A DNA stretch of 64,000 nt from Flavobacteriaceae bacterium. GTDB taxonomy: Bacteria; Bacteroidota; Bacteroidia; Flavobacteriales; Flavobacteriaceae. Within the stretch, counting starts at the first letter, position 1. Each line of letters starts with the position of its first letter. A program made the position numbers and the translations under genes. The DNA lies in contig JANSXF010000019.1 of the NCBI GenBank assembly GCA_024743095.1, positions 1 through 64,000 on the forward strand, in the 5' to 3' direction. The notes under the pieces were generated by a model. It was not told the origin of the DNA, searched no databases, and saw only the letters and a program-made list of their open reading frames with translations. Of the stretch, positions 1 to 64,000 are shown piece after piece.

Positions 1-118
1 GTTGTTCGATCACCCCCTTGACCACACGCACCGGATGGTCCTGTGGGATCAGTTCTTCTATGCTGGGTGGAAAAAGCCAATTTTGCTGTTGGTTGTAATC
101 TTGAAAATTGGTGTTCAT
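1..118 (-). mobile_element. IS1182-like transposase, N-terminal fragment cut by window edge
   Basis: Reverse strand from ATG at 118 reads MNTNFQDYNQQQNWLFPPSIEELIPQDHPVRVVKGVIEQ..., the typical N-terminus of IS1182/IS5-type transposases (LLPPS.DELIP..HPVR.V..VI). Open to the window edge. Confidence 0.8.
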
Positions 119-190
119 ACGTCTGGTTATCAGACTATAATTTACGCTAAATACAGAATCAAAACAAGCAAATGCTCCTGTATATTCAAT

Positions 191-220
191 AAAAAAGCTG
201 TCCCGGTTATGAGACAGCTT
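191..220 (-). terminator. Intrinsic terminator after TonB-dependent receptor
   Basis: Reverse strand AAGCTGTC-TCATAACCGG-GACAGCTTTTTT: 8-bp stem plus T tract, 20 nt past the receptor stop. Confidence 0.75.
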
Positions 221-241
221 CTATACAAAAATCTTTCAATC

Positions 242-3200
242 CTAGTTAAAGCTATATCTAAGCCCTAACTGCATCTGCCATCTAGATGATTGCAATCCAG
301 CATCATCGATAATATTTCTTGTTTCTTCAACACCTGGGTCAAACGTAAATTCAGGAGTTGTACCATCATCGGCAAAGCCTTCAAAATTCAATAATTGTAC
401 TTGGTTAAAGTTAGAGAAGGTTCTTACGCCCCATTCCTTGTTCAATAAATTGGTAAAGTTGAAGATATCTGCAGTAAATTCTAATTTGTGGGTGTTCTCC
501 CCAAACTTGATTCCAAATTCTTGTGCAAATTTCAAATCAATAATGTGGGTCCAATCTGAACGGTCAGCGTTACGTTCTGCAAATTTTCCTCTTCTACTTT
601 TTAAGTAATCATCTCCTTCGATAACGGCATTTAATGCGCTCCATTGTTGAGCAGCGCTCAAATCATCAGAATCAACTAGATTGGCCTCTGATTCGTTCGC
701 AGGTACATAAATCAAAGCAGAGAATGATCCTGTATCGGATAATAAACCACTTCCGTTATAAACATAACTAAACGGCGATCCTTCAGCCCCTTCGTAAAAT
801 AGGCCCAATCTTGTCTTAAGGTTATCTGACCATTTAAATTCAAAAGTTGAATTTGCAATTACTCTGTGACCTGGTGAGAAATCCGAAATGGATAAATCTG
901 GTCTATTAGACCCATTAACCGTTTCTAAGTTTCTAAACTGAGAACTGTTCTGGGATGAAGTTCCATCCAAAATTCCATCCGACTCTCCATAAGAGTATGA
1001 TGCTTGAGCGGTAATGTCCAATTTTGGACTGTAAAAGTTCTTTGACAATGTACCGGTTATATTATAAGAACTTCCGGCCCCCGTATTTGTCGCCAAATAT
1101 ATATCACTATAGGTATTGTCTATAGATGCATAACCATAATTAGGTCGTGATCCAGCTCCTGTGGTGGTGAACTGAGGACCTCTAAGATTTAGGTTTTCGT
1201 ATGCAACTGCAGTTATATTATCATTCCAGATAAAATCTGCTGAAAAGACAATATCTCCCGGCAATCTTTGGTCAACAGCAATATTTGTTTTGAACACCTG
1301 AGGTAATTTAAAATCAGGAGCAAATAGGTCAATTTGTCCACCAACAGACCCTGTACCGGGTTGTGGTATAGCCAATTGACCTGTGGGGTCTGGGTTAAAT
1401 TCAGGGACATCATCTCCTGTAAGCTGGATGAATCCTGCAGTAATACCATTGTTGTTATATGTTCCTCCCGGCCATACCAATGGAACTCTGGATGTGAATA
1501 TTCCTAAACCTCCCCTTATCTGGGTAGTTCTATCCCCTTTCAAATCCCAGTTAAAACCTAATCTTGGTGAAAAATGGGCATTTGGATTTATCCCTTGGCC
1601 CACTCTTGCTCCCTGCAAATCTTTTCCTGCAGCTTCCAACAATGCAACGGTTCTTGTGTTGAAGTCTTCATTTTCAAGACCGTCTTCCCAATAAGGAATA
1701 TCTATCCTTGCACCAATGGTGAACTTAAAATTATCAGTAATATCGACTTGATCTTGTACATATACTCCAAATTGGAACAAATCAAACTCTGCCGCTCCTT
1801 CTGAATCATCACCAAAACCTCCCAATAGAGAGTATCCATACCTATACCTATTGGCAGATTCACCATTTAGGAAATCACTTAAACTGTTGAATCTGTAATC
1901 TCCAAAATTCTGACGAAAGAAAACATTCTTCGCAGAGGAGAATTCATTGTTTGTTCCTATGGTTATGGTATGTCTTCCTGAATAAATTTGGAAATTATCG
2001 GTAAGAGTCAATATTTTTTGCTCCAATAGGTTAGCTGTTGAAAATGCCTCTGAACCAAAAAAGATTGAAGTTCCTGCTGCATCAAAAATCTGAACTGCTG
2101 GGAAAGGGCTCCCGGCTGGATCTCTATCATCATTTACACTTGTATAACCTACTACTAAATTGTTGGACATATTGCTCCCGATTTGGGAGTTCAGTTCCAA
2201 AGCTGTTGAGTTGGTAATCGATTCAAAGTTGATAGCCCCGTTAATGAAACTAATTGATCCGGTATTTGACGAAGGTGCATCAAACTGAATAGCCTTAACA
2301 TAACTGTGCTTAAGAGAAAGTTTATTCTTCGCATTGATGTTCCAATCAATCTTGGCAATCAACTTATCACTCTCCAAGCTAGAGGTATTGTTTGCATAAC
2401 CTCCAGGATTATATCCATAGTTGTTAACCAAAAAGCTGGACAGGTTATCCAAGTCCGCCGCTGTGGCATCACCTCTATATGTTGAAATGTTAAATGGTTG
2501 TGGAGTTTCATTTTCTTGTCTCTCATAATTGATAAAGAAAAACAACTTGTCCTCAATAAGGGGACCTCCCAATCTTACACCATATGTTTTAGCAGAAAAT
2601 TCATCCAATTTTTCTCTTTGACCGTCATCTCCTACCAAACCTACAGGGGTCTTACCCGCGAAACTTTCATTACGAAGAAAACCGTAGGCAGATCCTATAA
2701 ACTTATTAGTACCCGATTTGGTGATGGCATTGATACTACCCCCTGCAAAACCTGATTGACGAACATCAAAGGGTGCAACATTTATTTGAAATGATTCAAT
2801 AGCATCCAAAGAGATGGGACTTACTCCTGTTTGCCCTCCATTAGTACCATTGGCAGCAAGGCCAAACACGTCGTTATTTACGGCACCATCTATATAAATG
2901 GCATTATATCTGTTGTTTTGACCGCTTATTGAAACCACATCATCTCCAGTCACTTTGGCTTGTGGTGTAAGTCTGGCAAAATCCGCAATGTTCCTGGAAA
3001 CCGTTGGCAAGTTGTTCACTTGTCGCTGTGTCACATTGGTCTCAGCTCCAGTTTTCCCGGGATCAAAAAGGCTTCCTGCCGCTCCCCCAGTAACTACGAC
3101 CTCTTGGAGTGCGGTTGCTGATTCGGAAAGTTGAGAGCTTATTCTTTCTGCTTGACCTAAATTAAGGTATAATCCTTCTTTAACATCCTCGTTAAATCCT

Positions 3201-3448
3201 ACATAAGAAATTGTTACCTTGTATGGTCCTCCCGTCCTCATACCTGAGATTCGGTAAAATCCATCAAAATCAGCAGCTGCTCCATAAGTGGTTCCCGAAG
3301 GAATATGAACAGCCACTATACTCGCCCCTGGAAGGGGCTCCCCAGTTTCGTCTGTTACTTTACCTCCCATAGAAGAAGTAGTAACCCCTTGTGCAAATGC
3401 CACCGCGGAAACCAAAATAGCCGCAATAGCCAAGTAGATTCTTTTCAT
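242..3448 (-). CDS. TonB-dependent receptor with N-terminal carboxypeptidase-regulatory-like domain (Oar-like)
   Basis: Signal peptide; GKVTDETGEPLPGASIVAV; plug-like region (NNLPTVSRNIADFARLTPQ); C-terminal WQMQLGLRYSFN barrel end. Confidence 0.9.
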   Translation of the reverse strand: MKRIYLAIAAILVSAVAFAQGVTTSSMGGKVTDETGEPLPGASIVAVHIPSGTTYGAAADFDGFYRISGMRTGGPYKVTISYVGFNEDVKEGLYLNLGQAERISSQLSESATALQEVVVTGGAAGSLFDPGKTGAETNVTQRQVNNLPTVSRNIADFARLTPQAKVTGDDVVSISGQNNRYNAIYIDGAVNNDVFGLAANGTNGGQTGVSPISLDAIESFQINVAPFDVRQSGFAGGSINAITKSGTNKFIGSAYGFLRNESFAGKTPVGLVGDDGQREKLDEFSAKTYGVRLGGPLIEDKLFFFINYERQENETPQPFNISTYRGDATAADLDNLSSFLVNNYGYNPGGYANNTSSLESDKLIAKIDWNINAKNKLSLKHSYVKAIQFDAPSSNTGSISFINGAINFESITNSTALELNSQIGSNMSNNLVVGYTSVNDDRDPAGSPFPAVQIFDAAGTSIFFGSEAFSTANLLEQKILTLTDNFQIYSGRHTITIGTNNEFSSAKNVFFRQNFGDYRFNSLSDFLNGESANRYRYGYSLLGGFGDDSEGAAEFDLFQFGVYVQDQVDITDNFKFTIGARIDIPYWEDGLENEDFNTRTVALLEAAGKDLQGARVGQGINPNAHFSPRLGFNWDLKGDRTTQIRGGLGIFTSRVPLVWPGGTYNNNGITAGFIQLTGDDVPEFNPDPTGQLAIPQPGTGSVGGQIDLFAPDFKLPQVFKTNIAVDQRLPGDIVFSADFIWNDNITAVAYENLNLRGPQFTTTGAGSRPNYGYASIDNTYSDIYLATNTGAGSSYNITGTLSKNFYSPKLDITAQASYSYGESDGILDGTSSQNSSQFRNLETVNGSNRPDLSISDFSPGHRVIANSTFEFKWSDNLKTRLGLFYEGAEGSPFSYVYNGSGLLSDTGSFSALIYVPANESEANLVDSDDLSAAQQWSALNAVIEGDDYLKSRRGKFAERNADRSDWTHIIDLKFAQEFGIKFGENTHKLEFTADIFNFTNLLNKEWGVRTFSNFNQVQLLNFEGFADDGTTPEFTFDPGVEETRNIIDDAGLQSSRWQMQLGLRYSFN

Positions 3449-3620
3449 TTAATTCAGTGTTTAAGTGTTTAATTAGCCCTGCAAATGTGATCCATTTTTG
3501 ACACTCTGCGATTAAGCCAAAGTTAAAATCAAGCAAATATAGTTAACACTAAATTAACAAAACAAATTATCTGACAGACAATTGTTTAGGTATTTTAAAA
3601 GGTTTTAAACAGTTGGTAAT

Positions 3621-5258
3621 TTACTCCTTAAAAAAATGCAAAAGGTTCAACGTGGAACTATCGTGCTTACCGATTTCTGAATTCTCAATGTCATTCAAAA
3701 TATTTTTGGCCAATTGTTTGCCCAATTCCACACCCCATTGGTCGTAACTGAAGATATTCCAAACCACTCCTTGTACAAATATCTTGTGCTCATACATTGC
3801 GATAAGAGCACCCAAGCTTTTAGGGGTAAGCTGTTCTATTAAAATGGAGTTGGTGGGCTTGTTGCCCTCAAATATTTTAAAGGGGAGCAACGCATCCAAT
3901 TCCTCACCCGATAATCCTTGGGATTGGAGCTCTTGCCCGACCTCTTCTGCAGTTTTACCGTTCATCAAGGCTTCGGTCTGTGCAAAATAGTTCGCCATCA
4001 ATTTATTGTGATGGTCAACATCTCCGTGCAACGGTTTTTTGTATCCTATAAAATCTGTTGGAATCAATTTGGTGCCTTGGTGAATCAACTGGAAAAAGGC
4101 ATGCTGTGAGTTGGTTCCCGGTTCGCCCCAGATAATAGTGCCCGTTTCATGGGCAACCCTATTTCCTGCCCTATCCATGCTTTTTCCGTTGCTCTCCATG
4201 ATGCCCTGTTGCAAATACGCTGAAAAACGGTGCAGGTATTGGGTATATGGAATAATGGCCTCGGTCTCGGCCTTATAAAAGTTATTGTACCAAACACTGA
4301 TCAGCCCAAGGATTACGGGAATGTTCTCGTTAAACGGAGTTTCTTTAAAATGAACGTCCATCTGATGGGCCCCTTCCAACAGGGACTCGAAATTTTCATA
4401 TCCCACGGAAAGTGCAATGGACAATCCAACTGCGCTCCAAAGCGAGAAACGTCCGCCTACCCAATCCCACATAGGGAATACATTAGCATCTGCAATACCA
4501 AATTCCTTGATCTTTTCAAGGTTGGTGGATACGGCAACAAAGTGGTCGGCCACATCTTTTTCGGATGCAGTTTTCAGAAACCATTTTTTGATGGTCAGTG
4601 CATTGCTCAAGGTTTCCTGCGTAGTGAAGGATTTGGAAACGATTACAAATAAAGTGGTCTCCGGGTCAAGTTCTTTCAGTACTTCGTGAACCAAATCACC
4701 ATCCACATTGCTTACAAAATGGGCCTTTAAATCATTTTGATAAAATTTCAAGGCTTCGGTAACCATCACCGGTCCCAAATCGGAACCTCCGATACCAATG
4801 TTTACAACGTCCGTAAACACTTTTCCCGTATGGCCCTTTCGCTCTCCGGATATTACGGCCTCGGAAAAAGACCTGATCTTCTCTTTTACCTCAAAGACCT
4901 CATCCACAATATTCTCACCATCAACAAAAACTTTCTCGCCCTTGTTGGCGCGTAAGGCTGTGTGCAATACGGCCCTTCCTTCTGTTTGGTTAATGAGCTC
5001 GCCATCAAAGTAGCCTTTTATGGCCTCGGTAAGGCCTACTTCATTGGCCAGTTCCAATAACAACTTCAAGGTTTCATTAGTTACCCTATTCTTTGAATAG
5101 TCCACCAAAAAATCCTCCCAACGGATGGATAGGTTCTTGCCCCGGCCTTCTTCGTTGGAAAATAGTTCCCTTAAATGAACGTCTTTGGTCTCTTGATACT
5201 GTTGTTTAAGTTTTTTCCAGGCTTCGGTAGTTGTGGGGTCGATTGTGGGTAGTGCCAT
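3621..5258 (-). CDS. pgi: Glucose-6-phosphate isomerase
   Basis: Pgi motifs: [58 protein letters not shown]-like ([13 protein letters not shown]). Confidence 0.97.
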
Positions 5259-6547
5259 TACTGGGTGTATGATATTAAGGTTTCTTCGGGTTCTGTAGGT
5301 GCCATGTCAATAAATTCTATGCAATCCAATTGCTCTTTCAAAGGCGATATATGTGCCATATAATCCATCCTCAACGAGTCGGCAATTGGGTCGGCCTCGG
5401 GTAATTTTTCCTTTAATGGGTCCACCTGTCTTCCGTTCTTCCAAAAACGATAGCAAACGTGCGGGCCTCCGGTATTACCTGTCATTCCAACCCATCCTAT
5501 CACATCTCCTTGGCGAACGAACTCTCCTCTTTTCACCTTTTGGGCTTTCATATGGAGGTATTGGGTACTGTACGTGCCGTTGTGCTTTATCTTTACATAT
5601 TTTCCATTTCCACCCCTTCGGGTAGATTCGCTTACGGTTCCATCCGCAGTAGCGACAATTGGGGTTCCAACAGGTGCAGCGTAATCGGTCCCTTTATGTG
5701 GTCGCACTTTGTATCCATAATAGGCAATCCTACGTTTTAGATTGTATCTGGATGATAATCTATAACCAAACTTTATAGGTGCCCTAAGGAACGTACTTCT
5801 CAAGTTATTTGCATCTTGATCAAAATAATCCAAGATGTTGTTCACCGAATCGGCCACATACGGAAAGGCATAAACCGTTTTCCCTTTGTGCTCAAAAAGT
5901 GCTGCCTTAATGGGCCCTCTTCCGGCATATATCGTATCATTGATGTATCGTTCATCAAAAATTACTTTGAACTTGTCGCCTTTTTCCAGGCGGAAGAAGT
6001 CAATCGTCCATGCATATACTTCGGACAAACTCAAAGTTACCGTGTAATCGACCCCTAAATTATCCATGGCCTCGGATAGGCTGCTATTGATCACTCCGCC
6101 TACCTCGCGCTCCCTAAGGGTAACTTTCTTCTTGTTCTTATAGGCAACGGCTGCGGTATCGCGCAGATCCACCACGGTATAATTTATTTTGTCGTTTTGA
6201 TAGATAAAGACTTCGGCCACTTCCGAAGTGTCCTTGGACTTAAGGATGATATAAGGCTTACCGACCCTGATCTTACGGACATCAAAGGTATCTCGGTAAT
6301 TTTCTGAAATATGGGCGATTTTGGGATAATCCACTTTGTTTCTCAACATAAGTTCCCCAAAACTGTCACCGTTACGGACCGTATCGTGGACTACGTTAAA
6401 TTCTTCAAGATTGAAACCATAGTGCAATACGGGAAGCTTTTCTATTACTTCAACTTTTGCAACTTCTTCTACCGGTTGTTCCTTTCTCTGTTTGCAAGAT
6501 GCCGCCAGCACAGCGAGCATCAAAATTGCCCCAAAAATTTTCTGCAT
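5258..6547 (-). CDS. M23 family metallopeptidase (peptidoglycan DD-metalloendopeptidase-like)
   Basis: Lipoprotein-like N-terminus ([11 protein letters not shown]); LytM motifs [42 protein letters not shown]. Confidence 0.9.
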
Positions 6548-6554
6548 TTTTCTT

Positions 6555-7535
6555 CTATTCCTTGTATTCTTCTTTAGCGGGGTTAAAAACGTGGTCCACC
6601 CATTGTTTTCCCCAATTATCCAACTCTTCTTTGGTATGCAAAGTTGGGAAAAAAATTATTTTCTGAAAACTGGGCGGCAAATAGTCTTTCCAATTGGTGC
6701 CCCCGGTCGCCTCTACATCCTTGCCCTCACGGGCCAAATATCTATGGGCCGAACCCATGTGCATCAACGGCCAATTTACATTGGCGTTCAAATCCAATTC
6801 TTTTAACGCCGAAATCAGTTCTTCATTGCATTGGGATGCCCCTGGAAGCTGTAAATATTTTTGATATATGGTACTGTCCTTCACTTGGTTGGCTATTCTC
6901 AAGAGCCTAGGTGTATATCTTACCTCAAACTGCTTTAAGGTCAATGTTTTTTCACCTGTTTCCAGATCGGTGGCCCCTTTTTTCCAATATACATGCTCAA
7001 AGAGCTCCTCTATGCTGTTCTTTGAGGAGAACGACTTCCTTTCCGAGGGATGCACCATATTTTCCAATGGGGTGGCATAAAATTCGATCATCCTATACTG
7101 TACCGATTGAAATCCACTGGCCGGAAGAAGCGCCATACGGTAACGCAGGAACTGTTCACGTTCCATCCCCTTGATCATAATGCTAAATGAAGATATGAGT
7201 GCCTTGAAATAGCTGTTGATCCTTCGAACTTTTTCGATAAAAAAAGCTACATCTTGGGATTTGTCCTCCACAACCTGCTTTTGTTCATGCAGAATGAGCT
7301 TAAAATAAAGCTCTGTTATCTGATGGTACATGATAAAAATCTCCTCATCCGGAAAATGCGTCCGTGGTATCTGGAGGCTCAACAAGGTATCCAAATGGAT
7401 ATAATCCCAGTAAGTAAGGTATCTTTCGTAAAGAAGCCCGTCCAAATAAGAGCTTAGGTCTTGGCCCGAGTTTTTGTATTTTTCCTCCAGCTTGTTGATT
7501 TGGGAAGCGATTTTTGCATCCTTGTCCATTGACAA
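6555..7535 (-). CDS. kynA: Tryptophan 2,3-dioxygenase family protein
   Basis: YERYLTYWDYIHLDTLLSLQ; DEEIFIMYHQITELYFKLILHE; SGFQSVQYRMIEF; GTNWKDYLPPSFQKIIFFP. Confidence 0.88.
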   Translation of the reverse strand: MSMDKDAKIASQINKLEEKYKNSGQDLSSYLDGLLYERYLTYWDYIHLDTLLSLQIPRTHFPDEEIFIMYHQITELYFKLILHEQKQVVEDKSQDVAFFIEKVRRINSYFKALISSFSIMIKGMEREQFLRYRMALLPASGFQSVQYRMIEFYATPLENMVHPSERKSFSSKNSIEELFEHVYWKKGATDLETGEKTLTLKQFEVRYTPRLLRIANQVKDSTIYQKYLQLPGASQCNEELISALKELDLNANVNWPLMHMGSAHRYLAREGKDVEATGGTNWKDYLPPSFQKIIFFPTLHTKEELDNWGKQWVDHVFNPAKEEYKE

Positions 7536-7545
7536 CTATAATATA

Positions 7546-8334
7546 CTAATCCATTATTATTTTAAACTGGTTCTTTAGCCCGTTGTAACCATCGAGATCG
7601 GCTTTAAGGGATCCTACGGCCAAGTCCGCTTTTATGCGTATAGGTATTTTGTTCCAATCATTGGAAACCCAAAGCGTTAGACTTTCTTTTTCCTTAAAAA
7701 CCCGACCGGACTGAACCAAAGGCCTAAATTTAAGACATTCTACCTTTCCAAACTTGGTCCTAAGGATTTCTTTTCCCAAATATTTCAATTGGAACTTAAA
7801 TACACCGTCATCGTCAAAGAGCATATCCAGATTAATGTATTCCCCAACCGTAAACTCTTCCAGATTATAATTGCTCCTTAAAAAGTAGGAGGCCGATATA
7901 AGATCCTGTATTTGATCGTTGATGGTAAAATCCTGTTTTGTGCCGTTTTTGTTATCGATGAGAACTGCCTTGTCTTGACTGTAGTCAAAATCAATTTCGA
8001 TATCCTTGGTATATCCCCCTTCATCTATCTTTCTGATAAACTTATATGGCCTACCATTTTCCCTGTTAAAATAGCTTTCATAGGTATCGTCGACCTTAAA
8101 AAAAATGCTGGCAAACCCAGTGGTCTTGCCCTCTCCCACAACATGGTACACCGGAACGTTGTCCAATGTTTCGGAAGTAAGGTGCAATGTGGCATAACTG
8201 GCATTTAAAAATCCATAGTGAATCCTAAACTTCAGCCACTCCCCGGGCTTAAAGGCCGGGCGTACGTTTTGGCCCATGGCGGAGACTGCAAAAAGAAGGC
8301 ATAGCGTATATGTGATTGTCTTTTTCATGTGCAA
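7546..8334 (-). CDS. DUF3108-type exported protein
   Basis: Signal peptide; FKPGEWLKFRIHYGFLNASYATL and LTLWVSNDWNKIPIRIKADLAVGSLKADL, typical of DUF3108 proteins. Confidence 0.8.
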   Translation of the reverse strand: MHMKKTITYTLCLLFAVSAMGQNVRPAFKPGEWLKFRIHYGFLNASYATLHLTSETLDNVPVYHVVGEGKTTGFASIFFKVDDTYESYFNRENGRPYKFIRKIDEGGYTKDIEIDFDYSQDKAVLIDNKNGTKQDFTINDQIQDLISASYFLRSNYNLEEFTVGEYINLDMLFDDDGVFKFQLKYLGKEILRTKFGKVECLKFRPLVQSGRVFKEKESLTLWVSNDWNKIPIRIKADLAVGSLKADLDGYNGLKNQFKIIMD

Positions 8335-8424
8335 TTTATTGGTATAAAATTAGTAAAATCAGTTTAGGGGCTACACTGTTCACATTTACTTAAACAAAAC
8401 TTGTTCCAAAATAGTATAAACAAA

Positions 8425-8452
8425 AAAAGCCCAGTCTTGAGACTGGGCTTTT
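8425..8452. terminator. Strong hairpin with flanking A/T tracts (intrinsic terminator)
   Basis: AAAAGCCCAGTC-TTGA-GACTGGGCTTTT, 12-bp perfect stem; better T tract on the minus strand. Confidence 0.85.
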
Positions 8453-8663
8453 CCTAAATAACCAACCAAACTTTAAATTATGAAAAACCAATACTTAAAG
8501 TTATAAGGGAACCACCCCTTATGTGGTGTAAAGATACGGCAAGGTTTTGTAGGAAAAATTGTTTTTAACGGACTTTAACTAAACCGCTGTATTATTGATT
8601 GGTTTTGCCTCTTTTTTTGACAAATTATTAAGAGAATCGACCCTTTTGATCAAGTGATTTTTA

Positions 8664-10937
8664 CTAAAACCAATACCCGACACTAAAGAAAAAATTGCCG
8701 TCGCTGATCTCCGGCGACCAAGAATAATAAATTTGGATAGGTCCCAAAAAAGATTCAAAACCGTATCCCAGCCCATAACCGGAAAAACTTGGTTCCTCGA
8801 ACCAGTCCCCTGTCCTGAAAAGGTCGTCCGCAACGGTGGCATAGTTCGCAGAAAAAAGCACATGGTGCTTGGGGGCAAATCGATAATCCAAACGACCAAA
8901 CCCTTTAACGTAACTGTTTCCGGGCAAACTAAGAAAGTCGTATCCAAAAAAGGGCACAAAGTTGTTTACAAAATCGTTTCCAAAGCCTCCCAATATAAAA
9001 TCAAAAGAGCTTACCGGTGAGGTTCCCAGTTTAAACCCGGCATCAGCTTCCAATTTGAGGCTTATGTTGTGCAGCGGGGAGAATACGCCCCCAAACTTTC
9101 CCTTGGCCACGGCAAATTCGGAAAAGTTTTCATTGTAATCGGATGAGAATGCATAAAAATGAAAGTCACCATCAAAAAGAAGTCCTTTGGTCGGAAAGTA
9201 TTTGTCATCGTAGGTATCCAATTTTATTTGGGAAAATGCGCTAAAATAATTGGAGTTTTCGAAATCGGTCCTTTGATTTCCAGGCGATGAATTGCTTTCC
9301 TGATCGGAATCCACATCCAACTGGCCAAGTGTTCTTGTACTATAGTTCAAAAACTTATGCTCTGCACCAATGGTAAATGCAAATTCCTCTTTCAATACGG
9401 TTTGTAGATATATCTGATTGGTCAGGTCTGTTACATCTACATTTATCCTCTGGATATTTGGGGTGTTGGGCACATCAAAATTTCCCTGGATCAGGGAATA
9501 ATCAATTTCCGAATCAAAATCCGTCAGCTTGGAATTTATCCCGAAGCTCCAATAATACCCTTTGTCCAAATAGTACTGCATATTGTACCTAATGTGGTCC
9601 CCCAAAATAAAATCAAAGGAAGCCACATCGTCCTTCATTAAAAAATTCTTTTTGGTTAGGTTGATCAGTGCCGCACTTTTGTATAGGTCATCATAATGCG
9701 CCGACATTTTGATGAACATTTTGGTAGGGTTCTCTTTGATCTTTAAAATTAAATCTGTTCCCAAGCCGTTGGAAATCAAATCATAACGGATTGCCTTAAA
9801 GTTCCCTGTTGCGGAAAGATTGCTCATACCCTGTCTTAAATCATCAAAAGAGATTTTTTCCGCTAAATTGAACCTCAACTTTCCTTTTATGTAGCCTCGC
9901 GTGTATTGATCGTTCCCTTTGATGATCATCCGATTAACGATCAAACTGTCAGCTACCTTAATTCTTTTCCGAGGTTTTGGGGTTTTATTTTGGCTCAGGG
10001 CAATTTGTTTTAGTTCATCCAATTTTTCCTCTGCCGCTTCTTCGCCACTTTTTATGATCTGTTTGCCCCTATCAAACGCAATTACAGAAAACTCATCGAT
10101 GTCCGGCCGTATATACACGTCCGTTTCCTTGGACTTCTTTCTCATATCGTTCACGGTACGGTAATTGTTGATCTGCAACAAAATTTCCGTGGCCGAAGAG
10201 AGGGATTCCCGCGTGGCAAGATCGTGCTGTACATCTACTCCTATAATAACATCGGCGCCCATGGCCTTTACTTGGTCTATGGGGTAGTTGTTGACCACTC
10301 CCCCATCTATTAAAATTTGCTCGTCAATCTCGGCAGGCTCAAAAAGGGACGGGAACGTTCCGCTCGCCACAATGGCCTCGGGCAAGTACCCCCCGTCCAA
10401 CAAAATTTCCTCTCCCGTCTCCACATTGGTGGCCATACAGAGAAAGGGTATCGGCAATTTGCCAAAATCCTGAATATCCTTTACGTGGAACAATAGTTGA
10501 ACCAAAAGGTTATATATGTTCTGCCCGCCAGAAATGGCCTGTGGGAAGGATACTTTAAAGTTTTCGAAGGGCAGCGAAAGCGCGTAGCGTTCCGAATCTT
10601 CCTTTTCATAAAATGTTTTGGCGCTTCTTGGTACGTTGTCCTGTATTAAATTGGTAAAATCGGTGCTTCTGAATATGGAATCCAATTCCTGTGAAGAATA
10701 ACCGGATGCATATAGCGCACCGACAATGGCTCCCATACTGGTCCCCCCGATGTAATCTATCTTAACGCCCGCTTCCTCAATTTTTTTTAAGGCCCCGATA
10801 TGGGCCAACCCCTTGGCCCCTCCGCCACTGAGCACAAGACCTACCTTAGGCGGTCTGTTTTCCGGGATGTTCTGGGCAATCCCCTTCACACAGAGTAAAG
10901 CAACTAAAATCGTGATTGTTAGTACCTTGTTTTGCAT
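8664..10937 (-). CDS. Patatin-like phospholipase with C-terminal BamA-type barrel
   Basis: GLVLSGGGAKGLAHIGALKKIEEAG, GGTSMGAIVG, DGGVVNNYP, then POTRA-like and surface-antigen barrel segments. Confidence 0.92.
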   Translation of the reverse strand: MQNKVLTITILVALLCVKGIAQNIPENRPPKVGLVLSGGGAKGLAHIGALKKIEEAGVKIDYIGGTSMGAIVGALYASGYSSQELDSIFRSTDFTNLIQDNVPRSAKTFYEKEDSERYALSLPFENFKVSFPQAISGGQNIYNLLVQLLFHVKDIQDFGKLPIPFLCMATNVETGEEILLDGGYLPEAIVASGTFPSLFEPAEIDEQILIDGGVVNNYPIDQVKAMGADVIIGVDVQHDLATRESLSSATEILLQINNYRTVNDMRKKSKETDVYIRPDIDEFSVIAFDRGKQIIKSGEEAAEEKLDELKQIALSQNKTPKPRKRIKVADSLIVNRMIIKGNDQYTRGYIKGKLRFNLAEKISFDDLRQGMSNLSATGNFKAIRYDLISNGLGTDLILKIKENPTKMFIKMSAHYDDLYKSAALINLTKKNFLMKDDVASFDFILGDHIRYNMQYYLDKGYYWSFGINSKLTDFDSEIDYSLIQGNFDVPNTPNIQRINVDVTDLTNQIYLQTVLKEEFAFTIGAEHKFLNYSTRTLGQLDVDSDQESNSSPGNQRTDFENSNYFSAFSQIKLDTYDDKYFPTKGLLFDGDFHFYAFSSDYNENFSEFAVAKGKFGGVFSPLHNISLKLEADAGFKLGTSPVSSFDFILGGFGNDFVNNFVPFFGYDFLSLPGNSYVKGFGRLDYRFAPKHHVLFSANYATVADDLFRTGDWFEEPSFSGYGLGYGFESFLGPIQIYYSWSPEISDGNFFFSVGYWF

Positions 10938-10940
10938 TGA

Positions 10941-12734
10941 TTACTTATGAAAGGTTTTATAAATTTTTTTGGCCTTTGATGCCCCCACCGAGGCCGTCAA
11001 TGTTTCGAGGGACGCTTCTTTGATTCGCTTTACCGACTTAAAGCTTTTTAATAATTGTTCGGCGGTTTTTTCTCCTACTCCATCAATATTAACCAATTCT
11101 GAACCAATCGCGCCCTTGCTTCGTTTGTTTCTGTGGTGGGTTATCCCAAACCTGTGTGCCTCGTTCCGTAGTTGCTGGATTATCTTTAGGCTTTCCGACC
11201 GTTTGTCGAGGTACAAGGGCACAGGATCATCCGGAAAATAAATTTCCTCCAAGCGCTTTGCTATACCGATGATAGCTATTTTCCCACGTAATCCCAACAC
11301 TTCCAAGCTTTTTAAGGCCGAGGACAACTGTCCCTTCCCCCCATCGATCACAATTAGTTGAGGAAGGGGTTCCTCTTCGTTCAGCAACCTTTTGTACCTA
11401 CGGAAGACCACCTCCTCCATACTGGCAAAATCATCGGGCCCTTCCACCGTTTTTATATTGAAGTGGCGATAATCCTTTTTGGAGGGCTTGCCGTCCTTAA
11501 AAACCACACATGCCGCAACAGGATTGCTGCCCTGAATGTTGGAGTTATCAAAACATTCGATATGCCGTGGCTCTTGCGACAACCGCAAATCCGATTTCAT
11601 TTGGGCCATGATCCGTTTAGTGTGGCGGTCAGGATCGGTTATCTTGATCTGTTTCAGCCTATCTTGACGGTAAAACCTTGCGTTACGTTCGGAGAGATCT
11701 AAAATCCGGCGTTTGTCGCCCAGTTTTGGGAGAGCCACCTTTACCTCATCCTCTACCGTAACGGGGAAGGGCAGATATACTTCCTTGGATTTTGAATTGA
11801 ACCGCTGCCGCAGCTCCGTTATTCCCAATTGCAGCAATTCCTCGTCCGTTTCGTCCAACTTCTTTTTAATTTCCAAGGTGTGGGACCGAATTATGGCGCC
11901 ATGTGAAATCTGTAAAAAGTTCACATATCCGTGGGTTTCATCAGAAATAATGGTGAACACATCCACATTGTTGATCTTAGGGTTCACCACCGTGGATTTT
12001 GCCTGGTAATTCTCCAGCACATCAATTTTATCCTTCACCCGTTGCGCCTTTTCAAACTCCATCTCCTCTGCATACTCCTTCATTTGATGCTTAAAGGTCT
12101 GAATGGAATCCTTTAAATTGCCCTTGATGATCTGCCGGATATCTTCAATTTGCCCGTGATACTCCTGCTCTGTTTGAAAACCTTCACAGGGGCCCAAGCA
12201 ATTGCCCAAATGGTAATCCAGGCATACCTTGTACTTTCCTGCGTCTATTTTTTCTTCGGACAAGTCATAGTTGCAAGTACGCAAGGGATACAGACTTTTG
12301 ATAAGGTCCAAGAGCGTCCTAACCGTTTTCATGCTGGTATAGGGCCCAAAATACTCCGAGCCGTCCTTGATCAATTTTCTTGTGGAGAACACCCTTGGAA
12401 AACGTTCATTTTTGATACAAATCCAAGGATAGGATTTGTCGTCCTTAAGGAGCACATTGTACCTGGGCAACAATTTTTTGATGAGATTGTTCTCCAACAA
12501 CAGGGCGTCCGATTCGGTAGGGACCACAATATGCTTTATGGAATCGATTTTCTTGACCAATACCCTTGTCTTTCCATACTCCTGCTTTTTATTGAAATAG
12601 GAAGAGACCCTCTTTTTCAGGTCTTTGGCCTTGCCCACGTATAGGATCTTGCCGTCCGCATCATAAAACTGGTACACTCCCGGGTTATTGGGAAGTGCAC
12701 TTAACTGTACTTTCAAGGACGTAGATTTGGACAT
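10941..12734 (-). CDS. uvrC: Excinuclease ABC subunit C
   Basis: LPNNPGVYQFYDADGKILYVGKAKDLKKRVSSYF (GIY-YIG), CLDYHLGNCLGPCEG, IECFDNSNIQGSNPVAACVVFKDG, C-terminal HhH. Confidence 0.97.
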   Translation of the reverse strand: MSKSTSLKVQLSALPNNPGVYQFYDADGKILYVGKAKDLKKRVSSYFNKKQEYGKTRVLVKKIDSIKHIVVPTESDALLLENNLIKKLLPRYNVLLKDDKSYPWICIKNERFPRVFSTRKLIKDGSEYFGPYTSMKTVRTLLDLIKSLYPLRTCNYDLSEEKIDAGKYKVCLDYHLGNCLGPCEGFQTEQEYHGQIEDIRQIIKGNLKDSIQTFKHQMKEYAEEMEFEKAQRVKDKIDVLENYQAKSTVVNPKINNVDVFTIISDETHGYVNFLQISHGAIIRSHTLEIKKKLDETDEELLQLGITELRQRFNSKSKEVYLPFPVTVEDEVKVALPKLGDKRRILDLSERNARFYRQDRLKQIKITDPDRHTKRIMAQMKSDLRLSQEPRHIECFDNSNIQGSNPVAACVVFKDGKPSKKDYRHFNIKTVEGPDDFASMEEVVFRRYKRLLNEEEPLPQLIVIDGGKGQLSSALKSLEVLGLRGKIAIIGIAKRLEEIYFPDDPVPLYLDKRSESLKIIQQLRNEAHRFGITHHRNKRSKGAIGSELVNIDGVGEKTAEQLLKSFKSVKRIKEASLETLTASVGASKAKKIYKTFHK

Positions 12735-13002
12735 AGGTAGCTCTAAAAGTGAACTGTTTCTTGACGTAAGAACAAAGGTATATTTTAAATGTCGTGTTTT
12801 TTGTTAAACTTGATGAATTCCAATTTTGCATTGATATTTGGCCTCTTTCAATTTATACTTTTTAAATGGTGCTAAAAAGATGAACAAAAAATAAAATATC
12901 TCATCTTAATGTCAATTGGGGATTTACTACAAAAAAACCAAGGTAAACACACAGTCAATTATTTGATAACCAACAAAATCTGTTAAACAGTTGCTAAAAA
13001 AC

Positions 13003-13032
13003 GTGCATTTCACCGATAAAAAGTGCATTTCA
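13003..13032. repeat. Pair of 10-bp direct repeats GTGCATTTCA, 20-bp period
   Basis: GTGCATTTCA at 13003-13012 and 13023-13032, separated by CCGATAAAAA. Confidence 0.85.
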
Positions 13033-13084
13033 TGGTAAACCTTTCAAATGTTTTACTTACATTTAACCGTATAATTACAATCCT

Positions 13085-13174
13085 ATGGAAAACTATATTA
13101 TCGTTTTGGGAATGTACCTGATTTTGATGCTTTTCTTCAAAATCTTTTTCTCCGTTGCAACAAAAGGAGAGTAG
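13085..13174 (+). CDS. Putative 29-aa single-pass membrane small protein
   Basis: ATG...TAG encodes MENYIIVLGMYLILMLFFKIFFSVATKGE; preceded by AT-rich TATAATTACAATCCT; in a 480-bp gap between divergent uvrC and FTHF cyclo-ligase. Below the ORF-track length cutoff. Confidence 0.5.
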   Translation: MENYIIVLGMYLILMLFFKIFFSVATKGE

Positions 13175-13217
13175 TAGTCCATTTCCCCAAAAACAACCCT
13201 AAAATCTTCAACAGTTA

Positions 13218-13781
13218 ATGTTGAAACATGAACTAAGAAAAAAATACAAAGATCTGAGAGCGGAAATTTCTCCAATGCAAGCCTCGGATTTTAGTTTGGC
13301 ATTGGCCAATAGTTCACTTCAAATCCCGATATGGGATTTTTTTTATTACCATATCTTTTTAAGCATCGAGGACAAGAACGAAGTGGACACCTTACCGTTG
13401 ATTACTTTGTTGCAAGGCAAGGACAAAAATATAGTCGTTCCCAAAGTCATCGCCAGCAACATTTTGGAAAACTACTTGCTTACGGATAATACTGCTTTTA
13501 AAAAAAGTGCCTGGGGGGTTCCGGAACCAGTGGAAGGCATAGAGGTGCCTGAGAATAAAATCGATGTGGTCTTTGTTCCCTTGTTGGCTTTTGATACGAT
13601 GGGAAACCGCGTAGGATATGGAAAAGGGTTTTATGACGGCTTTTTAAATAAATGCCGTAAGGAAACACTTAAGATCGGCCTATCGTTCTTCGGTGCCGAA
13701 CCGGAGCTTATAACCGATGTGCATGAAAACGATATAAAACTGGACTACTGTATTACCCCACAAAAGGTTTATACGTTCTGA
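13218..13781 (+). CDS. 5-formyltetrahydrofolate cyclo-ligase
   Basis: LRKKYKDLRAEIS N-terminus; DVVFVPLLAFDTMGNRVGYGKGFYDGFL. Confidence 0.93.
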   Translation: MLKHELRKKYKDLRAEISPMQASDFSLALANSSLQIPIWDFFYYHIFLSIEDKNEVDTLPLITLLQGKDKNIVVPKVIASNILENYLLTDNTAFKKSAWGVPEPVEGIEVPENKIDVVFVPLLAFDTMGNRVGYGKGFYDGFLNKCRKETLKIGLSFFGAEPELITDVHENDIKLDYCITPQKVYTF

Positions 13782-14419
13782 TCGGCGTTCTCTTCTTTTT
13801 TATCCGCCTGCTTTGGAAATGCCTTTTTATTGAATACGATCAAAATACCCACTCCTGTACTTATTGCCGTATCCGCAATGTTGAACACGGGTTCAAAAAA
13901 CCGGAAGCGCTGTCCTCCCACGGACGGCACCCAATCGGGCCAAGTGGTATCCACCAATGGAAAGTAGAGCATATCCACTACCTTGCCATGAAACAAGCTT
14001 CCATAGGGCCGATCGGCAAATAATGTCGCCACCTGTCCATTGCTATGGTCAAAAATAATCCCGTAGAAAACCGAATCGATGATATTGCCCACTGCCCCTG
14101 CAAAGATCAGAGAAACCGCCAAAATCAAGGTTCGTGGCGACTGTTTTTTAATGATATCCCACAACCAATAACCTATCCCAAAAACTGCAAAAATCCTAAA
14201 AATGGTCAATATCAATTTTCCAACAGGTTCGGATATGGGCAAAAGGTCGCTTAACTTGGTTCCCCAGGCAGCCCCTTCGTTCTCTATAAACAAGATTTTG
14301 AACCAACTGAACACTTCGTGGGCCTCTCCCAATATAAAACTGGTCTTGATATAGATCTTGCTGATCTGATCCACTACTAGAATCAGTGCGATGATAATAA
14401 GGGACTTCTTTAAACTCAT
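13769..14419 (-). CDS. lspA: Lipoprotein signal peptidase
   Basis: VVDQISKIYIK, ENEGAAWG, GAVGNIIDSVFYGIIFD, FNIADTAISTGVG. Confidence 0.95.
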   Translation of the reverse strand: MSLKKSLIIIALILVVDQISKIYIKTSFILGEAHEVFSWFKILFIENEGAAWGTKLSDLLPISEPVGKLILTIFRIFAVFGIGYWLWDIIKKQSPRTLILAVSLIFAGAVGNIIDSVFYGIIFDHSNGQVATLFADRPYGSLFHGKVVDMLYFPLVDTTWPDWVPSVGGQRFRFFEPVFNIADTAISTGVGILIVFNKKAFPKQADKKEENADQNV

Positions 14420-14452
14420 GCTGTTATTAAAAGGATTGCAAAAATATGCATA

Positions 14453-15073
14453 TTATTTTGTTTTCGTCACTAGGATGTCTCCTTCCACAGTCTTCAGAAA
14501 AAATCGATTGTCCCCAAAAGGGATAGTTTCTTTTTGCACGCTTCCATAAGTACTTTTCGAAATAATATCGCCACTTGAAGCAAAGAGCAGGATATCGCCC
14601 TTTTGCGTAGTCACCCTTACGGATTCTGAAACATTACTCAGCGTACAACGTCCATCTGATAGGGTAATTTTTAAATCCTTGTATTTTCCTGTAGCGTACA
14701 GATTTGTTTTTGTTCCAAATAAATCTACATTTTTATACTCGGGCACACTTATTTCCAAAGCTATGGAAATTACCTTATGCGCACTGAGCTTGTCATTCGG
14801 GTCGACAAAATTGGGCTGAAAATCTGTACTGATCACGGCAGTTGTACCACTTTGCTCGATAGAGACCAATAAATCCCTTGCATATTCCCCTTCCATGGTT
14901 GCCGAAACATGCACCTCGTCAATCGGTTCTGTCCTTAAATCGATTCGATAGCAATATTGGGCAGCAATCTGGATGGTTTGCGTGCGGGGCCCAACAAAGG
15001 CCTTGCTCACCAGTTTTTGCCCATGGGCATTGACCAGTGTAAAAACAAACATCAAGAACACCAATGCCCTCAT
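14453..15073 (-). CDS. Exported protein, putative adhesin-like repeats (DUF4097-like)
   Basis: Signal peptide MRALVFLMFVFTLVNAHGQ followed by beta-strand-rich sequence; family assignment uncertain. Confidence 0.6.
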   Translation of the reverse strand: MRALVFLMFVFTLVNAHGQKLVSKAFVGPRTQTIQIAAQYCYRIDLRTEPIDEVHVSATMEGEYARDLLVSIEQSGTTAVISTDFQPNFVDPNDKLSAHKVISIALEISVPEYKNVDLFGTKTNLYATGKYKDLKITLSDGRCTLSNVSESVRVTTQKGDILLFASSGDIISKSTYGSVQKETIPFGDNRFFLKTVEGDILVTKTK

Positions 15074-15078
15074 AAAGA

Positions 15079-15104
15079 AAAAAAACGCCCAAGGGCGTTT
15101 TTTG
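15079..15104 (-). terminator. Intrinsic terminator after dksA-like gene
   Basis: AAAAAACGCCC-AA-GGGCGTTTTTT immediately downstream of the 15106 stop. Confidence 0.75.
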
Positions 15105-15105
15105 A

Positions 15106-15489
15106 TTATTTCTGCATATTCTTCGCCTCAATGCTCAAGGTAGCATGGGGCACAAGCTTTAAACGCTCTTTGTTGATGAGCTTTCCGGTAACCCTGCAAA
15201 TGCCATAGGTCTTGTTCTCAATCCGCAATAAGGCATTCTTAAGATCGCGGATAAATTTTTCCTGGCGGATGGCCAACTGTGTGTTCGCCTCCTTGCTCAT
15301 GGTTTCGGAACCTTCCTCGAACGCCTTGAACGTTGGCGAGGTATCGTCCGTACCATTGTTGCCATCGTTCATGTAAGAGCTCTTCAAAAGCTCCAAATGA
15401 CTTTTGGCCTTTTCCATTTTCTCCTCGATCAATGTCCTGAATTCCGCAAGGTCCTTGTCGGAGTATCTTACTTTTGAATCTTCTGCCAT
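15106..15489 (-). CDS. TraR/DksA family transcriptional regulator (degenerate zinc finger)
   Basis: RQEKFIRDLKNALLRIENKTYGICRVTGKLINKERLKLVPHATLSIEAK; coiled-coil N-terminal part. Confidence 0.88.
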   Translation of the reverse strand: MAEDSKVRYSDKDLAEFRTLIEEKMEKAKSHLELLKSSYMNDGNNGTDDTSPTFKAFEEGSETMSKEANTQLAIRQEKFIRDLKNALLRIENKTYGICRVTGKLINKERLKLVPHATLSIEAKNMQK

Positions 15490-15493
15490 TTTC

Positions 15494-18400
15494 TTAATGT
15501 TTTTGAATAAACAATTTTGTGTTCACCTCATCAAAGGCTATTGCAACACCATCTTCAAGTTTCTCTTCAAAGTTGAGCTCGGCGGTCAACGTTTCGGTTT
15601 TGATATAATCCTCATTACTGGAAACTGCGTTTTCCACTAGGCCGTCCTTCAATATTTTTATGTCGATCTTATCGGTTACCTCAAATCCGGATTCTTTTCG
15701 AAGGTTCTGGATTCGATTTACCAATTCCCGGGCAATCCCTTCCCTTTTCAAGTTTTCATCTATGGTAACATCTAACGCAACGGTCAAAGGACCTGAACTG
15801 GCTACCAACCAACCTTCTATATCCTGGGAACTTATTTCTACATCGGTTAACTGTAAATTAACGGTTTTATTTTCCAATTGCAGCAATAATTCACCCTCTC
15901 GTTCAATTTTTTGGATATTATCTTGCCCCAAGTTGGACACTTGGGCAGCAATTGCCTTCATATCCTTACCAAATTTCGGGCCCAACACCTTAAAGTTGGG
16001 TTTTATTTGTTTTACAAGTACTCCCGAAGCGTCGTCCAACATTTCAATCTCCTTTACGTTCACCTCGGATTTTACCAAATTGGAAACGGATTCTATGTCC
16101 GATTTTTGTTGATTGTCCAACACCGGAATCATAATTTTTTGAAGCGGCTGGCGCACTTTTATCTTTTCCTTCTGACGGATGGACAACACCAAAGAGGAAA
16201 TCTTTTGGGCCAACTGCATTTTGCGCTCCAAATCCTTGTTCACCACTTTGGAATCATAAACCGGGAACTCTGCCAAGTGCACGCTTTCGGACCCTTCTTT
16301 TTGTGAAGTGGCATCAAGGTCCCTGTACAATTGTTCCATAAAGAACGGCGCGATCGGTGCCGATAATTTGGCAACCGTGGTCAAACACGTGTAAAGCGTT
16401 TGGTAAGCGGAAATCTTGTCTTTTTGATAGTCTCCTTTCCAAAAACGTCTCCTGCTCAAACGGACATACCAGTTGCTCAAGTTTTCTTGGACATAATCGG
16501 AAATCATTCGAGCGGCACGTGTAGCCTCGTAATCATTGTAAGCTTCATCTACATTTTTGATCAATGTGTGCAATTCGGAAAGGATCCATTGGTCAATTTC
16601 CGGTCTTTCGTCCAAAGGAATATCTGCCTCGGAGTAATCGAACCCATCAATATTGGCATAAAGCGCCATAAATGAATAGGTGTTGTACAGTGTTCCGAAG
16701 AACTTACGCTTTACCTCAACAACCCCTTCTATATCAAACTTTAAATTATCCCAAGGATTGGCATTGGATATCATGTACCAGCGTGTGGCATCGGGGCCGT
16801 GCTCTGGCAGCACCTCGAAGGGATCCACCGCATTGCCCAATCGTTTGGACATTTTTTTGCCTTCCTTGTCCAGAACAAGTCCGTTGGAAACCACATTTTT
16901 ATAGGCAATACTATCAAAGACCATGGTTCCGATGGCATGCAAGGTATAGAACCATCCTCTGGTCTGGTCTACTCCCTCGGCGATGAAATTGGCCGGAAAT
17001 GCCACTCCATCGTCTATCAATTCTTTATTCTCAAAAGGATAGTGCCATTGTGCATAGGGCATGGAACCACTATCGAACCAAACATCGATTAGGTCCGCTT
17101 CACGCTTCATGGGTTGTCCCGATGGGGAGACCAAAGTAATTCCATCCACAATATTTTTATGCAGATCAACCTTGTCGTAGTTTTCCTCGCTCATATCGCC
17201 CACTACAAAATCCGCAAAAACATCCTTGTCCATCACCCCGGCCTCAATGGCCTTTGCCATTTCAAGCTTCAATTCTTCAACGGAACCAATGATCAGTTCT
17301 TCCTTGCCATCATCGGTTCGCCAGATAGGCAATGGAATGCCCCAATACCTGGAGCGTGAGAGGTTCCAATCGTTGGCGTTTGCCAACCAGTTTCCGAACC
17401 TGCCCTCACCAGTGGATTTAGGCTTCCAGTTAATGGTCTGGTTCAGCTCGAACATCCTATCCTTTACATCGGTCACCTTGATGAACCAAGAGTTCAATGG
17501 ATAGTACAAAATGGGTTTGTCCGTACGCCAGCAATTTGGATAGCTGTGCACATATTTCTCTACCTTAAAGGCCTTGTTCTCCTCTTTTAGTTTGATGGCA
17601 ATCTCTACATCGATTGACTTTTCAGGAGCTTCACCATCATCGTAATACTCGTTCTTTACATACTTGCCGCCAAATTCCTTGAGCTCCGGTCTAAACTTCC
17701 CTTGAAGGTCCACCAACGGAACGGGATTGTCATTTTCGTCCAAAACCAGCATGGGTGGAATCTCCGGCCTTGCCTGTTTTGCCACCAAGGCATCGTCCGC
17801 ACCAAAGGTTGGGGCGGTATGCACGATTCCGGTACCATCTTCAGTGGTCACAAAATCCCCGGAAATGATACGAAAGGCATTTTCTGGGTTTTGATAAGGC
17901 TGTACATAATCTATCAACTGTTCGTACTGAATGCCCACCAAGTCTTTGCCCACAAAAGATTCTCCTACCCAATAAGGAATCTTTTTGTCCCCTTGTTGGA
18001 ATGCCTTCAATTCCTCTTCTGTTTCTACCTTGGTAAATTTTCCTGAAAAATTATAGTTCACCAAATTCTTGGCCAACACTACATTGATAGGTTCAAACGT
18101 ATATTGGTTGAATGTTTTTACAAGCACATATTCAATCTTCGGGCCTACGGTCAATGCCGTATTCGATGGAAGTGTCCATGGTGTGGTCGTCCATGCCAAA
18201 AAGTGAATATCTCCGTCAATCTTTTTCAAGGAACCCGGAAGTGAATCGATTTTGGCCTTGAACTGTGCCGTCACCGTAGTGTCCGTTACATCCTGATATG
18301 TTCCCGGCTGATTAAGCTCATGCGAACTTAAACCCGTGCCCGCCTTTGGCGAATAGGGCTGAATGGTATAGCCTTTATAGATCAGGCCTTTGCTATAGAT

Positions 18401-18895
18401 CTGCTTGAGCAACCACCAAACAGATTCCATATACTTGGACCTGTAGGTGATGTAAGGATCCTCCATATCCACCCAATAACCGATTTTCTCGGTCATCTCG
18501 TTCCAAACATCCGTATATCGCATTACCGCTTTTTTACAGGCGGCGTTGTAATCCTCGACCGATATTTTCTTGCCAATATCTTCTTTGGTAATGCCCAATT
18601 CTTTTTCCACACCTATCTCTACGGGCAGGCCATGGGTATCCCAACCGGCCTTTCGCTTTACCTGAAAACCTTTCATGGTCTTGTACCGTGGAAAAATATC
18701 CTTGATGGTACGCGCCATTACGTGGTGAATCCCGGGCATTCCGTTTGCAGATGGGGGGCCTTCATAGAACACATAGCCCTCCTTGCCCTCCCTAGTGGAA
18801 ACGCTCTTCTCAAAAATCTTTTTATCCTTCCAAAAGTCAAGAATGTCCTCCGATACCTTTGGCAAATCCAATCCCTTATATTCCGCAAACTTCAT
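15494..18895 (-). CDS. ileS: Isoleucyl-tRNA synthetase
   Basis: HIGH-like PGIHHVMART, WDTHGLPVEIGVEKELG, KMSKRLGNAVDPFEV; 1133 aa. Confidence 0.98.
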   Translation of the reverse strand: MKFAEYKGLDLPKVSEDILDFWKDKKIFEKSVSTREGKEGYVFYEGPPSANGMPGIHHVMARTIKDIFPRYKTMKGFQVKRKAGWDTHGLPVEIGVEKELGITKEDIGKKISVEDYNAACKKAVMRYTDVWNEMTEKIGYWVDMEDPYITYRSKYMESVWWLLKQIYSKGLIYKGYTIQPYSPKAGTGLSSHELNQPGTYQDVTDTTVTAQFKAKIDSLPGSLKKIDGDIHFLAWTTTPWTLPSNTALTVGPKIEYVLVKTFNQYTFEPINVVLAKNLVNYNFSGKFTKVETEEELKAFQQGDKKIPYWVGESFVGKDLVGIQYEQLIDYVQPYQNPENAFRIISGDFVTTEDGTGIVHTAPTFGADDALVAKQARPEIPPMLVLDENDNPVPLVDLQGKFRPELKEFGGKYVKNEYYDDGEAPEKSIDVEIAIKLKEENKAFKVEKYVHSYPNCWRTDKPILYYPLNSWFIKVTDVKDRMFELNQTINWKPKSTGEGRFGNWLANANDWNLSRSRYWGIPLPIWRTDDGKEELIIGSVEELKLEMAKAIEAGVMDKDVFADFVVGDMSEENYDKVDLHKNIVDGITLVSPSGQPMKREADLIDVWFDSGSMPYAQWHYPFENKELIDDGVAFPANFIAEGVDQTRGWFYTLHAIGTMVFDSIAYKNVVSNGLVLDKEGKKMSKRLGNAVDPFEVLPEHGPDATRWYMISNANPWDNLKFDIEGVVEVKRKFFGTLYNTYSFMALYANIDGFDYSEADIPLDERPEIDQWILSELHTLIKNVDEAYNDYEATRAARMISDYVQENLSNWYVRLSRRRFWKGDYQKDKISAYQTLYTCLTTVAKLSAPIAPFFMEQLYRDLDATSQKEGSESVHLAEFPVYDSKVVNKDLERKMQLAQKISSLVLSIRQKEKIKVRQPLQKIMIPVLDNQQKSDIESVSNLVKSEVNVKEIEMLDDASGVLVKQIKPNFKVLGPKFGKDMKAIAAQVSNLGQDNIQKIEREGELLLQLENKTVNLQLTDVEISSQDIEGWLVASSGPLTVALDVTIDENLKREGIARELVNRIQNLRKESGFEVTDKIDIKILKDGLVENAVSSNEDYIKTETLTAELNFEEKLEDGVAIAFDEVNTKLFIQKH

Positions 18896-19075
18896 ATACT
18901 GCTTCTTCTACTAGAATTCAAGTTTGCAAAATTATAAATTTAGATGGAATTAAGCCCTGCCTTTTCGGATTAGAATTCACTTAAATCCCTTAACCTAAAT
19001 ATGATAAGCACTTCATCACTTATTTACGTTAATTTGTTTATATTTCCTTTTGATTAACACTTAACCATTAAAATC

Positions 19076-19369
19076 ATGAAAAAAGTACTGATTCCCGTAA
19101 TGGCATTGACCTTGTCACTCGCTGTAATGACTTCATGCAGGGATGCCCAGAACAAAACCGAAGAGGCGGCGGAAGAAGCTGCAGAGACTTTGGAAGATGC
19201 AGGTGAAAGCATAGGGGAGGCTGCCGAAGATGCCGCCGATACAATGAAAAAAGTTGGTGAGGATGCAAAAGAAATGGGGAAAAATGCCCTGGACAGCATT
19301 AAAAAAGCCGGTGAAAACACCATAGACGCCGCAAAAGACGCTACAAAAAAGGCAATTGATAGCATCTAG
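19076..19369 (+). CDS. Small Ala/Glu/Lys-rich amphipathic lipoprotein
   Basis: MKKVLIPVMALTLSLAVMTSC lipobox, then repetitive EEAAEEAAETLEDAGESIGEAAEDAADTMKKVGEDAKEMG helix. Confidence 0.8.
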   Translation: MKKVLIPVMALTLSLAVMTSCRDAQNKTEEAAEEAAETLEDAGESIGEAAEDAADTMKKVGEDAKEMGKNALDSIKKAGENTIDAAKDATKKAIDSI

Positions 19370-19489
19370 CACAAAGTAAAATAGGGCATCTAAAAAGTAT
19401 TTCGACCCCTCTACAATTTGCGTATTCGAGAATAGTTGATACCTACCCCGAACAATTAAGAGGCTGTCTTGACTTTTTAGACCTTATTT

Positions 19490-21928
19490 TTAAAAGGCGT
19501 AACCAAGCCCCAGAATAAGATTCGTACCCGGGGCGGCAATTCCCGAGGAATACATCCTGTAGCGTTGATTGGTCATATTTTCCAGACTCACGGATGCTTT
19601 CAGGGCATTGGTAATCTTGTACTGCGATCTAAAATTGAGTGTATACCATGATGGAGAATAGGGATTACCGTTGGCGTCGCTGGCATACATATAGGTTTTG
19701 CCCTGTTCGGAAAGTGCCAAATCATCATTGCTGACCTCTCCGTTATAGTTGACAAAAACATCAGCTTTCAGTTTTTGATTGTCCCAGATCAAGTGTATAT
19801 CACCAAAGGTGGGTGCAGCATGGCGTGATGGGCTATCGGTACCATCATCGTCCTCTTCAACACCTTCGGTCAAGGTTAAATTGGAGTTCAGGGACAAGTG
19901 CTCATTAAAATAAGCTTCCAGCCCGAACTCAAAACCATACACATAGGCCTTTGCTGCATTTTGAATGGCCTGTACGTTGCTCGGTTCCCCATTATATTCT
20001 ATCTCTGTCCGTCCTCCAAAAGAAAAATCCCTTCGGACCAGTGCGTCTACAAGATACGTATAGTAGGCCGCTCCCTTGAGAACTAAAACATCATTAAGGT
20101 TTTTTCTTAGACCCAGTTCACCGTTGTAGGCGTACTCCGGTTCCAAATCTGGATTGGGCACAACCACCGAGCCAGGTTCGGAGTCGAATATTTTCCCGAT
20201 ATCATCAATGTTCGGCGCCCTGAATCCCGTGGAACCGTTCAAAGTTACCTGTAGATCGGACCTGGGGAACCAACTGAGCCCCAAACTACCGGTAAGGGCC
20301 CCTGTTACGATATCGGCCTGATCAAAGGGAAAAGGATAATAGGCGGTATCAAAGGTCGCATCCACCCAAACTTGACTATATCGAATACCCGAAAGTAGGG
20401 AGAGATTTGGCTTAATTTGGTACTCTCCATTGATATAGCCTGCAAGTGTCTGCCAAGTAGAGCCATTAGGATACCTTGACGCTGTCCCCTCCACTTCCTC
20501 GGTTTCAATATTTTGGACACTTCCTGTTGAATGCACTTTGTTGAAGACATATTCGGCACCGTAATAGAGGTTGAGCGCCCCGATTTTCTTGTTTTCAAAA
20601 TCCAAGTTTACCGATAGGGCATCGACCTTTTCGCGAGTGGAATACAATTCTACATCCTGAAAACCGCGGTCATGTCTACTTTCTTCAAAAAATTGATAGG
20701 CCGTCGTCAATTTCACACCATCATAAAATTTATTCTTTCCCTTTTTAGTGACTTGAACGTTACCCATGAACCACTTTTGGGGTCCGTAGTACCATTCCGC
20801 CGAACGAAGTCCATCTCCATCCCTATTTGGACGAATCAACCTGTCGTACCTTGAATAGTCGGAAGTTTCAGAATAGTACACCCCTAAATCATAGTTCCAA
20901 GTACTATTGGGCCTGTAGGTAAATTTTTGAAGAAAATTGATTTGATCATAACCAGAGGTTACCTGTTTTTTAGGGTTTTCATTGTCGACAAGCACATCGG
21001 TACCGTTCTCACTGATTACATAATTGGGCCGCAAATAGGACCCAGGACCGTGTTTCCCCATCCTTAGGTCACCAAAATCGTTGTAGGTGAAACTCGTGTA
21101 CGATGCCCATTTCTTCTTCCCAAAATTAAAATCCACATGAGCAGTGTTCTCATTATTGGCCGATGAATATCTGTAATTGGCATTCCCTGAAAATGCCAGA
21201 CTATCCGCATAGGAAAAACGAGGTTGCCGGGTATAAAAGTTCATAACCCCACCAATGGCATCGCTACCATAAATTACAGAACCCGGACCAAAGGTAACCT
21301 CTGTTTTTTTAATGGTAAACGGGTCAACGGATATTACATTCTGAAGGTTTCCGCCCCTGAAAATAGCATTGTTCATACGCACGCCATCCACGGACAATAA
21401 TATTCTATTGGTGGCAAATCCCCGGATCATGGGGCTACCACCACCAAGCTGACTTTTCTGGACGAAGACCTTTCCGCTGTTCTGTAAAAGGTCTGCCGAA
21501 GTTTGTGGGGTTGCAAAAGCAATGTCCCGGGCATCAAAAGTCTCTATCTTTTGGGGGATGTGCTTTTTTTGCTGTTCCCATTTGGAGACGGACATGACCA
21601 CTTCCTGAAGTTCCTCTGTCTTTAAAAAGAGATAGACCCGGTTACCCCTTCTATCAATTTGGCCTTTAGTAGTGGAATAAGGTTCGTAGCTGATGTGCTT
21701 GAAGGTTATCCTTTCATTGGAGGAAAAAATATCCAGATCCCCTTTACCGTTGGCATCGGTGACAGTAGTTTTGGTCTGGTCCTTGTTAAAAATAGCGATG
21801 TTGTCCACCGGTATTCCCGAATCGGCATCCAACACGGTCACTTCTTGAGCATAAAAGTGTAAGGTTAATAAGAAAAGGATTAGGGTAAAGGCTGGTTTTA
21901 GGTTTTGCATTTTACGTAAAAACTGCAT
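19490..21928 (-). CDS. TonB-dependent receptor
   Basis: Carboxypeptidase-like N-domain; plug MIRGFATNRILLSVDGVRMNNAIFRGGNLQNVISVDPFTIKKTEVTFGPGSVIYGSDAIGGVMNF; C-terminal LILGLGYAF. Confidence 0.93.
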   Translation of the reverse strand: MQFLRKMQNLKPAFTLILFLLTLHFYAQEVTVLDADSGIPVDNIAIFNKDQTKTTVTDANGKGDLDIFSSNERITFKHISYEPYSTTKGQIDRRGNRVYLFLKTEELQEVVMSVSKWEQQKKHIPQKIETFDARDIAFATPQTSADLLQNSGKVFVQKSQLGGGSPMIRGFATNRILLSVDGVRMNNAIFRGGNLQNVISVDPFTIKKTEVTFGPGSVIYGSDAIGGVMNFYTRQPRFSYADSLAFSGNANYRYSSANNENTAHVDFNFGKKKWASYTSFTYNDFGDLRMGKHGPGSYLRPNYVISENGTDVLVDNENPKKQVTSGYDQINFLQKFTYRPNSTWNYDLGVYYSETSDYSRYDRLIRPNRDGDGLRSAEWYYGPQKWFMGNVQVTKKGKNKFYDGVKLTTAYQFFEESRHDRGFQDVELYSTREKVDALSVNLDFENKKIGALNLYYGAEYVFNKVHSTGSVQNIETEEVEGTASRYPNGSTWQTLAGYINGEYQIKPNLSLLSGIRYSQVWVDATFDTAYYPFPFDQADIVTGALTGSLGLSWFPRSDLQVTLNGSTGFRAPNIDDIGKIFDSEPGSVVVPNPDLEPEYAYNGELGLRKNLNDVLVLKGAAYYTYLVDALVRRDFSFGGRTEIEYNGEPSNVQAIQNAAKAYVYGFEFGLEAYFNEHLSLNSNLTLTEGVEEDDDGTDSPSRHAAPTFGDIHLIWDNQKLKADVFVNYNGEVSNDDLALSEQGKTYMYASDANGNPYSPSWYTLNFRSQYKITNALKASVSLENMTNQRYRMYSSGIAAPGTNLILGLGYAF

Positions 21929-22631
21929 TTAAAACGGCGAGTGACTTTGGTTCACGAAATCCGTGGACATGAAGACCATAATACTGGATTATTATTTTTA
22001 AGAGTTCTCGCCTGTTAGACTTAGTTAGTTGGATCGTTTGTAATGCCACAAAATCCGTGCCTAAAAATTTCTTAAAACTTTCCAGATTTTCATTCTGAAT
22101 CAATGGGTTGAGGGATGGTGTTTTGCTAAAGCTCCCTTCCAATAAATCAAAGAATGGCGAATTTTGATGCGAAGTATCAGGATAGAACCCCAAATACTTG
22201 GTCAAATTCAATAAAAATAAAATGTGAAAATTGGGGGACAATGGATGCATATCCATCCATTGAAACGCATATTCCAGATAATTGAACAGGCTCTCGTCCC
22301 GCTCCTGTTCCTGAACGCTGTTGCCCAACATTTCGGCCAAGAAAAGAACCACACTATTTTTGACCACATCGGTATGCATGGTTTGATAAGGTGCGGCCAC
22401 CTTAACATCTCCCATACTTTCCAATGTCCCTTTGTTCTTGTGGTTGGCAACTATTTCCAGTTGCATTAGCGGAAGAAAATAGGCCGGTCGGATTTTTGCC
22501 TTTTTGGAAGTGAGGACTCCTTTGAGCAAATAGGACTTTATCCCATCGGACTGGGTAAACGCCTTAACGATAAGGCTGGTATCCCCATATTTTAACGAGG
22601 AAAGAACTATGGCCTTTGTTGTAATTTGCAT
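21912..22631 (-). CDS. recO: DNA repair protein RecO
   Basis: MQITTKAIVLSSLKYGDTSLIVKAFTQSDGIKSYLLKGV; length and context fit RecO. Confidence 0.92.
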   Translation of the reverse strand: MQITTKAIVLSSLKYGDTSLIVKAFTQSDGIKSYLLKGVLTSKKAKIRPAYFLPLMQLEIVANHKNKGTLESMGDVKVAAPYQTMHTDVVKNSVVLFLAEMLGNSVQEQERDESLFNYLEYAFQWMDMHPLSPNFHILFLLNLTKYLGFYPDTSHQNSPFFDLLEGSFSKTPSLNPLIQNENLESFKKFLGTDFVALQTIQLTKSNRRELLKIIIQYYGLHVHGFREPKSLAVLNAVFT

Positions 22632-22633
22632 AG

Positions 22634-22690
22634 ATCAAAAAAAAAGCAGTTACCAAAGGTGTAAATGTAATCACTCCTTCCGGTAACTGC
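22634..22690 (-). terminator. Intrinsic terminator with large loop downstream of gdhA
   Basis: Minus strand GCAGTTACC - about 30 nt - GGTAACTGC followed by a T9 tract. Confidence 0.65.
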
Positions 22691-22692
22691 CA

Positions 22693-22721
22693 AGTATAAA
22701 CCATTCTAGATGGTTTATACT
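22693..22721. repeat. Perfect 12-bp inverted repeat overlapping gdhA stop codon
   Basis: AGTATAAACCAT-TCTAG-ATGGTTTATACT; gdhA TAG is at 22722-22720. Confidence 0.85.
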
Positions 22722-24072
22722 ATATCACTCCTTGGGCCAACATGGCATCTGCAACCTTAACAAAACCAGCAATATTGGCTCCTTTTACATAATTGCAATA
22801 TCCGTCCTGGTTGCCGTACTGCATACAAGCATCATGGATATCGGACATGATTCCCTTGAGTCGCTTATCAACTTCTTCCCTGGTCCAGCTGATACGCAAT
22901 GAGTTCTGAGACATTTCCAGCCCCGAAGTAGCGACACCACCTGCATTGGAAGCTTTACCTGGGGCGAACAAAATCTTGGCATCGTGGAATGCATGTATCG
23001 CTTCCGGTGTTGATGGCATGTTGGCGCCTTCAGCTACCGCGATGCAGCCATTTTTAATCAAAGTTTTGGCATCATCCCCGTTCAATTCGTTCTGTGTGGC
23101 ACATGGCAACGCAATATCACACCCGACTTTCCATGGAGTCTCTCCCTGATGGTATTCGGCAGAGGTATATTTGTCGGCATATTCAGAGATCCTACCACGT
23201 CTGTTGTTTTTTAAATCCATTACAAACGCTAGTTTTTCCTCATCAATACCATCTTTATCGTAAATGTATCCCGCAGAGTCGGAAAGGGTCAAAACTTTAC
23301 CCCCAAGGTGAAGCACTTTTTCCGCTGCATATTGGGCCACGTTACCTGACCCTGAAATCACGACTTTTTTACCTTCAAAAGTTTCGTTCTGGGTCTTTAA
23401 CATACTGTCGGCGAAATAGACTGTACCATAACCCGTAGCTTCTGGGCGAATCAATGATCCTCCCCAAGAAAGCCCTTTTCCTGTTAAAACTCCGGTAAAT
23501 TCGTTGCGGATTTTCTTGTACATACCAAACAAGAACCCAATTTCACGGGCACCTACACCAATGTCCCCTGCAGGAATATCGGTATTTGGTCCAATGTGTC
23601 GGCACAGTTCCGTCATAAACGCATGGCAAAAACGCATGATTTCGTCATCCGATTTACCTTTTGGGTTAAAGTCGGAACCACCCTTACCACCACCCATTGG
23701 CAATGTTGTCAAACTGTTCTTGAACACCTGCTCAAAGGCCAAGAATTTAAGTACACTGGCATTTACGGTCGGGTGAAAACGAAGTCCTCCCTTATACGGG
23801 CCAATGGCCGAGTTCATTTGGATTCGATAACCACGGTTAACGTGAATTTCCCCGTCATCATCTACCCAGGCCACACGGAACGATATCAATCGCTCTGGTT
23901 CGACCATTCTCAATAGAATATTTTTACCATGATAGATGTCGTGCTGCACAATATAAGGTATAACCGTTTCGGCCACCTCTTGTACTGCTTGGATGAATTC
24001 GGGCTCGTGGCCATTTCTGGCAATCACCTCGTCCATAAACCCTTTTATCTTGTCTTCTATTCTTTCTTCCAT
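22720..24072 (-). CDS. gdhA: NADP-specific glutamate dehydrogenase
   Basis: GPYKGGLRFHPTVNASVLKFLAFEQVFKNSLTTLPMGGGKGGSDFNPKGKSD; DIPAGDIGVGAREIGFLFG. Confidence 0.97.
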   Translation of the reverse strand: MEERIEDKIKGFMDEVIARNGHEPEFIQAVQEVAETVIPYIVQHDIYHGKNILLRMVEPERLISFRVAWVDDDGEIHVNRGYRIQMNSAIGPYKGGLRFHPTVNASVLKFLAFEQVFKNSLTTLPMGGGKGGSDFNPKGKSDDEIMRFCHAFMTELCRHIGPNTDIPAGDIGVGAREIGFLFGMYKKIRNEFTGVLTGKGLSWGGSLIRPEATGYGTVYFADSMLKTQNETFEGKKVVISGSGNVAQYAAEKVLHLGGKVLTLSDSAGYIYDKDGIDEEKLAFVMDLKNNRRGRISEYADKYTSAEYHQGETPWKVGCDIALPCATQNELNGDDAKTLIKNGCIAVAEGANMPSTPEAIHAFHDAKILFAPGKASNAGGVATSGLEMSQNSLRISWTREEVDKRLKGIMSDIHDACMQYGNQDGYCNYVKGANIAGFVKVADAMLAQGVI

Positions 24073-24199
24073 ATACGGATAAAATTATTTGTATTCCCGC
24101 TTGCAAATAGCGGTTTTTTATTGAATTGTTATTCTGGGGGCAAAATTATATTATTTCAATAATTTGAATATTTATTTTTTATAAATTTTTCAAAATATT

Positions 24200-25375
24200 T
24201 TAGTTAAGCGCCTGTTCCAGGTCATCAATCAAATCGGCTACGTCCTCAATTCCGACACTTAGCCTGATCAGAGCGTCCACAACCCCGTTTTTTTCCCTTT
24301 CCACCTTTGGAATACTACCGTGGGACATGCTTGCCGGATGCCCTACCAAACTTTCCACTCCACCTAACGATTCCGCAAGGGTGAATATTTTTAAGCGCTC
24401 CACAAATTTTATGGCATTTTGGTAGCTTCCGCTCTTGGGCACAAAGGAGATCATACCTCCAAAACCTTCCATCTGCTTTTTGGCAATTTCGTGGTTCGGG
24501 TGGCTTTCAAACCCTGGCCAGTATACTTTCTCGACTCTTGGATGGCCCACTAAATATGTCGCAATGGCAGCGCCGTTTTCACAATGCCGCTGCATGCGCA
24601 CGTGGAGCGTCTTTATCCCACGAAGGGTCAAAAAACTATCCATGGGCCCAGATATACCTCCACTCGATTTTTGAATAAAGTACAATTGGTCCGCTAGTTT
24701 TTCATCCTTTACGGCCAATACGCCCACTACCACATCGCTATGACCTGCCAAGTATTTGGTCGCGGAATGCATTACAATATCGGCACCTAAATCCAGAGGA
24801 CGCTGCAGATAGGGGGTGGCAAAAGTATTGTCCACTGCCAATAGTAGATCATATGTTTTGGTAATCTTTGCCACCGCTTCGATATCGATAATGTTCATCA
24901 TGGGGTTTGTCGGGGTCTCTACCCATATCATCCTGGTATTGGCATTGATCTGGTCGGCCAATACCCCCATATCCGTCATATCCGAAAACTGGAACTTGAT
25001 TCCGTATTTTTCATATATACCTTTAAAAAGACGGTAGCTGCCCCCATACAGGTCACTTGTACAAATGAGTTCATCCCCTGGGGACAACAACTTCAAAACT
25101 GCATCTATTGCCGCCATTCCACTGCCAAAGGCCAGTCCATACCTTCCGTTTTCCAAACTTGCCACCGCATTTTCCAATGCGGAGCGTGTAGGGTTGCCCC
25201 CTCTGGAATATTCGTAGCCCTTATGGCCGCCCGGGGTAGTTTGTGCATATGTGGAGGTTTGGTATATGGGCGGCATTACCGCTCCATATGCCGCATCTGG
25301 TTCTTGACCTCCATGAATGGCCTTACTATTGAATTTTAACTCTTTTTTGCCCATCTTCAAACTATCTACATACAA
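24200..25375 (-). CDS. Cystathionine gamma-synthase/lyase family PLP enzyme (start probably 25354)
   Basis: KAIHGGQEPDAAYGAVMPPIYQTSTYAQTTPGGHKGYEYSRGGNPTR; HSATKYLAGHSDVVVG; GGVESLVGHPASMSHGSIP. Confidence 0.93.
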   Translation of the reverse strand: MYVDSLKMGKKELKFNSKAIHGGQEPDAAYGAVMPPIYQTSTYAQTTPGGHKGYEYSRGGNPTRSALENAVASLENGRYGLAFGSGMAAIDAVLKLLSPGDELICTSDLYGGSYRLFKGIYEKYGIKFQFSDMTDMGVLADQINANTRMIWVETPTNPMMNIIDIEAVAKITKTYDLLLAVDNTFATPYLQRPLDLGADIVMHSATKYLAGHSDVVVGVLAVKDEKLADQLYFIQKSSGGISGPMDSFLTLRGIKTLHVRMQRHCENGAAIATYLVGHPRVEKVYWPGFESHPNHEIAKKQMEGFGGMISFVPKSGSYQNAIKFVERLKIFTLAESLGGVESLVGHPASMSHGSIPKVEREKNGVVDALIRLSVGIEDVADLIDDLEQALN

Positions 25376-25428
25376 ATGTATCGTTATCTTTCCGAAGTAT
25401 TATTTTTGATCACACAAAACCTCAAATC

Positions 25429-26169
25429 ATGAAAAAATATATCTCCTCCATACTTTTCCTATGTTTATTGATGGGTTGCCAAACGGAGAGCAAACTTACT
25501 TTTGAGCCGACCCGAATGTTGGGTGAGACTTGTGCTGATTGTCCGAAAATAGCCATCAACATTCCCAATGCACTGGACAACTCCCCGGTTTCCAAGACCA
25601 TTAACCGTTCGCTCAGGGAGGAGATCATAAGCATTATGTCGTTTTCCGAAGACAGAACCATCGACACCATGGAAAAAGCACTACGATCCTTTACCGACAG
25701 CTATAAAGAATTAAAGACCAAATTCCCTGATGAGATACAATGGGAAGCCACCATTGATGGCGAGATTGTCTATGAAGATGAAAAGATCATCACCTTGATA
25801 CTAAATTCATATTCGTTCACCGGAGGCGCCCATGGATATGCTTCCACATCCTATTTAAATTTTGACAAAAAAACCGGTAAAGAGCTGGAAAATCCAGAAC
25901 TTTTTAATGACTACGAAGGCTTTGAGGACTTTGCAGAGGAGAAGTTCCGCGATCAAGAGCAAATCCCACAGGACAAAAACATCAATGCCACCGGATTCAT
26001 GTTCGAAGGAGATTCGTTCCATCTATCCAATAATCTGGGGTATACCACAGAAGGACTCCAACTCATTTATAACCAATATGAGGTCGCTTCCTATGCAGAT
26101 GGGCCGATAGTTCTGGTTTTACCCTACAACGAAGTGAATCCGTTCTTAAAACGAAAGGTAGAGCTATAG
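25429..26169 (+). CDS. DUF4163/DUF3298-domain lipoprotein (RsiV-like)
   Basis: Lipobox LLMGC; ILNSYSFTGGAHGYASTSYLNFDKKTGKEL; YEVASYADGPIVLVLPYNEV. Confidence 0.88.
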   Translation: MKKYISSILFLCLLMGCQTESKLTFEPTRMLGETCADCPKIAINIPNALDNSPVSKTINRSLREEIISIMSFSEDRTIDTMEKALRSFTDSYKELKTKFPDEIQWEATIDGEIVYEDEKIITLILNSYSFTGGAHGYASTSYLNFDKKTGKELENPELFNDYEGFEDFAEEKFRDQEQIPQDKNINATGFMFEGDSFHLSNNLGYTTEGLQLIYNQYEVASYADGPIVLVLPYNEVNPFLKRKVEL

Positions 26170-26180
26170 CCTGGTGCACT

Positions 26181-26593
26181 TCACTTAAAATAATAGCGAA
26201 GGCCGGCTCCCGGTAAGAAGGCACTATCATTAAGGTCCCTATTAAAATATCAGTATCCGGTCATGGGAATTATCAAGGAAAAGGCATCGGGAACAAAACA
26301 TTCCACGCTTTGGGGAAGTTAAAATGGTCGTGGAACAAACCCAGATTGAACAAATACCCTCATACGGAAATCCAACCCCAGAATTGGGCTTTTCCTTGGA
26401 AAAAGTGGGCAATAGAGGCACTTGAAGATAATCCGTGGCGCTGTGATAATGATTCGCATTGAGCCCAATGCCGTACCCATCCGTTTTGTAAGTCGGCACT
26501 GCCCCAATTGATAAATGACTTCTTTGGGAAAAACATTCTTTCACAGAAAGAATCAGGGCAGCCAATAGCACGTAGCATAAATTAGTGTTTCAT
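26181..26593 (-). pseudogene. Outer-membrane beta-barrel protein remnant
   Basis: Reverse strand pieces in different frames: ATGAAACAC..., then LCYVLLAALILSVKECFSQRSHLSIGAVPTYKTDGYGIGLNANHY, then DLNDSAFLPGAGLRYYFK-stop. Confidence 0.65.
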
Positions 26594-26705
26594 CTTGGTT
26601 AAGGTTTGGGTTCTTAAAAATATTCGCCAACAAATACGACTGATTTCCTTTGGCCAGAACTCCAAAATACATTAAAAAGCAGCAAAAAATGAGAAACTAG
26701 CTTAA

Positions 26706-27182
26706 CTAGCTTCTTGTCAATGCTTTTTTTAAGGCCAAAATGGCCCCAAGATGGATCCCTTCGTGAAAGACATTAAAGGAAAGGGCATCCTCCGGACTGC
26801 CCAAACCGATTTTGGGAGTTGTCATATACTCCTTAAAACCCTTGAACTTTCCTTGCCCATAATCCAACTGAATGTGCTTGACCGTACTAAAAAGGTAAGC
26901 ACTTATTTTCTCAACTTCTTCGTTTGAGGGTTCACCTTCTGGGAAAGTACCTTTTCTGTACTTATTGATCAATTCTTCCTCAATGGTAAAGTCCAGACCG
27001 CTCAATTTATACATCAGTAATTGGGGAGTGACCACCACATGGGCAATGTTCCACCAAATATTATTGTTGAATCCCTCCGGGACCTTGAACAAATCTTCTT
27101 TGGGGGTATTCTGTAGAAAATCATGCAATATTTTTCTGTTCTTCAATATAATATCAAATGTTTTTTCCATAATCCTATTCAA
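26706..27182 (-). CDS. DinB family protein (start probably 27170)
   Basis: NNIWWNIAHVVVTPQLLMYKLSG and FNVFHEGIHLGAILALKKAL, typical DinB_2 pattern. Confidence 0.85.
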   Translation of the reverse strand: MNRIMEKTFDIILKNRKILHDFLQNTPKEDLFKVPEGFNNNIWWNIAHVVVTPQLLMYKLSGLDFTIEEELINKYRKGTFPEGEPSNEEVEKISAYLFSTVKHIQLDYGQGKFKGFKEYMTTPKIGLGSPEDALSFNVFHEGIHLGAILALKKALTRS

Positions 27183-27349
27183 TTTAATTGGCTATCCTAT
27201 CGCATTGCAAAATTAGCCCTAAAATCTTGAATGAATTTCCTTGTCCCATGCCTAAAAACAAACAACACCTTCAAAAGCTGTTGAATTTACATCTTCGTAA
27301 TGGCTTTTGATCGATTTTTAACGTCCTTTGCAAACCCAACACTACAACA

Positions 27350-27700
27350 ATGAAAAAGATATACCATTTGGGCAGTTGCTCTACCTGTAAACGTATTTTG
27401 AAAGAATTGGAACCTTTGGACGGGGTGGAACTCCAAGAAATCAAATCAGAGTCCGTTACCCCTGAACAATTGGAGCAAATGGAGGCATTGAGCGGAAGTT
27501 TTGAGTCTCTTTTCAGTAGAAGGGCCATGCTTTTTAGGCAAAGGGGGCTGCATGAAAAAGAGCTTTCGGAAAAGGATTATAAAAATTTAATTCTGGAGCA
27601 TTACACTTTTTTGAAAAGACCTGTGATCATAGTTGATGATCAAATCTTTATCGGCAACTCACAAAAAACGGTCGAGGCCGCCAAGGAAGCCGTTCATTGA
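27350..27700 (+). CDS. ArsC/Spx-family thioredoxin-fold protein
   Basis: MKKIYHLGSCSTCKRILKEL; LFSRRAMLFRQRGL; FLKRPVIIVDDQIFIGNSQKTVEAA. Confidence 0.88.
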   Translation: MKKIYHLGSCSTCKRILKELEPLDGVELQEIKSESVTPEQLEQMEALSGSFESLFSRRAMLFRQRGLHEKELSEKDYKNLILEHYTFLKRPVIIVDDQIFIGNSQKTVEAAKEAVH

Positions 27701-28590
27701 TGAGCAAAAGAACCTTGGCCATTTTTGCCGCTATTGGAGCAACCGTTATTTACGGTATAAACCATACTGTGGCCAAAGGGGTCATGCCCACGCATGTACG
27801 GCCCTTTGGCTTTATTTTTTTAAGGGTCGGCGGAGCCGCCATTCTTTTCTGGTTGATTTCCATTTTTGGTCCCAAGGAAAAAATTGAAAAGGGTGATTGG
27901 GGACGTATGCTTGCCTGTGCCTTGTTGGGCATGTCCATAAATATGCTGTCGTTTTTTAAGGGACTGGAGCTTTCCACCCCAATAAACAGTGCTGTACTAG
28001 TTACCGTATCGCCCATTATAGTAGTGGCTCTTTCTGCCCTTTTTTTAAGTGAAAAAATCACGTTGAACAAAGGACTTGGTATTTTTCTAGGCTTTGTTGG
28101 TGCTGTCGGCTTGGTCCTTTTTGGAGCAGAAGCTCGCCAAGATGCCCCAAACATACCCTTGGGCAACTTCTTGTTCATTATTAATGCCACGGCATACGGT
28201 TCCTATTTGATATTGGTGAAAAAATTGATAGAGAAATACCACCCCTTCTCCATCATGAAGTGGCTTTTTACGGTAGCTTTTGTCATTAATCTTCCCATAA
28301 CGTTTCCCCAAGTTTTAGAGGTACAATGGTCCTCTATGCCTCTTTGGGCATATGGTTCCATAGGGTTTGTTGTGATCGGCACTACTTTTTTGACCTATTT
28401 ATTCAACATTTTCGCACTTACCCAGCTCAAGGCCTCATCGGTGGGCGCTTTTATTTATATGCAGCCATTGGTGGGAATCCTTTTCGCCCTTTTTTCCGGC
28501 AAGGACCACCTTACCTTGGTGAAGGTTACCGCTATGTGCTTTGTTCTGGTTGGCGTGTATTTGGCCAGCAAAAAACCGAAAAGAAAATAG
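27697..28590 (+). CDS. EamA/DMT family transporter
   Basis: About ten hydrophobic segments; GINHTVAKGVMPTHVRPFGFIFLRVGGAAILFW; second EamA repeat; 4-nt overlap with the previous gene. Confidence 0.92.
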   Translation: MMSKRTLAIFAAIGATVIYGINHTVAKGVMPTHVRPFGFIFLRVGGAAILFWLISIFGPKEKIEKGDWGRMLACALLGMSINMLSFFKGLELSTPINSAVLVTVSPIIVVALSALFLSEKITLNKGLGIFLGFVGAVGLVLFGAEARQDAPNIPLGNFLFIINATAYGSYLILVKKLIEKYHPFSIMKWLFTVAFVINLPITFPQVLEVQWSSMPLWAYGSIGFVVIGTTFLTYLFNIFALTQLKASSVGAFIYMQPLVGILFALFSGKDHLTLVKVTAMCFVLVGVYLASKKPKRK

Positions 28591-28726
28591 CCGAACAATT
28601 GTTATGGGCCATTGGTCAACCCAACTGGCGCATCCTTCAATTTATGGGTTCCGGTAGGACTTCAACCGCATATTTTTATCGGGTCCTTTTGAAAAAAAAC
28701 AACCCTTGAAAACAATCAATCACACC

Positions 28727-28990
28727 ATGTGCCACGAACAAATTGTCCGCCTCGGGGAAAAATTACAACAAGCCAAGGAAAGAGGTCCTCTTCTATAAGG
28801 TATTGGGAGCTGGAAGCCATCGCTGCGAATTAAACGCCCCCTGCATCCTGTTCCATTATTGATGCCATTGGACAACATTACGAAATACAATTGCCAGAAT
28901 GCTATAAATCGTTCGTACCGAACATAGGCAATGGAGGATGGTCCCAAGGTTCCGGTGCGGGTCCTTATTTTGGCATTTGCCCTGTCGCAG
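28727..28990 (+). pseudogene. SMI1/KNR4-like gene, N-terminal remnant
   Basis: ATG MCHEQIVRLGEKLQQAKERGPLL-stop, then after a frame change IDAIGQHYEIQLPECYKSFVPNIGNGGWSQGSGAGPYFGICP (SMI1-like core). Confidence 0.6.
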
Positions 28991-29054
28991 AGCAGCTTTT
29001 TTTAGCTGTCATAAATTTTTATTTAGCTTACTATGTCTTGATTTTCAATATTTT

Positions 29055-29310
29055 ATGAACTTTGCCGATATGATGAAATTGAAATGAAAGGACATCAAAG
29101 GGGGCAATATATATTATACCCGCTCTAAGACCAAGGGGAACTTCACCATTAAAATCCTCCCTCCGGTCCAGGAAATACTGGATCATTATTGTCAAAATTC
29201 ATTGGGCACGAAATATGTCTTTCCCATTTTGCTCCATGACGAGCTTAGCCCAAACCAGATAGTTGATTTTCATTATTTTAAACTGTCAACTTGGACCAGT
29301 TAACTGAACC
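29055..29310 (+). pseudogene. Tyrosine recombinase (phage integrase) fragment with internal stop
   Basis: MNFADMMKLK-TGA-KDIKGGNIYYTRSKTKGNFTIKILPPVQEILDHYCQNSLGTKYVFPILLHDELSPNQ; TGA at 29085-29087 sits where W is expected. Confidence 0.65.
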
Positions 29311-29649
29311 GTGTTCAAATCGGCCCCGTTATGGCTCAGATTCTTGTATCAGTAATCAGTAACATCGAAAAAAATGGTCAGGTCGCTCATTGATATTCGA
29401 TTACTATTTTTTATGGAACACAGCATCAAATGCCCCTCGATGAAATTTTACAAAAAATAGAATTCATAGGGGGGAATCATTGATAAATTGGACAAGGAAG
29501 CTATATTGAAATACAATTTATCAATTCTATGAAAAAACTGGTACCAACTATGCTAAGTTTAAGGCCGGCTGACAGCTGCAAGTATGGTTTTTGGTCATCC
29601 CCCTCTTTGAAGATCATCATAATCTCACTTATTTTTAAAGAAATACTGC

Positions 29650-30005
29650 CCTAGATAATTTAGAGGACCTGATATGCGGTAAGGTTGGGCAATATTTAAA
29701 AAGGGGTTGTTCCATATATCCAAACATGTCAACAATACAGTGGAACGGGTTGACCGATTTACTTTGTCAAGATGACATTACAGCTGAAGATTACAAAGAA
29801 TTGAACGGTAACCTTTATGGCTGGCTATTGCCTATTGGTTCGCAAGGTTGCCCTTACATACACGCGCTAGTTTTGAACGGACCTTGCAAAGGCAGAGTGG
29901 TCAACATGGATAGAGGAGAACAGATGCCTCCACGATTTTTGCGAACACACTACTTTTTTGGATTGGCATGAAGGCCGGCTCGATGAAATCATCTCGGAAA
30001 ATTGA
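29650..30005 (+). pseudogene. SMI1/KNR4-like gene, C-terminal remnant
   Basis: MSTIQWNGLTDLLCQDDITAEDYKELNGNLYGWLLPIGSQGCPYIHALVLNGPCKGRVVNMDRG, frameshift near 29940, then TTFLDWHEGRLDEIISEN-stop. Confidence 0.6.
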
Positions 30006-30057
30006 TCACAATCTCCCCTAGCTGGTTCTCATCTATCCTGAAAATCAAAACACTACC

Positions 30058-30540
30058 TTATAAAATTTCGATATCCTTTGGCACTTGGACATGCTTTCGG
30101 GTATCTTCTTTGGTCAGAATTTTAAAATCCTCGGCTTTTTCCATCGATTCAAAAGAATTCAAGAATTCATCGGGCAGACCTGTAAGTTTTCTGTTCTTTA
30201 AATCGATCCAGCCCCCCATCATCTCGCATCGGGCAAAGTTTTTGCCGTTATGATCATAAAAATTGTGCCTGAACTCAAAGAACATCCCATCCTTGCTCAT
30301 GCCGACAAACTCCAGGGAAACCTTTACCGGCATCCCCGGAAAAGCTTCTTTAAAATAATAAACGTGCTCATAAAAGACCACCGGGCCAATATTATGGGCG
30401 CCCATACTTTTTTGATTGAAGCCAAGCAATCCCAAATAGGCCATTCGGGTATGGCTCATAAAATTGATATAGGCTGAATTCGCCAAGTGTCTATTGGCGT
30501 CCGTATCGCTCCATCTGATCTCAAATTCCTTAAAAAACAT
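30058..30540 (-). CDS. Acyl-CoA thioesterase (hotdog fold)
   Basis: FEIRWSDTDANRHLANSAYINFMSHTRMAYL; 4HBT-type motif. Confidence 0.9.
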   Translation of the reverse strand: MFFKEFEIRWSDTDANRHLANSAYINFMSHTRMAYLGLLGFNQKSMGAHNIGPVVFYEHVYYFKEAFPGMPVKVSLEFVGMSKDGMFFEFRHNFYDHNGKNFARCEMMGGWIDLKNRKLTGLPDEFLNSFESMEKAEDFKILTKEDTRKHVQVPKDIEIL

Positions 30541-30657
30541 AGTGGGTTATTTTGTTATGCATGCATAATAATTGTAAAAATACCATAGTTTTGATAACCG
30601 ATTCCCATATGGAAGAAGAATTGTTCCTATTTTTAATCATAGTTTAACACAAGACCC

Positions 30658-31635
30658 ATGAGCCAAAAAGCTGAATTCATCAAAAATCTATCACTTCCAG
30701 TAATTGCCGCCCCGATGTTCCTGATATCGGGACCAAAACTGGTCGTGGAATGTTGCAAAAATGGTATTGTAGGCACCTTTCCCGCCCTAAATCAGCGCAC
30801 CAGTGAAGGTTTTGAGCAATGGCTCGTTCAAATAAAATCGGATTTAAAGGCCTTCGAAGAGGAAACCGGCAAAAAAGCGGCTCCATTTGGTGTCAATTTA
30901 GTGGTCCACCCCACCAACCCAAGGCTGGAGGCCGATGTAAAACTGTGCATCAAACATCAGGTCCCATTGGTAATTACCTCCCTCGGCGCCGTAAGTCAAG
31001 TGGTGGATGCCATTCACAGTTATGGCGGTTTGGTCTTTCATGATATCATTAAAAAGCGACATGCAGAAAAAGCTGCCGAGGCCGGTGTGGACGGTCTGAT
31101 ATTAGTATCCGCTGGGGCAGGCGGCCATGGAGGCACCATTAACCCAATGAGTTTGATTGCCGAAGTCAAAAAGTTCTTTGACAAGACCGTTATCTTGTCG
31201 GGATGTATAAGTACCGGCAGAGATATAGCCTCCGCATTGCAAATGGGAGCCGACCTTGCCTATATGGGCACCCGTTTTATCAATACCGAAGAAAGCAAGG
31301 CCACGGAAGAATACCGAAAAATGATCATTGATGCCGGGGCCGGCGATGTGGTGTACACCGCAGCAATTTCCGGTGTACATGCCAATTTTTTGTCCGCGAG
31401 TCTCAGGGCGGCAGGAGTAACGGAGGAAGCCCTGAAAAAAGACACTAAAATCGATTTTGGCAAGGAACTCGATACCGAGGCCAAGGCATGGAAGACCATT
31501 TGGTCTGCGGGCCAGGGCGTAACCACCATTGACAACGTATTGCCGGTATCCGACCTGATCCAAGATTTGAAAGACGGGTTTAAAACAGCGATTCAAGCAC
31601 AGGCCCAGCTTCTGAACACCTATCCAAAGGATTGA
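30658..31635 (+). CDS. Nitronate monooxygenase family protein
   Basis: LPVIAAPMFLISGPKLVVECCKNGIVGTFPALNQR; GLILVSAGAGGHGGTINPMSLIAEV; ALQMGADLAYMGTRFI. Confidence 0.92.
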   Translation: MSQKAEFIKNLSLPVIAAPMFLISGPKLVVECCKNGIVGTFPALNQRTSEGFEQWLVQIKSDLKAFEEETGKKAAPFGVNLVVHPTNPRLEADVKLCIKHQVPLVITSLGAVSQVVDAIHSYGGLVFHDIIKKRHAEKAAEAGVDGLILVSAGAGGHGGTINPMSLIAEVKKFFDKTVILSGCISTGRDIASALQMGADLAYMGTRFINTEESKATEEYRKMIIDAGAGDVVYTAAISGVHANFLSASLRAAGVTEEALKKDTKIDFGKELDTEAKAWKTIWSAGQGVTTIDNVLPVSDLIQDLKDGFKTAIQAQAQLLNTYPKD

Positions 31636-31639
31636 CCTG

Positions 31640-32599
31640 ATGCCTGAACTTGCCTCCAATTACCTGCCCCCACTTCTCTTCAAGAATGGTCATTTTTCAA
31701 CAATTTATTCGGGCATCATACGCTCGGTGAACGGTGTTGTTCAAAAAAGAGAGCGTATCATTCTCTCTGATGGCGATTTTTTGGATCTCGATTGGAGCGG
31801 TTCATCCGCTCCCACCCAAAAATTAGTGGTCTTGCTTCATGGGCTGGAAGGAGATGCACAACGTCCTTACATTACGGGCAGTGCCAAAATACTGAATCAA
31901 AATGGATATGATACCTGTGCCGTTAATTATCGGAGCTGTAGTGGGGAACCAAATAAAATGTACCGTTCCTACCATTCTGGCGCCACGGAGGATTTAAGGG
32001 AAGTAATCGACCACATCCTGAACACTAAAAACTACACGGAAATCTATTTGAAGGGCTTCAGTTTAGGTGGCAACCTATTGCTTAAGTATTTAGGTGAGGG
32101 CAACAATGTGCCCAAGCAATTGAAGGGTGCCGTGGCTGTTTCCGTTCCTTGCAATCTTCACGATTCCTGCAAACAATTGCTAAGTCCAAAAAACATCTTG
32201 TACGCCATTAGGTTCAAAGGAAACCTATTGACCAAACTTCGTCAAAAACAACAGTTGTTTCCGGAAAAAATTACCGGTTCCGACATCAAAAAAATTAAGA
32301 CCCTAAAAGATTTTGACGATATCTACACCAGCCGTGCACATGGTTTCAAAGATGCTCTTGATTATTACCAAAAATCCAGCTCACTTCAATTTTTACCCAC
32401 AATTCAAGTTCCAAGTTTGATCATCAATGCAAAAAATGATTCGTTTTTGGGGAAGGAGTGCTATCCTTTCAAGGAAACGCAAAACAACCCCTCACTTTAT
32501 TTGGAAACCCCAACATTTGGCGGTCACGTTGGTTTTTGGGGAAAGAACAACATCACTTACACGGAAAAAAGAGCCTTGGATTACTTCGATTCCCTTTAA
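31640..32599 (+). CDS. Alpha/beta hydrolase, YheT family
   Basis: LVVLLHGLEGDAQRPYITGSAKILNQNGYDTCAVNYRSCSGEPNK; YLKGFSLGGNLLLKYLGE; GGHVGFWG. Confidence 0.93.
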   Translation: MPELASNYLPPLLFKNGHFSTIYSGIIRSVNGVVQKRERIILSDGDFLDLDWSGSSAPTQKLVVLLHGLEGDAQRPYITGSAKILNQNGYDTCAVNYRSCSGEPNKMYRSYHSGATEDLREVIDHILNTKNYTEIYLKGFSLGGNLLLKYLGEGNNVPKQLKGAVAVSVPCNLHDSCKQLLSPKNILYAIRFKGNLLTKLRQKQQLFPEKITGSDIKKIKTLKDFDDIYTSRAHGFKDALDYYQKSSSLQFLPTIQVPSLIINAKNDSFLGKECYPFKETQNNPSLYLETPTFGGHVGFWGKNNITYTEKRALDYFDSL

Positions 32600-32716
32600 C
32601 TCAAACGTTTTCAGAAGCACTATTGTGATGATCAACACAAAAACACCGGGATTATTAATGGCTAATTACCTATCTTAGTGCCTTGGATTACACAAACAAA
32701 CTTCAATAGAATCAGA

Positions 32717-33196
32717 ATGAAAAAAATTGTAATGGTCTTGGCCTTGGGTGCCATGATAGCGAGCTGCGGCGGTAAAAAAGAAGAGAAAAAAGAGGGTTTT
32801 GAAGTAAGCCGCACCAAAACTGAAGATACCAAAGCCCAATCTAAAGAAGGTGTTCCCGTGGATTTGGACAACAAAGGGGTTGGCCCAATCACCGATTTGG
32901 AGTTCCCTGAAGAAATAAACGAAGAAATGGCCGCCAGGGGCAAGGCAAAATATGATGCCATTTGTGTGGCCTGCCACATGATAGACCAACGGATGATCGG
33001 CCCGGCCCTAAAAGGTGTTTACGACAGAAGAAGTCCGGAATGGGTAATGAACATGATCCTTAACCCTGATGGCATGTTAAAAGAAGACCCTATTGCAAAA
33101 GCCTTGCTAAAAGAGTACAACAATGCCATTATGCTCAATCAAAATCTTACTGAAGATGAGGCAAGGGACGTTGCCGAGTACTTGAGAACGCTGTAA
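32717..33196 (+). CDS. c-type cytochrome lipoprotein
   Basis: Start taken at MKKIVMVLALGAMIASCGG; CVACHMIDQRMIGPALKGVYDRR (CxxCH). Confidence 0.9.
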   Translation: MKKIVMVLALGAMIASCGGKKEEKKEGFEVSRTKTEDTKAQSKEGVPVDLDNKGVGPITDLEFPEEINEEMAARGKAKYDAICVACHMIDQRMIGPALKGVYDRRSPEWVMNMILNPDGMLKEDPIAKALLKEYNNAIMLNQNLTEDEARDVAEYLRTL

Positions 33197-33221
33197 CAAA
33201 CCAACTCTATTATATGTAAGG

Positions 33222-33255
33222 GCTGCTGTTTTTTAGGAAAACAGCAGCTTTTTTT
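33222..33255 (+). terminator. Intrinsic terminator after cytochrome c gene
   Basis: GCTGCTGTTTT-TTAGG-AAAACAGCAGC-TTTTTTT. Confidence 0.85.
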
Positions 33256-33280
33256 ATTATCTTGATACAAACTTTAGGTC

Positions 33281-33988
33281 ATGAAAAAGATATTGCTTTC
33301 AGTGTTGTGTTTGTCAATAGGCCCTGTATTACCTGCCCAAAACATACTTGGGGCTTGGAGTGCCATAAAATCGGGCGATGATGGACAAGAAGTTGAGCAC
33401 GTTCTCATTATAACGGACGATTATTTTTCCGAAGCCTTTTTTGAAAAAGCCGATGGAAAGTTCTCGGGAACCAAAGGTGGGAGCTACACGATAACTCAAG
33501 AAAATATCAATTTTACTTACGAATTTTCCACACAAAACCCCGAAATCGTTGGGAAAATGGAGTCTAATTCATATAATTTGGTCAACGGTCGTCTTCAATG
33601 GGACGGCACAACTTGGACCCGTATCGATAACGGAACCCCGGGCGACCTTTTTGGGACATGGTTGATATCGGGCAGGAAGCGTGATGGCGAAGTTGTCAAA
33701 CGAGACACCTCCGGGCCACGAAAGACCATGAAAATTTTGTCCGGAACCCGATTTCAGTGGATTGCCTACAACACCGACACCAAAGAGTTTATGGGTACCG
33801 GAGGCGGCACATACACGACCATTAACGGAAAGTATACCGAAAATATTGGCTTTTTCTCACGCGATGATTCAAGGGTAGGAGCCAGTTTACAGTTCGATTA
33901 TGAATTAAAAAATGGAGATTGGCACCATTCGGGATTAAGTAGTAAAGGAGACCCGATTTACGAGGTCTGGAGTAAAAGGGTCCAATAA
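33281..33988 (+). CDS. Exported protein with two lipocalin-like tandem repeats
   Basis: Signal peptide; halves begin LGAWSAIKSG and FGTWLISGRK, each with F.GT.GG.YT and ending TWTRI / VWSKR. Confidence 0.8.
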   Translation: MKKILLSVLCLSIGPVLPAQNILGAWSAIKSGDDGQEVEHVLIITDDYFSEAFFEKADGKFSGTKGGSYTITQENINFTYEFSTQNPEIVGKMESNSYNLVNGRLQWDGTTWTRIDNGTPGDLFGTWLISGRKRDGEVVKRDTSGPRKTMKILSGTRFQWIAYNTDTKEFMGTGGGTYTTINGKYTENIGFFSRDDSRVGASLQFDYELKNGDWHHSGLSSKGDPIYEVWSKRVQ

Positions 33989-34055
33989 AAACTCCTAGGA
34001 ATCACATTGGTTTTTTAGTATTTTTCTGAAACATTAACCATTAATTTCTGTAAAA

Positions 34056-34475
34056 ATGAAAACCTCGATCATCCTATTTTTTTCCGCCATCCTATTGGTG
34101 GAATCCTGCGGTGGGCCAAAATCAAGCGAAGAAGCCCTGTACGGCCCTACTTGGGAACTGGAATATATTTCTGGGCCGCGTATCGCTTTTGAAGGACTTT
34201 TTCCAGAGAAAAAACCACAGATTACTTTTGATAAGGAATCCGGCAAAGTATCGGGCACCGATAGCTGCAACGGTTACTCTGCAGATTATGAGCTGGCCGA
34301 AAACTCCATAGTTTTTGGGGATCCCGGCCCCACCACCATGATGTTCTGTGGTGGTAGCGAACGACAATTTCTGGAAATGATGAAAAAAGTGGACGGTTAT
34401 TCCGTTGAAGACGGAAAACTTAATTTGTTGATGGGCGAAGTCCCAATGATGCGATTCAAAAAAGTTGAGGAATGA
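34056..34475 (+). CDS. META-domain lipoprotein
   Basis: Lipobox VESCGG; TWELEYISG...PQITFDKESGKVSGTDSCNGYSADYEL. Confidence 0.88.
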   Translation: MKTSIILFFSAILLVESCGGPKSSEEALYGPTWELEYISGPRIAFEGLFPEKKPQITFDKESGKVSGTDSCNGYSADYELAENSIVFGDPGPTTMMFCGGSERQFLEMMKKVDGYSVEDGKLNLLMGEVPMMRFKKVEE

Positions 34476-35287
34476 AAAGAGCACTATCCTTGGTTGGCCT
34501 TGTACTTCTTTTTTCCAGCTGTGTTGAAAAGAAAAAACCAGAGCCGACCGAAGCATCGGAAGAAAATACGGCGGACACCGTTCAAGTCGAAGAAAAAAGA
34601 ACCATGGAACCCATTGCCATGAAAATTGACGGCAGTTATTTTAAGGCCACCGGGACCGAACCTTTTTGGGGAATCAAACTTTTTGATGATAAAATTGAGC
34701 TTCAAACCATGGAGGATACCATAACCACCCCTCCCTCAAAGGCCATCAAAGCACAGGATGCCAACATCAAGATGTTCCGAGTCCAAACGGAGGCCACCCA
34801 AATGGATGTCATTATTTCGCATAAGGAATGTACCAATGCCATGTCGGGCGAAGTGTTCCCCTACACGGTGACCGTTTCCTATACAAATACTGGAGGAGCA
34901 GAAACCACCGTTTACGAAGGCTGTGGGTCATATATTACCGATTACAGGCTGCACGATATTTGGGTGCTGGAAGAAATCAAGGGGACTTCGGTCTCCAAAG
35001 ATGACTTTGGTGGTCGCGATGTCCCCAACATGGAAGTGAACATCAACACCAACAACTTTTCAGGTTTTTCAGGGTGCAACCGGATGACAGGAACCCTTTT
35101 TTACGAAAAAGATGTGCTACGGTTCTCCCAGATAGCATCAACCCGAATGGCGTGCCCCAATATGGATAAAGAAACCGAGTTCTTGTCCGCTTTACAGGCC
35201 AGTTCACAATACAAAGTGGAAAACAGCCGACTTTACCTTTCCAATGGGTCGGAAGATAATTTGTTGACATTCAAAAAAATAGATTGA
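34472..35287 (+). CDS. COG3650 + META domain lipoprotein
   Basis: Lipobox FSSC; FKATGTEPFWGIKLFDDKIELQT...; IWVLEEIKGTSVSKDDFGGRDVPNMEVNINTNNFSGFSGCNRMTG. Confidence 0.88.
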   Translation: MKRALSLVGLVLLFSSCVEKKKPEPTEASEENTADTVQVEEKRTMEPIAMKIDGSYFKATGTEPFWGIKLFDDKIELQTMEDTITTPPSKAIKAQDANIKMFRVQTEATQMDVIISHKECTNAMSGEVFPYTVTVSYTNTGGAETTVYEGCGSYITDYRLHDIWVLEEIKGTSVSKDDFGGRDVPNMEVNINTNNFSGFSGCNRMTGTLFYEKDVLRFSQIASTRMACPNMDKETEFLSALQASSQYKVENSRLYLSNGSEDNLLTFKKID

Positions 35288-35766
35288 TGATAAAAAAAAT
35301 AATGGTAGCTCTACTATTGACCATGGCTTTTGCAAGCTGTAAGCCCAAAGAAAAAAAGAACGGGGAGCAAACCATTGTGGCGACAAAAGAGGAAGTCGTT
35401 GAAGCCCCTTCGGCTCCCAGCTTGGATATTGGTTGCTATGCCTACCATGACAATGGCAACAGGGTTATCCTGGAAATCACCAAAATCAATGATTCCATCG
35501 TGGGCAAGCTCAACTATGCCTTCAAGGAAAAGGATGCAAACACAGGAACTTTTTCGGGTGTTTTAAAAGACAGTGTACTTATCGGAAGCTATGCCTTCAT
35601 GTCCGAGGGCATGGAAAGTTCCCGTGAAGTCGCTTTTTTGGTAAAAGAGAATCAACTTATTGAAGGTTTTGGAGAGCTGGACGAAACTGGCACAGGTTTC
35701 AAGGACAAGGAAAGCATACGTTTTAGTTCTTCCATGCCCTTGACCAAAACCGAATGTTCCCAATAA
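35284..35766 (+). CDS. Small hypothetical lipoprotein
   Basis: Lipobox FASC; 4-nt overlap with upstream gene; no family recognised. Confidence 0.8.
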   Translation: MMIKKIMVALLLTMAFASCKPKEKKNGEQTIVATKEEVVEAPSAPSLDIGCYAYHDNGNRVILEITKINDSIVGKLNYAFKEKDANTGTFSGVLKDSVLIGSYAFMSEGMESSREVAFLVKENQLIEGFGELDETGTGFKDKESIRFSSSMPLTKTECSQ

Positions 35767-35814
35767 CAGTATTGGAACCAACCCACCATATTTTGGGCAC
35801 CAAAATTTAAACCC

Positions 35815-36684
35815 ATGAAAACAAAGGCAACATTTGTACTGGTTTTTCTGTTCATCCTTGGCAGCAAAGCCCAAACCGTATCCGATTTAACCATCGTTTT
35901 TAAGGCACAGGCCAAGGTAAATGTGCTGAAAAGCGAAAGAAATGCCATAAAGTCTTTTTGGGGCGCCACTCTTGGAAGAAAAATTGAATCCGAGGAAAAT
36001 GCCGATCTTGTCCATTTTGACGGCGGCGGGTTTGTAAAATTTGTATACCGACCAAAAACCGAAGTACTGGATTCCTCCCAATACCACAAGTCCATGCAAT
36101 TGGCCCTCTTGGTCCCCTCCTCTGAATATGGAGCTATTTTAAGCGTGATCAAGGATTTTGGGGCAGCGGACCTGTTGCCCAATGTTGAAAAATATCAAGA
36201 CCATACCAACGATTATTATTTTCATGCCCCCGGAGGTCAAGTGTTCCGTATGGTAAATTCCGTGGATACCTTTCCCAAAAGTGGGGAGGGCTATGTTTAC
36301 GATGCCGATAGAGCATCAAAATATGGTGCCGATGATTACGGTATGAAGAAATACATCTTTGCCTTTTTAAAACGGGGCCCCAATCGTGACATCCCAAAAG
36401 AGGAAGCTGCACAATTACAAAATGCCCATTTACAAAACATTATGCGCCTGGCACAAGAAGGAAAGTTGATTCTCGCGGGGCCCTTTTTCGGAAACGAGGA
36501 CCTACGTGGCATCTATATCTTTGATGTGGAAACATTGGAAGAGGCCAAATCCCTAACAGAAACAGATCCGGCCATACAAGCGGGAAGCCTTGCCATGGAA
36601 CTTAAGGAATGGTATGGGTCAGCAGCACTTATGGAGGTAACGAAAATTGGAATGGCCCTTCAGAAAAAATCAATTACGGATTAA
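35815..36684 (+). CDS. Exported VOC-like / YciI-like fusion protein
   Basis: Signal peptide; VOC-like SERNAIKSFWGATLGRKIESEENADLVHF...NDYYFHAPGGQVFRMV; YciI-like KKYIFAFLKRGPNRDIPKEEAAQLQNAHLQNIMRLAQEGKLILAGPFFGNEDLRGIYIFDVETLEEAKSL. Confidence 0.75.
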   Translation: MKTKATFVLVFLFILGSKAQTVSDLTIVFKAQAKVNVLKSERNAIKSFWGATLGRKIESEENADLVHFDGGGFVKFVYRPKTEVLDSSQYHKSMQLALLVPSSEYGAILSVIKDFGAADLLPNVEKYQDHTNDYYFHAPGGQVFRMVNSVDTFPKSGEGYVYDADRASKYGADDYGMKKYIFAFLKRGPNRDIPKEEAAQLQNAHLQNIMRLAQEGKLILAGPFFGNEDLRGIYIFDVETLEEAKSLTETDPAIQAGSLAMELKEWYGSAALMEVTKIGMALQKKSITD

Positions 36685-36693
36685 AGGCCACAA

Positions 36694-37290
36694 ATGAAGA
36701 AACCACCTTATTTTTTAATCGTATTTATTTTCATGGTAAATTTTAACATTGAAGCACAAGAATCTGATTTGCCTTATAAGGAAATACCACCATATCCCAC
36801 TGATTATGCTTCGGGCAATCTGGTGGCAAGAATGATTGACGGATTGGGTTATCGCTATTATTGGGCCACTGATGGATTAACCGAAAAAGATCTTGGCCAT
36901 ACACCTTCGAGAGAAGGGCGTTCGGCCATGGAAACCTTGGTACACATTTACGTTTTGTCACAGTCCATTTTAAAAACAAATCAAGGTGAACCCATTGTGA
37001 GGCTGGACAGGGAAAATGATCGCCCATTTAACGAATTGCGGGAAATGACCTTGAACAATTTTAAAAAGGCCAGTGATTTGGTTCTTAGCAAGGACATTAC
37101 CGATTTGGAGCAACTCATCATTGTTTTTGAAGAAGGAGAAAACAAATCAGAGTTTCCGTATTGGAACATGATCAATGGTATGATCACGGATTGCATCCAT
37201 CACACAGGTCAAGTAGTTTTGATGCGCCGTTCCAGTGGCAATCCTCAAAACCCCAATGTGAACGTGTTCTTGGGAAAGACCAAGGAATAA
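36694..37290 (+). CDS. Exported DinB family protein
   Basis: Signal peptide MKKPPYFLIVFIFMVNFNIEAQ; FRYYWATDGL-like core (YRYYWATDGL), MINGMITDCIHHTGQVVLMRRSSGNP. Confidence 0.78.
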   Translation: MKKPPYFLIVFIFMVNFNIEAQESDLPYKEIPPYPTDYASGNLVARMIDGLGYRYYWATDGLTEKDLGHTPSREGRSAMETLVHIYVLSQSILKTNQGEPIVRLDRENDRPFNELREMTLNNFKKASDLVLSKDITDLEQLIIVFEEGENKSEFPYWNMINGMITDCIHHTGQVVLMRRSSGNPQNPNVNVFLGKTKE

Positions 37291-37299
37291 GGTCCAAAC

Positions 37300-38823
37300 T
37301 TAATCCACCACCACCTTATAGGTCGGGTCTTCCAATACGTTCACTTCAATAATATCGTCGGCATTGGCCAACAAGCGTCTGCAGTCTCGGCTCAAATGCT
37401 TCAGGTGTACTTTTTTGCCCACTTTTCGGTAACGCTCCGTGATTTTGTTCACCGCTTCAATGGCCGACATATCCACCAATCTACTTTCTGCAAAATCGAT
37501 AACCACTTCTTCAGGGTCGTTCAGCACGTCAAACTTTTCAGCAAATAACGTAGTGCTTCCAAAGAATAAAGGGCCATAGATCTCATAATGCTTTACACCT
37601 TGGTCATCAATGCTTTTTCTGGCACGGATACGCTTTGCGTTGTCCCACGCAAAAACCAAGGCTGAAATAATTACTCCCACCAACACGGCCAGGGCCAAAT
37701 TGTGAAGGAAAACGGTCACCAAGGTAACCAACACCATCACCAACACATCGGATTTTGGCATTCTACGGAAGGTCTTAAGGCTCGCCCATTCAAAAGTTCC
37801 CAATGCCACCATGATCATCAATCCTGTTAATGCGGCCATCGGTACTTTTTCAATCAATCCAGAACCAAACATGATGAACACCAACAACATTAAAGCGGCA
37901 AAAATTCCTGAAAGGCGTGCACGTGCACCGTTGGAGGTATTGATCAAACTCTGTCCGATCATGGCACAACCGCCCATCCCCGAGAAAAATCCAGAGAGGA
38001 TGTTCGCGGTTCCCTGGGCAACGGCTTCTTTATTGCCACGACCACGTGTTTCTGTAATCTCGTCCACAATGTTCAGGGTCAGCAAGCTCTCGATCAGACC
38101 AACTCCGGCCATTATTGCGGCAAAGGGAAATATGATCTGCAAAGTTTCCCAAGTAAAAGGAAGGTCGGGAATATGAAAAGGTGGAAATGTTCCTTGGATG
38201 GAGGCGATATCCCCAATGGTGCGGGTATCCAATCCAAAGAAAAATACAATTCCGAATACCAAAACAATAGCGGCCAAGGATGCGGGGACCACTTTGGTGA
38301 GCTTGGGAAGTCCCCAAATAACTAACATGGTCAACAGTACCAATCCCAAGAAAATATACAATGTGCTTCCGCTCAACCAATCACCACCGGGGGTTTGGAA
38401 CTGGCTCATCTGCGACATAAAGATGATAACGGCCAAACCGTTCACAAATCCAAAAATTACGGGATGGGGCACCAAACGCATCAATTTACCGAGCCGCAAT
38501 AAGCCTGCTATCATCTGCAAAATTCCTGCAAGAATTACTGTGGCAAAAACATATTCAACCCCATATTGCTGTGCCAAGGTAACGATTACAACTGCCACGG
38601 CTCCCGTAGCTCCGGAAATCATTCCAGGTCGCCCCCCCAATATCGAGGTGACCAATCCCATAACAAAGGCTGCGTACAATCCAGTTAAAGGGGAAAGACC
38701 TGCAATAAAAGCAAATGCAATGGCTTCGGGGACCAAGGCAAGTGCAACGGTCAAGCCCGACAAAATTTCCGTGCGATAGTTTACTTTTTGTGAAAAATCG
38801 AAAAGATTGAGATACTTTTTCAT
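37300..38823 (-). CDS. SulP family inorganic anion transporter with STAS domain
   Basis: EILSGLTVALALVPEAIAFAFIAGLSPLTGLYAAFVMGLVTSILGGRPGMISGATGAVAVVIV; FSGMGGCAMIGQSLIN; C-terminal STAS-like domain. Confidence 0.94.
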   Translation of the reverse strand: MKKYLNLFDFSQKVNYRTEILSGLTVALALVPEAIAFAFIAGLSPLTGLYAAFVMGLVTSILGGRPGMISGATGAVAVVIVTLAQQYGVEYVFATVILAGILQMIAGLLRLGKLMRLVPHPVIFGFVNGLAVIIFMSQMSQFQTPGGDWLSGSTLYIFLGLVLLTMLVIWGLPKLTKVVPASLAAIVLVFGIVFFFGLDTRTIGDIASIQGTFPPFHIPDLPFTWETLQIIFPFAAIMAGVGLIESLLTLNIVDEITETRGRGNKEAVAQGTANILSGFFSGMGGCAMIGQSLINTSNGARARLSGIFAALMLLVFIMFGSGLIEKVPMAALTGLMIMVALGTFEWASLKTFRRMPKSDVLVMVLVTLVTVFLHNLALAVLVGVIISALVFAWDNAKRIRARKSIDDQGVKHYEIYGPLFFGSTTLFAEKFDVLNDPEEVVIDFAESRLVDMSAIEAVNKITERYRKVGKKVHLKHLSRDCRRLLANADDIIEVNVLEDPTYKVVVD

Positions 38824-38905
38824 GGCTTCTTTCTTGAAGCGGGCAAAAGTAACATTATTAAATGCAAGACCCTAATCGGTAAAATATTTTTAAGGATTTG
38901 ATAAT

Positions 38906-39901
38906 CTACCAGTTAGTCAGCCCCAACAACTTTTCCCCAAGCGGACTTAATTTGGCGGTACCGTATTTGGTCTGTTCCCATTTTCGAGGATCGCCCGGGA
39001 ACGCATAGCCTTCGGGAGCGATTCTATTTTTCCATGAATTGATGCGCCATTGTCTCATTTCTTGATTGTCCTCTTCAGCTGGCATCATGGAAATATATTG
39101 TGCAATCCTAACCTTGTCCCCGGATTTATTGGGTCGGATTCCGTGGGGCTGGGTACTGTTAAAAATCAGAAGATCCCCGGCTTTGAGTCTCACTTTGACG
39201 ATTTTGTCCTCCAATCCTTTCGTGTCCGGTTGAAAATGGTCGCGGTCTTCGGGTTGGGTCAATTTCCAAGCATCGTAGTTTCGGTACAACCACGGAATAC
39301 ATTGAAATCCGCCCATGTTCTGATCGCTCTGGTCGGCAAGGGCCAGTACACCCTGCACGTTTTGGGGCCTGGTTTCGGGGTCGTAGTCCCAATGTATGAA
39401 CCCTTTTTTGTTCTCCCCCGGGCGTTGTGGCATGTTCAGATTGGCGCGGTCTATGGTCACCCAAAGTTTTTCGGTGCCCCAGATGTCCACAAATGCCTCG
39501 TATACTTTTTGGGCCTGTCTGTTGTTCCATAAATGCTGATTGTTATAAACCTCTACCATACCTGTTCCCGTAAGCTCCTTCATTTTCATTTCTGCTCTGG
39601 GAGGAGCGTACCAGGTTTCCGGGTCGTTCGGGTCTTTCTCATCGAACTCCCATAAAAAATCGGCCGTTGCCTTGGCCTGATTCTTTGGGACCGCATTTTT
39701 GATCACGATATATCCGTTTTCTATCCAAAACGCCCAGTCTTCTTCGGAAAGTACCCGCAAAGGTTTACCGTTGGACCTATCATTCAGTTTAGTTTTACTG
39801 CTGGTGGCCGTAGAGGGATTTCCAGGAATCGCTTCGTGGGCCTTATTGGCCATTTCCATTTTTTGCTGCATCATATGTCTGTCTTTTTTATTAATAATCA
39901 A
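38906..39901 (-). CDS. Phytanoyl-CoA dioxygenase family protein
   Basis: FWIENGYIVIKNAVPKNQ; FIHWDYDPETRPQNVQGVLALADQ; KAGDLLIFNSTQPHGIRPNKSG. Confidence 0.88.
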   Translation of the reverse strand: MIINKKDRHMMQQKMEMANKAHEAIPGNPSTATSSKTKLNDRSNGKPLRVLSEEDWAFWIENGYIVIKNAVPKNQAKATADFLWEFDEKDPNDPETWYAPPRAEMKMKELTGTGMVEVYNNQHLWNNRQAQKVYEAFVDIWGTEKLWVTIDRANLNMPQRPGENKKGFIHWDYDPETRPQNVQGVLALADQSDQNMGGFQCIPWLYRNYDAWKLTQPEDRDHFQPDTKGLEDKIVKVRLKAGDLLIFNSTQPHGIRPNKSGDKVRIAQYISMMPAEEDNQEMRQWRINSWKNRIAPEGYAFPGDPRKWEQTKYGTAKLSPLGEKLLGLTNW

Positions 39902-40008
39902 TACTTCAAAACTATGGGGAATCAGAAAGGGTTTCCACCCTGAGATTGACCAATATTTGAACTATTTTGACATATATTGATTATTTTTATAAAAATTTGG
40001 GCAATACA

Positions 40009-40851
40009 ATGAAAATTCAACTTGAGAACATACAACCCAACGATAAAAGTTCTTTCCATTTATTGCACAATCCCAAGTTGAACGATCTCTTTTTTTGGCA
40101 TTTTCATCCGGAGTTTGAACTGGTCTATATTGAAGGTGCGAACGGGAAACGGCATGTTGGGAGACATATCTCAAATTTTAAGGGAAGCGACCTGGTTTTG
40201 ATCGGTTCCAATATTCCCCATTTAAATTTTGACCACGGCATTACAACGCAATACCACAAGGAGGTTCTGCATATTAGCGCATCCTTTAAAGAGAAGGTTT
40301 TTACTGAAATTGAGGAACTGCAAGATGTCTACGAGCTGTTGGACAAGTCCCAGCATGGAATCGCCTTTTATGGGGAGACCAAAACTGCCGTAGGGGCCAT
40401 TATGAAGCAGTTGCAAGGTATGAGCCGGTTTGAGCAGTTCCTTAAGATTTTACAGTTGCTCAAACGACTGGCCAAAAGCAATGAGTTTACGCTTTTGCAC
40501 GAAAACCCAATTATAAACGACAGGGCCAACAAACAGCAAGAGCGTTTGCAAAAGGTATATTCCTATATTGATGAAAACTATTCCAGAAAAATTTCATTGG
40601 ATGATATTGCGGCATCCATCAATCTGGGAAAGGAGGCTTTCTGTAGGTATTTTAAGAAGAATACCGGCAGTACTTTTACCAATTTCTTGAACCAGTATCG
40701 CATTACACAGGCCAAACGTCTATTATTGACGGGCAGGAACATTGGTGAAACTTGTTACGAATGTGGTTTTGAGAGCTTGTCCTATTTTAATCGGACCTTT
40801 AAAAAAATAAGCGGTGAGAATCCTTCAAACTACAAAAACAGAAATCGATAA
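40009..40851 (+). CDS. AraC family transcriptional regulator
   Basis: Cupin-like N-domain; SYIDENYSRKISLDDIAASINLGKEAFCRYFKKNTGSTFTNFLNQYRITQAKRLLLT...GFESLSYFNRTFKKISGENPSNYK. Confidence 0.94.
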   Translation: MKIQLENIQPNDKSSFHLLHNPKLNDLFFWHFHPEFELVYIEGANGKRHVGRHISNFKGSDLVLIGSNIPHLNFDHGITTQYHKEVLHISASFKEKVFTEIEELQDVYELLDKSQHGIAFYGETKTAVGAIMKQLQGMSRFEQFLKILQLLKRLAKSNEFTLLHENPIINDRANKQQERLQKVYSYIDENYSRKISLDDIAASINLGKEAFCRYFKKNTGSTFTNFLNQYRITQAKRLLLTGRNIGETCYECGFESLSYFNRTFKKISGENPSNYKNRNR

Positions 40852-40854
40852 AAA

Positions 40855-40890
40855 AGAACCGCCCCGGACTCGATGGAGCGGGGCGGTTCT
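40855..40890. terminator. Bidirectional intrinsic terminator between convergent genes
   Basis: AGAACCGCCCC - 14 nt - GGGGCGGTTCT, 11-bp stem, A-tract on one side (T-tract on minus strand). Confidence 0.85.
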
Positions 40891-40946
40891 TAACTAAATA
40901 ACCAACCAAAAAAACTGTTTGTTCGGTCGAACAAAGTTGTTCTTCC

Positions 40947-41867
40947 TTACATATTCCGTTGACGGGTAACGTCCATTACAGGGTTGTTGGTCTTTGAACG
41001 TTTTTTACCTGTTGCGTCTCCTGATTTCAAATATTGGATGTATCCTCTTCCGGTAAATTCGTAAACCGTTCCGCTGGATACGTGGTACAACTCTATCGTA
41101 CTATCATTGATAACGTACAATTCAAAATAATCATTGCCCAAATAGTCATAATCGAGTGTTAAAGTTTTCAGGGAGGCATCATTGGCCACATCGTAAACTT
41201 GATAACCGCCTTCATAATCCCATTGCAAGTTGGAAAGTGGAATGCCCGGTGCATCTATGGAAGACCTGAAATATCCACTTCCATCAGTAAAAAATTGCAA
41301 ATAGTTTTCCTCATCGAACTCGTTCAACGCACCCGCTTGGCTGGTATAGGTCTTCTCCCAAACTTGGTATTCCTGTAAAAAATAGTGGATGTTGTCGTAG
41401 AACACCATATCATAATCAAAGTTATTTCTTTGATAGCCTTCCAGGATATATGAAGTGTCCGAACGCGAATCATATAACTCCAATGTGTTATAATCCAAAG
41501 CGAACACGTCCAATAACCAGGGACCGTCCACATCGTGATCTATTTCCACCTGCCCGCTATAGGTGGCGTAGGCACCTACATCAATACCCAGGCCGTTGCC
41601 TGTTTTGCCAAGACCGGAAAGGTTGTTGTTGGCATAAAGGATTCCCCTATCAAAAGATATGGTAAAGGCACGTTGCAAAAAAGGGACTTCGCCGTTTCCG
41701 CGGGTTTCGTTGATATCCACGTACCAAAGGTCGTGCGATTCCAAAACCAGGGCGGTATTTATCGGTGGCTCAGTGATCAGATCATCCCCCACAATAACCT
41801 CGGTGTAACACGAACTGGCCAATAGACCAATGAACAAAATTCCAAAGCGTAGTTTTTTATTTTTCAT
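40947..41867 (-). CDS. Hypothetical lipoprotein
   Basis: Start taken at MKNKKLRFGILFIGLLASSCYTE (41867); lipobox; no family recognised. Confidence 0.75.
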   Translation of the reverse strand: MKNKKLRFGILFIGLLASSCYTEVIVGDDLITEPPINTALVLESHDLWYVDINETRGNGEVPFLQRAFTISFDRGILYANNNLSGLGKTGNGLGIDVGAYATYSGQVEIDHDVDGPWLLDVFALDYNTLELYDSRSDTSYILEGYQRNNFDYDMVFYDNIHYFLQEYQVWEKTYTSQAGALNEFDEENYLQFFTDGSGYFRSSIDAPGIPLSNLQWDYEGGYQVYDVANDASLKTLTLDYDYLGNDYFELYVINDSTIELYHVSSGTVYEFTGRGYIQYLKSGDATGKKRSKTNNPVMDVTRQRNM

Positions 41868-41991
41868 AATCGAGGTTTTAAAGTTCTTCTTACATAGACC
41901 AAGCACTATGCCAAAGTTTTTAACTATTTGATAATCAAACAACAACAAGCTGATTAATTTATTTTTTAGCTTTACACCTTAATTTGGACGC

Positions 41992-42993
41992 ATGAAAGAC
42001 AAACTTACGTTTGGAGTTTTTGGAGGAGGAAGTTGGGGAACGGCCATTGTGAAAATGTTGACCGAAAATTTGGACCAGGTCAATTGGTATATGCGGAGCA
42101 ATTCCGCGATTCGCCACATTAAAAAAGAATGGCATAACCCCAACTATTTGAGTTCGGTTGAGTTCGATGTGGACCAACTTGTTATGAGCCATGACATCAA
42201 TGAGGTTATCGAAGCATCCGATGTGCTCATTTTTGCCATTCCTTCTGCTTTTTTGGATAGGGAACTGCAGAATTTGACGGTTTCCCTGAAAGATAAGGTC
42301 ATTTTTTCTGCCATTAAAGGCATTGTTCCCGAAAGTGGCCGGATCGTTGGGGAGCATTTTAATGAGAGATACGAGATTCCCTTTGATAATATAGGTGTGA
42401 TCACTGGACCATGCCATGCTGAGGAGGTAGCACTAGAGCGGCTATCTTACCTTACCATTGCCTGTGCCGATGCCGACAAGGCAAAAATGGTGGCCACACA
42501 TTTGAAGAGTGACTACATCCGCACCAAAATTTCAGATGATATCATCGGCACGGAATATGCGGCCATGTTAAAGAACATTTATGCCATCGCAGCAGGGATT
42601 GCACACGGATTGGGCTATGGGGACAACTTCCAAAGTGTGTTGATGAGCAATGCTATCCGCGAGATGAAGCGTTTTATTGACCGCGTATACAAAATGAAGC
42701 GGAACATCAACGCCTCCGCTTATTTGGGTGACCTCTTGGTAACGGGCTATTCCGTTTTTAGCAGAAACCGTATGTTCGGAAATATGATAGGTAAAGGGTA
42801 TACCGTTAAAAGCGCGATGATGGAAATGAACATGGTGGCCGAAGGCTATTATGCCACCCAAAGTGCCCATGACCTTATGGAGAAACTGCAAAAGAAGTCC
42901 AAAACACCTATCATAAACGCAGTATACCAAGTACTTTATAAGAACAAGAACCCTAAAAAAGTATTTGAGAAGTTGACGGAAAAGTTGGATTAA
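41992..42993 (+). CDS. gpsA: NAD(P)H-dependent glycerol-3-phosphate dehydrogenase
   Basis: FGVFGGGSWGTAIVKMLTEN; FSAIKGIVPESG; ITGPCHAEEVALERLSYLTIA; GTEYAAMLKNIYAIAAGIAHGLGYGDN. Confidence 0.95.
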   Translation: MKDKLTFGVFGGGSWGTAIVKMLTENLDQVNWYMRSNSAIRHIKKEWHNPNYLSSVEFDVDQLVMSHDINEVIEASDVLIFAIPSAFLDRELQNLTVSLKDKVIFSAIKGIVPESGRIVGEHFNERYEIPFDNIGVITGPCHAEEVALERLSYLTIACADADKAKMVATHLKSDYIRTKISDDIIGTEYAAMLKNIYAIAAGIAHGLGYGDNFQSVLMSNAIREMKRFIDRVYKMKRNINASAYLGDLLVTGYSVFSRNRMFGNMIGKGYTVKSAMMEMNMVAEGYYATQSAHDLMEKLQKKSKTPIINAVYQVLYKNKNPKKVFEKLTEKLD

Positions 42994-44657
42994 CCCCGCT
43001 CCAAAGAAAAATCGGAATGCTCCTTTAACTGCGCATCCAGTTCGGCAGAGAAGACCTCCATTTCTTCCGTGGAGTAATTATATGCTTTCTGGAATTCTTC
43101 GAAAACCGGAGCTTTGTATTTTCGCACACTCTCGATATCAAAATACAATCGGCCCGTTCTTCTGATGAAAAAGTCCAATGGATTCAAAGCCATTTCGTGG
43201 GTTATGGTAAATTGCGCTTCGGCCCGAATCATACTTTCTTTGGGTTTGCCGCCTTTTATGTTGGCATAAAGTTCCAAAATGGATTCGGTCTGCTTCCCAT
43301 AAGTGGTCACCAAATACCACGCATCATATTTGGCAAAACCATCCGGCTTAAGTTGGTCTTCAAGGGTGGCCATGTATTTTTTAACGTGTTTGAACTTTTT
43401 AAAGTCATTCCCGCAAAGTGGAATTTTATCGGTAGTGCAATGTCCGAGGGCCGTATCATGGTCCTCCTCCATTTTTTTTGCGATACGGTTCACTGTACGT
43501 TCGGCCATTTTACGGTATCCTGTGAGCTTTCCTCCCGCAATGCTGACCAATCCCGTACCGGAGGTGAAGATTTCATCTTTTCGGGATAGTTCAGATGCCG
43601 ATTTCCCTTCTTCGTGGATCAACGGACGCAGTCCGGCCCAAGAGGAAATGATATCGTCCAGCTCCAATTCAATATCGGGGAACATATTGTTGACGGCTGA
43701 AATCAGGTAGATAGCATCTGCGAGTTCCGTGGTCACATGGTCTTTGTCAGAATTATAGTTTGTGTCCGTGGTGCCTACGTATGTTATTTTCCCTCGTGGG
43801 ATGGCAAACATCATTCGCCCGTCGGGGATATCAAAATAAACGGATTGTCTCACAGGGAGTTTTTCCTTTGGAAACACCAAGTGTACGCCCTTGGTCAAAT
43901 GCAGTCGCTTGCCCTTTTTGGACTGGTTCACACCTCTGAGCTCATCCACCCACGGTCCAGCGGCATTGATCACATATTTTGATGAGATCCTGTACCCATC
44001 TCCGAACACCTGGTCCGTGAACTTGACCCCTGCTACTTGCTGATCTTCATAAATAAAATCGGTAACCTTGGTATAATTGAATATCTCAGCACCAAATTGA
44101 AGGCTCGTTTTAAGGTTTTCCAAGGTCAATCGGGCATCATCGGTTCGGTATTCGGCATAGTATCCCGCGCCGTTCAATATCTTTTTGGGCAAAAGGGGCT
44201 CCAATTTCATGGCCGCCTTTTTCTCCAGCATTTGCCGTTTATCATCCCCGGAAACCTGGGCCAAAATATCATAGACTTTCAAACCAATGGACGTCAACCA
44301 TTTCCCATAGGATCCACCCTCGATGAGCGGGAGCAGCATTTTTTCCGGAAGCACTAAATGCGGGGCCAATTTATGTACAATGGCCCTTTCGGAACCTACC
44401 TCTTTTACCAACCAAAAATCGAATTGCTTTAAGTAACGCAGGCCACCGTGAATCAATTTGGTGGATTTGCTACTGGTGCCCGAGGCAAAATCCCCTTTTT
44501 CGAGCAACAATACCTTCAATCCACGAGAAGATGCATCCAGGGCAATGCCCGCTCCAGTGATTCCACCGCCGATCACTACAAGGTCATAGGTGGTGTCGGC
44601 CGCTTTTTGCAGCTTGTTCTTTCTGTCCAGGTTGGAAAAAGCAATGTTCTCGCCCAT
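42990..44657 (-). CDS. glpD: FAD-dependent glycerol-3-phosphate dehydrogenase
   Basis: YDLVVIGGGITGAGIALDASSRGLKVLLLEKGDFASGTSSKSTKLIHGGLRYLKQFDF; INAAGPWVDEL. Confidence 0.95.
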   Translation of the reverse strand: MGENIAFSNLDRKNKLQKAADTTYDLVVIGGGITGAGIALDASSRGLKVLLLEKGDFASGTSSKSTKLIHGGLRYLKQFDFWLVKEVGSERAIVHKLAPHLVLPEKMLLPLIEGGSYGKWLTSIGLKVYDILAQVSGDDKRQMLEKKAAMKLEPLLPKKILNGAGYYAEYRTDDARLTLENLKTSLQFGAEIFNYTKVTDFIYEDQQVAGVKFTDQVFGDGYRISSKYVINAAGPWVDELRGVNQSKKGKRLHLTKGVHLVFPKEKLPVRQSVYFDIPDGRMMFAIPRGKITYVGTTDTNYNSDKDHVTTELADAIYLISAVNNMFPDIELELDDIISSWAGLRPLIHEEGKSASELSRKDEIFTSGTGLVSIAGGKLTGYRKMAERTVNRIAKKMEEDHDTALGHCTTDKIPLCGNDFKKFKHVKKYMATLEDQLKPDGFAKYDAWYLVTTYGKQTESILELYANIKGGKPKESMIRAEAQFTITHEMALNPLDFFIRRTGRLYFDIESVRKYKAPVFEEFQKAYNYSTEEMEVFSAELDAQLKEHSDFSLERG

Positions 44658-44661
44658 GTTT

Positions 44662-44970
44662 CTATTTGTTGAATTCGTATTCGCGTTCCACCTTGCAAAT
44701 CCTGACCTTGTACCAGGAATACCATGTTTTTATCCCATTTTTTTGGGCCTGTTGATGGTCCAAATTGGCTTTCCAATCGGCAATGGCCCCCAGACTTTCC
44801 CAATAACTTACGGTAATGCCAACTCCCTCCCGGGCACTTTCCATATCCAAAAAACCAGGTTGCTTTCTGGCCAATGCTTCCATTTCTTCCGCCATTTTGG
44901 CATATCCTTGGTCTCCATCTCTTCGGAGACTGGTGAAAATTACGGCGTAATATGGTTTGGCAAGCTCCAT
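44662..44970 (-). CDS. Antibiotic biosynthesis monooxygenase family protein
   Basis: YYAVIFTSLRRDGDQGYAKMAEEMEALARKQPGFLDMESAREGVGITVSYWESLGAIADWKAN. Confidence 0.9.
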   Translation of the reverse strand: MELAKPYYAVIFTSLRRDGDQGYAKMAEEMEALARKQPGFLDMESAREGVGITVSYWESLGAIADWKANLDHQQAQKNGIKTWYSWYKVRICKVEREYEFNK

Positions 44971-45327
44971 TTAAGTGATGTATTCCTTCTCCATAAAATA
45001 ATTCACCAAGGCCTCCTTCATCAGTACAGTTTGTTCCCCTGCCTTAAGTGGCGGCAATTCTTCCTTCATACTATAGTGCGGCCATCCATCGTCATCGAAA
45101 AAATCAAAATCATAGTAGCCATACGGTTCCAACAACCGGCAGATGGCAATATGCATCAGGTTGACCTTCTCGTCCTTTTTAAATTTACGATGAAAATTGC
45201 CCAATTCCTGAACGCCCACCAAATAGACGATCCCGTCCAGTTCCAATGGATCGCCATCCGAAAATTGTGCAGAGAGTTTCTCCACCAAAAATTCCCATCG
45301 CTCCTTTAATTGTTCGTCTCTTGACAT
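44971..45327 (-). CDS. Conserved hypothetical protein
   Basis: Likely start MSRDEQLKERWEFLVEKLSAQF; overlaps none, abuts 44970. Confidence 0.75.
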   Translation of the reverse strand: MSRDEQLKERWEFLVEKLSAQFSDGDPLELDGIVYLVGVQELGNFHRKFKKDEKVNLMHIAICRLLEPYGYYDFDFFDDDGWPHYSMKEELPPLKAGEQTVLMKEALVNYFMEKEYIT

Positions 45328-45387
45328 GTGATCTGATATGAATGCCAAAGGTACAAATCAATATTCTATATTTGTTAAAACCCGTGT

Positions 45388-45918
45388 ATGAGCTTTTTGG
45401 ATATAATCATCGGAATTCTTTTGGTCTGGGGCCTCTATAAAGGCCTAAAGAACGGCCTTTTTGTTGAGCTTGCTTCCCTGATCGCTTTGATCGCCGGAAT
45501 ATATGGTGCCATCCATTTTTCGTACATCACCGGCGATTACCTTGCCGAACGTTTTGATTGGAGCGACCAGTACCTAAAAATTGCCGCGTTCCTGATTACT
45601 TTTTTTGCCATAATCATTGTGGTGAACTTGGCCGGAAAATTTTTGACCAAAATCGCTGATTTTGCCATGCTCGGACTTTTGAACAAAATTGCCGGGGGCA
45701 TTTTTGGGGCCCTCAAGGTTGCCGTCATCTTAGGGGCATTTTTAATTTTCTTCGAAAAACTGGCCTCTCCCTTGGGACTGATCAACGAGGAAACCAAGCA
45801 AGAATCTGTTTTCTATGGGCCCATCAAGGAGATTGGGGATTTGGTCTTTTCCTACGTGTTGGATAATGAAGAAAATACCCCTTCAAAAGAAACAGAAACA
45901 AGAGAGGACATTATATAA
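45388..45918 (+). CDS. CvpA family protein
   Basis: FLDIIIGILLVWGLYKGLKNGLFVELASLIALIAGIYGAIHFS; four TM segments. Confidence 0.9.
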   Translation: MSFLDIIIGILLVWGLYKGLKNGLFVELASLIALIAGIYGAIHFSYITGDYLAERFDWSDQYLKIAAFLITFFAIIIVVNLAGKFLTKIADFAMLGLLNKIAGGIFGALKVAVILGAFLIFFEKLASPLGLINEETKQESVFYGPIKEIGDLVFSYVLDNEENTPSKETETREDII

Positions 45919-46104
45919 ACGGTTTACTTTTCCCGATAAAATGATCTGAATTTTATCCAAAAAATCCCCTCCACAACAATTTCCTGTATTTCAACCTGAT
46001 AAAGTGCCCTGATATGGAATTTTCATGGAAAAGGGAAGCATCTCCGTTAGCTTAGCACCGAGAACATTAGGGAACTTAGAACACTCCCGGAAAACACCCC
46101 GAAA

Positions 46105-46617
46105 ATGAAAAAAGTATATGGCATTCCATTGGTCATAGTGCTTGCTATTGCATTGAGTCACTGCAGTACATCTCCTGTACAGCAAGAAGAGCAAGATTAT
46201 ACCGAAGCAACTCTTGGAAACGAAAAAGTTACCGTGGATCCCGTTAAAATGGAGGCAGACCTATTAAATTTGGTAAATGGGTACCGCGGGTCCAATGGGC
46301 TCACTATTTTGGACAAAAGCGACCCCGCTTATAAATATGCCGAGGAGCATAACGATTACATGATCTCCAAAAACACGCTTAGCCACGATAATTTCCAATC
46401 CCGGGCAGAAAAGATTGCCGAGGAAACCAATGCGATCAGCGTATCTGAAAACGTGGCCAGATACTATGTTTCAGCAGAAAAAACTTTGGAGGGTTGGCTC
46501 AACAGTTCATCCCATAAAGAAGCCATGGAAGGCGACTTTTCCCATACCACCTTGAGCGTCCAATTGGATAAGCAAGGTAGGCCCTACTATACCCAGATAT
46601 TTATAAAGGTAAAATAA
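46105..46617 (+). CDS. CAP-domain (SCP-like) lipoprotein
   Basis: Lipobox LSHC; LVNGYRGSNGLTILDKSDPAYKYAEEHNDYMISKNTLSHDNFQSR...VSENVARYY. Confidence 0.9.
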   Translation: MKKVYGIPLVIVLAIALSHCSTSPVQQEEQDYTEATLGNEKVTVDPVKMEADLLNLVNGYRGSNGLTILDKSDPAYKYAEEHNDYMISKNTLSHDNFQSRAEKIAEETNAISVSENVARYYVSAEKTLEGWLNSSSHKEAMEGDFSHTTLSVQLDKQGRPYYTQIFIKVK

Positions 46618-46640
46618 ACCGACCGCTATACCCCCTATTG

Positions 46641-46668
46641 AAGACCTGCCAAGAAGCAGGTCTTTTTT
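46641..46668 (+). terminator. Intrinsic terminator after CAP-domain gene
   Basis: AAGACCTGC-CAAGAA-GCAGGTCTTTTTT. Confidence 0.85.
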
Positions 46669-46723
46669 GTTAATCGCTATGTTCACAGCAAGGTTTTTTT
46701 TACCTTTCGTAAAATCTTTGAAC

Positions 46724-47266
46724 ATGGCGATAAAGGAACCTTTTAACCTAAATAAGTGGATTGAGGAAAACCGGGACACCCTAAAACCACCGGTAGGCAA
46801 TAAAAATCTTTATAAAGAATCCGGTGATTACATCGTGATGATCGTAGCTGGCCCAAATGCCAGAAAGGATTATCACTACAATGAGACCGAGGAACTTTTC
46901 TATCAGCTAGAGGGGAACATCGAGGTCCACATCCAAGAAGATGGCCAAAAAAAGACCATGAAACTAGGGCCTGGGGATATGTACCTTCATCCCGCCAAGG
47001 TTCCACATTCCCCTGCTCGCCAAGAAGGTTCCATAGGATTGGTGATCGAGCGAAAACGAAACCATCTTGATGCCGAAGATGGCCTATTGTGGTTCTGCGA
47101 CAACTGTAACCATAAGTTGTACCAGACTTACTTTAAACTAAACGATATCGAGAAGGATTTCTTGGGCCATTTTAAACACTTTTACGGTTCGGAAGACTTA
47201 CGCACTTGCGACAATTGTGGTACGGTCATGCCCGTAGATGAACGTTTTGTAGCCAAGGAAGAATGA
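46724..47266 (+). CDS. 3-hydroxyanthranilate 3,4-dioxygenase
   Basis: FNLNKWIEENRDTLKPPVGNKNLYKESGDYIVMIVAGPNARKDYHYNETEELFYQLEGN; C-terminal CDNC...CDNC. Confidence 0.95.
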   Translation: MAIKEPFNLNKWIEENRDTLKPPVGNKNLYKESGDYIVMIVAGPNARKDYHYNETEELFYQLEGNIEVHIQEDGQKKTMKLGPGDMYLHPAKVPHSPARQEGSIGLVIERKRNHLDAEDGLLWFCDNCNHKLYQTYFKLNDIEKDFLGHFKHFYGSEDLRTCDNCGTVMPVDERFVAKEE

Positions 47267-47637
47267 TACTCGTTCCAGCAAAGATCATTATCGGTATTGT
47301 GGCAGTGCTGCATATTTACTTTTTGTGGTTGGAGATGTTTGCGTGGACCACAAGGGCAAAAAAAGTTTTCCGCTCTTTGCCAGGGCATTTGTTCGAGCCA
47401 ACCAAAACATTGGCTGCAAACCAAGGCCTTTATAATGGTTTTTTGGCTGCCGGACTGATATGGTCGTTATTAATTGAAGATACGTATTGGCAAATCTATG
47501 TGGGATTGTTCTTTTTGGGCTGTGTTGCCGTTGCGGGTATTTATGGCGCAGCTACCGCATCAAGGAAAATTTTCACGGTACAGGCACTACCTGCACTGAC
47601 CGGGATTCTTCTCTTGTTGATTCATCTATTGCAGTAA
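47263..47637 (+). CDS. DUF1304 family membrane protein
   Basis: AVLHIYFLWLEMFAWTTRAKKVF; LAANQGLYNGFLAAGLIWSLL; four TM. Confidence 0.9.
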   Translation: MILVPAKIIIGIVAVLHIYFLWLEMFAWTTRAKKVFRSLPGHLFEPTKTLAANQGLYNGFLAAGLIWSLLIEDTYWQIYVGLFFLGCVAVAGIYGAATASRKIFTVQALPALTGILLLLIHLLQ

Positions 47638-47707
47638 AGCGTTCATCCTCTAGGAGATTATTTGTATAATTGTAAAAATATAACAATACACTCTTAAAAA
47701 GTTATAA

Positions 47708-49261
47708 ATGTCAAAAACAGCAACTGCTTTTGGAATAGAAGATGCCCTGAAGGAATTGGGCCTGAACCAAGTGAACAATGGTACTTCCACAGGAAAAGAT
47801 TGGTTTTCCAAAGGAGACCTCATAGAATCGTATTCACCGGTTGATGGAGCCCTAATTGGAAAGGTAAGGTCAACAACACGGGAAGATTACGAGAAGGTCA
47901 TCACCTCTGCCCAAACAGGTTTTAAGAAATGGCGTACCATGCCGGCTCCACAACGTGGAGAAATAGTCCGGAAGTTTAATGATGAACTACGCAGATTAAA
48001 GGAGCCCCTGGGCAAGTTGGTCTCCTACGAAATGGGCAAAAGTTATCAAGAAGGACTGGGAGAGGTACAGGAAATGATCGACATTTGTGATTTTGCCGTC
48101 GGCCTATCCCGCCAATTACATGGGCTGACAATGCACAGTGAACGTCCCGGTCACAGGATGTACGAACAATATCATCCCCTAGGAGTGGTCGGTATAATTT
48201 CCGCGTTTAACTTCCCGGTGGCCGTTTGGTCTTGGAACACTGCTTTGGCCTGGGTCTGTGGAGATGCCTGTATTTGGAAAGGTTCCGAGAAAACACCAAT
48301 GACCTCGGTAGCCTGTCAAAATATAGCTGCAAGGGTATTCACCGAAAATGGTGTCCCCGAAGGAATCTCCTGTTTGATCACGGGAGATTATACCGTGGGG
48401 GAGTTCATGACCAAAGATGAAAGAATCCCTTTGATCTCGGCAACAGGTTCTACCAGAATGGGAAAAACAGTGGCCAGAACTGTTGGGGAAAGACTAGGAA
48501 AGTCCTTATTGGAACTCGGTGGGAACAATGCCATCATAGTAACACCCGATGCCAATATAAAAAATACAGTGATAGGTGCTGTTTTTGGTGCCGTGGGTAC
48601 CTGCGGGCAGCGTTGTACATCCACACGTAGGCTGATTGTGCACGAAGATGTGTACGACAAGGTCAAGAATGCCATAGTTGATGCGTACAGGCAAATCCGT
48701 ATTGGCAATCCGTTGGATGAGGACAACCATGTTGGGCCACTTATCGATAAAGATGCCGTCAAAAATTATTTGAACGCCCTAGAAAAGGTAAAGGTCGAAG
48801 GAGGTAACATCTTGGTTGAAGGAGGCGTTCTAAAAGGCGAAGGCTATCAAAGCGGTTGTTATGTAAAACCAGCCATTGCCGAAGCTGAAAACCACTTCGA
48901 GATTGTCCAACACGAGACTTTTGGCCCAGTACTTTATATATTAAAATATAGTGGCGACCTGGAAAATGCATTGGATATGCAAAATGGGGTAAGGCAAGGG
49001 CTATCATCGGCCATAATGACCAACAACTTAAGGGAGGCCGAACGATTCCTCTCCGTTGAAGGTTCGGATTGCGGAATTGCCAATGTAAACATAGGTACTT
49101 CCGGAGCTGAGATCGGTGGGGCCTTTGGTGGTGAAAAAGAAACTGGCGGTGGAAGAGAAAGTGGTTCCGACGCTTGGAAAGTATACATGCGAAGACAGAC
49201 CAACACTATCAACTATACTACCGAGCTACCGCTAGCACAGGGCATTAAGTTCGATCTATAA
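47708..49261 (+). CDS. ALDH7-like aldehyde dehydrogenase (aminoadipate-semialdehyde type)
   Basis: [100 protein letters not shown]. Confidence 0.93.
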   Translation: [517 protein letters not shown]

Positions 49262-49305
49262 AAAAGAAAAGCCGCCCATTTTGACATAGTGCTAAATGGG
49301 CAGTC
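49262..49305. terminator. Hairpin downstream of aldehyde dehydrogenase
   Basis: GCCCATTT-TGACATAGTGCT-AAATGGGC, A-tract upstream / T-tract on minus strand. Confidence 0.7.
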
Positions 49306-49621
49306 TTTAAAACCAACTTAACTAACTCAAACTTAACTTTAAAACCCTATTTCAGTGCCGGATCATTGTCGGGAGAAAAAGGGCTCTTCACTTAATGTTG
49401 AGTTCCAAATTTCTAAATATTTAATGGAGAAATTAAGGGTGATATTACAATTGGTTCCGAAAAGTGTATAGTTGGTATCTTTTATTTTATTTTCTGTTTT
49501 TAATTTTTTCCACAAAAGACGGTTATTTTTGCAAATAGCGTAGTTTCTGTCCGTTTTATTTAGATTTTTAAGATTTTTTTGATAATTTAAATAAACAGTT
49601 TTCATTGTTCATTCAAAGACT

Positions 49622-50185
49622 ATGGATTGGTTAGGCACTTCGACGTGGTATTGGCTCTGTTTGGCCATTACGGGGATAGTCTCCGGGATTTTGGGATACT
49701 TTTTTGGCAGATCCGACACTCCCTCCATTTCGGATAAATCCCTCGAATTGAATGTACTTGAAATAGAAAATGCCAAATTAAAATCGGACCTTGAAACTTG
49801 CCGAGAACGGTTGGGTCCGGACCCTCTCAAGACCAAGAGCTTCAAGCTTGATCCAGAAATAAAACTTTCAACAAAGAGGGACTTTATTTTTAACGCAGAC
49901 AAAGCTAAAGTAACTTTTGGCAAGACCATCACGGAAAACGACCTGAAGCTTATCGAGGGAATCGGGCCCAAAATCGAAAAGCTATTCCATAATTTCAATA
50001 TTAAAACATGGAAGGACCTCTCTGAAACCTCAGTCGACAAATGCCAAGAAGTGCTCAACTCCGGCGGAAGCCGTTATCGGATACACGACCCGGCCTCATG
50101 GCCAATGCAGGCAAAGATGGCCTACGAAGGACATTGGGAACAACTATTTAATTGGCAAGAGAAGCATAGGGCCGGAAAATATTGA
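49622..50185 (+). CDS. Membrane-anchored helix-hairpin-helix protein
   Basis: N-terminal TM (WLCLAITGIVSGILGYFFG); NDLKLIEGIGPKIEKLFHNFNIKTWKDLSETSVDKCQEVLNSGGSRYRIHDPASWPMQAKMA. Confidence 0.82.
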   Translation: MDWLGTSTWYWLCLAITGIVSGILGYFFGRSDTPSISDKSLELNVLEIENAKLKSDLETCRERLGPDPLKTKSFKLDPEIKLSTKRDFIFNADKAKVTFGKTITENDLKLIEGIGPKIEKLFHNFNIKTWKDLSETSVDKCQEVLNSGGSRYRIHDPASWPMQAKMAYEGHWEQLFNWQEKHRAGKY

Positions 50186-50209
50186 CACAGCAAAGACAGA
50201 CCTGTCTTC

Positions 50210-51205
50210 CTACATCATACCGTTTGCTTCCACCCATTTAAAGGTGTACTGCTCTTGTGAAAATTGCATTCGCTCGGAAATCCGTTGTAAACGTTCCGGG
50301 AGTTTCATCAAATACACCCTTGACTTCTCAGCTTGGTCGGAAAGTCCGCGAAGGTTTCCAATGTCCCAATAATCGTTCAGCTTCTTCAGAATATCAATAT
50401 AATCCTGTGCGGTATAAACCCCCAAACGTTGCGCACAATTGGAAAACTGCTCAAAGGCTTCACCTATGGTACCTCCGGATTCACGTAAAAAATGGGCGGG
50501 CATTACAATTTTTTTCTTCATCATATCTGCAAAGGCCAAAACCATTCCATCGGGATCTTGTCCCATAATGGTCTTCACAAATTCGCGATATGCCAAATGG
50601 TGCCTCATTTCGTCACCTGCGATGATGGTGCACATTTTGGCCAACAGACCATTCCCTTTTTGTTTGGCCATCTTCCCGACCCTCTTGTGCGAAATATTGG
50701 TTGCCAACTCCTGAAAGGTGGTATAGACAAAATTTTTGTAGGGGTCTCTGTCCGTTCCTATATCGAATCCATCAGAAATCAGGTGCTGGGTGGTTATCTC
50801 GATCTCCCGCATGTTCACTCGGCCTGAGAGGTACAAATACTTGTTCAAAACATCGCCATGTCGATTCTCTTCGGCCGTCCATGCCCGCACCCATTTGCTC
50901 CAACCGTTTTCTTTGCCACTATGCTGATCTATGCCTTCCACGTCCATCAACCAAGATTCATAGGTAGGCAGCGCTTCTTCTGTTATGGTATCGGCCACAA
51001 GGGTCACCCAAAAATCATATCCAAGCTCCTTTGCCTCTCCACGAAGCTTCTCCACTTCATCAAAAAACTTATCACTTTGGGAATCCGGCAAAAAATCTGT
51101 GGGCTGCCATATTTTTTCGGTCGGGATCAGAAACTCGTTCATAAAACCGTCAACTTTGGGCTCAATGGCCTGCATCACTTCCAACCTTACATTCTTTATC
51201 GACAT
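50210..51205 (-). CDS. Acyl-ACP desaturase (plant stearoyl-ACP desaturase type)
   Basis: WTAEENRHGDVLNKYLYLSGRV and IAGDEMRHHLAYREF (EENRHG/DEMRHH di-iron motifs). Confidence 0.93.
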   Translation of the reverse strand: MSIKNVRLEVMQAIEPKVDGFMNEFLIPTEKIWQPTDFLPDSQSDKFFDEVEKLRGEAKELGYDFWVTLVADTITEEALPTYESWLMDVEGIDQHSGKENGWSKWVRAWTAEENRHGDVLNKYLYLSGRVNMREIEITTQHLISDGFDIGTDRDPYKNFVYTTFQELATNISHKRVGKMAKQKGNGLLAKMCTIIAGDEMRHHLAYREFVKTIMGQDPDGMVLAFADMMKKKIVMPAHFLRESGGTIGEAFEQFSNCAQRLGVYTAQDYIDILKKLNDYWDIGNLRGLSDQAEKSRVYLMKLPERLQRISERMQFSQEQYTFKWVEANGMM

Positions 51206-51245
51206 AATACGGGGTTTTTACAAAGGTCTTTATAATTTAATGAAA

Positions 51246-51977
51246 TTAAATCAAATTTCTTCCTCTTTCTCCAGGATAAAATTCATGGACCGGATCACTT
51301 TGCCAGAATTCTTTGGTCTCCACATCCAACATGGTCAATCCACCCATAAAGGCCGCTCCGGTATCCACGTTCCAAACATTGGCTCTCTTCTGGGGTTCCA
51401 CAAACTCCCTTTTGGATATTGGGGTATGGCCAATAAATACTTCCTTGTAATGTGTCAATCGCTTGGGAAACTTGGAATCGGTCGGTTCCAACTTGGGGTC
51501 GAGGGCGGTAGCAAGCTCCCACAAGGTCCGGTCCCAATAAAACGACTGTTGAAAGTACTCATAGTCTATCCCTTTTAGATTCGTATAGCCAGCATGAAGA
51601 TATAAGCGGTTATCCTCTGCGAGATGATAGTTTTTCAAACCTTCATAAAAATCAAGGTGCATTCTCCACTTTTCCTTATCGGCATTTAAATAGGAATCCC
51701 TAGTCGCCGTGCCCCCATGGGCCAGCCATTGTGGGTTTTCCTTTTGATCTATAAGCCAGGCTTTACACAGCTCATCATGGTTTCCTCTTATAAAAGTACA
51801 TGTGTACCCACTTTGCAATTGAATCAAAAAATCGATGGTCTCCACTGCTGTACTCCAGCCATCAACATAATCGCCCAAAAAAATAACATGATCCTCCGGG
51901 GTAACCTTGGCCCTGTCCATCAATTGTTCCAAAGCCCTGACCCCAGAATGTATATCGCCCACTACCAGTGTTCGCAT
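51246..51977 (-). CDS. Metallophosphoesterase (serine/threonine phosphatase-like)
   Basis: Start taken at MRTLVVGDIHSGVRAL; VIFLGDYVDGWSTA; FIRGNHDELC. Confidence 0.9.
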   Translation of the reverse strand: MRTLVVGDIHSGVRALEQLMDRAKVTPEDHVIFLGDYVDGWSTAVETIDFLIQLQSGYTCTFIRGNHDELCKAWLIDQKENPQWLAHGGTATRDSYLNADKEKWRMHLDFYEGLKNYHLAEDNRLYLHAGYTNLKGIDYEYFQQSFYWDRTLWELATALDPKLEPTDSKFPKRLTHYKEVFIGHTPISKREFVEPQKRANVWNVDTGAAFMGGLTMLDVETKEFWQSDPVHEFYPGERGRNLI

Positions 51978-52129
51978 AGAAAAGTTTTTGGCAATATTAC
52001 ACACAAAACACTGGCCCATGAAAAATCATGGTGGCTTTATAACGCATTTAACCTAGAATTCAAATAAACCTAACTGTTTTTTGGACATGGTATTATTTTC
52101 TATGTACCTTAGAATATTCCGAAAACACT

Positions 52130-53074
52130 ATGAAGAAAGTTTACTGCATCGGCGAAGTGTTGATAGATTTTGTCGCCGAACGACAAGGAAGCGACCTTTC
52201 CAAAGCGAACCAATTCACTAAAAAAGCAGGTGGAGCACCGGCCAACGTTGCTTGCGCCATTTCAAAATTGGGAGGGAATGGAATCTTTATAGGGTGTGTT
52301 GGGGACGATCCTTTTGGCAAGTTCCTTTTGGAAACTTTAAAAAATGAAGGTGTCGATGTTTCGTTGGCACAACTATCCGATACGTTTACAACACTAGCCT
52401 TTGTTTCCCTCTCGGGGGATGGGGAACGTGATTTTGTTTTTAGCAGGGGAGCCGATAAAGAACTCAAATACAATCCCGATCTAAGAAAAAACCTTCCGGG
52501 GAACATTCTTCATTTGGGTGCGGCCACTGCACTTTTGGGAGGATCATTGGAAAAAACATATGGCAAGTATCTTTTTGATGGATTGACCAAGGATATGTTC
52601 ATCTGTTTCGATCCAAACTTTAGAGGCGACCTTTGGAAAGATGGAAAGGAGGCCTTTATTAAAAAATGCATGCCCTTTGTTGAAAAATCCCATTTGTGCA
52701 AGTTTAGTTCCGAAGAGGCCCAACTTATTTCAGGGAAGCAGGATCTATATGAGGCCTGCGACGCATTGCACAAAATTGGGACCAAAATAATTACCGTGAC
52801 CATGGGCAAGGAAGGTACCTTATTGAGCATGAAGGGCACTAAGAAAATCATTCCGAGCGTGAAAGTAACCCCCGTTGATACCACAGGAGCAGGTGACGCT
52901 TTTATAGGTTGCTTGTTGTACCAAATTTCGGATTTGGGCAATTTTGAACCAGTTTTCGAAGATTTTTCCTTGGTGGAGAACATGGTGGCCAAAGCCAACA
53001 AGGCGGGAGCCATTACCACTACAAATTATGGTGCCATTGTGGCCCTGCCTACCAAAGAACAGCTCGAAAAGTAG
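52130..53074 (+). CDS. PfkB family carbohydrate kinase (fructokinase)
   Basis: CIGEVLIDFVAERQG; KKAGGAPANVACAISKLGGNGIFIGCVGDDPFGKFL; VDTTGAGDAFIGCLL. Confidence 0.92.
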   Translation: MKKVYCIGEVLIDFVAERQGSDLSKANQFTKKAGGAPANVACAISKLGGNGIFIGCVGDDPFGKFLLETLKNEGVDVSLAQLSDTFTTLAFVSLSGDGERDFVFSRGADKELKYNPDLRKNLPGNILHLGAATALLGGSLEKTYGKYLFDGLTKDMFICFDPNFRGDLWKDGKEAFIKKCMPFVEKSHLCKFSSEEAQLISGKQDLYEACDALHKIGTKIITVTMGKEGTLLSMKGTKKIIPSVKVTPVDTTGAGDAFIGCLLYQISDLGNFEPVFEDFSLVENMVAKANKAGAITTTNYGAIVALPTKEQLEK

Positions 53075-54994
53075 ATGAACCAAACCAGATTACATAGGCT
53101 ACTGCCCAAAAAAGGGAAGAAAGACCAAGACCTCTTTGATCAGCGATTGGCCACTAACCTTACCTTGATCCAAAAGCAGTTCTTTTCCCTTTATCCTGAA
53201 GAACGTTACGAAAAACAGTTCCAAAAACTATTGGAATTGCTTCCCAAGTTATTTGCGGAGCGGCCCCAAGCATTACGAAGGCAGGATTTGGAACGGTTGT
53301 ATTTGGGCAATTGGTACCAGTCCGAAAAGTTGATGGGGATGCAACTTTATGTAGAGCATTTCAATAAGGACTTAAAGGGACTGCAAGAGAAAATACCGTA
53401 TTTCAAAAAACTTGGGGTCAACTTTCTGCACCTAATGCCCATTACCACCCGGCCCAAAGGAGAAAGCGATGGAGGCTATGCCGTGAACAGCTATTTGGAG
53501 GTGGATAAAAAATACGGCTCCAAAGAAGATTTGTTGGAACTGACCAAGGCATTTCGCAAAAACGGCATTTATTTAATGCTCGATTTTGTGGTCAACCATA
53601 CCTCCAACGAATTCTCATGGGCCAAAAAGGCCAAGAAAGGGAACAAAACATATCAAGGGTACTACTACACTTACGAAGATTTTACCATTCCGGCCGAATT
53701 TGAAAAAAACCTGCCCGAGGTGTTCCCGGAAACCTCACCCGGCAATTTTACCTATAGCCCCGAAATGCAGAAATGGGCAATGACGGTCTTCAACAGCTAT
53801 CAATGGGACCTGAATTACACCAATCCCGAAGTATTTCTGGAGATGCTCACCAATTTGGTAAAGTTAACGGATATGGGCGTAGATGTGGTACGCTTTGATG
53901 CCCTTGCCTTTCTCTGGAAAAAAATCGGGACCATTTCCCAAAACCTACCTGAGGCGCACAACCTGATCTCCCTCTTCCGGATGTGCCTGCAAGTAGTGGC
54001 CCCGGGCACCATACTTTTGGCCGAGGCCATAGTGGCTCCCACGGACATTGTAGCATATTTTGGGGAAGAGGAAAAACAGGGCAATGAATGTGAAGTGGCC
54101 TACAACGCTTCTTTAATGGCACTATTATGGAATTCCATTGCTACCAAAAAAACGCAATTGCTCTATAAAAGTTTGATGCACGTCCCTGCTAAACCACAAG
54201 ATTGTACTTGGATCAATTATATCCGTTGCCATGATGATATTGGATTGGGATACGAGAACCACCTCATCCAAGAATTAGGGTGGAACCCCGGAATGCACCG
54301 AAAATTCTTGCTGGACTACTATTGCCAGCGATTGGATTGGTCCCCAGCCACCGGAATGCTTTTTATGTACAATCCCAAGACAGGCGATGGAAGGATAACA
54401 GGTAGTGCGGCCTCTTTATTGGGATTGGAAAAGGCCATCAAAACCAACGATGAAGACCTGTTGGAAGCAGCGGTGCGAAAAATTATTATGCTTCATGGCA
54501 TCACATTGGCTTTTGGAGGTATCCCACTGATATACGCAGGCGACGAAATTGGAACACTTAATGATTATTCCTTCCAAAAGGATGCATCCAAAAAAGGCGA
54601 CAGCCGGTGGTTGAACCGTCCCATGCAAGATTGGGAAACCATTTCAAAGTTGGACAATCAAGACTCTCCTCAATCCAAAATATTCCATGCGCTTCAAAGA
54701 CTCATCAAAATAAGAAAGGAAAATACCGTATTTGCGGACCACAATAACCTTGAGCTCTACCACCCAGGGAACGACCATATTCTTTCATTTGAGAGAACCC
54801 AAGACCGGACAGGGTTGTTGGTCATCTGTAATTTTGATGAAAACATTCAGGTCATCGATAGTAGTTGGGTCAAAAAATTGGGATATTTCAGTAAAGGAGA
54901 ACCCTTGGATTTGGTATCTGGCGAAAAAGTGGGAATGAACAGTGCTCTTTTGGAACTAATGCCCTACCAAATGCTCTGGCTCATGAAGTCCTAG
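53075..54994 (+). CDS. Amylosucrase-like GH13 alpha-amylase family enzyme
   Basis: QLYVEHFNKDLKGLQEKIPYFKKLGVNFLHLMPITTRPKGESDGGYAVNSY; LMLDFVVNHTSNEF; GVDVVRFDALAFLWK; NYIRCHDDIGLGY. Confidence 0.9.
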   Translation: MNQTRLHRLLPKKGKKDQDLFDQRLATNLTLIQKQFFSLYPEERYEKQFQKLLELLPKLFAERPQALRRQDLERLYLGNWYQSEKLMGMQLYVEHFNKDLKGLQEKIPYFKKLGVNFLHLMPITTRPKGESDGGYAVNSYLEVDKKYGSKEDLLELTKAFRKNGIYLMLDFVVNHTSNEFSWAKKAKKGNKTYQGYYYTYEDFTIPAEFEKNLPEVFPETSPGNFTYSPEMQKWAMTVFNSYQWDLNYTNPEVFLEMLTNLVKLTDMGVDVVRFDALAFLWKKIGTISQNLPEAHNLISLFRMCLQVVAPGTILLAEAIVAPTDIVAYFGEEEKQGNECEVAYNASLMALLWNSIATKKTQLLYKSLMHVPAKPQDCTWINYIRCHDDIGLGYENHLIQELGWNPGMHRKFLLDYYCQRLDWSPATGMLFMYNPKTGDGRITGSAASLLGLEKAIKTNDEDLLEAAVRKIIMLHGITLAFGGIPLIYAGDEIGTLNDYSFQKDASKKGDSRWLNRPMQDWETISKLDNQDSPQSKIFHALQRLIKIRKENTVFADHNNLELYHPGNDHILSFERTQDRTGLLVICNFDENIQVIDSSWVKKLGYFSKGEPLDLVSGEKVGMNSALLELMPYQMLWLMKS

Positions 54995-56127
54995 GCGTAT
55001 CTTACCTTTCTCAATATGCGCTGCGATTCTTTTAAAGATTGGTACACATGGGTGTCGTAGGCCTTGAGCAATGCCCTGGAACTTTCCATTTTGTCCTTGG
55101 CCTCTTCAAATCCATTTAAATAACATATCAGATACGTTGCCGGCAAATGGGTAATATCTGAATGTTCCGAATCCGTCAACGGAATATGGCTTTCAAGTTT
55201 TTTTAAAAGTGCATTGTTGGTGTTGTATACGTGATACAATGTTTTTTTATCAAACTGTGGGGGTTCAAATATAAGCTTACTGCTGATGGTATATTTTCCA
55301 TTGTCAGAAAATGTAATGGTCATTTCCTCCAAGGGGTAATATTTTTGCTGGGACCCCAGGCCCAATTGTACATATTCCAATGTTTTGAAGGAATCATCAT
55401 CATAATCAATTGTGATTTCATCCAAAGCGGAATAGAACAATTTGACCTGCTCGTTGATCAATTCGATATCCACACGGGAATAATAGGTCTTTCCCTTTAC
55501 TTTTTTCTTGTTACCGGCCCAACAGACTACAAATTGCTCCTTGAAAACTTTGTAGTCACTCGTTAGGTCGGGATGTCTTGTATTGAAAAAGTTGATGACC
55601 GCATCCAAGGTGTACTCGATATTGTTGCGAGCGTGCTGTTCTATGGTGGCGACTTTTTCTGAATTGATGTCCTTAAGCTCTATTCCGTAGGCCTTCGGCA
55701 AACTGATGCTTCCTTCACGAAAGAAAACGGCCCCTCCATAATATTTCCAAATGTTCTTTCTCAGGGCACAGACCTTTCCGTTCGACCTAATGGTGACCAG
55801 ACCCACCACCTTGCCTTCGGGCAGATGGGGGAAGGGGATGTTCTCATAGGAAATCAGAGGCGGATTGTCCAAATAGGCGTTGACAAGGTTCTGGATTTTG
55901 CTGTCATCAAAAAAATCGACCCCAACAATTTTGTTGTCCTCATCCTCAACCCCGATCACGATAAAGGAATTGTTTTTGGGATTGCTGTTGGCCAAGGCAC
56001 AGACATGTTTTAAAAATTTGGCCTTGCCTTCCTTTTCACCAATGGATATAAAACGCTTTTTGTCGTAAAAACTATTCTCGTCGTTATGGGCCAATAAGTT
56101 TTTTACGAGCAGGCGTTTATTGATCAT
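54991..56127 (-). CDS. AlbA_2 (Schlafen AAA-4-like) domain ATP-binding protein
   Basis: DEKRFISIGEKEGKAKFLKHVCALANSNPKNNSFIVIGVEDEDNKIVGVDFFDDSKIQNLV pattern. Confidence 0.85.
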   Translation of the reverse strand: MINKRLLVKNLLAHNDENSFYDKKRFISIGEKEGKAKFLKHVCALANSNPKNNSFIVIGVEDEDNKIVGVDFFDDSKIQNLVNAYLDNPPLISYENIPFPHLPEGKVVGLVTIRSNGKVCALRKNIWKYYGGAVFFREGSISLPKAYGIELKDINSEKVATIEQHARNNIEYTLDAVINFFNTRHPDLTSDYKVFKEQFVVCWAGNKKKVKGKTYYSRVDIELINEQVKLFYSALDEITIDYDDDSFKTLEYVQLGLGSQQKYYPLEEMTITFSDNGKYTISSKLIFEPPQFDKKTLYHVYNTNNALLKKLESHIPLTDSEHSDITHLPATYLICYLNGFEEAKDKMESSRALLKAYDTHVYQSLKESQRILRKVRYA

Positions 56128-56879
56128 AGTTGTTTGTTCACAATGGTGCTGCTGGCCTGTGCAGTGGGCATTACCACCAGGTCGGCAATGTTCACGTGGT
56201 AGGGCCGGGTGACCACAAATAGGATAATATCCGCTATGTCCTCGGGCCTTAAGGGTTGAAATCCTTTATACACATTTGACGCCCTTTCGGAATCCCCCTT
56301 AAAGCGGACATCGCTGAACTCGGTTTCCACCAACCCTGGGTTTACGGCACCCACTCGGATACCATAGGCGTTCAAATCTATCCGCATGCCTTGGTTTATG
56401 GCGTCCACGGCATGCTTGCTGGCACAGTAGACATTCCCGTTTGGGTAAACCTCCTTGCCCGCTGTGGAACCAATATTGATGATATGCCCGGATTTGCGTT
56501 CCGTCATTTGAGGGATGACCGCCTTGGACATATAGAGCAATCCCTTTACGTTGATATCCAACATGGCATCCCAATCATCAGGGCTGCCCTTGTCTATCGG
56601 ATCCAAACCATGGGCATTGCCCGCATTGTTGACCAAAATGTCTACCTCTGAAAATTCCTCGGGCAAACTTTCTATGGCCGAGAATACATCTCCGCGATTT
56701 CTAACATCAAAATTGAGCGTGAAAATTGCGGTGTCCCTTCCCAGCTGGTTTTGTAATTCCTTGAGTCTTTCCTCCCGTCGTCCACAGAGTATCAAATTGA
56801 AACCTTGCTTTGCAAAAAGCTCCGCGGTCGCCTTTCCAATTCCACTCGTTGCCCCCGTTATCAGTGCTGTTGTCGTCAT
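56124..56879 (-). CDS. SDR family NAD(P)-dependent oxidoreductase
   Basis: ALITGATSGIGKATAELFAKQG; VNNAGNAHGL; YCASKHAVDAINQGM. Confidence 0.95.
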   Translation of the reverse strand: MTTTALITGATSGIGKATAELFAKQGFNLILCGRREERLKELQNQLGRDTAIFTLNFDVRNRGDVFSAIESLPEEFSEVDILVNNAGNAHGLDPIDKGSPDDWDAMLDINVKGLLYMSKAVIPQMTERKSGHIINIGSTAGKEVYPNGNVYCASKHAVDAINQGMRIDLNAYGIRVGAVNPGLVETEFSDVRFKGDSERASNVYKGFQPLRPEDIADIILFVVTRPYHVNIADLVVMPTAQASSTIVNKQL

Positions 56880-56891
56880 TTTGAAATTTTA

Positions 56892-57764
56892 CTATGGAAC
56901 ATCATGTCCTTGGGCCGCCACTAAAAGGGTGAACCAATCCTGAAGTTCCAAATCTATTTTTGCGGCCGCGGCCGATTGTTCGATTCTTTTCTTGTTCGTT
57001 GTTCCAATCACAGGATGAACATGGGCGGGATGTTTCAATATCCAAGCCAAGAGCAATTGGCTTTCATTTGCGCCATATTTATCCATTAAGGGCCTCATGG
57101 CCTCATTTATCCGCCCAACTTGTTCGTCGGTTTCCCTAAAAAAGCTCCCCAATGGACTCCATGCCATGGCCATTCTTTTATTGGAAATACAATCATCAAA
57201 AGTTCCATCGTACATAGGGTCGTGGTGCGTTAGGGAAAACTCTACCTGGTTCCCTTCCACAGGAATGGCCTTTTCCAACATCGCCACTTGTGAGGTCGTA
57301 AAATTGGACACCCCAAATTGTTTGATCTTTCCACTATCCAGTAAATGCCGTGCAGCTTCCGCCATCTGGTCGGGATGCATCAATGGACTTGGTCGGTGCA
57401 TTAAAAAGAGATCTAGATAATCCGTATGTAATTTTTTCAAGGACTCTTCGGCCGACCAGATAATATACTCTTTATTGTATTTGTAATGATTGACCTTGTT
57501 GTTCCTACCTCGGGTCATCTGGATGCCGCATTTGGTAATCAACTGGATATCTTCCCTGTTGATACCACTATTGGCATATGCCGCACCAAAATCCGCTTCC
57601 GTGGAGTAGCTCCCATATATGTCGGCATGATCAAAAGTGGTAAGGCCACATTCGATGCCATGGTACATTAAATCAATCATTTCCTTCCCGGAAAGTTTTT
57701 TGCCCCAACTTCCCCAAGTCATTGCCCCCGATATAATGCGGGAAAATTTCGTTGTCTGTTCCAT
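56892..57764 (-). CDS. Aldo/keto reductase
   Basis: GLTTFDHADIYGSYSTE; DYLDLFLMHRPSPLMHPDQMAEA; KQFGVSNFTTSQVAML. Confidence 0.95.
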   Translation of the reverse strand: MEQTTKFSRIISGAMTWGSWGKKLSGKEMIDLMYHGIECGLTTFDHADIYGSYSTEADFGAAYANSGINREDIQLITKCGIQMTRGRNNKVNHYKYNKEYIIWSAEESLKKLHTDYLDLFLMHRPSPLMHPDQMAEAARHLLDSGKIKQFGVSNFTTSQVAMLEKAIPVEGNQVEFSLTHHDPMYDGTFDDCISNKRMAMAWSPLGSFFRETDEQVGRINEAMRPLMDKYGANESQLLLAWILKHPAHVHPVIGTTNKKRIEQSAAAAKIDLELQDWFTLLVAAQGHDVP

Positions 57765-57923
57765 AAGCGTTGAAAGTATAAAATTAAACCCTTAAATCCT
57801 TCATAAAACTAGGGGTTTAGCGTTTTTTTTAACCATTAATTAACAGGTAGGTTTTAAATAAATTTTCATTTTGCACACCTTAGTAAAAACCCCGACCTTA
57901 ACACCAAACAATAAAAGTTTATA

Positions 57924-58925
57924 ATGGAAGAAAACACTACTATTGATATTAGTGCTGTGAATGAGAAAATTGCCCAAGAAAGCGCTTTTATTGACCTTTT
58001 AAGGGTTGAAATGAACAAAGCGATAGTAGGGCAGAACCACATGGTGGAACGTCTGTTGATAGGCCTTTTGGGAAAAGGGCATATTCTGCTCGAAGGTGTG
58101 CCCGGATTGGCAAAGACTTTGGCCATAAATACATTGGCGAAAGCTGTGAAAGGCAGTTTCAGCAGAATACAGTTTACTCCGGATCTTTTGCCGGCCGACG
58201 TTATTGGTACCTTGATCTACAATATCAAAGAGAACGATTTCTCCATTAAAAAAGGGCCCATCTTTGCCAATTTCGTTTTGGCCGATGAGATCAACAGGGC
58301 CCCTGCAAAAGTACAGTCCGCACTCTTGGAGGCCATGCAGGAAAAGCAGGTGACCATTGGTGATGAAACCTTTATTCTGGACAGGCCCTTTTTGGTAATG
58401 GCCACACAAAACCCTGTGGAGCAAGAAGGCACCTATCCACTTCCAGAGGCACAAGTAGACCGATTTATGTTGAAAACTGTAATCGACTATCCAAAACTCA
58501 ATGAGGAACAACTCATCATTCGTCAAAATCTAAAAGGTGCAACCGAGGCCGTAAATCCCGTGGTTTCCTTGGAGCAGATTTTAAGGGCCCAAGAAACTGT
58601 TGGAGAGGTTTATATGGACGAGAAAATCGAAAAATATATACTCGACCTTATCTTCGCAACGCGTTATCCCGAAAAATATAATTTGGAAAGCCTAAAGCCA
58701 TTGATCAGCTTTGGGGCATCACCAAGGGGTAGCATCAACTTGGCCAAAGCCTCCAAGTGCTATGCGTTCATCAAGCGAAGAGGTTATGTGGTTCCCGAAG
58801 ATGTAAGGGCCGTAGTCCATGATGTACTGCGTCACCGTATCGGAATCACTTACGAGGCGGAGGCAGAAAATATTACTTCAGAAGAAATCATCAACAAGAT
58901 TGTAAACGAGGTAGAAGTGCCTTAG
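57924..58925 (+). CDS. MoxR-family AAA+ ATPase
   Basis: GKGHILLEGVPGLAKTLAINTLAKAV; ADEINRAPAKVQSALLEAMQEKQVTIGDETF; MATQNPVEQEGTYPLPEAQ. Confidence 0.97.
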   Translation: MEENTTIDISAVNEKIAQESAFIDLLRVEMNKAIVGQNHMVERLLIGLLGKGHILLEGVPGLAKTLAINTLAKAVKGSFSRIQFTPDLLPADVIGTLIYNIKENDFSIKKGPIFANFVLADEINRAPAKVQSALLEAMQEKQVTIGDETFILDRPFLVMATQNPVEQEGTYPLPEAQVDRFMLKTVIDYPKLNEEQLIIRQNLKGATEAVNPVVSLEQILRAQETVGEVYMDEKIEKYILDLIFATRYPEKYNLESLKPLISFGASPRGSINLAKASKCYAFIKRRGYVVPEDVRAVVHDVLRHRIGITYEAEAENITSEEIINKIVNEVEVP

Positions 58926-58987
58926 CGGTTCAATGTTTATCGGAAATAAGTAGCAATACTTTAACCAACCCGAAAACCTATTTTTTT

Positions 58988-59863
58988 TTGAACCAAATGG
59001 ATACAAAGGAACTACTAAAGAAAGTACGCAAAATTGAAATCAAGACCCGACGTCTTTCCGACCATATTTTTGGTGGGGAATACCACTCTACGTTCAAAGG
59101 TCGGGGGATGACCTTCAGCGAGGTACGCCAGTATCAGTTCGGGGACGATGTGCGAAGCATTGACTGGAACGTGACCGCGCGTTACAACGAACCCTACGTA
59201 AAGGTATTTGAAGAAGAACGGGAGCTTACCATGATGCTGATGGTGGATGTGAGCGGGTCCGAGCTTTTTGGCACTTCCAACCAGTTCAAAAAAGAAATTG
59301 TCACCGAAATCTCTGCTACCCTCGCGTTTTCGGCACTTCAGAACAACGATAAGGTGGGAGTGATTTTATTTTCCGATGAAGTGGAACTTTTTATCCCGCC
59401 AAAAAAGGGGAAAAGCCACGTACTTAGAATTATTAGGGAATTGTTGGAGTTTCAGCCAAAAAGCAGTAAGACCAATCTGGCGGGGGCATTAAAGTTCCTC
59501 ACCAACGTGATGAAGAAAAAAGCCATTGTTTTTGTGCTCTCGGATTTTATCACCGATGATTACGACAATACCCTCCGCATTGTAGGCAATAAACACGACG
59601 TGACCGGCATACGGGTTTATGATCAGCGAGAAGAAACCATCCCAAACTTGGGAATGGTTCAAATGCAGGATGCCGAAACCGGTGAAATCCAATTGGTGAA
59701 CACCCAATCCAAGCAAGTGCGTTCAGCATACGGGCAACATTATAAGGACAAAGTAGCCTATTTCACCAACGCCTTCAATAAATCGGGGTGTGGTGTAATC
59801 AATTGTCGGGCGGACGAAAGTTACGTGAAAAAGCTATTGGGGTATTTTAAACGAAGAGGATAA
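58988..59863 (+). CDS. DUF58 domain protein
   Basis: YHSTFKGRGMTFSEVRQYQFGDDVRSIDWNVTARYNEPYVKVFEEERELTMMLMVDVSGS. Confidence 0.95.
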   Translation: MNQMDTKELLKKVRKIEIKTRRLSDHIFGGEYHSTFKGRGMTFSEVRQYQFGDDVRSIDWNVTARYNEPYVKVFEEERELTMMLMVDVSGSELFGTSNQFKKEIVTEISATLAFSALQNNDKVGVILFSDEVELFIPPKKGKSHVLRIIRELLEFQPKSSKTNLAGALKFLTNVMKKKAIVFVLSDFITDDYDNTLRIVGNKHDVTGIRVYDQREETIPNLGMVQMQDAETGEIQLVNTQSKQVRSAYGQHYKDKVAYFTNAFNKSGCGVINCRADESYVKKLLGYFKRRG

Positions 59864-61524
59864 TGCAAATGGACGGTCTACATAAACTAAGAAGCATAAA
59901 AAAGTTCCAATCCATTTTGGGCACTTCCCTGTTTCTGATGCTTTTGCCCGTGGCCGGTTTCTCCCAAACCGAACCCAAGGTAGATGCTGAAGTGGACACC
60001 TTGGCCATCAAAATAGGGGAACAGATACAATACAAGATTACCGTTGAAGCTGATTCGACCGATGTGGTTTTCTTTCCCGAAGGACAAACCTTCTCCCCAC
60101 TTGAGACGGTGGAGGCAATCATGTCCGATACCATCAAAAACAATGACAAGGTCATTCTTCAAAAAATATATTCGCTTACACAGTTCGATAGCGGTGCATA
60201 CACCATTCCACCACAACGAATCGCCATCAACGAGCAGCCTTTTTTCACAGATTCCTTTCAAGTAAAGGTAGCCGATGTCGTGGTTGACACCACCAAACAA
60301 AAAATGTACGACATAAAGCCATTGACCCAGGTCGACAGGAGTACCGCCGATATGTGGCTCACCGCACTTTGGATTCTTTTGGGACTCATTGTAATCGGTG
60401 CAGCGGTCTATTGGTTCTTTTTACGAAAAAAACCTTTGACCGAGGAAGAAAAAGTAGCATTGCTGCCACCCTACGACCGAGCTTTGATGGAACTGAAAAA
60501 ACTGGAAAATTCCAGGTACCTCATACAGGATGAGTACAAACAGTACTATTCCGAGCTTACCGATATTGTTCGATCCTACTTGGAGGAAGATGTGCACGTG
60601 ACGGCAATGGAAAGCACCACCTCGGAGCTCATCACCAAATTGGAAATGTTGCGGGACGCCGGGGAAATCAAATTGGAGGACGAGACCATTCAACAATTTC
60701 AAAAAATATTGCAAACTGCGGATTTGGTGAAGTTTGCCAAAAACAAACCAGCATCATCCGTTGCGGAACAGGATAGAAAATTGGTCGAGGAAATCGTGAC
60801 CAAAACGCACGCAGGACTTCCAGAACCGACCGAAGAGGATTTGTTGTTGGACCAGGAATATCTAGAGGAACTCACCAAGAAAAAACAACGAAAAAGAATC
60901 TACTGGGCCGCGGCCATTTTTGCAGGATTGATTGTCCTGGGCGCAATAGGTTCAACCATTTATTTTGGCACCAAAAAAGTAAGGGACACCGTATTTGGTT
61001 ATCCCACGAAAGATTTGCTGGAAGGCGAATGGGTGGCCAGTTCCTATGGTTTCCCCCCTGTTCAATTGGAGACCCCCGAAGTACTGGTTAGGCAGGAGCC
61101 CCAACTTCCAAAGGAAACCGAAGAATTGATTAAGGAACTGCAGGCCTTTTCCTATGGTAGTTATGCGGGAATATTTTCGGTAAGTACCAGTTCCATCACA
61201 TTTAAAAACCAAGAAGAAGATCCCAAATTTGATGCAATCATCAATTCAACATTGGCCAATTTTGAACAGTTGGGCCTAAAAAATATCATCACCAAACAAG
61301 AAGAGTTCGATACCCAATCCGGTGTAAAGGGAATGAAAACCTTTGGAACAGGAACATTGGAAAGACCCAACGGCGATTCCAAAAGGGCCAAGTACAACAT
61401 ACTCACCTTTGGTGGCAAAGGATTTATACAACAAGTGGTGATCACTTGGGAAGAGGAAGATCAATATGCCGAACAGATCGTAAATCGAATATTAAGCACT
61501 TTGGACGTTAAAACACAAGCATAA
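59863..61524 (+). CDS. BatD-position protein: exported N-domain, TM, DUF4381-like segment, second TM, extra C-terminal domain
   Basis: Signal peptide to FSQTEPKVDAEVDTLAIKIGEQIQYKITVE; TMs LTALWILLGLIVIGAAVYWFFLR and WAAAIFAGLIVLGAIGSTIYF; operon position. Confidence 0.8.
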   Translation: MQMDGLHKLRSIKKFQSILGTSLFLMLLPVAGFSQTEPKVDAEVDTLAIKIGEQIQYKITVEADSTDVVFFPEGQTFSPLETVEAIMSDTIKNNDKVILQKIYSLTQFDSGAYTIPPQRIAINEQPFFTDSFQVKVADVVVDTTKQKMYDIKPLTQVDRSTADMWLTALWILLGLIVIGAAVYWFFLRKKPLTEEEKVALLPPYDRALMELKKLENSRYLIQDEYKQYYSELTDIVRSYLEEDVHVTAMESTTSELITKLEMLRDAGEIKLEDETIQQFQKILQTADLVKFAKNKPASSVAEQDRKLVEEIVTKTHAGLPEPTEEDLLLDQEYLEELTKKKQRKRIYWAAAIFAGLIVLGAIGSTIYFGTKKVRDTVFGYPTKDLLEGEWVASSYGFPPVQLETPEVLVRQEPQLPKETEELIKELQAFSYGSYAGIFSVSTSSITFKNQEEDPKFDAIINSTLANFEQLGLKNIITKQEEFDTQSGVKGMKTFGTGTLERPNGDSKRAKYNILTFGGKGFIQQVVITWEEEDQYAEQIVNRILSTLDVKTQA

Positions 61525-62523
61525 ATGTTTGAGAATATAGAATTTGCAAATCCTGAGTTTTTTTGGCTGTTATTATTGCTGCCATTGGCTTTGCTATGGT
61601 ATTTTTTCAAACGGAGAAATGAAATGGCATCCCTCCGCATCTCGAGCATCAAGGGATTTACGGTCAAAAGTTGGGCATCAAAATTAAAGCCCGTTCTTTT
61701 CGTAATCCGATTATTGGCCCTGGCGGCCATTATAACTGCGTTGGCCCGACCCCAGACAGAGGATATTTCCACACGTACAAAAACCACGAAAGGGATAGAT
61801 ATTGTGATGGCCATCGATGTATCGTCGAGTATGTTGGCACGAGACCTTAAACCAAATCGATTGATCGCCCTGAAAGAAGTGGCCGCCGATTTTATCGAAG
61901 GTCGCCCGAACGATCGTATCGGCTTGGTTAGCTATGCCGCCGAAAGCTATACCAAAACCCCTATTACCAGCGACAAGGCCATTGTGCTAAACTCTTTGGA
62001 GGAAATCACCTATGGTGTCTTGGAAGACGGTACTGCCATAGGAATGGGACTGGCTACCTCGGTAAACCGGTTAAAAGAAAGCAAGGCCATCAGTAAAGTT
62101 ATCATTCTTTTAACGGACGGTGTCAATAATTCTGGCTTTATTGAGCCTAGAACTGCTGCCGACCTAGCTGTTGAGTTTGGAATAAAAACATACACCATTG
62201 GTATCGGTACCAACGGAAATGCCTTGTCCCCCATCAGTTATAATCGAGATGGCTCCTACCGGTACGGAATGCGGCAAGTCGAAATTGATGAAGCCTTACT
62301 CGAAGAGATTGCCGAGGTTACCGGAGGAAAATATTTCCGTGCCACCGATAATGAGTCGCTTGAGGAGATCTACGATGAGATCAACAAATTGGAAAAAACG
62401 GAAATAGAAGAATTTAAATATTACAAATACGAGGAAAAATTCAGGCCATTGATTTTCTTGGCCGGAATTTTATTGTTGTTGGAATGGGGATTGCGAAACT
62501 CCATCTTTAAAAGTTTTATTTAA
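61525..62523 (+). CDS. batA: BatA-like VWA domain protein
   Basis: GIDIVMAIDVSSSMLARDLKPNRLIALKEVAADFIEGRPNDRIGLVSYAAES; TM at both ends. Confidence 0.93.
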   Translation: MFENIEFANPEFFWLLLLLPLALLWYFFKRRNEMASLRISSIKGFTVKSWASKLKPVLFVIRLLALAAIITALARPQTEDISTRTKTTKGIDIVMAIDVSSSMLARDLKPNRLIALKEVAADFIEGRPNDRIGLVSYAAESYTKTPITSDKAIVLNSLEEITYGVLEDGTAIGMGLATSVNRLKESKAISKVIILLTDGVNNSGFIEPRTAADLAVEFGIKTYTIGIGTNGNALSPISYNRDGSYRYGMRQVEIDEALLEEIAEVTGGKYFRATDNESLEEIYDEINKLEKTEIEEFKYYKYEEKFRPLIFLAGILLLLEWGLRNSIFKSFI

Positions 62524-62525
62524 GA

Positions 62526-63578
62526 ATGATCCAGTTTGACGAAAAAATATATTTCTATCTCTTGGCCATAATTCCTGTCATGGCCCTGACCTTCTTTTTT
62601 CTTCAAATTTGGAAAAAGAAAACGCAGAAACGTTTTGCCGACCTAACGTTATTGAAGCGTTTGGCCCCCAATAAGTCCAACTTTAAGTCCACACTTAAGT
62701 TGGTACTTTTATTGGCTGGAATTGCCCTTTTGGTCGTAGGGTTGGTAAATCCAAAAATCGGTACTAAGCTCGAGACGGTAAAGCGTGAGGGCGTGGACAT
62801 TGTTTTCGCCATAGACGTTTCCAAAAGTATGCTGGCGGAGGACATTGCCCCCAACCGTTTGGAAAAAGCCAAGCGCCTTGTTTCGGAGATCGTTAACCAA
62901 TTGGCCAGTGACCGTATCGGCATTATCGCCTATGCCGGTCAAGCATACCCGCAATTGCCCATTACCACGGATTACGGTGCCGCAAAAATGTTCTTGCAGA
63001 GCATGAACACCGATATGCTCTCCTCACAAGGAACCGCCATCAATGCCGCCATAGATTTGGCCAGCACCTATTATGACGACTCCCAACAAACGAACCGGGT
63101 ACTTTTTATTGTATCCGACGGGGAAGACCATTCCGAAAATTCCACCATCAATGCCGTTGAAAAGGCCACGCAAAATGGCATCCGGGTTTACACCATCGGG
63201 GTGGGACAGCAAAAAGGTGCCCCGATTCCCATAAAACGGAACGGAATCGTGGAGAGTTTAAAAAAAAATAATCAAGGTGAGGTGGTCATCACCAAGCTGA
63301 ACGAAAACGTATTGACTGAAATTGCCGACAGGGGCAATGGCGATTATATTGATGGTTCCAATACCGAAAATGCAGTGGAATACATCAAAGAAGAGCTGAA
63401 CCGAATGGACAAAACAGAGTTTGAAGCCAAACAATTTGCGGAGTACAAGGATCAATTTCAATGGTTTCTTGCCGCTGGCTTTTTATTTCTATTTTTGGAC
63501 ATCTTCGTTTTGGACAGAAAAACACAATGGTTGAAAAAACTGAATCTTTTTAATGAGCATGATGATGAACAAGATTAA
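62526..63578 (+). CDS. batB: BatB-like VWA domain protein
   Basis: GVDIVFAIDVSKSMLAEDIAPNRLEKAKRLVSEIVNQLASDRIGIIAYAGQAYPQLPITTDYGAAKMFL. Confidence 0.93.
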   Translation: MIQFDEKIYFYLLAIIPVMALTFFFLQIWKKKTQKRFADLTLLKRLAPNKSNFKSTLKLVLLLAGIALLVVGLVNPKIGTKLETVKREGVDIVFAIDVSKSMLAEDIAPNRLEKAKRLVSEIVNQLASDRIGIIAYAGQAYPQLPITTDYGAAKMFLQSMNTDMLSSQGTAINAAIDLASTYYDDSQQTNRVLFIVSDGEDHSENSTINAVEKATQNGIRVYTIGVGQQKGAPIPIKRNGIVESLKKNNQGEVVITKLNENVLTEIADRGNGDYIDGSNTENAVEYIKEELNRMDKTEFEAKQFAEYKDQFQWFLAAGFLFLFLDIFVLDRKTQWLKKLNLFNEHDDEQD

Positions 63579-64000
63579 GTTGATGTTTGGACTATTGCTA
63601 TGTTTAGGAGCGGTCCACGCACAGGATGACATTACGGAAAAAGCGAACAAAGAAGCTGAAAAGGCTTTAAAAGCTTCTACAAATCTCACCTATGAAGCCA
63701 ATGAAGAGCTAACCTCCAACGATTTTATAAACGCAGAGGCGGATTATAGAAGGGCCATATCCAAGAGCAACAAAAATGCGGCTGCCAGATATAACCTAGG
63801 AAATGCCTACTACAATAGGGAAAGCTTTGGCGAAGCCTTTGGCAGATACAAAGAAGCTAGCGATGCTGCCGAAGAAAAAGGGGAAAAGCACAAGGCGTTC
63901 CATAACATGGGCAATGTGTTCATGAAGCAAAAAGACTACAAACAAGCCGTAGAGGCCTACAAACAAGCGCTTCGGAAGAACCCCAACGACGACGAGACCC
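63559..64000 (+). CDS. batC: BatC-like TPR protein, truncated at window edge
   Basis: Frame from ATG 63559: MMMNKIKLMFGLLLCLGAVHAQDDITEKANKEAEKALKAS...AAARYNLGNAYYNRESFGEAFGRYKEA...HNMGNVFMKQKDYKQAVEAYKQALRKNPNDDET, open to end. Confidence 0.88.
   Translation, partial: MMMNKIKLMFGLLLCLGAVHAQDDITEKANKEAEKALKASTNLTYEANEELTSNDFINAEADYRRAISKSNKNAAARYNLGNAYYNRESFGEAFGRYKEASDAAEEKGEKHKAFHNMGNVFMKQKDYKQAVEAYKQALRKNPNDDET

Follow-up and report, generated by a model that had tools for sequence, protein, structure and literature searches.

A conserved short open reading frame before fcl in Flavobacteriaceae is predicted to encode a single-pass membrane microprotein

Among described systems, the closest to the gene considered here are three small proteins with a single membrane helix. 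KdpF is a membrane peptide of ~30 amino acids that is co-transcribed with kdpABC (PMC3618439), YohP is a 27-amino-acid single-transmembrane (TM) protein of Escherichia coli that is recognised by SRP (PMC7549839) and AcrZ is a small protein with one TM segment that modulates the AcrB pump (PMC7267776). Our literature search found no paper on a pair formed by such a small gene and fcl in Flavobacteria.

We analysed a 64,000-nucleotide stretch of DNA (the window; contig JANSXF010000019.1, positions 1 to 64,000) from a Flavobacteriaceae genome whose nearest named relatives are Flagellimonas/Allomuricauda. A preliminary description had proposed that a 29-amino-acid open reading frame (hereafter the smORF) encodes a small protein with one TM helix. 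The comparative analysis supports this proposal, given that the frame is kept in the 75 loci examined and is under purifying selection. The features to which we refer are the following.

10941–12734, minus strand: uvrC, the divergent neighbour and a marker of the conserved position.
13004–13021, plus strand: distal promoter repeat, TGCATTTCACCGATAAAA (family form TGCATTTCATCGATAAAA).
13024–13035, plus strand: proximal promoter repeat, TGCATTTCATGG, a half-copy 20 bp after the distal copy.
13058–13065, plus strand: TACATTTA, a likely −7 box that fits TAnnTTTG and is conserved upstream of the smORF.
13085–13174, plus strand: smORF, MENYIIVLGMYLILMLFFKIFFSVATKGE, 29 amino acids, a predicted single-pass membrane microprotein with a conserved frame in 75 syntenic loci.
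13207–13225, plus strand: hairpin TTCAACA-GTTAA-TGTTGAA, extending over the fcl start codon.
13218–13781, plus strand: fcl, 5-formyltetrahydrofolate cyclo-ligase (PF01812, 1.6e-26), second gene of the presumed smORF–fcl operon.
13769–14419, minus strand: lspA (signal peptidase II), the convergent neighbour past fcl.

The smORF frame runs from ATG to TAG and reads exactly MENYIIVLGMYLILMLFFKIFFSVATKGE. It lies inside the gap between the starts of uvrC (12734) and fcl (13218), which measures 483 bp and agrees with the ~480 bp given earlier. ORFs of 29 amino acids are by themselves expected by chance, and the ORF list of the window holds many of them; the smORF is set apart from these because a protein search finds a match in 37/37 genomes of the genus and because synonymous changes far outnumber amino-acid changes. 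The peptide has a single hydrophobic segment of membrane-spanning length (residues 4–24), with a best 19-residue Kyte–Doolittle mean of 2.42 on hydropathy only, consistent with the one hydrophobic helix described before; in a distant member of the family, the maximum 19-residue mean is 1.73. Position 2 is acidic and lysines occupy positions 19 and 27 near the C terminus, so that the peptide is probably oriented N-out/C-in on a positive-inside reading.

A profile search of 301 Flavobacteriaceae genomes identified the smORF in 47 genomes at E ≤ 1.1e-4, and synteny confirmed a further, weaker hit (G264), which brings the total to 48 genomes in 41 of the ~237 sampled genera. We examined 75 loci (29 from the genus and 46 from other genera; L010, another locus of the genus, is not counted among them, as the smORF was not located on its short contig). 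The order uvrC (−)/smORF/fcl (+)/lspA (−) is found in all 75, with fcl always directly downstream of the smORF, and the genome of the window holds one convincing copy. Samples of the order and the phylum yielded no convincing homologue outside the family; hits at E ≤ 0.02 outside Flavobacteriaceae were rejected as noise, being partial matches, some with internal stops. On a tree of Fcl, the carrier state needs 1–2 changes (26 with shuffled labels). Given that this tree is weakly supported at depth, a single origin is likely but unproven; the origin was likely single, or nearly so, and was followed by vertical inheritance. Across much of the Flavobacteriaceae, the smORF is inherited as a unit together with the promoter element and the position in front of fcl.

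Non-carriers show other arrangements. In those examined, fcl usually follows a gene of ~320–350 amino acids at a distance of only a few bases (L140–L167 and L229–L255), and a minority have other neighbours upstream of fcl. One of the upstream genes was scanned and is of the AstE_AspA type (PF24827); shared C-terminal sequence suggests that the remaining ~320–350-amino-acid genes belong to the same type.

The check on relatives that had been proposed with the original description, frame conservation together with a synonymous-substitution analysis, returned a fixed start, a length of 27–31 residues (28 in 50/75 loci) and purifying selection. Within the genus (29 loci), pN is 0.016 and pS 0.40 (pN/pS 0.04; dN/dS ~0.03); comparisons between genera give a pS of 0.90, at which synonymous sites are saturated, and a pN of 0.13 (pN/pS 0.14). 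Conservation starts at M1, spans the entire hydrophobic stretch and fades at the C terminus, and Y4, Y11 and M15 are invariant among 45 distinct smORF sequences from other genera. The fixed start, the constant length and synonymous saturation with low pN thus mark the smORF as a selected protein-coding gene; we regard this comparative evidence as decisive for a genuine gene encoding a selected protein of ~28 residues. The helical moment of entropy across smORF positions did not reveal a significantly conserved helix face (p = 0.43), and hence lends no support to a partner-binding surface. Codons 7–10 (GTT TTG GGA ATG; window positions 13103–13114) show zero synonymous change in the 29 genus genomes.

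A longer form of the gene may exist in one other genus, g98. Two g98 genomes (L159 and L222/L241) carry an ORF of 58–61 amino acids that either ends directly before the fcl start or overlaps it, and that combines an N-terminal hydrophobic stretch similar to the smORF with a basic C-terminal tail; in one of the two, uvrC and lspA are arranged as at smORF loci. The N termini (MDYYLIALAIYFVLF and MNYYIIALALYSVVF) bear a weak likeness to the smORF profile (E = 0.0014 and 0.033 in a search of 186 ORFs), which is insufficient as sequence evidence, and it is the position that supports homology with the smORF. Long forms of this type were sought elsewhere and were convincing only in genus g98.

The region upstream of the smORF was described beforehand as holding a direct-repeat pair and a promoter-like sequence, and both hold up. 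Their conservation alongside the smORF, like its constant position in front of fcl, goes beyond that description. The repeat pair is real (AAAACGTGCATTTCA/AAAAAGTGCATTTCA, 12998–13032, 20 bp apart), and TACATTTA at 13058–13065 resembles the Bacteroidetes −7 box, which has the consensus TAnnTTTG, as for Flavobacterium sigma-A (PMC9723704, PMC6847099). With TACATTTA as the −7 box, the proximal repeat would lie at about −41, and transcription is predicted to start near 13070, ~15 nt before the ATG. With up to 2 mismatches allowed, the family form TGCATTTCATCGATAAAA is found in all 29 loci of the genus and in 39 of the 46 from other genera (68/75), ~80–85 nt before the smORF ATG, and the second half-copy follows at a spacing of 20 bp in 29/29 genus loci and mostly 21 bp in other genera. 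The element is absent from shuffled sequences and from genomes that lack the smORF. The surprise relative to shuffles is somewhat overstated because the consensus was derived from the same sequences, whereas the source of the consensus has no bearing on the lack of the element in non-carriers or on its constant spacing. The direct repeats are the best conserved non-coding feature of the locus.

LytTR domains recognise direct repeats of 9 bp, separated by a spacer of 12 bp (PMC2766830) and thereby two turns apart, beside the promoter. Operators of this type (AgrA, SilA) share with the smORF repeats a promoter-proximal pair of ~9–10-bp elements at 20–21 bp from start to start, but for the sequence of the smORF repeat, TGCATTTCAT, we found no counterpart among described sites. 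Judged solely by the geometry of the site, the candidate regulator of the smORF promoter is most likely LytTR-type. A genome-wide search for the complete tandem operator returned the smORF site only, which leaves the single repeat as the sole means of tracing a regulon. The single repeat has 31 matches in the genome at ≤3 mismatches (2 for a reversed control), a good part of them intragenic. Some of the intergenic repeats (among L191, L194, L196, L200, L202, L207, L216 and L219) look tandem and precede genes of secreted or surface type (a subtilase-like protein, lipoproteins and a T9SS-type protein) or a 55-amino-acid membrane ORF, with identities read by eye. Further upstream, at ~12915–12945 of the window, an inverted-repeat-like block (GGTTTTTCC..AAAAAAACTATGGAAAA in relatives) is kept in much of the genus; its minus strand holds a −7-like TAGTTTTT, and the block may be the uvrC promoter.

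Downstream of the smORF, predicted RNA structure around the fcl start differs modestly between carriers and non-carriers. In Flavobacterium johnsoniae, structure in the initiation region tunes translation (PMC6847099). z-scores against shuffles, calculated for sequences that are related to one another, point to extra folding in this region among carriers, with −1.37 ± 0.14 for the genus and −0.97 ± 0.16 for the other genera. Non-carriers, at −0.15 ± 0.19, show no such excess. The sequence and the stems vary by genus: the genus itself has the hairpin TTCAACA/TGTTGAA, and in several of the other genera the start codon of fcl lies within GTTTAATCG/CGATTAAAC. In the genus, smORF codons 7–10 can pair with a C-rich block before fcl (13180–13194; z −1.47 ± 0.12), a pairing that was not seen in other genera (z −0.02). 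The smORF stop mostly lies 33–73 nt before the fcl start. Structure and codon pairing would suit translational control of fcl, with modest effects drawn from related sequences.

We hold, with somewhat better than even confidence, that the smORF encodes a trans-acting single-pass inner-membrane microprotein that is co-expressed with Fcl. The smORF and fcl would form an operon of two genes, led by the smORF, and a dimeric regulator, most likely LytTR-type, would switch transcription of the pair from the tandem repeats beside the −33 region. The peptide would insert N-out/C-in in the inner membrane and pack against a larger membrane protein in trans, tuning its stability or activity (compare KdpF and AcrZ). 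This reading draws on the spread and constant order of the loci, the purifying selection, the conservation from M1 through the hydrophobic span, the clustered distribution on the tree, the promoter repeat that accompanies the gene, the g98 form next to fcl and the LytTR-like geometry of the site. Counted against it are the non-significant helical periodicity of conservation, together with the permanent linkage to fcl and the carrier-specific structure at the fcl start, both of which also suit a leader that acts in cis. Such a leader peptide, the translation of which would set fcl output through the hairpin over the fcl start, is the main rival, which we entertain tentatively; the hydrophobic peptide would perhaps draw the mRNA to the membrane, or pause the ribosome. 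It would account for a smORF always immediately 5′ of fcl, for the structure excess confined to carriers, for the synonymously invariant codons 7–10 of the genus with their capacity to pair with the C-rich block and for the longer g98 ORF that terminates at or inside the fcl start. However, the z-scores on its side derive from related sequences, the C-rich block pairing is confined to the genus, the smORF stop and fcl are probably too far apart for the hairpin to be opened by a ribosome that terminates on the smORF, and a search for a terminator-like site found none. Moreover, the entire TM segment is conserved and the C terminus is the most variable part, a pattern from which arrest peptides differ. 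A membrane-acting helix thus fits better than a stalling peptide, and for this reason we favour the trans-acting microprotein.

Other readings carry less weight. It seems rather unlikely that the peptide is a clade-defining link between one-carbon folate metabolism and the membrane, recruiting or regulating Fcl or a membrane folate-dependent process; the long g98 form would then act through its added cytoplasmic tail, and the reading would draw on the dedicated tandem-repeat promoter and on the placement of fcl beside uvrC in this clade, rather than in the AstE_AspA-type operon of most other genera. That the smORF encodes a TisB-like peptide that damages the membrane, in stress or as the toxin of a type I toxin–antitoxin system, possibly linked to DNA damage through the divergent uvrC, is improbable: the size and hydrophobicity resemble those of TisB-class peptides and the promoter element is conserved, but type I toxins tend to have a patchy distribution and often occur in several copies, whereas here a single convincing copy in the genome of the window goes with a strict locus and vertical inheritance in 41 genera that cluster on the tree. 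Rfam has no match within 12700–13900, although an undescribed antisense RNA would escape it. The same lack of an Rfam family speaks against a non-coding region, conserved as a promoter or as a regulatory RNA and containing the open frame by accident, which we consider highly improbable even though the upstream DNA is also conserved and codons 7–10 are constrained beyond the protein in the genus; substitutions concentrate at synonymous positions, start and length are fixed, and third positions are saturated between genera while the protein is nearly constant. In E. coli, 6S RNA precedes ygfA/fau; with no Rfam match at the locus, 6S RNA is excluded as an explanation here.

A 28-residue protein with so little change across dozens of genera, and with a conserved promoter element of its own, is almost certainly useful to its carriers. 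With 90 bases, the smORF offers a small, genetically tractable target for studying a lone membrane helix beside a folate enzyme, and the conserved repeat suggests a regulator for which the genome holds as many as ~30 candidate single-repeat sites.

Comparison with known families returned no smORF match in the PDB or, at E ≤ 10, in Pfam or NCBIfam, whose models of such short proteins are insensitive; PHROG 26544 (E = 0.018 over 20 residues) was set aside as too weak for a hydrophobic peptide. The smORF family is new to the copies of Pfam, NCBIfam and PDB that were searched, and single-TM microproteins are an already known class. Relative to KdpF, the smORF differs in its neighbours (uvrC, fcl and lspA, with no kdp genes) and in matching no Pfam or NCBIfam family, but shares the length of ~28–30 amino acids, the single hydrophobic helix and the form of a small operon gene. 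YohP belongs to another organism group and genomic context, and no sequence relation to it emerged; the two have in common the size class, the single TM segment and likely the same insertion problem. AcrZ is longer than the smORF peptide and no sequence match between them was found, but it provides the model for a lone helix that modulates a large membrane protein.
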